From IMG/VR virus record IMGVR_UViG_3300003894_000015, positions 1-35,545 of that record: a stretch of 35,545 bases of DNA; one strand, given 5' to 3'. This document shows positions 1 to 35,545 of this stretch, one piece after another (position 1 is the first letter of the stretch; each line of letters opens with the position of its first letter). The notes under the pieces were generated by a model, which was given only the letters and a program-made list of their open reading frames with translations, had not been told where the DNA came from and made no database searches. Position numbers and translations under genes: made by a program. The stretch comes from a virus.

Positions 1-105
1 GGAGAGTTGAGAAACAGCAAACCTTGTTCACGTTGTTCAAAAATTATTAAAGCTTTAGGTATCAAGGAAATATATTGGAGTACTGACGATGGGTTTAATA
101 AATAA
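1..105 (+). CDS. Cytidine/deoxycytidylate deaminase-like protein, C-terminal fragment
   Basis: Frame 1 is open from the window edge to TAA at 103-105, giving the last 34 residues of a gene that starts upstream. The peptide contains NSKPCSRCSKIIKALGIK, followed by IYWSTDDG. The PCxxC pair followed by an 'IK..GIK.IYYS' segment is the zinc-binding end of the cytidine/dCMP deaminase fold. If catalytic, it would deaminate cytidine or dCMP toward uridine/dUMP, which fits the dUTPase and ribonucleotide reductase further on. The active-site His/Cys-Ala-Glu motif is outside the window, so substrate and activity cannot be judged. It overlaps the next gene by 17 bases. Confidence 0.7.
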   Translation, partial: GELRNSKPCSRCSKIIKALGIKEIYWSTDDGFNK

Positions 106-631
106 CAATCTTAAAGACATGAGGACATATTTAGTTGGAGCTATGGATAGAGTTCCAGACGGGGGTGTGCAATGGAGAGACTATATAACTCCACTGCTAA
201 AGGAAATGCATATCAATGTTCTAAATCCATGTAAAAAAGAGATTGAAAACGTAACTGAAGATATCAATACAAGACAGGAAATAGAACATTATAAGGAAAC
301 AGGACAGTTTGATAAGATTAGGCAAAAATTTGGACATATACGCAACGCAGATTTAAGATGTGTGGATGTTTCTGATTTTATTATCGCCCAAATAGATATG
401 AATGTCCACATGTGTGGATCGTATGAAGAAATAACTACAGCAAACCGACAAAAAAAGCCGATACTAGTATGGTGCAAGCAGGGTAAGCAACTAGCACCAA
501 ATTGGCTGTTCTTCATGATACCGCATGAACATATTTTTAGTAGTTCAGATGATTTAATGCTATATTTGTGGAAGGTTAACACAAGTACTGAAACAAGTCA
601 CTATAAACGTTGGTTCTTCTTTAACTCTTAA
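89..631 (+). CDS. Nucleoside 2-deoxyribosyltransferase-like protein
   Basis: A 180-residue protein. Residues 14-26 (YLVGAMDRVPDGG) resemble the opening strand and loop of the nucleoside 2-deoxyribosyltransferase fold. Then come CVDVSDFIIAQID (91-103) and a GSYEE segment (110-114) placed where the family carries its catalytic Glu, followed by KKPILVWC. Family members exchange or hydrolyse bases on deoxyribonucleosides; phage versions are poorly characterised and may act in salvage. The ATG at 89 is preferred over an internal ATG at 119 because GGAG lies 8 bases upstream (77-80). It overlaps the deaminase end, suggesting one nucleotide-metabolism operon. The exact substrate is unknown. Confidence 0.65.
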   Translation: MGLINNNLKDMRTYLVGAMDRVPDGGVQWRDYITPLLKEMHINVLNPCKKEIENVTEDINTRQEIEHYKETGQFDKIRQKFGHIRNADLRCVDVSDFIIAQIDMNVHMCGSYEEITTANRQKKPILVWCKQGKQLAPNWLFFMIPHEHIFSSSDDLMLYLWKVNTSTETSHYKRWFFFNS

Positions 632-637
632 GATAAT

Positions 638-1510
638 ATGAATACAGATTTTCCAGAATCACTATTTTTGCCTGTAAAAAAGGAATCCGTGGAGTTAGGC
701 AAAGACATAGCCAAGGATAAACGAATATTTTTTTGCGGAATAGCACGAAATGTCGAAAAAACACTAAAACCGAACATAGAAAGGCTTGAAAGAACTGCGG
801 GTCCGTTTCTGGATCATAAAATCTTTATTTATGAGAACGATTCCTCTGATAATACCGCAAATATTCTGAAAAATGACAGTAGAGTTATTTCTGTGCATGA
901 GCATAGAAAAAATGAAAACTATTGGGAAGATATCAATACTGGCAAAGCTCACAACCATTATCATCGCTGCAAAGAGCTTGCGGAATGTAGAAACAGGTAC
1001 ATACAAGGCGTTCACGAGACTCACTGCGAGTCATACGACTACATGTGTGTGCTAGACCTAGATATTTATGGCTGGTCTTACAGCGGCTTCTACGAAAGCC
1101 TAACATGGCTTGAAGCCCCCAACTGTGCAAGCGTATCTTCATACGGCGTTCTGTCTGATTACGACAATAAATTAACTCTTGAAACTTCTAGTGGATTTTT
1201 GATGTATGACAGTTTTGCATTTAGACCTTTTGGATATAATGACATGCTTCCACCTAATCATCAAGTACAATTCAATAGTATACAACCAAACATAGATAAG
1301 CCAATACAAGTTAGATGTAATTTTGGAGGCTTGGCTATTTACAAGATGAAATATGCAGCACAGTCTACATACAAGACCAAACTATCTAATAACCTCGTTG
1401 ATTCAGAACATGTTCATTTTTATGATAAGATATCTGGATTTGGCAAGGTTCACTTATTCAACCAAAAAATGGTTACTTCTTATTCCAAGCACAAATTCGT
1501 AGAGGTATAA
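638..1510 (+). CDS. Glycosyltransferase, GT-A type (CAP59-like)
   Basis: A 290-residue protein. It opens its conserved part with IFFCGIARNVEKTL (about 30-43), followed by IFIYENDSSDNT (about 62-73), a pattern seen in CAP59-type and GT2-like transferases. A DLD triplet at D140-L-D142 (VLDLDIYGW) is the likely metal/nucleotide-sugar binding DxD. No signal peptide or membrane segment is visible, so it should be cytosolic. It sits 6 bases after the deoxyribosyltransferase and 1 base before a second glycosyltransferase. The pair may glycosylate phage DNA, a virion protein, or a host surface sugar. The acceptor cannot be read from sequence. The ribosome-binding site is weak. Confidence 0.75.
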   Translation: MNTDFPESLFLPVKKESVELGKDIAKDKRIFFCGIARNVEKTLKPNIERLERTAGPFLDHKIFIYENDSSDNTANILKNDSRVISVHEHRKNENYWEDINTGKAHNHYHRCKELAECRNRYIQGVHETHCESYDYMCVLDLDIYGWSYSGFYESLTWLEAPNCASVSSYGVLSDYDNKLTLETSSGFLMYDSFAFRPFGYNDMLPPNHQVQFNSIQPNIDKPIQVRCNFGGLAIYKMKYAAQSTYKTKLSNNLVDSEHVHFYDKISGFGKVHLFNQKMVTSYSKHKFVEV

Positions 1511-1511
1511 C

Positions 1512-2564
1512 ATGGATCTTAATATAGTATCACCAATTAATCAATTAGGCTACGGCATAGCTGGCACAAATATTACAAAAGAACTAGCAAAAGAAAATAA
1601 TATTTCTCTATGGATTATAGGTGGAGCAGAAGTAAAAGATCAAGAAACAGCAGACATTCTAAGGAAGTGTTTGCAAAACTCACAATCTTTCAATTACAAT
1701 GCACCATGTATAAAAATTTGGCATCAACATGATATGGCACAAATGGCTGGCCGTGGACCTAGAATTGGATTTCCATTTTTTGAACTCGACACATTTTCAG
1801 ATATAGAAAAACATAACCTTATGTCTTTGGACAAAATATTTGTATCATGCCAGTGGGCTAAAGATGTATGTCTTAAGAACTTGAATATATCAGACGATAA
1901 AGTTTGCATAGTGCCTTTAGGTGTAGACTCAACAGTATTCAAGCCCACATTCTTTCAAAACAAAGAGCAAACAATCTTTTTTAACTGTGGAAAATGGGAA
2001 ATACGCAAAGGACACGATATTCTAGTCCATATTTTCAACAAAGCTTTTACAGAGTCAGACAATGTAGAACTATGGATGATGTGCGATAATCCATTTCTGC
2101 CAGATTCAGAGAAGCAGGCGTGGGAAAATCTCTATAAATCATCCAAATTAGGGTCAAAGATAAAGATTATACACCGATGTGAGACACAAGAACAGGTGTA
2201 TAATACTATGAAGAATGTAGACTGTGGTATATTTCCATCTAGAGCAGAGGGGTGGAACTTAGAACTACTAGAACTAATGTCTTGTGGAAAACAAGTTATC
2301 ACAACAAACTATTCAGCACACACAGAATATTGCAACGAATCAAATAGCTATCTTGTTCCCATTAAATCGCTAGAAAAAGCTCATGATGGCAAATGGTTTT
2401 TTGGTCAAGGCAATTGGGCTAAAATCTTTGAAGATGAAATAGATATGTTTGTGGAATACATGAGGCATGTTCATAAAAATAAATGTATGAATAAATCTGG
2501 TATAGAAACAGCAAAGAAATTTTCTTGGTCCCATTCTGCAAAAGAGGTCATAAAATATGTTTAA
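1512..2564 (+). CDS. Glycosyltransferase, GT-B fold, family 4-like
   Basis: A 350-residue protein with a GT4 layout. The N-terminal Rossmann half begins NIVSPINQLGYGIAGTN. The linker segment VPLGVDSTVFKP (about 136-147) and FFNCGKWEIRKGHDIL introduce the C-terminal half. The donor-site motif RAEGWNLELLE contains the EX7E pair E246/E254, followed by ELMSCGKQVITTNYSAHTEY. These are hallmarks of retaining group 1 glycosyltransferases using nucleotide sugars. The start is supported by GAGG at 1502-1505. It directly follows the GT-A enzyme and overlaps the next gene by 8 bases. The acceptor is unknown. Confidence 0.85.
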   Translation: MDLNIVSPINQLGYGIAGTNITKELAKENNISLWIIGGAEVKDQETADILRKCLQNSQSFNYNAPCIKIWHQHDMAQMAGRGPRIGFPFFELDTFSDIEKHNLMSLDKIFVSCQWAKDVCLKNLNISDDKVCIVPLGVDSTVFKPTFFQNKEQTIFFNCGKWEIRKGHDILVHIFNKAFTESDNVELWMMCDNPFLPDSEKQAWENLYKSSKLGSKIKIIHRCETQEQVYNTMKNVDCGIFPSRAEGWNLELLELMSCGKQVITTNYSAHTEYCNESNSYLVPIKSLEKAHDGKWFFGQGNWAKIFEDEIDMFVEYMRHVHKNKCMNKSGIETAKKFSWSHSAKEVIKYV

Positions 2565-2949
2565 CTTTTTTGACAAACAGCAAGAAAAAAATCACAAAAC
2601 AGAAAATCAGGAAACAAATAATCCAGAAACGATAGCAGCAATATGTTTTTACACAACTTCTGAAGGAAAGCAAGTGTATACAGATGTCTCCATTAAAGAT
2701 TATCAAGACAGTGACATTGCTGCTCTTGTGAATATCATGAATGTTATTGGTTCTGATTCATCTGCTACTGATTTGCTAGAAATAGTTAAAAATGGATTCA
2801 TAAATTCTGGAAATGTTGATGGGTTGTCTAAACTAGTACATTTTTTAACACTAGATCCTCCACAAAAGTTGTTAAATAACTATAAACAAACACTAGAAGA
2901 AAAGGAGCATCTTGAGCCTTGCATTAAACCATCTCATATGTTAAAATGA
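2557..2949 (+). CDS. Hypothetical protein
   Basis: A 130-residue protein of unrecognised family. A polar, Gln/Asn/Lys/Glu-rich N-terminus (about 5-30) looks disordered. After it comes a compact region starting AAICFYTTSEGKQVYTDV, then acidic helical segments. No membrane segment is present. It starts 8 bases inside the preceding glycosyltransferase, with GAGG at 2544-2547, so it is translationally coupled. The short N-terminal leader followed by a small alpha/beta segment resembles accessory phage proteins of unknown role. No function is assigned. Confidence 0.7.
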   Translation: MFNFFDKQQEKNHKTENQETNNPETIAAICFYTTSEGKQVYTDVSIKDYQDSDIAALVNIMNVIGSDSSATDLLEIVKNGFINSGNVDGLSKLVHFLTLDPPQKLLNNYKQTLEEKEHLEPCIKPSHMLK

Positions 2950-2961
2950 AGGAGCAAACTC

Positions 2962-3387
2962 ATGAGCAACAAATTCACTATAGGCTGGCAAAAATATGAA
3001 GATTTAATAGAGAAACAGTTAGATTCTCCTGTTCTTAATATGCTATTTGAAAAAATACATGAAAAAACAAAGGGGATGGAAGAAGATAGTGAAGAAAGCG
3101 AAGAATACGAAGAGTACGAAGAAAGCTCCACTCACCATCACGCAATGATGCCTGTTAGCCCCCAGCTTATTGAAGACATGACAATGCTATCAAATTTTGA
3201 TTGTTGGATAGGACACACAAATTTCAACATAACGAAAGACATTAAAAACAAACTTGACTGTATCGATGGTGTTGAACTGCTGAAAATATGCAGTAGATAT
3301 AGATTTTTTATTGGAGTAGGAAGAATGTTTAATTTCCAAAATGTCAGAAAGAATATTGAGGAGATTATTATACCAAAAGGAGGTTGA
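2962..3387 (+). CDS. Hypothetical protein with acidic linker
   Basis: A 141-residue protein with no recognised family. The N-terminal part (about 1-37) is charged and helical. It is followed by a very acidic low-complexity stretch (about 38-56, runs of Glu with Ser/Tyr) ending in a THHHA segment. A second folded-looking part starts at about residue 64 and ends RKNIEEIIIPKGG. A two-domain protein joined by a flexible acidic linker is the simplest reading. Good Shine-Dalgarno GGAG at 2951-2954. It lies between another unknown and the sigma-like factor, 3 bases before the latter. Confidence 0.7.
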   Translation: MSNKFTIGWQKYEDLIEKQLDSPVLNMLFEKIHEKTKGMEEDSEESEEYEEYEESSTHHHAMMPVSPQLIEDMTMLSNFDCWIGHTNFNITKDIKNKLDCIDGVELLKICSRYRFFIGVGRMFNFQNVRKNIEEIIIPKGG

Positions 3388-3390
3388 TAT

Positions 3391-3864
3391 ATGAGTTGCA
3401 TAAATACGAAGATTAAAGAGGCATTGGAAAATAAGGACATAGTAAGGGTAATGAACAAAGCTTCTGAAAGCTTTAGGTCACAGCTAGATCATGACGATAT
3501 CTATACCTGTCAGGTTAATGCTTTGTGGAAATCCTTTCTTAATTTCAAGCCAAACAAAAACACGAAGTTTACTACTTATTTGTTTAAGGGAGTTTTCATT
3601 GAGTGTCTGAAAGAACTAAAGTTTAAGAAGAAGAGTTCTAGGTGCAATAGAAAATTGCATGGCAATATTGCTAGTAAATCTAATCCCACCTTTATGATAG
3701 ATATGCTTGACGAAGTAGCATCTAGCGAAGACCGCGATCTACTAATAGATAAATACTCTAATCTTACTATACAGGAAATGGCAGATAAGAGAGAATATAG
3801 CCGTGAAACAGTAAGAAAGAAGCTAAAAAAAATCTACCAGAATATACAAGAGAAGTTTGAGTAA
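3391..3864 (+). CDS. RNA polymerase sigma-70-like factor
   Basis: A 157-residue protein matching the compact two-domain sigma layout. Residues about 37-75 (DIYTCQVNALWKSFLNF, then NTKFTTYLFKGVFIECLKEL) follow the region 2 pattern 'D..Q.A..ALW.A...F.P....KF.TY....I...L...LR'. Residues about 117-153 contain LTIQEMADKREYSRETVRKK, a region 4 helix-turn-helix with the usual 'T..EIA......S..TVR..L' spacing. It should redirect host RNA polymerase to phage promoters. AGGAGG at 3379-3384 gives a strong start. It lies 79 bases before the likely abundant protein at 3944, and the gap holds a promoter-like TATATAA element. Confidence 0.75.
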   Translation: MSCINTKIKEALENKDIVRVMNKASESFRSQLDHDDIYTCQVNALWKSFLNFKPNKNTKFTTYLFKGVFIECLKELKFKKKSSRCNRKLHGNIASKSNPTFMIDMLDEVASSEDRDLLIDKYSNLTIQEMADKREYSRETVRKKLKKIYQNIQEKFE

Positions 3865-3943
3865 CCGTGTATATAACTGTAGGAAACGGATCTTAAAAGG
3901 ATGCAGTAGGACAAAAAACTTATGTTAAATTGGAGGTAGTAAT
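3865..3943 (+). promoter_or_regulatory. Putative phage promoter and leader of the 3944 gene
   Basis: This 79-base gap follows the sigma-like gene. It contains GTGTATATAA (3867-3876) followed by CTGTAGG. The same ten bases occur in one other non-coding gap, at 16979-16988, also followed within a few bases by GTAGG. The TATA-rich core resembles phage late promoters of the TATAAATA type, in which a phage sigma reads only the -10 element. A strong TTGGAGG Shine-Dalgarno (about 3931-3937) precedes the ATG at 3944. The promoter role is inferred; no transcript start is visible. Confidence 0.45.
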
Positions 3944-4597
3944 ATGGCTACAACAACTGCTAAAGGGTCTGGCTCCACAGTTAATGATGGTGGAACAGTT
4001 TTGAATGGTGGAAATCTCGCGGCTGACAGCCGATTCACAAAAAATCTCGCTGTTAACGAAGTTAATGGCGATATTGATTATGCATACGGCTCTCAGGTCG
4101 CTGCTAAGTCGGGTACATCCAATGACTACGCAGGAATAACCACGGCATGGGCTGGTGGCACTGGTGGACTCGCTTATTCTCCAAATGCTCAGGCAGGAGA
4201 AAGAAATTTTATTATTCGTGGAGCTGGCACTAACGGCGATACGAATGAAATTAATAACACAGTAAGTACAGTATTTGCAACTGCTGGTTCAGAATATCGT
4301 GGCGTTAGAAAAGTGAACAAAGTACATGCAACCACAGGAACTGTCAAGTTAGGTGCAAACTCTAACACTGCGTTCGATGTTCTAGCCAAACCTTCTACCG
4401 CTATGGTTCCCGGTCGCACGAAGGGTACTGGTGCTGGTTCTGCTCAGAATTTTGTTCAAGTTGATGGCGTGACGGCTGCTACAGATGATGCAGCGTCACC
4501 AACTCGCTCAGTTCCGGGTGAACTAACCTACCACTTCGGTGGACTTGCAAAACCAACAACTGACGAGTACAAGGCCAGAAATAGCTACGAAGCATAA
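3944..4597 (+). CDS. Gly/Ala/Thr-rich protein, probable abundant structural protein
   Basis: A 217-residue protein, rich in Gly, Ala, Thr and Asn, with one Trp and no Cys. It starts MATTTAKGSGSTVNDGG and looks mostly beta or extended. No family is recognised. Three features suggest high expression: a putative promoter in the preceding gap with a strong GGAGG site; a 12-bp hairpin terminator directly behind; and codon use unlike its neighbours (five of eight arginines are CGN, where adjacent genes favour AGA). A virion protein such as a head decoration or similar abundant component fits best. It is shorter than a usual major capsid protein. Function is not proven. Confidence 0.75.
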   Translation: MATTTAKGSGSTVNDGGTVLNGGNLAADSRFTKNLAVNEVNGDIDYAYGSQVAAKSGTSNDYAGITTAWAGGTGGLAYSPNAQAGERNFIIRGAGTNGDTNEINNTVSTVFATAGSEYRGVRKVNKVHATTGTVKLGANSNTAFDVLAKPSTAMVPGRTKGTGAGSAQNFVQVDGVTAATDDAASPTRSVPGELTYHFGGLAKPTTDEYKARNSYEA

Positions 4598-4620
4598 GAA
4601 TTGTTCTAGTTTTTCTTAGT

Positions 4621-4670
4621 GGGTTCACCCCCAATCGGGGGTGAATTCCACTATTATCGTATCTTTTTTC
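4621..4670 (+). terminator. Hairpin terminator after the 3944 gene
   Basis: TTCACCCCC (4624-4632), loop AATC (4633-4636) and GGGGGTGAA (4637-4645) form a perfect 9-bp stem. G4621-G4623 can extend it by one G-C and two G-U pairs with T4646-C4648. A TCTTTTTTC tract follows at about 4662-4670, some 14 bases beyond the stem rather than directly next to it. It could act as an intrinsic terminator, as an RNA 3'-end stabiliser, or both, for the highly expressed upstream gene. Confidence 0.7.
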
Positions 4671-4683
4671 TTGGAGAACGTAC

Positions 4684-5289
4684 ATGTCAGATCTTAACCT
4701 AGAAATAATCATGATTATTCTTGGTTCTATTGGTAGTGTGATTGGATTCTTTACTTTTCTATGGAAGAAGTTTATCAACCCCCTTATAAAACTAGTAAAA
4801 AATCACGATGTTTTCATAAAATCTGTTGATGATCTACGTCTTTTAATGGAGAAAGAATTAAAAACAAATGGTGGCAATAGCATAAAAGATGCTATAATAG
4901 ACATGAGAGCCACCTGTGGCAGAATAGAAGGCAGACAAAAGGTAATCATACAGAGAACAAAAGCTGCATTACATTATAGTAATGTATCCCTGTTTGAAAC
5001 AGACGAAGAAGGTAGATTGGTTTGGTGCAACGCGATGATGCACGACTATACCAAAGATATAGTAAGCAGTATAGAGGGTTTTGATTGGATCAATTTATTC
5101 GCAGAAGATGAGCGAGAAGAAGTTCAGTCAGAATTTTTCTCATGTTTAAACATGAACAGAAGATTCAATAAAACCACAAGACTACAAAACAATAAAATGG
5201 TTAGGCTTATAGGCTATCCATATAGGATTTCAGATACGGAGCATGGCGGCTTTTTAATTAGTTTAGTACCTTACAGAAATGAGGCATAA
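4684..5289 (+). CDS. Membrane-anchored PAS-domain protein
   Basis: A 201-residue protein. An N-terminal hydrophobic helix (about 6-27, IIMIILGSIGSVIGFFTFLW) is followed by a basic stop and a helical linker (about 45-95). After this comes a PAS-like domain from VSLFETDEEGRLVWCNAMM (about 100-118), through GFDWINLFAEDEREEV, to a terminal GGFLISLVPYRNEA strand. PAS domains bind small ligands or mediate dimerisation. No kinase or output domain is attached. It lies just before the holin-like gene, so a role in sensing or timing at the membrane is possible but only inferred. GGAG at 4673-4676 supports the start. Confidence 0.7.
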   Translation: MSDLNLEIIMIILGSIGSVIGFFTFLWKKFINPLIKLVKNHDVFIKSVDDLRLLMEKELKTNGGNSIKDAIIDMRATCGRIEGRQKVIIQRTKAALHYSNVSLFETDEEGRLVWCNAMMHDYTKDIVSSIEGFDWINLFAEDEREEVQSEFFSCLNMNRRFNKTTRLQNNKMVRLIGYPYRISDTEHGGFLISLVPYRNEA

Positions 5290-5290
5290 A

Positions 5291-5506
5291 ATGTCAGACG
5301 AAAAATCACCAGCTTTTGCGCTAAATGTTAGCGACCTTGTAGAAATTGGTAAGAATACAGCACTTGTAGCTCTAGCTGCTGGCCTTACTTACCTTGGAGA
5401 AAATATTGGCAAAATCGACTTGGGAACTACAGGCATTATGGTCGTGCCTATTGTAACAGTTGTCATTAACACAATTGTAAAATGGGCTAGAAATAACGCC
5501 TCGTAG
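5291..5506 (+). CDS. Holin-like small membrane protein
   Basis: A 71-residue protein from ATG 5291. An upstream in-frame ATG at 5279 exists, but GAGG at 5281-5284 is correctly spaced for 5291. Two hydrophobic segments are visible: NTALVALAAGLTYLGENI (about 19-36) and GIMVVPIVTVVINTIVKW (about 45-62), ending in a short basic/polar tail. Size, two transmembrane segments and the position next to a peptidase gene suggest a class II-like holin. Holins cannot be assigned on topology alone. It could also be another small inner-membrane protein. Confidence 0.55.
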   Translation: MSDEKSPAFALNVSDLVEIGKNTALVALAAGLTYLGENIGKIDLGTTGIMVVPIVTVVINTIVKWARNNAS

Positions 5507-5515
5507 GAGTAAATC

Positions 5516-6436
5516 ATGTTTAACACACCGAGAGAGTTATTAAATGCTTACAAGGAAGGTTTTGTAGGCTCATGGTGCGATCCAGAAGAAACCGATAAAC
5601 TACTAGGAGAATTACCACACCCTTTATTCGGAACCGCTGCTCCAGACTTATATAGCACTGGAGAGGGCAAGGTAGCACTCCTGTATAAATCAGTACAAAA
5701 GTTTGATCCCGGCTTTGGACCTTCAGAACGACAGGTCACAGGAGACTGTGTTTCACACTCTACCCGCAATAGTGTAGATGTAACAAGAGCGCATGAAATT
5801 ATTGGCGGCGATTCAGAAGCTTTTATAGTTAGAAGTGCCACTGAAGCTATTTATGGCTCAAGAGGTCATGGTGGCCAAGGAATGTCGTGCGCTGTTGCTG
5901 CAAGATTTGTTAACCAAAAGGGCGGTATCTTACTTAGAAAAGATTATGGATTTGTTGATCTGTCAACATATAACGGTATGCTTGGTGCAAGGTGGGGTAG
6001 TAGAGGAATACCAAATGAATTAATAGAAGAAGGCAAGAAACATCAGGTTAAAACAATCTCTCTAATCAACACTGTAGATCAAGCTAGAGATGCTATTGCT
6101 AATGGATATGCAATAAGTGTATGTAGTAATTATGGATTTTCATCACGTAGGGACAAGCATGGCATAGCTCGTAAATCTGGATCATGGAATCATGCGATGG
6201 CATGGGTGGCTATGGACGATTCGCGTGAAATTTATAACGAGACATTGTTTTTGATCCAAAATAGTTGGGGTGTTTTTAACGGTGGTCCCAAGCGCTTCGA
6301 CCAACCAGATGGATCATTTTGGATTCGTGAAAGAGATGCAGCTGGGATGCTTAGACAAAACGGAGCTTGGGTTTTTAGCGACGTAGACGGTTTTCCACCA
6401 AGAAAAGTCAACTGGACAATACATGAGGTATTTTGA
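5516..6436 (+). CDS. Papain-like (C1-type) cysteine peptidase
   Basis: A 306-residue protein with all papain catalytic elements in order. Q73 and C78 lie in QVTGDCVSHS (oxyanion Gln and nucleophile). H226 lies in SWNHAMAW, and N249 in LIQNSWG, the classic Asn motif. There is no signal peptide and no obvious propeptide; about 70 residues precede the oxyanion Gln. Papain-fold peptidases cleave peptide bonds. In a phage this could be a lysin, a virion-maturation protease, or an injected host-attacking enzyme. Neighbours are a holin-like gene 10 bases upstream and the first fibre gene, which overlaps by 1 base. The role is uncertain but the fold is well supported. Confidence 0.8.
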   Translation: MFNTPRELLNAYKEGFVGSWCDPEETDKLLGELPHPLFGTAAPDLYSTGEGKVALLYKSVQKFDPGFGPSERQVTGDCVSHSTRNSVDVTRAHEIIGGDSEAFIVRSATEAIYGSRGHGGQGMSCAVAARFVNQKGGILLRKDYGFVDLSTYNGMLGARWGSRGIPNELIEEGKKHQVKTISLINTVDQARDAIANGYAISVCSNYGFSSRRDKHGIARKSGSWNHAMAWVAMDDSREIYNETLFLIQNSWGVFNGGPKRFDQPDGSFWIRERDAAGMLRQNGAWVFSDVDGFPPRKVNWTIHEVF

Positions 6437-9400
6437 TGGCTTCCCACTTCAACTATATCAAAATTCGGCGTGGCTCTAAGAAAGATTTTGACACAAACAA
6501 TTTAACACTAAAGGATGGCGAACCAGCCATAGCTTTAGATAAGCAAGTCTTTAAAATTGGTGACGGCAACAGAAGCTGGAAAGAATTACCATCGTTTCTT
6601 AGCACGCAGCAGTTTAAATCTAAAGTTGCTACAGTCAACGTTCCCTCTTTAACAACTGGCGATACCTACACTGCTACTATTACTATTGACGGCGTTGAAT
6701 CAGACAATCACCACTACGTAGCAGCAGCCCCCGTCGCAGCTTTACCAGACAACATTACAATTTCTTACGCATACGTTAGTAATGACAATCAAGTATCTAT
6801 AAAGTTTGCTAACAGTAATATTGAAAACATTGACGGTGGCGATGTAACACTTGGCACTGGAGAGTCTGCCTTCACAGCTACGATAGCAGTCGTTGTTTAT
6901 CTTATTCAAGACAACAGCGCAACAGAATCTGTTAGTATCACTAGCGATATAGCATTTGCTAACGAGGCATATTCATTTGGTGCCGGTGAATTTGGTCAAT
7001 TGGTATTAAACAGTACTGTAGGTAAAAATATTCCTGTTAAAATTGTTGATACAAAAACTTGGCGCACACTAACTGCGGGAGATTATCATTCGCTTGGAAT
7101 TGACTCGTCAGGAAATCTTTACTCATGTGGATACAATTATTATGGTCAATTAGGACTATTGAATGATGGTCCCGGAACAAATAGAAAACAGTTTGAAAAA
7201 ATTAGCACTAAGTACAATGAATACATAACAAAATCAAATGGAGCTATACAGTCTATTAGTGATAAATACCTCATGAGTCATTTGTTATCAGATCAAAATA
7301 TATGGTCTAAGGTTGATGGTGGATCATCACATACCCTAGCCCTAGACAATGCTGGTTATTTATATAGTTTTGGATCTAATCAACATGGAATTCTTGGTCT
7401 TGGTCATAATCGTCCTAGAAACTATCCGGTTATGGTTTCTTTAGATCCGACGAAAGAAATTATTAATTTGGAGCTTTACACCAATGCCACTATTAAATAT
7501 TCAGATGCTGATTCGCAGTATTCTCTTAACGGATATGAAACAAGCAACTTTAATGGAACAAAAGCACTAGCAATACCATCTGGCAAAATGTTTACAGTTG
7601 AATGTTCACACCCTATAGCTTTTGTTGATGATAATTCAAACAGTAATACTGATATCAGTTCTTATGCAGTAAATAGATCGCTAGGATCTTCTTTAGGTTT
7701 AACTGGAGATGATGCTAATAGAACATTCCATTGTGGTCCTATAAGTATTTCTGGAGCCTATGAAACCGCAACTATTCGCATACTTGCCAGTGGCAATAGA
7801 ATAGATACATACCAACTATACGAAACAGATCCCAACTCACAATGGACAGATATTTCTGCTGGCAGTTTTCACTCTTTAGGAATTAGAGATGGAAAACTAT
7901 ATGCTTGGGGTAATAATACATTTGGTCAAGTGGGTCAGTCTGACTTAGATAAACATTACAACACGCCTACACTGATTTCTACTGGTAATACAACTTGGAG
8001 TAAAGTAGCTGCTGGCAATAGACACTCATTAGCCATTGATTCTAATGGTGATATATGGAGTTGGGGTGAAAATTCTCATGGACAACTTGGCATTGGATCT
8101 ACCGTAGACCAAAACTCCCCAGTGAAAATCTTTTTATCAGCAAACGATGGCAAACAAGTAGTTAACATGTCAGAAGACAGCTTCATGGGCTGGGACGAGG
8201 GAACACAAACAAAACATGTCTTTAATCTTGAAGAAGCTAGTAATCTTGCCGTATATGACGCAAATAAGGTTTACGCATTACAATCTGGCACATACAACAT
8301 ATATGGCGTACCATCTGGATATCCTATAGCCTTTCTGAATAATGGTAAAGACCATTTATTTAGCTATTCTGGAGATATACTACAACACTCTGGAATAGTT
8401 ATATCAAATACCGACAATGACGGAACTTACAATTTCTATTCAGGTAAAATAACCATTACAGTAAGTGGCGATTTTGATCAAGTGAGTCTATATGGCTATG
8501 GTGTTAGTGGATACGGCTCTGGCGACAAGGGGTATATGGGTGGACAAGGAGCGTTTAGATATATTGATACAGCTGAAAAATTTCGTGATATATCTGCTGG
8601 AAGTGATGCCTCGGTAGCATTATCAACCCACAAAAGAATGTATGTATTTGGCAGCAATGAACAAGGAAAGATAGGTCTTAATAACATTCATGAATCACTT
8701 ACTCCATTTAAGCTAGAAGGTAGATGGGATGCTATGTCAATGGGTGCAAATCACCTTCTAGCAGTAAATGAATTCAAAGAATTATGGGCCACTGGCAAGA
8801 ATGATAAAGGCCAATTAGGCTTGGGAGATTCTATTGAACGTAGATCTTTATCGCGTTTAAATTCCAATATTAACTGGTATAAGCCATATGCTGGAGGTTC
8901 TCATTCAATAGTCACTGTGTACTCATTCTACCCTAAAGCTCCAACCAATTTTACAGTTAGAAATGCTTCAAACTCAGTGCTAGCAGGAAATCAACAGATA
9001 TATCTATCTTGGGATTGTGACTCCAGCATCATTGATGGAGTAAAAGCTTATCCGGTGGAAGTATCAGATGATGATGGGATAACTTGGACAGCTTACAACT
9101 ATAAAAAGAGTTTGAACCCAGAAAAGTTCAAGTCTGTAACAATAACTGACGGCTCACCAAGAAAGTTTAGGGTGAAATCCTTAAACGATGTCGGAAGTAG
9201 TGATTGGGTAGAATCGGTAAATATAACAGCAACAGCACATTATGACAATGACTATTGCGATACAGCATTGCTCTTACACCTAGATAATAACACTGCTCTT
9301 AATAGAACGTACACTCTTGACAGTTCTAAGAATGCGTTTAGTACTACTGGTAACGTAGCGTTTACTCCATATCCCGGAAATTTTGGAACCGCAATTAAGC

Positions 9401-9900
9401 CACAAGGCTTAATCACATACAATACATCTAATGGTTACGCTGATCTTGATGGTAACTTTGCGCTAGAATTCTATGTCAAAAATATAGATAGAGGACATGG
9501 TGTTTTTAGATTTATGGAAACATCTGATAATAGTACACAGTCACTAGAGTTAAAATACATGTTTGATTATGCCCCAAATAATACAGACATACAACTAACA
9601 CTAGAATTAGATTTGTATGGACCTAACGGCCTTAGTATTTCTGATACAGTGACACACCTTCAAGATTGGAACTACATTAAAGTTGAGAGAAGTGGATCGG
9701 TTAATACTCTATATCTTAATAGATCTGAAATTGGAAATGTTGTAGAACCTTCAGTTGTCACGCACGATATTAATTACATAGAATTTGGTTCTACCAGTAA
9801 TTCATTACTGCTTGATGAAATAAGATTAAGCAAAATTACAAGAGATTCAGAAATAACCAGAGAATTTGGCGACGGCGATCCAAGTATCACCTGTCCTTAA
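6436..9900 (+). CDS. Large tail fibre/adhesin with RCC1 propeller, FN3-like and LamG-like domains
   Basis: A 1154-residue protein from ATG 6436 (TGATG overlap; GAGG at 6425-6428). The N-terminus carries the fibre module YIKIRRGSKKDF...DGEP...KIGDG (about 8-46), of the kind grouped with the Mtd N-terminal domain. Seven RCC1-type blades follow, with signatures such as LYSCGYNYYGQLGL, LYSFGSNQHGILGLG, LYAWGNNTFGQVGQ, IWSWGENSHGQLGIG and LWATGKNDKGQLGLG, near residues 176-833. Two inserts of about 100-130 residues interrupt blades 3-4 and 5-6. An FN3-like domain (about 835-935) and a LamG-like lectin domain (about 939-1150) end the protein. It probably forms part of the host-recognition apparatus. 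Confidence 0.85.
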   Translation: MASHFNYIKIRRGSKKDFDTNNLTLKDGEPAIALDKQVFKIGDGNRSWKELPSFLSTQQFKSKVATVNVPSLTTGDTYTATITIDGVESDNHHYVAAAPVAALPDNITISYAYVSNDNQVSIKFANSNIENIDGGDVTLGTGESAFTATIAVVVYLIQDNSATESVSITSDIAFANEAYSFGAGEFGQLVLNSTVGKNIPVKIVDTKTWRTLTAGDYHSLGIDSSGNLYSCGYNYYGQLGLLNDGPGTNRKQFEKISTKYNEYITKSNGAIQSISDKYLMSHLLSDQNIWSKVDGGSSHTLALDNAGYLYSFGSNQHGILGLGHNRPRNYPVMVSLDPTKEIINLELYTNATIKYSDADSQYSLNGYETSNFNGTKALAIPSGKMFTVECSHPIAFVDDNSNSNTDISSYAVNRSLGSSLGLTGDDANRTFHCGPISISGAYETATIRILASGNRIDTYQLYETDPNSQWTDISAGSFHSLGIRDGKLYAWGNNTFGQVGQSDLDKHYNTPTLISTGNTTWSKVAAGNRHSLAIDSNGDIWSWGENSHGQLGIGSTVDQNSPVKIFLSANDGKQVVNMSEDSFMGWDEGTQTKHVFNLEEASNLAVYDANKVYALQSGTYNIYGVPSGYPIAFLNNGKDHLFSYSGDILQHSGIVISNTDNDGTYNFYSGKITITVSGDFDQVSLYGYGVSGYGSGDKGYMGGQGAFRYIDTAEKFRDISAGSDASVALSTHKRMYVFGSNEQGKIGLNNIHESLTPFKLEGRWDAMSMGANHLLAVNEFKELWATGKNDKGQLGLGDSIERRSLSRLNSNINWYKPYAGGSHSIVTVYSFYPKAPTNFTVRNASNSVLAGNQQIYLSWDCDSSIIDGVKAYPVEVSDDDGITWTAYNYKKSLNPEKFKSVTITDGSPRKFRVKSLNDVGSSDWVESVNITATAHYDNDYCDTALLLHLDNNTALNRTYTLDSSKNAFSTTGNVAFTPYPGNFGTAIKPQGLITYNTSNGYADLDGNFALEFYVKNIDRGHGVFRFMETSDNSTQSLELKYMFDYAPNNTDIQLTLELDLYGPNGLSISDTVTHLQDWNYIKVERSGSVNTLYLNRSEIGNVVEPSVVTHDINYIEFGSTSNSLLLDEIRLSKITRDSEITREFGDGDPSITCP

Positions 9901-9910
9901 GGAGTGAAAT

Positions 9911-10552
9911 ATGGCTACTATACAAGTAAAAAGAGGCGCAGAAAACGATCTTAATACCATAACGCCAGCGTCTGGTGAGCCAGTATTTTCAACAGATACA
10001 AAAGTGTTAAAAATTGGTGACGGCGTAAACACATGGGCTTCTTTAGGTTCTTTCTCAACCAGTAATTATCCAGAACTCACGGAAGAGAGTTTAACTTCCT
10101 CTCCTATTTCTAACTGGTCTCCAAGTAATGATGCGAAAAACATAGACATTACAAGCCAATCCCAAACTGATACAGTTATTAGGGGAATAGATTCTAGTTA
10201 CAATATCAAAGCTTTTAATGTGTACAATAGGTCTGGAGGATCTAATACAATTACATTTGCTCATGATAATGGCACAGCAAGTGCTGGTAACAGAATACTT
10301 ACCCGTCAATCTGAAAACATTAAAATTTTTGGAAGCGAAGGAGTAGAATTTATTTACGATACTAGTGCCAAAAGTGGTGCTGGAGCATGGAGATGCAGAA
10401 AACTAGGTGTTCAATCTAATGTGGCTAAGATAGAAAATGATTATCCATCTGCGGTTGTTAGCGGCGTGTATAACATAGTAATAGTAAGCTCAGGTACATA
10501 TGCATCAATCACAAATAAAGATCCCAATACACTTTACATAGTTCCAGACTGA
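9911..10552 (+). CDS. Small fibre/adhesin protein with shared N-terminal module
   Basis: A 213-residue protein. The first about 40 residues (IQVKRGAENDL, then SGEPVFSTDTKVLKIGDG) are the same module as at the start of the neighbouring large fibres, probably for docking to a common tail component. The middle is beta-rich. Residues 118-160 (ITFAHDNGTASAGNRIL, then GSEGVEFIYDTSAKSGAGAWR) look like a small fibre head or plug domain shared with the protein at 14470. The end, TYASITNKDPNTLYIVPD, is a tail motif common in phage fibre proteins. It overlaps nothing and has a good AAGGAG site (about 9898-9903). Confidence 0.75.
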   Translation: MATIQVKRGAENDLNTITPASGEPVFSTDTKVLKIGDGVNTWASLGSFSTSNYPELTEESLTSSPISNWSPSNDAKNIDITSQSQTDTVIRGIDSSYNIKAFNVYNRSGGSNTITFAHDNGTASAGNRILTRQSENIKIFGSEGVEFIYDTSAKSGAGAWRCRKLGVQSNVAKIENDYPSAVVSGVYNIVIVSSGTYASITNKDPNTLYIVPD

Positions 10553-10566
10553 TTTGGAGAAATAAG

Positions 10567-13500
10567 ATGCCAGACTATTCAGATACAAGAATACAATTTC
10601 GCAGAGGCTCATACACACAGTGGGCTAATAGCAATCCTGTTCTCGCAAGTGGAGAACCCGGATTTGACACAACAAACAACATACTTAAAGTTGGAGATGG
10701 CTCAACTCAATGGGCCAGCCTTTCTGGGGTTGGTGGCAATGGTGGAGGCGGTGGTGGATCAACCACATTTGTTGGCCTTTTAGATACTCCTGCTAATTTC
10801 ACTGGCGCTGGAGGTAAAATAGTAGCAGTAAACTCTGCCGCAAGCGCACTTGAATACATTGCAGCTTCTAGTTTAAGTATCACAGAGTCTCAGATTTCTG
10901 ATCTTGGATCATATCTTACCTCTGTTGGAATATCAGATATTGATTCAAATGTCATTATTACAGAAACAGAAGGCATTGCATCTAATGATAATGACACAAC
11001 TATACCAACTTCTGCTGCTGTAAAAGCTTATGTTGATGCCAACGCTGGAGGCTCTGAAGTTAATGATCTAACAAGTTCAGTGACTTGGGCGAATGTTCCA
11101 GATGCTAATATTACTGAAAGTTCAGTCGTGCAGCACAGCGGAGCCATAAGAATTACGGAATCTCAGATTGTAGACTTGGGACACACAAGTGAGCTTAACG
11201 ATTTAACGGCCAATGTAACGTGGGCAAATGTCCCAGATACTAACATCACTGAAAGCTCTGTGGTTCAGCATAGCGGGGCATTACGCTTGACTGAATCGCA
11301 GATTGTGGATTTGGGCGATTATGTAGCTAGTGGTGACAATGTTAGCTTGCTTACTAATGATGCTAACTATTTAACGTCAGAAACTTTAACGTCTCTCGGA
11401 ATTAATGCAAACATTCTTAAGTATACTGACGAAAACGGAGCAGAAACAGACATAGATCTAAGTCTATATCTTGATGATACTAATTTAGCCAGATTAGTAA
11501 GCGGAACGCTAGATTCACAAACAGCTATAGCCACATTTACAAGAGATGATAGTAGTACATTTACTGTTGATTTTAGTAGTTTGCTTTCACAAGCTGAAAT
11601 TAACGACCTAACCGCCAGCGTTACATGGGCCAACGTGCCAGATACAAATATCACCGAAAGTTCGGTTGTTCAGCACAGCGGAGCGTTGCGATTAACCGAG
11701 TCGCAGATTGTGGATTTGCAGTCCTACCTGACCTCAGAGAGCAACGACCTAACCACCAGCGTTACGTGGGCAAACGTGCCTGATGTTAATATTACTGAAT
11801 CCTCTGTAGTACAGCACAGCGGAGCATTAAGGTTAACTGAATCACAGATTAGTGATTTAACACACTACACAGACGGTGATGTAGATATACACTTGAACAC
11901 AAGCACAGCTACTAACAATCAAATATTAAGTTGGACTGGTACAGATTATGACTGGGTAGATCAAACACTTGTAGGCACAAGTACAGTAGTTGCTCCATTC
12001 GCTTTTGTAAGACTTGCAACAACTTCAAATGGTTCTGGCACAGGTATGAGTTGGAGTAACTGGGATGCAGTTAATGGTACAATGGATTTTACCTTTGATA
12101 ATGCCCAACCTGATACTAATTATATTGTTGTTACTGATGGTGAGGCTAATGATGATGGTCGTTTAGTTTCAATTCAAAACAAAACAGTTAATGGGTTCGA
12201 GGCTTCGTTTTATGATACTAATGGTATAAGAACTCCATCCGCAGCAGATGCATATGCACTTATTGTTTATGGTTCAACACCAACTACAACAGTAGTAGGC
12301 AGTGGAAGTTTAACAGACTTGAGTGTTACAACAACCGCAGCAGGAAGTGCAGCTCTATCATACGACAATGCAAATGGTACGTTTACATATACACCGCCAG
12401 ATCTAAGCGGTTACTTAACATCATTCACAGAAACAAACGATCTTACAAGTGCAGTTACTTGGGCAAATGTTCCAGATGCTAATATTACTGAATCTTCTGT
12501 GGTACAGCATAGTGGTGCTTTACGCATCACAGAGTCTCAGATCACAGATTTGCAATCATATTTAACTTCAGTTTCTGGCGATACAGCACCAAGTCTGGGT
12601 GGTGAACTAAATCTTAATAACAATGATATCGTTATTGATTGTAAAAATTCAACTGGCTCTCAAATTCTTGCTGGAACTCCAGTATATGTAAGTGGATATT
12701 ATAGCGCTAATGGTAAAGCTCTAATTGCTCCAGCCAGATCTGATGACTCAACAAAAATGCCAGCAATAGGTGTACTAAATTCTACCATTGACGATGGAAA
12801 CGAAGGTACTGTTGGTGTAATGGGCGTTGTCTCCCAAATTAACACAAATTCTTTTGAGGTTGGTGAAACTTTATACGTAGGACCAACTGGAGGTTTAACA
12901 AACGTAAAACCATCTGGAGATTCAGAACTAATTCAAAACCTAGGAAGAGTATTAAGAAAAGATGCTTCTCAAGGCAAAATAATATTGCTTGGTGCTGGGA
13001 GATCTAACGATGTTCCTAACTCTGCAACGTTTACTGGTGATGTAGAAGCTAATAGCTTTGTTAAAACTGGCGGAACTTCTTCACAGTTTCTTAAAGCTGA
13101 TGGAAGTGTTGATAGCAATACTTACCTCACATCAGAGAGCAACGATCTCACTACTAGCGTTACATGGGCCAACGTACCAGACGCTAACATTACCGAAAGT
13201 TCGGTTGTTCAGCACAGCGGAGCATTGCGATTAACCGAGTCGCAGATTACAGATCTTGGATCATATATCACAGGTGGTGGTACAACTAATTATTTAGCCA
13301 AATGGAGTAATAGCAATAATTTAACAGATAGCGTTATATGGGCCGATGACTATCATGTTGGTCTTGGTCTATCAAACCCTTCTGAGAGATTACATCTTGA
13401 GGAGGGAAACCTGCTGATTAATACGGGGGCTGGTCAGTGGACTCCCCAGTACGGCATAGTTTTTGATACTTGTGGTCTTATAATTACAGATGATACGATA

Positions 13501-14124
13501 GGTGCTTCTCTTAATCCAAGTTTATACGACAGTCTTGTGATTGGAGAAGGCGTTACAAGCTACTCTCATAAAGCTATTAATTTTGCAAATGGTAGATTTT
13601 CTAGCAATGGTGATTCACAGAAAATATTACAAGTTTTAAGAGGTACTACTACAAATGCAAGTAACTACTTCCTATCTAATAATGGATCATCCGCAAGTCT
13701 ATTGATGAATAGCACGCATCTGATTATCTCGCCTAGTTTTTCAGGTACTGGCGTAAATTTGCCTAGTAGCGCAGTATTTACTTTTACAATACACATATCT
13801 TGTAGAAAACAAAATAGTACTGATTCTGCGGCTTGGATTATTAGAGGGGCTGTTAAAAACAATACAGGGCATACTGGCAGTGGGTTTATTGCGGAGTCTG
13901 ATGTTAGTTCTACCATGAACTATAATTTAATAGGATCTCCCATAGTTGAGAGCCATATTGATTCTGGCCTTTCTGGAGTTAATGCCCAAGTTGTCACATC
14001 TTACTATAATGGCTCTTCTGGTAACACAATTAATAATGCGTGGTTTGCTATTCAGGTAAATGGTTTAGCTGAAACTAATTTAAGATGGTCTGCTACAGTA
14101 GAAGGCGTAGTTACTACATACTAA
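10567..14124 (+). CDS. Repeat-containing tail fibre protein
   Basis: A 1185-residue protein. The N-terminal docking module (IQFRRGSYTQWANSNPVLAS, then GEPGF...LKVGDG) leads into a Gly-rich hinge (about 57-66). Six 39-residue repeats with the core TWANVPDANITESSVVQHSG and ending ITESQIVDL lie between residues 166 and 897, split by beta-rich inserts. A typical fibre segment follows: TNYLAKWSNSNNLTDS then VGLGLSNPSERLHL. The C-terminus, from about 1060 and ending NLRWSATVEGVVTTY, resembles receptor-binding tips with a terminal '.IRW.A.V' strand. No chaperone/autocleavage domain is seen. It probably forms a trimeric fibre. Confidence 0.85.
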   Translation: MPDYSDTRIQFRRGSYTQWANSNPVLASGEPGFDTTNNILKVGDGSTQWASLSGVGGNGGGGGGSTTFVGLLDTPANFTGAGGKIVAVNSAASALEYIAASSLSITESQISDLGSYLTSVGISDIDSNVIITETEGIASNDNDTTIPTSAAVKAYVDANAGGSEVNDLTSSVTWANVPDANITESSVVQHSGAIRITESQIVDLGHTSELNDLTANVTWANVPDTNITESSVVQHSGALRLTESQIVDLGDYVASGDNVSLLTNDANYLTSETLTSLGINANILKYTDENGAETDIDLSLYLDDTNLARLVSGTLDSQTAIATFTRDDSSTFTVDFSSLLSQAEINDLTASVTWANVPDTNITESSVVQHSGALRLTESQIVDLQSYLTSESNDLTTSVTWANVPDVNITESSVVQHSGALRLTESQISDLTHYTDGDVDIHLNTSTATNNQILSWTGTDYDWVDQTLVGTSTVVAPFAFVRLATTSNGSGTGMSWSNWDAVNGTMDFTFDNAQPDTNYIVVTDGEANDDGRLVSIQNKTVNGFEASFYDTNGIRTPSAADAYALIVYGSTPTTTVVGSGSLTDLSVTTTAAGSAALSYDNANGTFTYTPPDLSGYLTSFTETNDLTSAVTWANVPDANITESSVVQHSGALRITESQITDLQSYLTSVSGDTAPSLGGELNLNNNDIVIDCKNSTGSQILAGTPVYVSGYYSANGKALIAPARSDDSTKMPAIGVLNSTIDDGNEGTVGVMGVVSQINTNSFEVGETLYVGPTGGLTNVKPSGDSELIQNLGRVLRKDASQGKIILLGAGRSNDVPNSATFTGDVEANSFVKTGGTSSQFLKADGSVDSNTYLTSESNDLTTSVTWANVPDANITESSVVQHSGALRLTESQITDLGSYITGGGTTNYLAKWSNSNNLTDSVIWADDYHVGLGLSNPSERLHLEEGNLLINTGAGQWTPQYGIVFDTCGLIITDDTIGASLNPSLYDSLVIGEGVTSYSHKAINFANGRFSSNGDSQKILQVLRGTTTNASNYFLSNNGSSASLLMNSTHLIISPSFSGTGVNLPSSAVFTFTIHISCRKQNSTDSAAWIIRGAVKNNTGHTGSGFIAESDVSSTMNYNLIGSPIVESHIDSGLSGVNAQVVTSYYNGSSGNTINNAWFAIQVNGLAETNLRWSATVEGVVTTY
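11062..13257 (+). repeat. Six in-gene 117-bp repeats in the fibre
   Basis: Six in-frame copies of a 39-codon unit lie at 11062-11178, 11197-11313, 11602-11718, 11743-11859, 12436-12552 and 13141-13257. A partial unit (ITESQISDL) lies just before, near 10880-10905. Protein identity is very high. At DNA level most copies differ at many synonymous sites. The copies at 11602 and 13141 are an exception and share a nearly identical block of about 55 bases (starting ACCGAAAGTTCGGTTGTTCA). This suggests old duplication plus one recent conversion. Confidence 0.9.
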
Positions 14125-14137
14125 TCAGGAGAAAATA

Positions 14138-14458
14138 ATGAGCGTATTAAACAACAACTTAACATCTGAAAGTTATGCTGAAGAAGCTGCTAATTCTTTG
14201 GTGAGAATTGCAAAACACACTTTTGGGAAAATTTTAAATTCTTATTCTAATGGGGTGCAAACATTTTGGAACAATCCTAGAGCTACTCCTCAAGAAATTG
14301 CAGACGCTTTAGGCACAGATGCTTCAGAAATTTTTTCTTTACACTACAAATTAGGTCAACTTATTGCTTCTGTAGATCCCACTTTATTAGAAGAAACTTC
14401 AAATTTGATTGGTAACTTTACACAAAATGAAGATGGAACAGTAACAATTACTGAATAA
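14138..14458 (+). CDS. Small helical phage protein of the fibre region
   Basis: A 106-residue, mostly helical protein. The central segment (FWNNPRATPQEIADALGTDA, about 45-64) matches a pattern I recall from small proteins next to phage fibre genes: 'W.NP..TPQEV.DALGT.A..LF'. Its function is not known. It has no membrane segment or signal peptide. AGGAG about 8 bases upstream supports the start. Lying 13 bases after the repeat fibre and 11 bases before another fibre protein, it may be a virion component or an assembly factor for the fibres. Confidence 0.75.
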   Translation: MSVLNNNLTSESYAEEAANSLVRIAKHTFGKILNSYSNGVQTFWNNPRATPQEIADALGTDASEIFSLHYKLGQLIASVDPTLLEETSNLIGNFTQNEDGTVTITE

Positions 14459-14469
14459 GGGGAAACAAC

Positions 14470-15174
14470 ATGAGCGTTAATTTTGGGTCTAATCCTGTAA
14501 CTATCAACAACTACACTATTCCTTCTGGAAATATTATTGTTAGCAACAGTGGCGTTGCTGCTGGATCTGATTCAGTAGATAACGTCATTGTTCTATCTGC
14601 CGCAGAATACGCAGCAGCAACCCCGCAAAGCGGTGTGCTTTATATCATTGAAGATGAGAACACTGCTTCATTTAATACAATAACTGCAACAAGTGGAAAT
14701 TTTGACTTTATAATAGCAGACAGTGGCATTACTGTTAGCGGAGTTGACGTATTAATCTCTGGAGATAATATCACCAGAGGTAATCACGCAAGTCTTGGTA
14801 GTGGAACATACAACAATTGGAATCCAACAGTGACCGCCGAGGTTGTTAGAGTTACTACAACTGGAAGCCTAGATATCACCGGCTTAATTTCTACATACGC
14901 CAGAGGCCAACTAACAATGACAAACTTTGGCTCACACCAAATTACACTGAAGCAAGATAGTGCTTCTTCTGATGCTGCTAATAGATTCTATAACATGCCT
15001 CATGGAGACTTGATATTACAGTCTGGAGACACAGCAACTTTTACGTATGACGAATCTTATAGTAGGTGGTTGGTTTATGGCGCTGGTCAAGCAACCAAAA
15101 TTGTAACATTAACACAATCAGAGTACAATGCTTTGAGTTCATATGATCCTAACACGCTTTATTTTGTAACATAG
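14470..15174 (+). CDS. Fibre/adhesin-like structural protein
   Basis: A 234-residue, Ser/Thr/Ala-rich beta protein. Two copies of the motif 'LS..EY.A..P....LY' appear: VLSAAEYAAATPQSGVLYII (45-64) and, at the C-terminus, LTQSEYNALSSYDPNTLYFV. The latter is a recurrent ending of phage structural proteins. The middle (about 130-207) contains LTMTNFGSHQITLKQD and then FTYDESYSRWLVYG, which parallels the head-like part of the 9911 protein. It lacks the N-terminal docking module of the large fibres. Probably a minor fibre or adhesin tip. Confidence 0.7.
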   Translation: MSVNFGSNPVTINNYTIPSGNIIVSNSGVAAGSDSVDNVIVLSAAEYAAATPQSGVLYIIEDENTASFNTITATSGNFDFIIADSGITVSGVDVLISGDNITRGNHASLGSGTYNNWNPTVTAEVVRVTTTGSLDITGLISTYARGQLTMTNFGSHQITLKQDSASSDAANRFYNMPHGDLILQSGDTATFTYDESYSRWLVYGAGQATKIVTLTQSEYNALSSYDPNTLYFVT

Positions 15175-15186
15175 TAGGAGAATTGC

Positions 15187-15354
15187 ATGGCTCCAATATA
15201 TTTCGGAGAGACACCCGTTAGTGGTGTTTTTGTAACAGGATCAGAATCTAATCCTACCCCTACAGAAATTACTGCTACTTTTATGTCTGAAACAGAAGTT
15301 GTTATCGGAAGTTCAGGTGTTTTGCCTTCATCGATGAATCTACGTTTAGAATGA
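15187..15354 (+). CDS. Small conserved-type protein, MAPIYFGE family
   Basis: A 55-residue ORF. ATG 15187 is preceded by AGGAG at 15176-15180 with 6-base spacing; the stop is TGA at 15352-15354. It fills a gap between two structural genes that is otherwise empty. The N-terminus MAPIYFGETPVSGVFVTGSE is related to the 35-residue product at 17004 (MPIYVGEITVNIYKG). Short proteins opening '(M)xxIYVG...V..VYVG' are frequent among phage fibre genes and may be small beta plugs. The function is unknown. Confidence 0.6.
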   Translation: MAPIYFGETPVSGVFVTGSESNPTPTEITATFMSETEVVIGSSGVLPSSMNLRLE

Positions 15355-15393
15355 TGCGCCATTGTTTCTAGCACAAACATAAAGTGAGTTATT

Positions 15394-16956
15394 ATGAAAT
15401 ATTTCAATGGAAAAAAAATCTCATCTGCACGATTCGATGGTAAAAGAAGCGGTGAAGTTCAATTTTTCACACCGGGAAATTTGCCAGATATTGGTGGACA
15501 ATCACCCACTCCAAACTTAACAACGCCACCACCAAGGGTCGGAAGAGACGTTTTTACTATAATTCCAAGAGGTGGATGTGATGGTTGCGTGAACACAAAC
15601 GAACAAAGATGGTGGGGCTGGGTGGAAGATAGTGATCCTAGTCAAACTGGAGAAATTCTTTATTTACATCTTAGTCAACAACCAAGGCCAAATGAAATTA
15701 ATTCCACAGAAATTTATTATACAAGCTTTCCAGTTAGCGGTGGAAATAATCTTATTGGAACTGCGATGGATCAGGTCAGAATAGTTGATAATGGAACGGA
15801 AACGGTATATACTGCCAGTGGGTTGCTTAATGGCATTAATGGTGAAGGATCATCTGAAAACACTGCATTAGACTTATCAACAATGCGTGTTGGCGTTAGA
15901 GGAATAAGAGCGCCAGATGTGAATCAAAACTTAGTTGAATTAATAGATTTTAGCTTTGCTTGGAATTCTGGTGCATATTTAACTATGGGTGGAGGTATTA
16001 GTCTTTTATTTAGGTACATACAAGAGAATGGTGGAAGTTGGCAAGGCACAACTGGACTTGGATTTGATGGCTATGGGGAACTAGGAGCAGAATTTACACC
16101 TGTAATAACTAGACAAGATTTAGAAAATGCAGCATCTGATGGCAAAAATTCACAAGCTTTCAAAAAGGTTTTATTTAGGCCAAATATCACTAATGATATT
16201 ACCTGTGATATAACTCCGTGTGTAACAGAACCTCCAAGAATAGAAGACCCAATTATTTGGTGGGAACCACCACCACCAATCACTACCACTACGACCACTA
16301 CGCCAGCCCCAACTGCAAGTGGAACTTGCTGCTCTGTTCCCATTACTAGAGGGGGCGGGAATTGGTCCACGTTTGAAATAGATTTTCCTACAGAGGCAGA
16401 AGCAATAGCTTGGTGCGAGGAACAGACAAGTGGTATTAATACATATGTTGGCGATTGTTTTTCTGTCGCAGGACAAGACGGGGGATATTTGTGGGCTAGG
16501 TGGCGAATTGCAGACAATGACACCTATAGTTGCTCAACTCAACAGTTTCAAAACTGTCAATCGGAAGACTTTGTTGCTTCAGGCGACAGTTTATCCTCAT
16601 CTACACTATATAGCTGGACACCTTCTGGTGAACTGTTATGCTCAGATCCTAACCCATGCTTTTCAGGTTATTGCTTAAACCATAGCGACTACCTTTCAAA
16701 CACCGTTTTCTGTTGTCAATCAACAGAACCCGTGCAGTATTTTGCTTACGATGATCTTCTTGATACGACATACGCTTCTGGTGAATGTCCAGATGGATAT
16801 ACTTACATCGGAGATTCATCAACTGGTGGAGACAATGTATGTTGCGATAGCTTTCTTAACGGTATTCCATTATCTAGCGGCGATATGAGTACTGGTGCCT
16901 GTTTCTATTATTCTCCATGCAGCCCTGCAATGGAAGGTCCAAACTATTTGCCGTAG
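15394..16956 (+). CDS. Cysteine-rich modular adhesin-like protein
   Basis: A 520-residue protein. The start MKYFNGKKISSARFDGKRSG resembles short 'collar' leaders. An N-terminal beta domain (about 50-280) contains GGCDGC and CDITPC. A Pro/Thr linker (EPPPPITTTTTTTPAP, about 291-306) leads to a C-terminal part (about 310-520). That part carries 16 cysteines, including CC pairs in GTCCSVP, FCCQS and NVCCDS. The layout resembles secreted adhesins or binding modules joined by flexible linkers. So many paired cysteines suggest disulphides formed after release, or metal binding. It lies in the fibre block. No enzymatic motif is seen. Confidence 0.75.
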   Translation: MKYFNGKKISSARFDGKRSGEVQFFTPGNLPDIGGQSPTPNLTTPPPRVGRDVFTIIPRGGCDGCVNTNEQRWWGWVEDSDPSQTGEILYLHLSQQPRPNEINSTEIYYTSFPVSGGNNLIGTAMDQVRIVDNGTETVYTASGLLNGINGEGSSENTALDLSTMRVGVRGIRAPDVNQNLVELIDFSFAWNSGAYLTMGGGISLLFRYIQENGGSWQGTTGLGFDGYGELGAEFTPVITRQDLENAASDGKNSQAFKKVLFRPNITNDITCDITPCVTEPPRIEDPIIWWEPPPPITTTTTTTPAPTASGTCCSVPITRGGGNWSTFEIDFPTEAEAIAWCEEQTSGINTYVGDCFSVAGQDGGYLWARWRIADNDTYSCSTQQFQNCQSEDFVASGDSLSSSTLYSWTPSGELLCSDPNPCFSGYCLNHSDYLSNTVFCCQSTEPVQYFAYDDLLDTTYASGECPDGYTYIGDSSTGGDNVCCDSFLNGIPLSSGDMSTGACFYYSPCSPAMEGPNYLP

Positions 16957-17003
16957 TTGTTGTTTAGAACTCAACAAGGTGTATATAATAGCGTAGGTGG
17001 ATA
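16957..17003 (+). promoter_or_regulatory. Second GTGTATATAA promoter-like element
   Basis: This short gap contains GTGTATATAA at 16979-16988, then TAGCGTAGG, then the ATG at 17004. The ten-base core is identical to that at 3867-3876, and both are followed by GTAGG. A weak hairpin (TTGTTG pairing with CAACAA, about 16958-16978) lies just before it. The AGGTGG part also serves as ribosome-binding site for the 35-residue gene. The promoter role is inferred from the match between the two gaps. Confidence 0.4.
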
Positions 17004-17111
17004 ATGCCAATATACGTGGGAGAAATCACTGTAAATATCTACAAAGGAGATAGCCCTACAGCTATTTCAATAGGAAATATAGAAATACAGCCTAGAACCA
17101 ATCCGTATTAA
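17004..17111 (+). CDS. Tiny protein, paralogue of the 15187 product
   Basis: A 35-residue ORF (ATG 17004, TAA 17109-17111) with AGGTGG just upstream. It begins MPIYVGEITVNIYKGDSPTA, matching the opening of the 55-residue protein at 15187. The next gene has its own AAGGAG at 17113-17118. The shared N-terminus, the tight spacing and the absence of any other use for this stretch support a real gene. The function is unknown; a small structural plug near the fibres is possible. Confidence 0.55.
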   Translation: MPIYVGEITVNIYKGDSPTAISIGNIEIQPRTNPY

Positions 17112-17125
17112 TAAGGAGAAATATT

Positions 17126-17347
17126 ATGGGAGTTGTCTCAACAACAGACGTAGTAACCAATCCAAACATATCTTTGGAGCTTGCAAAAAACGCGACATGT
17201 GTAGTAACATGCACTCCTGCTGGCTCTTTTAACACAATAGATGCTACGTATGAAACTAGCATGACCTATTCAGAACTAGAAGCACTGTTGACATCTAGGT
17301 TTGATGACATAGCTTATTACAATGCAGTTGATGGTGGAACACCATAG
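17126..17347 (+). CDS. Hypothetical small protein
   Basis: A 73-residue protein with AAGGAG 7 bases before ATG 17126. It is polar and Thr-rich with two cysteines (ATCVVTCTPAG, about 23-33), and the C-terminal part MTYSELEALLTSRFDDIAYY looks helical. It has no membrane segment and no recognised family. It ends where the next gene's Shine-Dalgarno begins and is the last gene of the fibre block. It could be a small virion protein, but nothing in the sequence proves this. Confidence 0.6.
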   Translation: MGVVSTTDVVTNPNISLELAKNATCVVTCTPAGSFNTIDATYETSMTYSELEALLTSRFDDIAYYNAVDGGTP

Positions 17348-17358
17348 TGGAGGAAAAT

Positions 17359-17781
17359 ATGAGTAATAAATGGACAAAAAATATACTAACCGTAGTATTT
17401 GTATCTGTTCTTGTAGGTGTACTTGCGGGAACTTTTGTTTCTAAAAATACATCTTGGTCAAATGGATTCAATAACGGTTTCTGCGATCTTCCAACGTCAG
17501 ATATAGCACGGATGTATGAGGGGTATGTTGACAAATGGAAAGAAGATGCTAAAATAGCATTTGATAAAGCTGAAAAGGAAGTATACATTGTAGATCCAAC
17601 TCCAGATATTCTAGGTCCAGATCCAGATGCCTCAAAGTGCGTCTGTAAAGGATCAGGTGTGATTACGCATGGAGATGGTCATAAAACTGCTTGCCCCTAT
17701 CATGGATCAAAAGATTCTTTAATGAAAATCAATATCGGAAATAAAGAACTAACTTTCAAACCGCTTTTAATTGGAGGATAA
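17359..17781 (+). CDS. Membrane-anchored protein with CxCxGxG zinc-like motif
   Basis: A 140-residue protein from ATG 17359 (GGAGG at 17349-17353; an upstream GTG at 17347 lacks such support). An N-terminal transmembrane helix (about 9-27, ILTVVFVSVLVGVLAGTFV) is followed by a helical stretch. A C-terminal motif reads C94-V-C96-KGSG, then HGDGH (104-108), then C112-PYH115. This resembles one half of a DnaJ-type zinc site and a short motif I recall from other phage proteins. It may bind zinc on the far side of the membrane. Role unknown; the next gene also encodes a membrane protein. Confidence 0.7.
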   Translation: MSNKWTKNILTVVFVSVLVGVLAGTFVSKNTSWSNGFNNGFCDLPTSDIARMYEGYVDKWKEDAKIAFDKAEKEVYIVDPTPDILGPDPDASKCVCKGSGVITHGDGHKTACPYHGSKDSLMKINIGNKELTFKPLLIGG

Positions 17782-17783
17782 TA

Positions 17784-18071
17784 ATGGAACCAGAACTCAT
17801 GTTAAGATTAGCTGCTATAATTGTTGCAGCAGCACTACTGTTTACAAACTTTGACATTTCATCTAGGATAGACTATATCAAGTCTTTATTTAAGAGAGAC
17901 CCAAAACCCTCACCCATCCCACCGGAAACAGATTATTCAGTTAGTTTTCTTGAAATGGTTGACCTTTGGTATAGCCTGAAGTATAAATGCGAACTACATG
18001 AATTACATCAAGCAGCAGATAAGCTGGATGAAGTATTCCCCTTGTTAAACGTGGAGGATCATCATGTTTAA
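17784..18071 (+). CDS. Small membrane protein
   Basis: A 95-residue protein with one N-terminal hydrophobic helix (about 6-22, MLRLAAIIVAAALLFTNF). A basic patch (KSLFKRDPKPSPIPP) and a helical acidic tail rich in His and Glu follow. GGAGG at 17773-17777 supports the ATG. The topology (one transmembrane helix plus a soluble domain) fits an inner-membrane accessory, such as an i-spanin-like protein or an exclusion factor, but there is no diagnostic motif. It overlaps the next, signal-bearing gene by 8 bases. Confidence 0.65.
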   Translation: MEPELMLRLAAIIVAAALLFTNFDISSRIDYIKSLFKRDPKPSPIPPETDYSVSFLEMVDLWYSLKYKCELHELHQAADKLDEVFPLLNVEDHHV

Positions 18072-18531
18072 GAAACTAGTAGCTATTGCACTGCTAGCTT
18101 TTGCTTTTTTTGGAAATGGCGTATTAGACTTACTTGATGTGAATCTAGTGCCTGATGTAAATCCTGAGCCAACCGCTATCATTGAGGTAGAAAAACCATC
18201 AGACGAAATCCTTAATTCAGTTGTTGGATTTGGAAAACTAATAACAGACCCAACGGACAGGGCAAAGATAGCCATATTCAACTACGAATTTGCAAACAGA
18301 ATCACCAGATATGCAACCGATTTGCAGCAAGTCAATGACATATATGCATTAGCTGGAAAGCATTTTTTCAATCAAACTCTCGTTGATAAATACGACGGCC
18401 TTTCTGAAATGATAGTTAAAACTATAGAAAGATCTTGCGGTGGAAGTAATAATCATATACTTTCCGAAAAAGAAAAACAGACTCTCAAAAATAACTTTCT
18501 TGGCATTTCTTGGGTGTTGATACAAAGGTGA
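18064..18531 (+). CDS. Exported protein of unknown function
   Basis: A 155-residue protein. The N-terminus MFKKLVAIALLAFAFFGNG is a short positively charged start plus hydrophobic core, and looks like a signal peptide or single anchor. There is no clear lipobox Cys. The rest is helical and acidic (DRAKIAIFNYEFANRITRYA, then LQQVNDIYALAGKHFF), with one Cys near residue 125. GGAGG at 18053-18057 supports the start. It is likely envelope-associated and co-translated with the membrane protein upstream. No family is recognised. Confidence 0.65.
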   Translation: MFKKLVAIALLAFAFFGNGVLDLLDVNLVPDVNPEPTAIIEVEKPSDEILNSVVGFGKLITDPTDRAKIAIFNYEFANRITRYATDLQQVNDIYALAGKHFFNQTLVDKYDGLSEMIVKTIERSCGGSNNHILSEKEKQTLKNNFLGISWVLIQR

Positions 18532-18535
18532 AACA

Positions 18536-19153
18536 ATGGATGTAAATGAAATTATTTCTATAATATCTGATCTTTTTGATCAAGGGTATGGGTCTAGTAG
18601 TGTGAAGCTTCTTATTCCTAGTAATAGAATCACTATGGATATGTCAAAGAGTGATAGTGGTTATGAAATTTTATTCTCACAATCTTTGCCTGCCGTTAAA
18701 GTCAAGAAGTTTATTGAAGTGAGCTTAAGCATTGAAGGAATCACGATTAGAAATGATGAAATATGGTTTAGGATCAAGAATTTTCCAGATGTCCCAATGT
18801 CCTATTTTACATCCAATCCAGACAACTACACAGAAGTCTTCACTTATGACCTAGAAAAACTTATCGAAGAGAAATATGGGAGCAGTAAGGCTCACAAAAA
18901 AATAGCTACACTGTGCTTGCAACATGCAAAAGAATGGGCTACAATAACTAGCCAAGCTGTGTGTTTGTCAGACATGAATCAGGCTGAAAGAAAAGAGTGC
19001 AGAAAATTATGCCACAATTTTGTTGTCGAACAAGTTAAAAAAGATATTGAAAAAGAATACGGATCTGCTATACTCACATATTTGCTTATCATGATAATCA
19101 TTCCGGCGGTTGCAAGGTTTATCATAGAAAGACTTTTAAATAAGTACTTCTAA
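18536..19153 (+). CDS. Tail-anchored membrane protein of unknown function
   Basis: A 205-residue protein. The N-terminal about 90 residues form a mixed alpha/beta domain (VKLLIPSNRITMDMSKSDSG, then EVSLSIEGITIRND). A charged helical region with four cysteines (about 125-170) follows. A C-terminal hydrophobic helix (about 178-195, ILTYLLIMIIIPAVARFI) ends in a short basic tail. This is a tail-anchored layout with the soluble part in the cytosol. It closes a run of four membrane or exported products before the nucleotide reductase. No domain is recognised. Confidence 0.65.
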   Translation: MDVNEIISIISDLFDQGYGSSSVKLLIPSNRITMDMSKSDSGYEILFSQSLPAVKVKKFIEVSLSIEGITIRNDEIWFRIKNFPDVPMSYFTSNPDNYTEVFTYDLEKLIEEKYGSSKAHKKIATLCLQHAKEWATITSQAVCLSDMNQAERKECRKLCHNFVVEQVKKDIEKEYGSAILTYLLIMIIIPAVARFIIERLLNKYF

Positions 19154-19194
19154 TTTCTAGATTTGTAGTTAATATCATAGAAAGATGGTGATAG

Positions 19195-21393
19195 ATGTCA
19201 ATCAAGTCATTGATGAATTATACTTTTACGTCTAAGTATGCTAGATGGGACGCAAGCAAAAAAAGAAGAGAAACGTGGAGTGAATCAGTTGATAGAGTAA
19301 AACAGATGATGCTTGACAAGTACGTAGACCCTCACCACGACAATTATCTGGACATTAAAGATGCAATATACCAAGCATATGAGGATATGAGGAAGAAAAA
19401 AATCCTTGGTTCTCAAAGGGCTTTACAGTTTGGCGGTTCACCAGTTTTTAAGCACAACGCAAGAATCTATAACTGCATTGCTTCCTATACAGACAGGGTG
19501 AGATTCTTTCAAGAATGCATGTATCTATTACTATGTGGATGTGGAACTGGATTCTCTGTTCAAAAACACCATATTGATAAACTACCTAATTTATTAAAGA
19601 ACAAAGAAGGTCAGAAGAAATTTGTAATTGATGATTCGATTGAGGGTTGGTCTGACGCTGTTGGCGTTCTTGTTTCCAGCTATTTTAAAGGGTGCAAACT
19701 ATTCCCAGAATATAATGGTAAGAATGTAGTTTTTGATTACACTCAGATCCGTCCAGCTGGAGCATATCTAAAGTCTAGCGGAGGCAAAGCTCCCGGCCCA
19801 GAACCACTAAAGAAGGCACTAAATCATATCAAAAAGGTGCTTGATAATGCAGTTAAATCTGGAAATAAAAAACTAAAACCAATCGAAGCGTATGATATTG
19901 TCATGTATGGTGCTGACGCTGTTATTAGTGGTGGCGTAAGGCGTAGTGCTACGATATGTGTCTTTTCTGCTGATGACGAAGAGATGGCAAAAGCCAAAAC
20001 AGGATCATGGTTTATTGATAATCCACAACGTGGACGATCTAATAATTCAGCGTTACTTTTACGAAATGAAACAACAAAAGAACAGTTTTCAGAACTGATG
20101 CAATCAGTAAAAGAGTTTGGAGAGCCGGGATTTGTTTGGTCAGACTCTACAGAACTCATTGTAAATCCATGTGTGGAAATTGGCATGTGGCCTGTGGATG
20201 AAACTACGGGCGAGAGTGGGTGGCAAGCCTGCAATTTGTCTACAATCAATTGTGCAAAAGTAAAAACAGAAGAGGACTTTTATACAGCGTGTGAATCTGC
20301 TGCTATCATTGGAACTTTACAGGCGGGATTTACTGAATTTCCCTATCTTGGCAAAGCTTCTGAGAATATTATTAGTCGTGAAGCACTCCTTGGCGTTTCT
20401 ATGACGGGTGTGATGGAGCAACACGAAATCTGCCTTGATCCCAAGATACAGAAAAAGGGTGCTGAAATAGTAAAGAAAACCAACGAAAGGATTGCTAAAC
20501 TCATTGGTATTAACAAAGCTGCACGTACAACCTGTGTTAAGCCAGAGGGTACATCTAGCTGCATCCTTGGAACATCGTCTGGGATTCACCCCCATCACGC
20601 CAAGAGATACATCCGTAGAGTCCAAGCAAATAAAATGGAGCCGATATACCAGTATTTCAAAACAATCAATCCTAGAGCCTGTGCAGAATCCGTATGGTCT
20701 AATAATGACTCTGATGACGTTGTTGCGTTTTGTGTAGAAGTTCCAGACGGATCAAAAATTAAAAATCAAGTAGATGCTATTGGTTTGTTAGAGTATGTTA
20801 AGAGTACACAACAAAACTGGGTTATTAACGGAACCAACCCAGATCGGTGTACACAAAAATGGTTAACACATAATGTATCAAATACTATTAATGTTAAACC
20901 AGAAGAGTGGGACGGTGTTACAGATTTTATTTACAAAAATAGGCAGTATTTCTGCGGCGTTTCTTTACTTCCAATCGCTGGAGATAAAGATTATGCACAA
21001 GCTCCATTCACAACGGTGTATTTACCTAGTGAGCAGATACAACACTATGGAGATGCTGCTATGTTTGTAAGCGGATTAATTGAAATTGGTTTATCACTAT
21101 ATGAAGATAATCTGTGGGCTGCTTGTGATAGCCTTTTGGGTTTTGGTCAAAAAATCAAAGGCACTGAGAAAAAAGAATACAAAGAAAGGTGTCAAAGATT
21201 TGCAGATAAGTATATGAATGGCGACCTCAAGCTATTAACATACTGTATGAAAGATGTATATAACTGGAAAGAATGGCTTGACATGAATCGTGAATATCAA
21301 GAAGTAGATTACACACAAGTAATTGAAGAAGAAAATAATGTAAAAACAGAACAGGAGTGGGCTTGCTCCGGGGGATCTTGTGAAATTCGCTAA
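19195..21393 (+). CDS. nrdJ: Adenosylcobalamin-dependent (class II) ribonucleoside-triphosphate reductase
   Basis: A 732-residue protein, close in length to monomeric class II RTPR (about 740). It reduces NTPs to dNTPs using coenzyme B12. Key residues are visible: C94 in IYNCIASY; C326 in NPCVEIGMWP (thiyl-radical position); C346 in ACNLSTIN; and the C-terminal shuttle pair C724/C729 in WACSGGSCEIR. The nucleotide-site segment TTCVKPEGTSSCILGTSSGI is intact. B12 need not be made by the phage but must be available in the host. It heads a nucleotide/PhoH cluster and is followed by dUTPase. No group I intron or intein was noticed. Confidence 0.93.
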   Translation: MSIKSLMNYTFTSKYARWDASKKRRETWSESVDRVKQMMLDKYVDPHHDNYLDIKDAIYQAYEDMRKKKILGSQRALQFGGSPVFKHNARIYNCIASYTDRVRFFQECMYLLLCGCGTGFSVQKHHIDKLPNLLKNKEGQKKFVIDDSIEGWSDAVGVLVSSYFKGCKLFPEYNGKNVVFDYTQIRPAGAYLKSSGGKAPGPEPLKKALNHIKKVLDNAVKSGNKKLKPIEAYDIVMYGADAVISGGVRRSATICVFSADDEEMAKAKTGSWFIDNPQRGRSNNSALLLRNETTKEQFSELMQSVKEFGEPGFVWSDSTELIVNPCVEIGMWPVDETTGESGWQACNLSTINCAKVKTEEDFYTACESAAIIGTLQAGFTEFPYLGKASENIISREALLGVSMTGVMEQHEICLDPKIQKKGAEIVKKTNERIAKLIGINKAARTTCVKPEGTSSCILGTSSGIHPHHAKRYIRRVQANKMEPIYQYFKTINPRACAESVWSNNDSDDVVAFCVEVPDGSKIKNQVDAIGLLEYVKSTQQNWVINGTNPDRCTQKWLTHNVSNTINVKPEEWDGVTDFIYKNRQYFCGVSLLPIAGDKDYAQAPFTTVYLPSEQIQHYGDAAMFVSGLIEIGLSLYEDNLWAACDSLLGFGQKIKGTEKKEYKERCQRFADKYMNGDLKLLTYCMKDVYNWKEWLDMNREYQEVDYTQVIEEENNVKTEQEWACSGGSCEIR

Positions 21394-21418
21394 CTAGGAA
21401 TAATTTTAGGAGGATAGA

Positions 21419-21847
21419 ATGGGTTCGTTTGTTCATTACAAGTATTTAACCGAGACTGCAAAAGTTCCACACAAGGCGAACAGAACTGACGCTGGATATG
21501 ATCTATATTCAGATGAAGACTGTTGGGTTTTTGCAAGACAGAGAAAAGTTATCAAGACAGGTATATCAATACAAATGCCAGATAATTTAGCTGGCCTCAT
21601 TTGGCCTAGGTCTGGTCTATCCGTAAAACAAGGTATAGATGTATTAGCTGGTGTCGTAGACGCTGGCTACAGAGGAGAGATCATGGTTTGTTTATACAAC
21701 ACTTCTGACGAAGATGTAGAAATAAAACATGGGGATAGAATCGCACAGATGATATTCCAAGAGGTTCCTGTTGTCTCTTTACTTCTAAGAGAAGAATTAG
21801 AAACCTCACAACGAGGGAGTAACGGCTTTGGCAGCACAGGTAAATAA
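21419..21847 (+). CDS. dut: dUTP diphosphatase
   Basis: A 142-residue trimeric-type dUTPase with all five family motifs: 1, DAGYDLYS (24-31); 2, PRSGLS (63-68); 3, GVVDAGYRGEI (78-88); 4, GDRIAQMIF (105-113); and 5, RGSNGFGSTG (132-141). It hydrolyses dUTP to dUMP, which limits uracil misincorporation and supplies the dTMP precursor. AGGAGG at 21408-21413 gives a strong start. It lies 25 bases after the ribonucleotide reductase and overlaps phoH by 20 bases, so the two are co-translated. Confidence 0.95.
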   Translation: MGSFVHYKYLTETAKVPHKANRTDAGYDLYSDEDCWVFARQRKVIKTGISIQMPDNLAGLIWPRSGLSVKQGIDVLAGVVDAGYRGEIMVCLYNTSDEDVEIKHGDRIAQMIFQEVPVVSLLLREELETSQRGSNGFGSTGK

Positions 21848-22508
21848 CAACAATCGAAAAAAGCGTCAAGAACAAAAAAAACCAAAACCAAATACCTTGG
21901 AGGCAAAAACTGAAAATCAAAAACAATACATTAGATCTATAATAGAAAACGATGTAGTTTTTTGCACTGGACCATCTGGTAGTGGTAAATCATTTATTGC
22001 TGCTGGAATAGCTTCTCAGAAAATTCTTAAAGATGAAATTGATACAATCATTGTTACACGACCTTTGGTGTGTACTGGTAGAGATCTTGGATCTTTACCG
22101 GGGGAATTGAATGAGAAAATTAAACCATACCTACAACCAATGGAAGAAAATCTGAAGTATTTCCTTGGTAGAGATAAGTTTGGATATTATTTTAATCAAC
22201 GTAGAATTCGTTTTGAGCCACTAGAAACAATGCGAGGATCTACATTTCATGAATCATATATGATTTTAGATGAGGCCCAAAACTGTACACTTGAACAAAT
22301 CAAAATGTTCATAACACGTATGGGTAATCATTCTAAAGTATTAATCAATGGAGATAATAAGCAAACCGATATCTATAAATATAGTGGATTAGATTATTGT
22401 ATCGAGAGATTATCTGGAATTCAAGGTGTCGGAATCTCAAAATTGGAGTATCATGATATACAGAGGAATGGAATTATAGGAGCAGTACTGTACGCATTGG
22501 AGAAATAA
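21828..22508 (+). CDS. phoH: PhoH-like ATPase
   Basis: A 226-residue P-loop ATPase. Walker A is GPSGSGKS (48-55). It is followed by TIIVTRPLVCTGRDLGSLPG, a PhoH signature, then Walker B MILDEAQN (about 145-152) and LINGDNKQTD (sensor region). The start is TTG 21828: no ATG exists in the N-terminus, and GAGGGAG at 21813-21819 is 8 bases upstream. PhoH proteins are common in marine phages; their role, possibly RNA helicase or nuclease-associated, is not settled. It overlaps dut by 20 bases and ends in a TAATG junction with the next gene. Confidence 0.93.
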   Translation: MAAQVNNNNRKKRQEQKKPKPNTLEAKTENQKQYIRSIIENDVVFCTGPSGSGKSFIAAGIASQKILKDEIDTIIVTRPLVCTGRDLGSLPGELNEKIKPYLQPMEENLKYFLGRDKFGYYFNQRRIRFEPLETMRGSTFHESYMILDEAQNCTLEQIKMFITRMGNHSKVLINGDNKQTDIYKYSGLDYCIERLSGIQGVGISKLEYHDIQRNGIIGAVLYALEK

Positions 22509-22843
22509 TGCTATATGATTACGGATGCCACAGCTGTGGTGAGACTCTTGAGGACGTTAAACAATCTATTCACGACGAAGCATTGACAAAATGCCCATCA
22601 TGTGGTAAAAACACTCTAGAACGAGTACTATATGGTGGGCTAGCTTCTTTTGTTAAAGACGCTAAAACTATAGGTCAAGTTGCCGACAAGAACTGGTCTA
22701 ATTTAGGAAGCTATAAAAGGTCAGAGATTGAAGCTAAGAATAAAAACAACTCAGAAGCACAAACTAAACGCAAGCAAATGCGTGAGATTAATCAGATGAC
22801 TCAGCAGCAGAAAGAAAAGTATATCAGAACTGGAGAGAAATAA
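22508..22843 (+). CDS. FmdB-type zinc ribbon protein
   Basis: A 111-residue protein. The N-terminus is a zinc ribbon: MLYDYGCHSCG with C7/C10 and CPSCGKNTLERVL with C29/C32, the pattern of FmdB/CxxC_CxxC regulatory domains. The second half is a charged helical tail rich in Lys/Gln (EAQTKRKQMREINQMTQQQK). It may contact nucleic acid or a protein partner. The gene starts at a TAATG junction with phoH, with GGAG upstream, and ends in the same way. It is a frequent neighbour of replication genes in phages. No enzymatic function is expected. Confidence 0.8.
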   Translation: MLYDYGCHSCGETLEDVKQSIHDEALTKCPSCGKNTLERVLYGGLASFVKDAKTIGQVADKNWSNLGSYKRSEIEAKNKNNSEAQTKRKQMREINQMTQQQKEKYIRTGEK

Positions 22844-23187
22844 TGGACATATCGCAATTCGGCGGTGACGTTAGAGATGTAATTGAGCAAAAGTTTACAT
22901 CACAAGGCAAACTGTTTACAGAACGGGATGAGCTAGAGCTAACAAGAGTATTCGCAAAGAAAACAGTTATTAAATTCAACAATGGTGATGTGAGGAAAAT
23001 ACACGAAGTATTAACACACAACAATTTAATCTATGATTTTATGGGCGCTGATAGCCACAGAACCAAAACGCTTGATTTGAAACTAAAAAAGGTAGGAGCA
23101 AAGACATTTGATTTGTACCTTATGTATTTACAGACCAAAAATTCTATGTACATGACTAGGGCGCAAAGGAGTTTGATAAATGACTAA
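22843..23187 (+). CDS. Hypothetical protein
   Basis: A 114-residue soluble protein with no recognised family. The N-terminal part (QFGGDVRDVIEQKFTSQGKL) is acidic and helical. The middle, KTVIKFNNGDVRKIHEVLTH, has a short beta segment, and the C-terminal half is basic (LDLKLKKVGAKTFDLYLMYL). The basic character and the position ahead of the recombination genes suggest DNA or RNA binding, but this is a guess. It starts at a TAATG junction and overlaps the next gene by 8 bases. Confidence 0.7.
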   Translation: MDISQFGGDVRDVIEQKFTSQGKLFTERDELELTRVFAKKTVIKFNNGDVRKIHEVLTHNNLIYDFMGADSHRTKTLDLKLKKVGAKTFDLYLMYLQTKNSMYMTRAQRSLIND

Positions 23188-23488
23188 AGTTAAACGTGGA
23201 CCATTAAATAAAGCCGAAGTGTTCTACATAAATGGCAATAGAGAAAGCTTAAGTGAACAACAAATGGCAGAAGATTTAAATAGATCTATTGTTTGTGTTA
23301 GAAACTATCTAGAGAGCAATCCAGTTAATTCAAAATCTGGAAGAATCACCGTTGGTGATCAGTTTACTAGACAGAAAGGCGTAACTATTATGACTGAAAA
23401 TGCGTCATCAATGGCTGACGCTAAAAGAAAGCCTGTTAATACTGCTGGCAGAAAAAATTGTACCACATCAGTAAAGGGGAACGAATGA
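23180..23488 (+). CDS. Basic protein with helix-turn-helix-like N-terminus
   Basis: A 102-residue basic protein. Residues 2-44 (KVKRGPLNKAEVFYINGN, then LSEQQMAEDLNRSIVCVRNYL) fit a small helix-turn-helix with the 'E..A..L.RS...VR.Y' spacing. The C-terminal half is Lys/Thr/Asn-rich and likely extended (GVTIMTENASSMADAKRKP). I recall similarly built small proteins in other phages but no established function. It may be a transcription-associated factor. AAAGGAG 8 bases upstream supports ATG 23180; overlaps with both neighbours show translational coupling. Confidence 0.7.
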   Translation: MTKVKRGPLNKAEVFYINGNRESLSEQQMAEDLNRSIVCVRNYLESNPVNSKSGRITVGDQFTRQKGVTIMTENASSMADAKRKPVNTAGRKNCTTSVKGNE

Positions 23489-23910
23489 TACTGTACGGCG
23501 ATCAGGCTTGGGTAGATAACTACAAAAAAAGCAAGAGTAGAACAAACACTTGGATTGTATTGAAATGCAAGGATAGAGAAAATATATACATGGAAACAAT
23601 GAATGATTGGCTAGACTATGTATCTAGAAATAACAAATCGGCAGTTATAGAATCCGTAGGTCTGCAATATAAATCACATGTTATAACTCAAGATGTTGAC
23701 AAATGTGACGGTGTTTACATTACAAAAGCAGCTATGGGTCAGATAGGGGGAATGACTCTGGATGGATTTACGATAGGGATTGTTAAAGGAAATAATGTTG
23801 TAAAGACTTTATGGAAAGTTCCAGAACTGATTGAAGATAATAATTATACCGACAAGATTGAAAATTGTTTTGAAGAGGCTATCCTTTCTAATGGCGAAGA
23901 AAAAACCTAG
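23485..23910 (+). CDS. Hypothetical protein
   Basis: A 141-residue protein from ATG 23485 (ATGA overlap with the previous stop; AAGGGGAA just upstream). An upstream in-frame TTG at 23458 is less likely. The N-terminal half is aromatic and basic (LYGDQAWVDNYKKSKSRTNT), followed by beta-like segments (VYITKAAMGQIGGMTLDGF). It has no membrane segment and no recognised domain. Its last 20 bases overlap the next gene. It lies in the run of small genes preceding the recombinase, so an accessory replication role is possible but unproven. Confidence 0.65.
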   Translation: MILYGDQAWVDNYKKSKSRTNTWIVLKCKDRENIYMETMNDWLDYVSRNNKSAVIESVGLQYKSHVITQDVDKCDGVYITKAAMGQIGGMTLDGFTIGIVKGNNVVKTLWKVPELIEDNNYTDKIENCFEEAILSNGEEKT

Positions 23911-24391
23911 ACTATTCAACAAAGAATACCAAAAGCAGTGGTCTGAAACTCATAAGTATAAACATATTCATACTGGTGAGTATTGCACGTTTGAAGCATA
24001 CGTAGCAGAATTTCTTGTTCTTAGACGGGCAGACAGGATGAAGCTTCCTAAACCCGGATATAAATTCTGGACAAAGGGAGACCCAAACCATTGGCTATGG
24101 ATGAAGCAGTTTAATGCTGCTAGAGCGTTAAAGAAAAAGTATTCTGAAGAAGCAGTTATCAAAGCAATTAACTCAAAAGAATTTGATAAACTTCTTGTGC
24201 TTGGAATACAAAATGGGCGTGGCTGGAAAATTAATCCACTTGCAGAAAAGGTAGTTGCGATCTATCATAATGTAGCAGAACCTAGGCAAACGCAAATATT
24301 TGAAGAGCCAGAAGAAGAAAAGAAAGAAATTAAGACCCGCAAATCCTACTCCAACAAGACAAGTCTAATCAACAAATTGAGGAAAATATGA
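23891..24391 (+). CDS. Hypothetical basic protein
   Basis: A 166-residue protein from ATG 23891 (MAKKKPRLFNKEYQKQW). An upstream in-frame start at 23831 would lie wholly inside the previous gene, so 23891 is preferred, with AGAGG 12 bases upstream. It is very basic and aromatic. YCTFEAYVAEFLVLRRADRM and GYKFWTKGDPNHWLWMKQFN form the core. The C-terminal tail is charged (EEPEEEKKEIKTRKS). It may bind nucleic acid or a partner of the recombinase, whose gene overlaps by 4 bases. No family is recognised. Confidence 0.65.
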   Translation: MAKKKPRLFNKEYQKQWSETHKYKHIHTGEYCTFEAYVAEFLVLRRADRMKLPKPGYKFWTKGDPNHWLWMKQFNAARALKKKYSEEAVIKAINSKEFDKLLVLGIQNGRGWKINPLAEKVVAIYHNVAEPRQTQIFEEPEEEKKEIKTRKSYSNKTSLINKLRKI

Positions 24392-25500
24392 GCAAAACGA
24401 AGAAGAAAGCGTCATCGTCAAAATTTGAAAGTGATATGGTTAGCAACTCTGTTGTTAGCAAATATGGCGACGTTGTAAGAAGTGGAACAGAGGTGTTAGA
24501 AGCTATAAATAGTCTTCAGGTGATTGGCTTATCGCCAGCACTAGACATAGCCTTGGGTGGCGGTTTAAGGGAGGGTAGTGTTGTGGTTATGACCGGAGAT
24601 CCAAAGTCTGGTAAAACTACAACCGCCCTTCATTTTGCTTCTAAGTGTCAGGCATTGGGTAAAAAAGTTATTTATGTCAACACAGAAGGTAGATTATCAC
24701 GGCAAAACTTTGATGGAATTAAAGGCTTACAGTCAGATAATATCCTAATTGTAGAATCTACAGACGATAAAATACTTTCAGCAGAAGACTTCCTCAACAT
24801 CATTGAATACTATATCAACAATGATCCGGGATGCTTGATTATTGCAGACTCACTTTCCAATATGGTTCCATCGTGTGAACTAGAGGGTGAAGTTAGAACC
24901 GGTGTTCGCAACGCATTGCCCCGGTTGCTATCCATGTTCTTTAAGCGTATCAGCGGAACTCTTATGAAGAACAAGACTATCTTAACATGTATTACTCATA
25001 ACATTGCTAACACTGGCGGTTCACCATATTCACCATCCAAGATGGCAGACTGTGGTAATATGTTACAATATCAAGCAGGAACCAATATGGTAATTACGCA
25101 TAGGGGTAGATGGCAAGTACCCAAAGACACTGGACCACACGTTGGGCAGATTGCTAACTGGTCTGTCAAGACTTCCTGTGCTGGAGGATTGCCTAATAGC
25201 ACAGCGGAAAGCTGGATACGATACGGGGTTGGCATTGATGAAACCCAAGAGGTTGTACAAATAGCCTGCGAGTTCAGACTTATTAAAACTGCTGGAGCTT
25301 GGTATACTATTCAGTGTGCTATTGACAATCTTGATCATCCATCTGTTAAGAAAATTTTGCAAGATAACAACGTGTCTGACAACGCTGATGATATCGAAAG
25401 ATTTTTTAAATTTCAAGGAGCTAATAATACCCTTGAGTTTTTAAATGAAAATCCCAATATGTCATCGTTTATCTATGATAAGATCAAGGAGTTATTTTAG
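24388..25500 (+). CDS. uvsX: RecA/UvsX-like recombinase
   Basis: A 370-residue RecA-family ATPase. Walker A is GDPKSGKT (70-77). After it comes KKVIYVNTEGRLSRQNFDGI, a Walker B-like CLIIADSLSN, and ITHNIANTGGSPYSPSKMAD, the loop region of phage UvsX/RecA-type proteins. It should form filaments on ssDNA and drive strand exchange and recombination-dependent replication. The basic N-terminus (MSKTKKKASSS) may bind DNA or a mediator. An ATGA overlap starts it. It is the first of a recombination/replication run that includes helicase, primase and a possible mediator. RecA and UvsX cannot be told apart with certainty by eye. Confidence 0.85.
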   Translation: MSKTKKKASSSKFESDMVSNSVVSKYGDVVRSGTEVLEAINSLQVIGLSPALDIALGGGLREGSVVVMTGDPKSGKTTTALHFASKCQALGKKVIYVNTEGRLSRQNFDGIKGLQSDNILIVESTDDKILSAEDFLNIIEYYINNDPGCLIIADSLSNMVPSCELEGEVRTGVRNALPRLLSMFFKRISGTLMKNKTILTCITHNIANTGGSPYSPSKMADCGNMLQYQAGTNMVITHRGRWQVPKDTGPHVGQIANWSVKTSCAGGLPNSTAESWIRYGVGIDETQEVVQIACEFRLIKTAGAWYTIQCAIDNLDHPSVKKILQDNNVSDNADDIERFFKFQGANNTLEFLNENPNMSSFIYDKIKELF

Positions 25501-25652
25501 TGGCTCAAATAGAAATAACTAAAACGGAAGCTTGGAGAATACTAGATGCTCTTCAGGTATATAAGAAAGACTACGAATTAACTGATTACGTAAAGAAAAC
25601 TATTCGTAATGCAGAAAAGAAACTTAAGAAGATAGTCAATGACAATAATTAA
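25500..25652 (+). CDS. Small hypothetical protein, GTG start
   Basis: A 50-residue ORF in the gap after the recombinase. GTG at 25500-25502 overlaps the last base of the recombinase stop (TAGTG). AAGGAG lies at 25486-25491 with 8-base spacing, a strong initiation context. The product (AQIEITKTEAWRILDALQVY, then VKKTIRNAEKKLKKIVNDNN) is short, helical and basic at the C-terminus. The coupled start and good ribosome-binding site make it more than a chance ORF. Function unknown; an accessory to the recombinase is possible. Confidence 0.6.
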   Translation: MAQIEITKTEAWRILDALQVYKKDYELTDYVKKTIRNAEKKLKKIVNDNN

Positions 25653-25833
25653 TATATGCGCTGGTATATTGCTAGCCAAAATAATAGAATGGATTTTTCA
25701 TGAAGGTTACAGGTTTAAATGGCAGAGATTACGTCTGGGATTTAAGAAATTATTCCGTGGATGCCAACGACAAGAGAAGGCGATCAAAGTACCACGTGCG
25801 CGCAAGAAAACTCTTGAAGACTATCTTCCATAG
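25639..25833 (+). CDS. Possible small membrane protein overlapping the next gene
   Basis: A 64-residue ORF starting MTIINICAGILLAKIIEWIF, with an N-terminal hydrophobic helix and a very basic tail (KWQRLRLGFKKLFRG). It overlaps the endonuclease-like gene at 25700 in another frame for 134 bases, and the upstream 50-residue gene by 14 bases. The ribosome-binding site is weak (AAGAAG). The composition looks like a genuine membrane-anchored peptide. The long overlap makes it uncertain: either a real dual-coding gene or a chance ORF that aids translation of the next gene. Confidence 0.3.
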   Translation: MTIINICAGILLAKIIEWIFHEGYRFKWQRLRLGFKKLFRGCQRQEKAIKVPRARKKTLEDYLP

Positions 25834-26122
25834 TTATAGGGTACTTGAAGAAGTTAAGCTACCGGGAAGTACACCAAGACACAGAAAGGGAGTGTTATAC
25901 TTAGATTTTTATGTACCACAAATAATGCTGGCTATAGAAGTTCACGGTCAACAACATTATGAATTCACGCCATTTTTCCATAAGACGAAAGCAGATTTTG
26001 TGTTGGCAAAAGCCAAGGATGAGGATAAAATAGAGTGGTGCAAGTTGAACAATATTGATTTGATTGAGTTGAAGTATTCGGACACAGACGAGCAATGGAG
26101 AGAACAAATTGAAAACAGCTAA
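25700..26122 (+). CDS. VSR/DUF559-like endonuclease-like protein
   Basis: A 140-residue protein. It opens MKVTGLNGRDYVWDL and has a basic helix (KRRRSKYHVRARKLLKTIF). The core follows: LPGSTPRHRKGVLYLDF with D69, then LAIEVHGQQHYEF with E80/H82, and near the C-terminus WCKLNNIDLIELKYSDT. The D...E-V-H-G-x-Q-H pattern and final 'N.I.LI.L' strand fit very-short-patch-repair/DUF559-type PD-(D/E)XK nucleases. It probably nicks or cleaves DNA. The start at 25700 is the only in-frame start after TAG at 25685. It ends within the next gene's start region. Confidence 0.65.
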   Translation: MKVTGLNGRDYVWDLRNYSVDANDKRRRSKYHVRARKLLKTIFHSYRVLEEVKLPGSTPRHRKGVLYLDFYVPQIMLAIEVHGQQHYEFTPFFHKTKADFVLAKAKDEDKIEWCKLNNIDLIELKYSDTDEQWREQIENS

Positions 26123-26570
26123 AGAAACCGTTGAAAATTTTCTTGAAAAGCTAGATCAATTTACGAATGAGACAAATACAAAGTTTGCTACTTTTCGTGA
26201 AGAATTCTTACTAGCCGCAGATATGGAGATGGAACAGGTTAAAAAGCTTAATCAGGAAGAGCTTTTTGACTATGCTTATGCTCTGTATGGATATGCCTCA
26301 TACATTCAAGATCACATTAATAGACAAAAGGTAGTGTTCAATTTATGTAACGATCAGTTAAATAAAATGGTAGCTAAATATCACGACAAATTTAGCCCAT
26401 ATACCAAGCATGAAATGCGGATACCTATGATTGTAGTGGAAAATGAATATGCTGCATCTATTGACAATTATAGACAGGTTGCAGAAGCAAGAATACAAGA
26501 ACTAGATGGTAAAGTGTACGAACTAAAACGTAAGGGCGACATATTAATGGAAAAGGGGAAGAGAGTATGA
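26109..26570 (+). CDS. Helical protein, possible UvsY-like recombination mediator
   Basis: A 153-residue, all-helical protein starting at TTG 26109 (GGAG at 26097-26100, spacing 8). It is charged and coiled-coil rich. The middle, LFDYAYALYGYASYIQDHIN then KVVFNLCNDQLNKM, and the later IVVENEYAASIDNYRQVAEA then ELKRKGDILM, follow the helical order of T4 UvsY: 'Y..WL..H', a basic helix, then a C-terminal 'I..RGF.IK'-like helix. Position fits too: it lies between the RecA/UvsX-like recombinase and the replicative helicase. The match is by architecture only, so the assignment is a hypothesis. It overlaps its neighbours by 14 and 4 bases. Confidence 0.45.
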   Translation: MKTAKETVENFLEKLDQFTNETNTKFATFREEFLLAADMEMEQVKKLNQEELFDYAYALYGYASYIQDHINRQKVVFNLCNDQLNKMVAKYHDKFSPYTKHEMRIPMIVVENEYAASIDNYRQVAEARIQELDGKVYELKRKGDILMEKGKRV

Positions 26571-26977
26571 ACTTAAATGCCTTTGTTCAAACATTAAGTA
26601 TTAAAGAGAGAGAAGAACTGTTAAATATACTTATTGAAGATTCCAACAGGTGGACCACACAGCCGCCAGATATAGAATGCACTACTATACAGCCCACAAC
26701 AACTCTCTCGCCACGACAGGATGACTTTACAATGAACAAAGAGGTTGCCAAAAGTAAGGGCAGAAAAGCCCCAGTGCAAGCTAAATCGAATCAGTGGCAG
26801 GATACTGGAGAAGATAGAAACATAGAAACTCCACAAGTAACAAGAACGCCACGTTCGCGTCCAGCCCCGCAGAAAAAAGATATTGTCTGTCATATCTGTC
26901 GTAAAAACTTTTCAGTTAATTCAAACTTAGTATATGGTGAGTTTTACAGGTGCGACCGTTGTAGTAGTAGTAGGTAA
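26567..26977 (+). CDS. Zinc-ribbon protein with disordered linker
   Basis: A 136-residue protein. The N-terminal helix (LNAFVQTLSIKEREELLNIL) resembles a short protein-interaction segment. A long polar, Pro/Thr/Gln-rich linker (about 30-100) follows. The C-terminus is a zinc-ribbon-like domain: C108-x2-C111 in IVCHICRKNF and C129-x2-C132 in YRCDRC. This suggests a DNA- or protein-binding adaptor acting with the replisome, since it directly precedes the helicase gene by 2 bases. An ATGA overlap starts it. It is not recognised as a named family. Confidence 0.65.
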   Translation: MNLNAFVQTLSIKEREELLNILIEDSNRWTTQPPDIECTTIQPTTTLSPRQDDFTMNKEVAKSKGRKAPVQAKSNQWQDTGEDRNIETPQVTRTPRSRPAPQKKDIVCHICRKNFSVNSNLVYGEFYRCDRCSSSR

Positions 26978-26979
26978 AC

Positions 26980-28452
26980 ATGGAAGAAAATCTCTTAGAT
27001 ATTGGTGCAGAAAGAGCAGTCCTAGCTGGGTTATTGCAGCACGGCATAGACGGTTACATATCTGTAGCAGATGTAATTACGCAAGATAGCTTTGTAAACC
27101 AAAATAACAAAGTTATCTATAAGTGTATTGAATATATCATACAGAATGAGCAGACTCCAGATATAGCCACGTTGTTGGCTGCTGCTGAGAAACTAAACTT
27201 AGTTGAACATATAAGTACACAGCAAGAATCCCAGTATATCAGGTCTCTATACGAATTTCCAATTAACCAAAACAATATCTTCAGCTTTGCTATACAGATT
27301 AAGAAGTTTGAGTTTGCCCGCAAGATAAGATCGCTTACTATGAAAATTCACCATGACGTTGGTGAAATACATGGCACAGAAAGTATCAATGATATAATTG
27401 GTATGCTAGAAAATCCAGTAACAGATTTTCTTAGGGAGGATGATGGCGGCGAAAACCCAGAAAAGATTGGTGAAGGTATAGAAGATTATGTCGAATTCCT
27501 ATCAGAAAACAAATGTGATATTATTGGCATACCCACTGGATTCTCCAGATACGACGAAGCCATTGGTGGTGGTTTGCGAAGAAAATGCGTGGACCTTGTT
27601 TCAGCAAGACCCAAAGTTGGTAAATCGGTATTTGCAGATAACGTTGCCCTTAACGTGTCCTGCTTGGGAATTCCCGTCCTAGTGCTAGATACGGAAATGT
27701 CTAAGGAAGATCATCTAAACAGGCTCATAGCCAACATGAGTGGTGTACCAATAAATGAAGTTGCAACCGGCAAATTTGTCGATGATCCAAACAAGAACGA
27801 TAAAGTTAAAGAAGCTGTAGCCAAATTAGAATCTATACCTTATAGCTATATCAGTGTCGCTGGTAAACCATTTGAACAAATATTGAATCTAATTAGACGC
27901 TGGGTGGTTCAGGATGTTAAGACAGACGAAACTGGTAAAACAAATGAATGCGTCATCATTTATGACTACCTAAAACTCATGTCTTCTTCATCTATCACAA
28001 ACAACATTCAGGAATATCAAGCATTAGGATTCCAGATTACATCATTACATAATTTATGTGTTAAACTAGACATACCTTGTCTATCCTTCGTGCAATTAAA
28101 TCGTGATGGAATAACCAAAGAGAGTACAGATGCCGTTAGTGGATCAGATAGGCTTATTTGGCTTTGTACTTCTTTCAGTATTTTCAAAGCTAAATCCCCA
28201 GAAGAACTAGCAGAGGACGGACCAAATGCTGGAAACAGAAAGCTAGTACCTATCGTTGCTAGACACGGTGCTGGACTAGATGATGGAGATTACATTAATA
28301 TGCAAATGCAGGGCGCACACGCAAAACTAATTGAACTCAAAACAAGAAACGAATTTAAGAATCAACCAGCTGGAGATACCGGACTAGTAAAACCCGAAGC
28401 ATTGAAAGGCTTGCAAGATGGACTTGAAAAAGATCAAGAAGATACTGAATAG
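26980..28452 (+). CDS. dnaB: DnaB-type replicative DNA helicase
   Basis: A 490-residue superfamily 4 helicase. The N-terminal domain (ERAVLAGLLQHGIDGY) is the DnaB helical primase-contact region. The RecA-like motor begins near IGIPTGFSRYDEAIGGGLRR. Walker A is ARPKVGKS (209-216), followed by LVLDTEMSKEDHL (motif 1a), the Walker B-like VIIYDYLKLM (about 325-334) and SFVQLNRDG (sensor). The C-terminus is charged and may be flexible. It unwinds DNA ahead of the polymerase. The primase gene overlaps its 3' end by 35 bases, the usual helicase-primase pairing. Confidence 0.9.
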   Translation: MEENLLDIGAERAVLAGLLQHGIDGYISVADVITQDSFVNQNNKVIYKCIEYIIQNEQTPDIATLLAAAEKLNLVEHISTQQESQYIRSLYEFPINQNNIFSFAIQIKKFEFARKIRSLTMKIHHDVGEIHGTESINDIIGMLENPVTDFLREDDGGENPEKIGEGIEDYVEFLSENKCDIIGIPTGFSRYDEAIGGGLRRKCVDLVSARPKVGKSVFADNVALNVSCLGIPVLVLDTEMSKEDHLNRLIANMSGVPINEVATGKFVDDPNKNDKVKEAVAKLESIPYSYISVAGKPFEQILNLIRRWVVQDVKTDETGKTNECVIIYDYLKLMSSSSITNNIQEYQALGFQITSLHNLCVKLDIPCLSFVQLNRDGITKESTDAVSGSDRLIWLCTSFSIFKAKSPEELAEDGPNAGNRKLVPIVARHGAGLDDGDYINMQMQGAHAKLIELKTRNEFKNQPAGDTGLVKPEALKGLQDGLEKDQEDTE

Positions 28453-29440
28453 CAAAGCCGAAGAAGTATTTGATAAACTTGGCATGACATGCGAATCGTT
28501 TGGAGATAATGTATATTCTACATGTCCAGTACATGACGGGAGTGATAACCCAAGAGCATTTTCATTTTCTATAGACAAGGGTATATGGAAATGTTGGACG
28601 AGAGATTGTCAAACCGAGTATCGTAACGATATATTTGGATTAATTAGAGGCGCTCTATCTTCCAAGAATGGAGAAGAGCTTGAATTCAAGGACGCTCTAA
28701 AGTGGGCATGTACAGAGTTTAACCTTAAGAATAATAGATCTGTAACACATGAAGTAGTCGCTGAAACAGAAGATGAGTTTAGCGTACTGATTAAATCTTT
28801 TAAGTCTACACCTAGTATCAAACATCAAGATCAACCAATAGAAATAAAATACAATGTAGAATATCCATCAGAATATTTTACTGATAGAGGATTCAAAAAG
28901 TCTACAATGAAACATTTTGGTGTGGGGGATTGCTATGAAAATGGTATAATGAAAGAAAGGGCTATCATACCGATACATAATGACGATGGTTCTGAAATAG
29001 TTGGATTGATAGGTAGATCAATCAAAGGATATCGAACTCCAAAGTTCCTGCTATACCCAAAGGGTTTCAATAAGAGGCATTATTTTTACAACTATCATAG
29101 AGCAGTAAAACACTCTTATGATACTGGATGTCTATTTGTGCTAGAAGGACAGGGCGATGTTTGGAAATTGCATGAATCTGGCGTGAAGAATGCCGTAAGT
29201 ATATTTGGAAAAACTATATCCAAAGAGCAAGCAGAAAAAATCAGAAGGATGCCCGTTACTCACTTGATAGTACTAATGGATAACGATCAGGCTGGAAGAG
29301 AAGCCAGAGTACAAATACAAAGACAGTTTGGTAGAATGTACAAGATTACATTTCCTAGATTATCAAGTAAAGATATTGGTGACATGTCTGTGTACAAAAT
29401 CAAAAAAGAAATACTACAAGACCTTAAAGGAACATACTGA
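28418..29440 (+). CDS. dnaG: DnaG-like primase (zinc-finger and TOPRIM)
   Basis: A 340-residue primase. An N-terminal CHC2 zinc finger is visible as C36-P-V-H39 and C59/C64 in WKCWTRDC. A TOPRIM fold follows: LFVLEGQGDVWKLHESGVKN supplies the catalytic Glu, and LIVLMDNDQAGREARVQIQR the DxD-like acidic pair. It is shorter than bacterial DnaG (about 580) because no C-terminal helicase-binding domain is seen. It makes RNA primers for the DnaE-type polymerase. It overlaps the helicase gene by 35 bases; the ATG 28418 follows an AAAGG site. Joint action with the helicase is inferred from the pairing. Confidence 0.88.
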   Translation: MDLKKIKKILNSKAEEVFDKLGMTCESFGDNVYSTCPVHDGSDNPRAFSFSIDKGIWKCWTRDCQTEYRNDIFGLIRGALSSKNGEELEFKDALKWACTEFNLKNNRSVTHEVVAETEDEFSVLIKSFKSTPSIKHQDQPIEIKYNVEYPSEYFTDRGFKKSTMKHFGVGDCYENGIMKERAIIPIHNDDGSEIVGLIGRSIKGYRTPKFLLYPKGFNKRHYFYNYHRAVKHSYDTGCLFVLEGQGDVWKLHESGVKNAVSIFGKTISKEQAEKIRRMPVTHLIVLMDNDQAGREARVQIQRQFGRMYKITFPRLSSKDIGDMSVYKIKKEILQDLKGTY

Positions 29441-30141
29441 TGAAAATACTAGGTATATCAGGAAGAAAGCAAGCTGGTAAAAATACAGTCGCTAATTACA
29501 TCAACGGATATGTCCTAAAGCAAAACGGCATGGTGCAAGACTTTGATATTAATGAGAATGGTCAACTAGAGATTTTGACAACAAACTTGCATGGAGAATC
29601 TGGTTGGGGAATATTTGACGCAACCAGAAAAGACTACGAGTTCGTGGACTATGCACAAAGAGAGTTGTGGCCACACGTTAAGATATATCATTTCGCAGAC
29701 TACCTCAAGCAAATGTGCGTAGAATTATTTGACCTCACCGCCAAGCAAGTATATGGTAGCGACGAAGACAAGAACACAGACACTCCATATGGCATGACAG
29801 CTAGAGAGTTCTTGCAATATTTTGGTACTGATGTTATGAGAAAAATAAAAGATACTGTTTGGGTAGACTACACGATTAAACTAATCCAGCAAGAACAATC
29901 ACTCCTATCAATCATACCAGATGTAAGATTTCCCAACGAAGTAGAAGCAATACATAAGGCCGGTGGAGAAGTAATAAGGCTAGATAGAAACGTCTTTAAT
30001 AGCGAACACAAGTGTGAACAAGCTTTAGATCCAGATCGTTTTGATTGGAACAAATTTGATCACATTATTTTCAACGATGAAATGACAGTAGATAATTTAA
30101 AGTGTCAACTTAATAAGTTAAAACATGTTTGGAGTACCTAA
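29440..30141 (+). CDS. Deoxynucleoside monophosphate kinase
   Basis: A 233-residue P-loop kinase. The start MKILGISGRKQAGKNTVANY contains the Walker A (8-16). Later segments are KIYHFADYLKQMCVELFDLT, REFLQYFGTDVMRKI (LID/substrate area) and IIPDVRFPNEVEAIHKAGGE, the hallmark 'DVRFPNE' of T4 gp1-type dNMP kinases. It phosphorylates dNMPs to dNDPs, completing the dNTP supply with the ribonucleotide reductase and dUTPase. It starts by a TGATG overlap with the primase and ends by TAATG with the nuclease gene. Confidence 0.88.
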   Translation: MKILGISGRKQAGKNTVANYINGYVLKQNGMVQDFDINENGQLEILTTNLHGESGWGIFDATRKDYEFVDYAQRELWPHVKIYHFADYLKQMCVELFDLTAKQVYGSDEDKNTDTPYGMTAREFLQYFGTDVMRKIKDTVWVDYTIKLIQQEQSLLSIIPDVRFPNEVEAIHKAGGEVIRLDRNVFNSEHKCEQALDPDRFDWNKFDHIIFNDEMTVDNLKCQLNKLKHVWST

Positions 30142-31166
30142 TGCTAATTACATATATAAGATCGTCTAGCTATAATAATTACGCATATTGCCAGATGCAA
30201 TATTTTATTACATATGTCCTTGGACACCAATCTATTAGTGGCAAAAAAGCTGAACTTGGGACCATTGTGCATAAGGTTATGGAATGTCTAGCTGGATTTA
30301 AAAAAGCAGAGCAAGACTCCAGCAACAGAACTAAAATCCTTAGAATTACAGATGATGCACTAAAAAAAATAGAGTGCAACAAAGCAGACTTCAGAAAAGA
30401 TAGTACAGTTGAATGGCTATTGGACTTAAGTTACGAATATTATACATCAAACTCGCCACACAAGTGGTACGATTCAGACAAAGAAACATGCAGAGATTTA
30501 ATATGGAAGACATTAGAATTTAACGACGGCCAATTTGATCCAAGAAGTAGAGACGTTGTAGCACCAGAACCTCATTTTGATATACCCATTGAAGAAGATT
30601 GGGCTAAGTTTACTTATAAAATGCCAGACGGAAAAGAGGTAAATGGACAGCTAGCAATCAAAGGAACGATTGACCTCGTAACAAAGGTTGATGACGATAC
30701 AATAGAAGTAATAGATTGGAAGACAGGCAGGCGTTTAGATTGGGCCACGGGAGAGGAAAAGACATATGAAAAACTATGCTCAGATCCACAACTGCTACTG
30801 TACAACTATGCTATCTCCAAGCTATTTCCAGAGTACAAACAGGCAATTATGTCTATCTTTTTTATCAAAGATGGCGGTCCATTTAGCATGTGTTTTGACA
30901 AAACTGATCAAGCTAGATTTCTAGAGATGCTAAAAGCAAGATTTCAAGAAATCCAGAAAAATGACACTCCGAGACCAATTTCTAGCGACAGAAGTAGCTG
31001 GAAATGCACAAAATTGTGCCATTTTTGCAAAAACAACTGGCCTGAAACTGATGAAAATATGTGTATGTATATAGAGAAGCACCTTAAAAAACATGGAATG
31101 GAAAAAACTATTGCCAATTGCAGTAGGAAAGGTTTTGACATAGGTTTTTACGAAGCTCCGGGGTAA
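30141..31166 (+). CDS. RecB/Cas4-type PD-(D/E)XK exonuclease with putative iron-sulphur cluster
   Basis: A 341-residue protein from ATG 30141 (GGAG at 30131-30134). The nuclease motifs are H44 in GTIVHKVME, D178 in KGTIDLV, and D192/K194 in EVIDWKTGRR. Cys positions match the Fe-S-bearing AddB/Cas4 group: C17 (YAYCQMQYF) near the start and C289, C293, C296 and perhaps C308 near the end (KCTKLCHFC...MC). The family degrades or trims DNA ends with 5'-3' activity. In a phage it may process ends for recombination or attack host DNA. It follows dNMP kinase by overlap. Confidence 0.85.
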   Translation: MLITYIRSSSYNNYAYCQMQYFITYVLGHQSISGKKAELGTIVHKVMECLAGFKKAEQDSSNRTKILRITDDALKKIECNKADFRKDSTVEWLLDLSYEYYTSNSPHKWYDSDKETCRDLIWKTLEFNDGQFDPRSRDVVAPEPHFDIPIEEDWAKFTYKMPDGKEVNGQLAIKGTIDLVTKVDDDTIEVIDWKTGRRLDWATGEEKTYEKLCSDPQLLLYNYAISKLFPEYKQAIMSIFFIKDGGPFSMCFDKTDQARFLEMLKARFQEIQKNDTPRPISSDRSSWKCTKLCHFCKNNWPETDENMCMYIEKHLKKHGMEKTIANCSRKGFDIGFYEAPG

Positions 31167-31169
31167 AAT

Positions 31170-32021
31170 ATGAGTAATTTACTAACGATAGGTATGGCTA
31201 CATATGATGATTTTGATGGAGTTTATTTCTCCATACAAGCATTAAAAATGTATCATAGGGTCACACAACAAGAAGCTCTTTGTGAAATTTTAGTTGTTGA
31301 CAATAATCCAGACAGCGCCAGTGGAAAAGCGGTGGCAGACTTTGCAAAGAAAGCAAATGTAAAATATATACCCTTTACTACTAGAACTGGAACGGCAGTT
31401 AGAAATGAAATCTTTAGGAATGCCAAAGGTGAATATACAATTTCTATGGACTGTCACGTTCTATTTGAGCCAAGAGCCATAGAAGCTTTCTTGGGCTATA
31501 TGCGTAAAGGGGAAAATCACAGGAATATAGTGCAAGGCCCGTTAATATATGATAATTTGGTTAACTTTTCTACTCACTTCAAGCCGGGATGGGGCAGTGG
31601 AATGTATGGAAAGTGGGAAACGAACCATGAAGCCCTACTCAAAGGAGAGCCATTTGATATACCAATGCAAGGACTTGGTGTATTCGGATGCAAAACATCA
31701 AACTGGCTAGGATTCAACAAGCATTTCAAAGGCTTTGGTGGAGAAGAAGGCTATATACACGAAAAATTCAGACAAGCTGGAGGTAGATCAGTATGCCTTC
31801 CTAATTTTAAATGGTTGCATAGATTTGGCAGACCGCTTGGAGTTAAATATCCACTAAGCATGAACGATAGAATATGGAACTACTATGTTGGCTGGCTAGA
31901 ACTGACTCAAGACCCAGAACATAAAATGATTAAAGACATTACATCTCACTTTTTATCACTTAATGTTCCACTGACAACTCTAAATAAACTATTTAACGAA
32001 GCATCACAACTCATACTATAA
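31170..32021 (+). CDS. Family 2-type glycosyltransferase
   Basis: A 283-residue GT-A protein. The N-terminus LLTIGMATYDDFDGVYFSIQ then EILVVDNNPDSASG is the GT2 nucleotide-binding start. The metal site reads SMDCHV with D94 and H96 (D-x-H rather than D-x-D). The acceptor-side motif GFNKHFKGFGGEEGYIHEKF resembles GT27-like 'GF...F.G.G.E..E'. No transmembrane segment is seen. It may decorate DNA, fibre protein or surface glycans. It follows the nuclease gene by 3 bases and precedes a mosaic protein. This is the third glycosyltransferase in the window. Confidence 0.85.
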   Translation: MSNLLTIGMATYDDFDGVYFSIQALKMYHRVTQQEALCEILVVDNNPDSASGKAVADFAKKANVKYIPFTTRTGTAVRNEIFRNAKGEYTISMDCHVLFEPRAIEAFLGYMRKGENHRNIVQGPLIYDNLVNFSTHFKPGWGSGMYGKWETNHEALLKGEPFDIPMQGLGVFGCKTSNWLGFNKHFKGFGGEEGYIHEKFRQAGGRSVCLPNFKWLHRFGRPLGVKYPLSMNDRIWNYYVGWLELTQDPEHKMIKDITSHFLSLNVPLTTLNKLFNEASQLIL

Positions 32022-32030
32022 GGAGATAAC

Positions 32031-32882
32031 ATGCCAATACCTTCCAAGAATAAAGATGAAGATAAAAACAATTTTATGTCAAGATGTATGTCTGATTCAA
32101 AAATGAAGCAAGAATACCCAGATAATAAGCAAAGAACGGCAGTGTGTATTTCTAAAGCCACAGAAGATTGCCCATGTCTAGAAGCAGCAGACTTTGAACT
32201 TACCGTATCGCTATATGGATACGAAGAAGAACTAACTGAAGAAAATTTTTATTCTCCATCTGAAGCTGAATACGAAGACTGCGGAGAAGAATCAGAGGAG
32301 TGGGACGTTGCAGAAGCAAAGCCGGGACTATGGGAAAATATTCGCAAAAAGAAAGAAAGAGAAGGTAAAAACTACAAACCAGCTAAAAGGGGAGACAAAG
32401 ATAGACCAGACCCAGAAGCTTGGAAAAAGGCACAATCCATCTGGGATAAAATAGTATCTGAATACGAAGAAGGTCAGATGCAGAGAGAGCAATTAATGAA
32501 AATGCATGAACAGCTTTCTGAAATAGCGAGTATGCTAGAAGGAGTAAAATTTGAGGATTGGACCAAAGATATGATTTCAAAAGCTGAGATTTACATTCAA
32601 AATGTTTATGACTTTGTAGAAGCAAGAAAAGGCTATGCTGTGGAATATCAAGGAAGAAAAGTAAAACTAAATAAGCCCTTCCTTACTCCTGATGGACCAA
32701 AGAAGAGAAGCGTATATGTAAAGAATGACAAGGGTAATGTAGTAAAGGTTAACTTTGGCGATCCAAATATGGAAATCAAAAAGGATAATCCAGCACGACG
32801 CAAGAGCTTTAGAGCTAGGCACAATTGTGCTAATCCCGGCCCCAAATGGAAGGCTCGGTATTGGTCATGCAAATTTTGGTAA
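32031..32882 (+). CDS. Phage mosaic protein of unknown function
   Basis: A 283-residue, charged protein built from short segments I recall from unrelated phage proteins. The N-terminus has FMSRCMSDSKMKQEYPDNKQ then RTAVCISK, a motif seen at the edge of phage structural/protease proteins. The middle has KPGLWENIRKKKEREGKNYK. The C-terminus has VNFGDPNMEIKKDNPARRKS then FRARHNC...YWSCKFW. An acidic linker and helical region join them. The cysteines near both ends could pair or bind metal. Function is unknown. AAGGAG just upstream supports the start. Confidence 0.75.
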   Translation: MPIPSKNKDEDKNNFMSRCMSDSKMKQEYPDNKQRTAVCISKATEDCPCLEAADFELTVSLYGYEEELTEENFYSPSEAEYEDCGEESEEWDVAEAKPGLWENIRKKKEREGKNYKPAKRGDKDRPDPEAWKKAQSIWDKIVSEYEEGQMQREQLMKMHEQLSEIASMLEGVKFEDWTKDMISKAEIYIQNVYDFVEARKGYAVEYQGRKVKLNKPFLTPDGPKKRSVYVKNDKGNVVKVNFGDPNMEIKKDNPARRKSFRARHNCANPGPKWKARYWSCKFW

Positions 32883-33094
32883 AAAAATGGAAAGAACACC
32901 TAAAAGAAAACAATATGACATATTGGCAACACTGGAAGTTTGCTATAGGTCATGGAATAAGATGCATAAAAGCTGGTGTATACCTTTGCATACACGGATT
33001 AATGCCTTGCTTTTACCGGAGAGCGGGAAGTAAATTAGTAAAAATATTGGACAAAGATTTCACAGAGCATAAAAAACATGTCATTAATAAATAG
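32867..33094 (+). CDS. DUF6356-like small membrane protein
   Basis: A 75-residue protein. The core MTYWQHWKFAIGHGIRCIKA then GVYLCIHGLMPCFYRRAGSK follows the DUF6356 pattern of a short helix plus a hydrophobic helix and 'HA..P......S'. It is probably a single-pass membrane protein. The start is uncertain: ATG 32867 overlaps the previous gene by 16 bases, ATG 32846 is another in-frame option, and ATG 32914 would leave only the conserved core. Ribosome-binding sites are weak for all. It overlaps the PAP2 gene start by 17 bases. Function unknown. Confidence 0.6.
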   Translation: MQILVKKWKEHLKENNMTYWQHWKFAIGHGIRCIKAGVYLCIHGLMPCFYRRAGSKLVKILDKDFTEHKKHVINK

Positions 33095-33773
33095 AGTAGC
33101 TAAAATTATAGACCACAAAAAGTCTATCGATGAAATTGGATATCTAAAAAAGGATACTCCTTACTATGATGATTTGTCCATATTAAATATAGATATCAAA
33201 TCTATTCTAAAGCAACCAGCTAAAAATAGTAGCTCTCAAACAGAAAAAGAATTAAGGGCTATATCTGAAGCAACTAAGTCTAGAACAAGAAAAGAAATAG
33301 ATCTAGTTTGGGGCGTTGATCAAGAGCCGTTGACGTTGTTTAAAAACTTTCTTGAAACAAAAAGGGATAGGAAATTTCCCCAAGCAACATTCGATGAATA
33401 CTACAATATACTAGAACAATACATATATGCTCTGAAGTATTATTTCAATAGAGCTAGGCCAGAACAAATTGCTCCATTCTACAATGTTGACATAGATATT
33501 ATCTACACAGATACACACCACACGCCATCTTATCCTAGTGGCCATACGATGTATTCTGAATTAGCTGCCCATATTCTTTCAGATTTGTATCCAGAATACA
33601 CAGAAGAATTTTTTAGGTTGTCAGAATACTGCGGTCTTGCTAGAATATTACAGGGCGTTCACTACCCATCAGACAATGAAGCTAGTAAAGTTGCAGTTAG
33701 AATTTTATATCCAAAAATTAAGGAAAGGATTTCAAATGAGCAAAAAAATAAAGACTTTCCCACTAACAAATAA
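33078..33773 (+). CDS. PAP2-superfamily phosphatase
   Basis: A 231-residue protein with all three PAP2/acid-phosphatase motifs: KX6RP as K120...R127-P128 (KYYFNRARP); PSGH at 153-156 (YPSGHTMYS); and R-x5-H-x3-D as R189, H195 and D199 (ARILQGVHYPSD). The third motif has Ala where Ser is usual before Arg. No membrane helices are evident, so a soluble phosphatase rather than a lipid phosphatase is likely; the substrate is unknown. It overlaps the DUF6356-like gene and a 31-residue ORF at its end. Rare in phages in my experience. Confidence 0.85.
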   Translation: MSLINRVAKIIDHKKSIDEIGYLKKDTPYYDDLSILNIDIKSILKQPAKNSSSQTEKELRAISEATKSRTRKEIDLVWGVDQEPLTLFKNFLETKRDRKFPQATFDEYYNILEQYIYALKYYFNRARPEQIAPFYNVDIDIIYTDTHHTPSYPSGHTMYSELAAHILSDLYPEYTEEFFRLSEYCGLARILQGVHYPSDNEASKVAVRILYPKIKERISNEQKNKDFPTNK

Positions 33774-33831
33774 TCCAAGACCAAGCGATAAGGAACCAGT
33801 CAAAAGGCCAATGGGTCCAGTTAAGAAGTAG
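33736..33831 (+). CDS. Tiny basic Pro/Lys-rich protein
   Basis: A 31-residue ORF (ATG 33736, TAG 33829-33831) overlapping the end of the PAP2 gene by 38 bases in another frame. AAAGGA at 33724-33729 is well spaced. The product (MSKKIKTFPLTNNPRPSDKE then PVKRPMGPVKK) is basic and proline-rich. Such small Pro/Lys proteins recur in phages. It could be a short regulator, but the evidence is the start context only. A longer version from 33637 in the same frame lies inside the PAP2 gene and is less likely. Confidence 0.45.
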   Translation: MSKKIKTFPLTNNPRPSDKEPVKRPMGPVKK

Positions 33832-33837
33832 TTTTCT

Positions 33838-34377
33838 ATGAAACATCACTATAAAGATCTTGAATTATACAAACAATTACATTCTAACAACTCTCATTAT
33901 GGTGACACGGGAGCAAGATATGTAAAAAGAATAGCTTCTCATATTGAACAATGCAAACCTGACTCTGTTCTAGACTTTGGTTGCGGCAAGGGGAAACTTG
34001 CATTAGAATTATCTAAATTAGGACTGAATATAGATGAGTATGACCCTGCAATTAAAGGTAAAGAAAAAATACCGCATAAACACTACGATATGATAATAAC
34101 AACTGATGTATTAGAACATCTATATGAAGAAGAAATTTCTACTATTTGTGAAGAATTTGTTGCCATAAAACCAAAAACAATGTTTCACGTTATTTGTACA
34201 AGATTGGCTGACAATTTATTACCAGACGGATCAAATGCACACAAGACAGTCAAAACTATAGAATGGTGGAATGATAAACTAAAGGAATATACTGGATACA
34301 GAACAGAGGTTATCAAGAACCCTAAAGATATTAATCAATCACAAACATCAATAATCTTAATGTACGATAAGGCTTAA
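33838..34377 (+). CDS. Class I SAM-dependent methyltransferase
   Basis: A 179-residue methyltransferase. Motif I is SVLDFGCGKGKLALEL (43-58), the SAM-binding glycine loop. It is followed by IDEYDPAIKGK (acidic motif II position) and YDMIITTDVLEHLYEEEIST (motif IV/post-I region, typical of methyltransferase-11/23). The substrate is unknown. No nucleic-acid recognition domain is present, so small molecules, sugars or proteins are more likely than DNA bases. It lies in the accessory cluster with glycosyltransferase, PAP2 and cupin, and may be part of a modification pathway. Confidence 0.85.
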   Translation: MKHHYKDLELYKQLHSNNSHYGDTGARYVKRIASHIEQCKPDSVLDFGCGKGKLALELSKLGLNIDEYDPAIKGKEKIPHKHYDMIITTDVLEHLYEEEISTICEEFVAIKPKTMFHVICTRLADNLLPDGSNAHKTVKTIEWWNDKLKEYTGYRTEVIKNPKDINQSQTSIILMYDKA

Positions 34378-34437
34378 TTACAATTGCGATAGAAATAAGT
34401 AGTCTAATTTTCACACACATGACAATATAGAGATAAT

Positions 34438-34785
34438 ATGAATACACAAGGAAAAGTTTGGGGAACAACCTCTTCTTTGTTTTGCAAAAACAATGTAGAA
34501 ATACATAGAGTAGTAATTAAAGAGGGTGGCTATTGTTCTAAACACAAGCACGACTATAAATATAATGCTTTTTTTGTTGAAAGGGGTCAATTAAAAATTA
34601 CAGTTTGGAAAAATGATTATGATTTAGTTGACGAGACGGTTATAAGAGACAATCAAATGTCAACAGTGCATCCTAAAGAGTATCATAAGTTTGAAGCTAT
34701 TGAAGACACAGTTGCATATGAAATTTACTGGACTGAAATTGACACAAAAGACATCATAAGAGAGGATTGCGGAGGTCAATATTGA
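34438..34785 (+). CDS. Cupin-domain protein
   Basis: A 115-residue single cupin. Cupin motif 1 is GGYCSKHKHDYKYNAFFVER then G (about 31-51), with metal-ligand histidines and Glu. Motif 2 is around TVHPKEYHKFEAIED (about 77-91). Family members are isomerases, dioxygenases or binding proteins; small sugar-nucleotide isomerase-like cupins look closest. Together with glycosyltransferases and a methyltransferase, a sugar-modifying role is a reasonable guess. It starts after a 60-base gap and overlaps the polymerase start by 4 bases. Confidence 0.8.
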   Translation: MNTQGKVWGTTSSLFCKNNVEIHRVVIKEGGYCSKHKHDYKYNAFFVERGQLKITVWKNDYDLVDETVIRDNQMSTVHPKEYHKFEAIEDTVAYEIYWTEIDTKDIIREDCGGQY

Positions 34786-35545
34786 ACTGGTATCCATTGA
34801 ATAATTTTACACATTACAGTTTGCTAAAAGGATTCTCAAAACCAACTGAACTTGCTAAGATTTGTGCTGATAATGATTATCCAGCATGTGGTATTTCAGA
34901 TTACAAGTCTATTTCTGGTTGTGTTTCTTTTTTTCAGGCTTGCAAGAAGGTTGGTGTTAAGCCAATCCTTGGCTGTTCATTTGATAATACTACAGTCTTT
35001 GCTAGAAATAAGGCTGGCTGGCTTGACCTAATAGAGATGGTATCGTCTCTAGACGAAGACGGAAATGTTAATACAAAATTCTGTCAAGAGATTATGTCAA
35101 AAGACAATCTCATAGCTACAAGTAAAGATGTTCAGCCAAGCTACTACGTTGAGTCTAAGCAGGCTGATCTACACAGGGTGTTATTGTGTTCAGCGTTAAA
35201 GACCACGCTACCTAAAGTGCAAAAACAACTTCGCAAGAACGAACTGGATAAAGCAGTATCGCAATACTTTACGCACGATGACAAGTGTATAAAGCCCACT
35301 GCGGTAACAAAAGAATTGCAACTTATCTACGAAGTGTGCGAGGACTATGACATTCTTAGTCCACCAATGCTTCCAAAGTTTGATTGTCCCAATGGACTAT
35401 CTGAAGAAGACTACCTTAAAGTACTTGCTAGAGAAGGCTGGAAACGTCACCTTATTGACACTGGTAAAGTAAAGAAACCAGAAGATAAACAGAAATATCT
35501 AGATAGATTTAATTCAGAACTACAAGTCATTAAAGATGCAAATCT
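34782..35545 (+). CDS. dnaE: DNA polymerase III alpha (DnaE)-like, N-terminal part
   Basis: Open to the window end (254 codons plus 2 bases) with a TTG start: GGAGG at 34771-34775 with 6-base spacing, overlapping the cupin stop. It encodes a PHP-domain N-terminus: FTHYSLLKGFSKPTELAKIC, then YPACGISDYKSISGCVSFFQ and VGVKPILGCSF. It continues into PPMLPKFDCPNGLSEEDYLK, the DnaE linker pattern. It would be the replicative polymerase working with the helicase and primase. The first HxH histidine of a canonical PHP domain is absent, so PHP metal binding may be reduced. The catalytic palm lies beyond the window. Confidence 0.88.
   Translation, partial: MNWYPLNNFTHYSLLKGFSKPTELAKICADNDYPACGISDYKSISGCVSFFQACKKVGVKPILGCSFDNTTVFARNKAGWLDLIEMVSSLDEDGNVNTKFCQEIMSKDNLIATSKDVQPSYYVESKQADLHRVLLCSALKTTLPKVQKQLRKNELDKAVSQYFTHDDKCIKPTAVTKELQLIYEVCEDYDILSPPMLPKFDCPNGLSEEDYLKVLAREGWKRHLIDTGKVKKPEDKQKYLDRFNSELQVIKDAN

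Follow-up and report, generated by a model that had tools for sequence, protein, structure and literature searches.

Propeller domains occur in phage receptor-binding proteins. In the part of the source drawn on here, Gp45 of phi11 is described as five-bladed and a seven-bladed propeller is suggested for gp131C of PhiKZ (PMC4901313). For RCC1-like phage proteins, the authors of the phAPEC6 paper propose a role in the ordering of DNA (PMC7247149). The cupredoxin amicyanin has Cys92, His95 and Met98 as ligands (PMC12723479). The window analysed here, a metagenomic contig of 35,545 bases from a marine virus of microbes, encodes on the + strand (6436-9900, coding 6436-9897) a protein of 1154 residues with a docking domain, an RCC1 propeller and two nested, putatively cupredoxin-like modules. 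No phage receptor-binding propeller with this layout was found in the literature searched. The features of the locus are:

5516-6436, +, conserved upstream neighbour, papain-like fold suspected (Peptidase_C1, E 0.006)
6436-6606, +, Mtd_N-type docking domain, residues 1-57 (Pfam PF18454, E 6e-7, in all seven orthologues)
6607-6963, +, second N-terminal beta-rich domain, residues 58-176 (AF2 DSSP strands, orthologue alignment)
6964-7044, +, N-terminal half of blade 7, residues 177-203, closing the propeller (FGQL motif conserved in the orthologue alignment, AF2/DSSP)
7060-7203, +, RCC1 blade 1, residues 209-256 (Pfam RCC1, DSSP)
7204-7302, +, variable insertion between blades 1 and 2, residues 257-289 (orthologue comparison)
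7303-7437, +, RCC1 blade 2, residues 290-334 (Pfam RCC1, DSSP)
7438-7842, +, insert 1, putatively cupredoxin-like, with incomplete ligand set, residues 335-469 (hhalign, HMM against shuffles)
7843-8133, +, RCC1 blades 3 and 4, residues 470-566 (Pfam RCC1, AF2 pLDDT about 80-93)
8134-8580, +, insert 2, putative cupredoxin-like module, residues 567-715 (HMM 61.5 bits, hhalign, AF2)
8320-8322, +, Tyr629 at the position of the first His ligand of the family (HPIA) (alignments)
8494-8529, +, Gly687 to Lys698, replacing the Cys and second His ligands (alignments)
8581-8931, +, RCC1 blades 5 and 6 and C-terminal half of blade 7, residues 716-832 (Pfam RCC1, DSSP)
8932-9240, +, fn3-type domain, residues 833-935 (Pfam fn3 in orthologues, weak titin match)
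9241-9846, +, C-terminal beta-rich domain, probably LamG-like, residues 936-1137 (AF2 strand pattern)
9911-14124, +, two further fibre genes with Mtd_N, 9911-10552 and 10567-14124 (Pfam E 8.5e-12 and 3.5e-16)

The Mtd_N domain of the fibre matches PF18454 above the cut-off over residues 8-44. Since Mtd_N recurs in the next two genes and a Phage_tail_C protein is encoded at 14470-15174, a fibre gene cluster seems likely; the gene at 9911-10552 also has a weak Phage_tail_C match under the cut-off. The upstream neighbour encodes 306 residues, and its match to Peptidase_C1 is weak and sub-threshold (E 0.006); a homologue directly precedes the fibre in the orthologous loci (as a 325-residue frame in L254). 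Residues 58-176 of the fibre are without any family match. Judging from the sequence, we infer that the protein would be part of the virion, a fibre docked by Mtd_N that binds the host.

Seven stretches of the fibre match RCC1 (PF00415, Pfam E 1e-57), and the best matches among PDB sequences are UVR8 and other RCC1-like proteins. The full-length AF2 model, built on a seven-sequence orthologue alignment, has a mean pLDDT of 63, with the blades mostly at about 70-93 and insert 1 mostly below 56. It contains six four-stranded blades (AF2/DSSP: 209-255, 290-333, 470-513, 521-564, 716-760 and 764-807) and a seventh split into 178-202 and 814-828. Foldseek aligned it to RLD2 of HERC2 (7q40_C) with a TMt of 0.87 and an rmsd of 4.0 over 668 columns, which span the inserts. 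The modelled fold is a closed seven-bladed RCC1 propeller of six whole blades and one velcro-closed blade. The first-pass annotation, made from the letters alone, had recognised an RCC1 propeller in a phage fibre, and this is borne out by Mtd_N, by the complete seven-bladed model with its match to RCC1-like folds and by the adjacent tail-type genes. It had counted seven blades plus a closing segment; the count was right and the additional segment was not, the seventh blade itself being velcro-closed. Of the further parts that it had named, the docking module is indeed Mtd_N (Pfam) and the FN3-like part is matched by Pfam fn3 in five of the seven orthologues (best E 1.5e-7), but LamG has no Pfam match in any of the seven. 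The AF2 strand pattern suggests that the C-terminal domain is probably LamG-like.

The two inserts are 135-149 residues long and are sited in inter-blade loops 2/3 and 4/5. Because each runs from the last strand of one blade to the first strand of the next, exit from the same face is expected; by strand order both should lie on one face, beside the variable loop 1/2, whose insertion measures 16-33 residues among the orthologues with a mean identity of 23%. Some orthologues have an additional insertion between blades 3 and 4. By hhalign the two inserts are homologous (E 4e-16), and both are related to a mainly marine viral module that ends in C-x2-H-G-Y-M-G-G (E 3e-36 for insert 2, 4e-13 for insert 1). 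The family HMM, a profile from 33 modules ending in C.YHGYMGG, gave 61.5 bits for insert 2 and 13.8 bits for insert 1 on the full protein. Excised, insert 1 of the window reached 19.4 bits and its counterparts in the orthologues 16.7-49.9 bits, counting the best single domain; the lowest of these values belongs to a match split in two. All these scores exceed the best of 3500 shuffles (14.6 bits), so the similarity is beyond chance. The cores are conserved to 50% in insert 2, 43-55% in the blades and 32% in insert 1, and the AF2 model of insert 2 (residues 581-718) is beta-rich with a pLDDT of 81. Thus the two inserts are similar and the second resembles the marine CYYHGYMGG module, both as first proposed. 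The positions then given for HPIAF (392-396), YPIAF (629-633) and GYMGG (699-703) are exact, and the strand 'F..G.I.I' is present in both (FHCGPISI 427-434, FYSGKITI 667-674). The common motif 'PSG..(H/Y)PIAF' has to be withdrawn; the gap from PSG to HPIAF is eight residues in insert 1, with none in insert 2.

No family in Pfam, NCBIfam or PHROG covers the GYMGG module at significance. Isolate phages contain no match to the canonical module (tblastn, E 1e-3) and match the fibre only partially, in the RCC1 region. Scanned with a single protein, be it the entire fibre or insert 2, viral contigs yielded no relatives; these were recovered by a motif pattern and an alignment scan of viral contigs. 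Altogether 146 copies were counted, and 119 have the ligands His, Cys, His and Met, a count in which only the first His and the Cys are independent, because the search pattern required the second His and the Met, and which is biased by near-identical duplicates. Degenerate copies adjoin intact ones in tandem fibres (for example L018 and L103). The module is related to a wide phage-fibre family (hhalign E 4e-8) in which H39, C85, H88 and M91 are among the invariant columns. One archaeal MAG protein combines the module with a true Copper-bind domain (E 6e-13), and in another MAG protein the wide domain is nested within a module.

The wide family in turn matches canonical Copper-bind with a profile E of 1.7e-7 and with the C..H..M region aligned, whereas the control profiles (fn3, LamG, RCC1 and the N-terminal domain) all gave E above 0.3. 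Direct profile matches to Copper-bind are weak (E 0.012 for insert 2, 0.37 for insert 1). In Foldseek the model of insert 2 had no significant match in the PDB; its top matches there are mostly multicopper oxidases (CueO/bilirubin oxidase, E 0.04-0.1, TM about 0.26-0.33). The viral library gave six matches with E under 0.001. As the direct fold search is insignificant, support for the cupredoxin fold is indirect. The inserts are nevertheless supported as cupredoxin-like by the profile chain from module to wide family to Copper-bind. The diverged cupredoxin-like fold suspected at the outset is therefore upheld by this chain and by the amicyanin spacing and not by the fold search of the insert itself (E >=0.04). 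In the module family at large, the His and the C-x2-H-x2-M motif probably form a type-1-like site that would bind copper.

The window's insert 2 retains only one of the four ligands, Met701: the first His is Tyr629, the Cys is Gly687 and the second His is Lys698. Eight residues are inserted between Gly687 and Lys698, and GYMGG is kept. The replacement of Cys by Gly and of His by Lys had been read correctly from the letters; the alignments add the loss of the first His. The type 1 copper ligand set is thus absent from insert 2 (Tyr/Gly/Lys/Met) and incomplete in insert 1, where His428-Cys429 fall outside the aligned ligand columns.

Six orthologues of the fibre were found, two by motif search (L046, L092) and four by alignment search (L252-L255; the L252 locus lacks its 3' end). 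They are 29-37% identical to the window's fibre, have the same layout with Mtd_N and RCC1 (Pfam) and have matching upstream genes. Among the RCC1 frames compared, the module occurs as a between-blade insert only in this orthologue family; in L171 a wide-family domain stands at the N-terminus of an RCC1 protein instead. The insert 2 site is intact in three orthologues (G001, G002, L253), partial in one (L255: Asp, Ser, His, Met) and lost in two (L254, with Asn, Thr, Asn, Leu, and L252). In the orthologue tree the window pairs with L252, and the intact L253 pairs with the lost L254 (support 99/99); a tree of insert 2 alone was dropped because of long branches. Given an intact ancestor, we infer at least three losses of the site. 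Since the ligands were lost and the core of insert 2 is as conserved as the blades, it can be argued that the fold and not the metal was kept.

We consider it probable that the protein is a receptor-binding fibre whose cupredoxin-derived modules act here as metal-free adhesin or spacer on an RCC1 propeller. The domain order, the number of blades, the homology of the inserts and the state of their ligands are computational results. The Mtd_N-type domain would dock the fibre on the tail, the seven-bladed propeller would be its body, and the fn3-type and C-terminal beta-rich domains would form its end. The two cupredoxin-derived beta-sandwich modules, placed in the D-to-A loops between blades 2/3 and 4/5, would then serve host recognition as adhesins or spacers devoid of metal. 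Such a role is the most likely one, as insert 2 keeps just one of the four ligands and the set of insert 1 is incomplete. Alternatively, the inserts could be beta-sandwiches of a generic Ig-like or lectin-like type, in whose relatives H...C..H..M would make up a structural or zinc site and not a cupredoxin copper site. Such a reading would fit the lack of a significant PDB fold match for insert 2 and the fact that many PDB sequence matches of the wide profile are immunoglobulin light chains, brought in by a YYC motif. We judge it unlikely, in view of the match of the wide family to Copper-bind against its controls, the ligand order and C-x2-H-x2-M spacing that the relatives have in common with amicyanin, and the prevalence of multicopper oxidases among the top, albeit weak, structural matches.

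Could the inserts of the window still bind metal via other residues, the site being changed and not lost? Met701 and the GYMGG loop are kept, and insert 1 has an HPIAF of its own with His428-Cys429 nearby. However, the latter pair is misaligned with the ligand columns, Tyr629, Gly687 and Lys698 would be an unusual set for a soft metal, and the orthologues L254 and L252 lost the site by other routes, which makes a changed site very improbable. Least probable of all, by a small step, is an RCC1 protein that organises DNA or works inside the host cell and is not a fibre. PHROG places its RCC1 families under 'DNA, RNA and nucleotide metabolism', and the DNA-ordering suggestion points the same way (PMC7247149), but Mtd_N is common to this protein and the next fibre genes, a Phage_tail_C protein is encoded nearby, and an fn3-type and a further beta-rich domain make up the C-terminal end. 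We therefore argue that phage RCC1 proteins can be fibre parts.

Returning to the metal-free fibre modules, it is tempting to speculate that a large and uncatalogued family of cupredoxin-derived modules is in use in the fibres of marine phages and giant algal viruses, that intact modules bind copper in the virion and so affect adsorption or stability, and that RCC1 fibres lost the site repeatedly and kept the module for host recognition. We regard this wider picture as tentative and rather doubtful. Should intact members indeed carry copper, phages in the ocean could be dependent on a trace metal for their adsorption, and the orthologues with intact, partial and lost sites are a natural set that makes copper dependence directly testable. 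A phage-fibre cupredoxin was not found in the titles and abstract openings of the literature searched.

Compared with type 1 cupredoxins (plastocyanin/azurin, amicyanin; Pfam Copper-bind), the relatives of the inserts keep a His followed by C-x2-H-x2-M, with the spacing of amicyanin (PMC12723479), but the inserts of the window are without the ligand set. The H...C-x2-H-x2-M domain in tail-fibre or baseplate-connector proteins of marine cyanophages and pelagiphages (phrog_677 and others) is a distant profile relative of the module and belongs to another subfamily; the ligand sets are complete in all five isolates checked, in genes annotated as tail fiber, gp9 connector and baseplate wedge initiator. 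Like the fibre, Gp45 of phi11 and gp131C of PhiKZ have a propeller and a role in host recognition that is proven or suspected. Compared by description, in the part of the source drawn on, they are not presented as RCC1-type or as carrying nested cupredoxin-like modules (PMC4901313). With UVR8, RLD2 of HERC2, RPGR and RCC1 the match is significant in both sequence and fold, and all have in common seven four-stranded blades, with the two ends of the chain closing the last of them. What sets the fibre apart from these proteins is its Mtd_N domain and the nesting of two whole domains within inter-blade loops.

The wide H...C-x2-H-x2-M domain of phage fibres, which is related at the profile level to the GYMGG module, is matched by 306 of 50,697 isolate phage records, the majority of them cyanophages. 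Ligand inspection covered five of these 306 phages (P-SSM2, P-TIM68, Bellamy, HTVC028P and ACG-2014d; loci L364-L368), and all five have the full set of predicted copper ligands (His, Cys, His and Met). Their genes are annotated either as tail fiber-like protein or putative tail fiber, or as part of the baseplate (connector or wedge initiator). The gene next to the fibre was also compared with isolate phages:

5516-6436: gene of 306 amino acids, directly upstream of the fibre gene, as at the orthologous loci; weak papain-like match.

No match to this gene was found in isolate phages at E 1e-3.

The modules also occur in tandem within the fibres of five loci (L018, L029, L103, L005 and L108). 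Some of these copies are without ligands, e.g., YPIAV...YYYKK, and some, at the C terminus, are intact. GYMGG-module proteins are also encoded on four MAG contigs (L327-L330) labeled Euryarchaeota (two), Opitutia and Verrucomicrobia, and in some of them the module is accompanied by other cupredoxin-type domains. Predicted viral structures similar to insert 2 are present in BFVD (R4TIA3, A0A5B8IDC5 and A0A076FH44); the viruses concerned include Aureococcus anophagefferens virus and Mimiviridae sp. ChoanoV1, where the protein is annotated as having a YHYH domain.

As for the propeller, a 25-kb phage contig (L121/G004) matches the RCC1 region at 39 places, which are scattered across many open frames. 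The RCC1 phage families in PHROGs (phrog_7220, phrog_16766 and phrog_4219) carry the label nucleotide metabolism, which fits the Mtd_N fibre of the window poorly.
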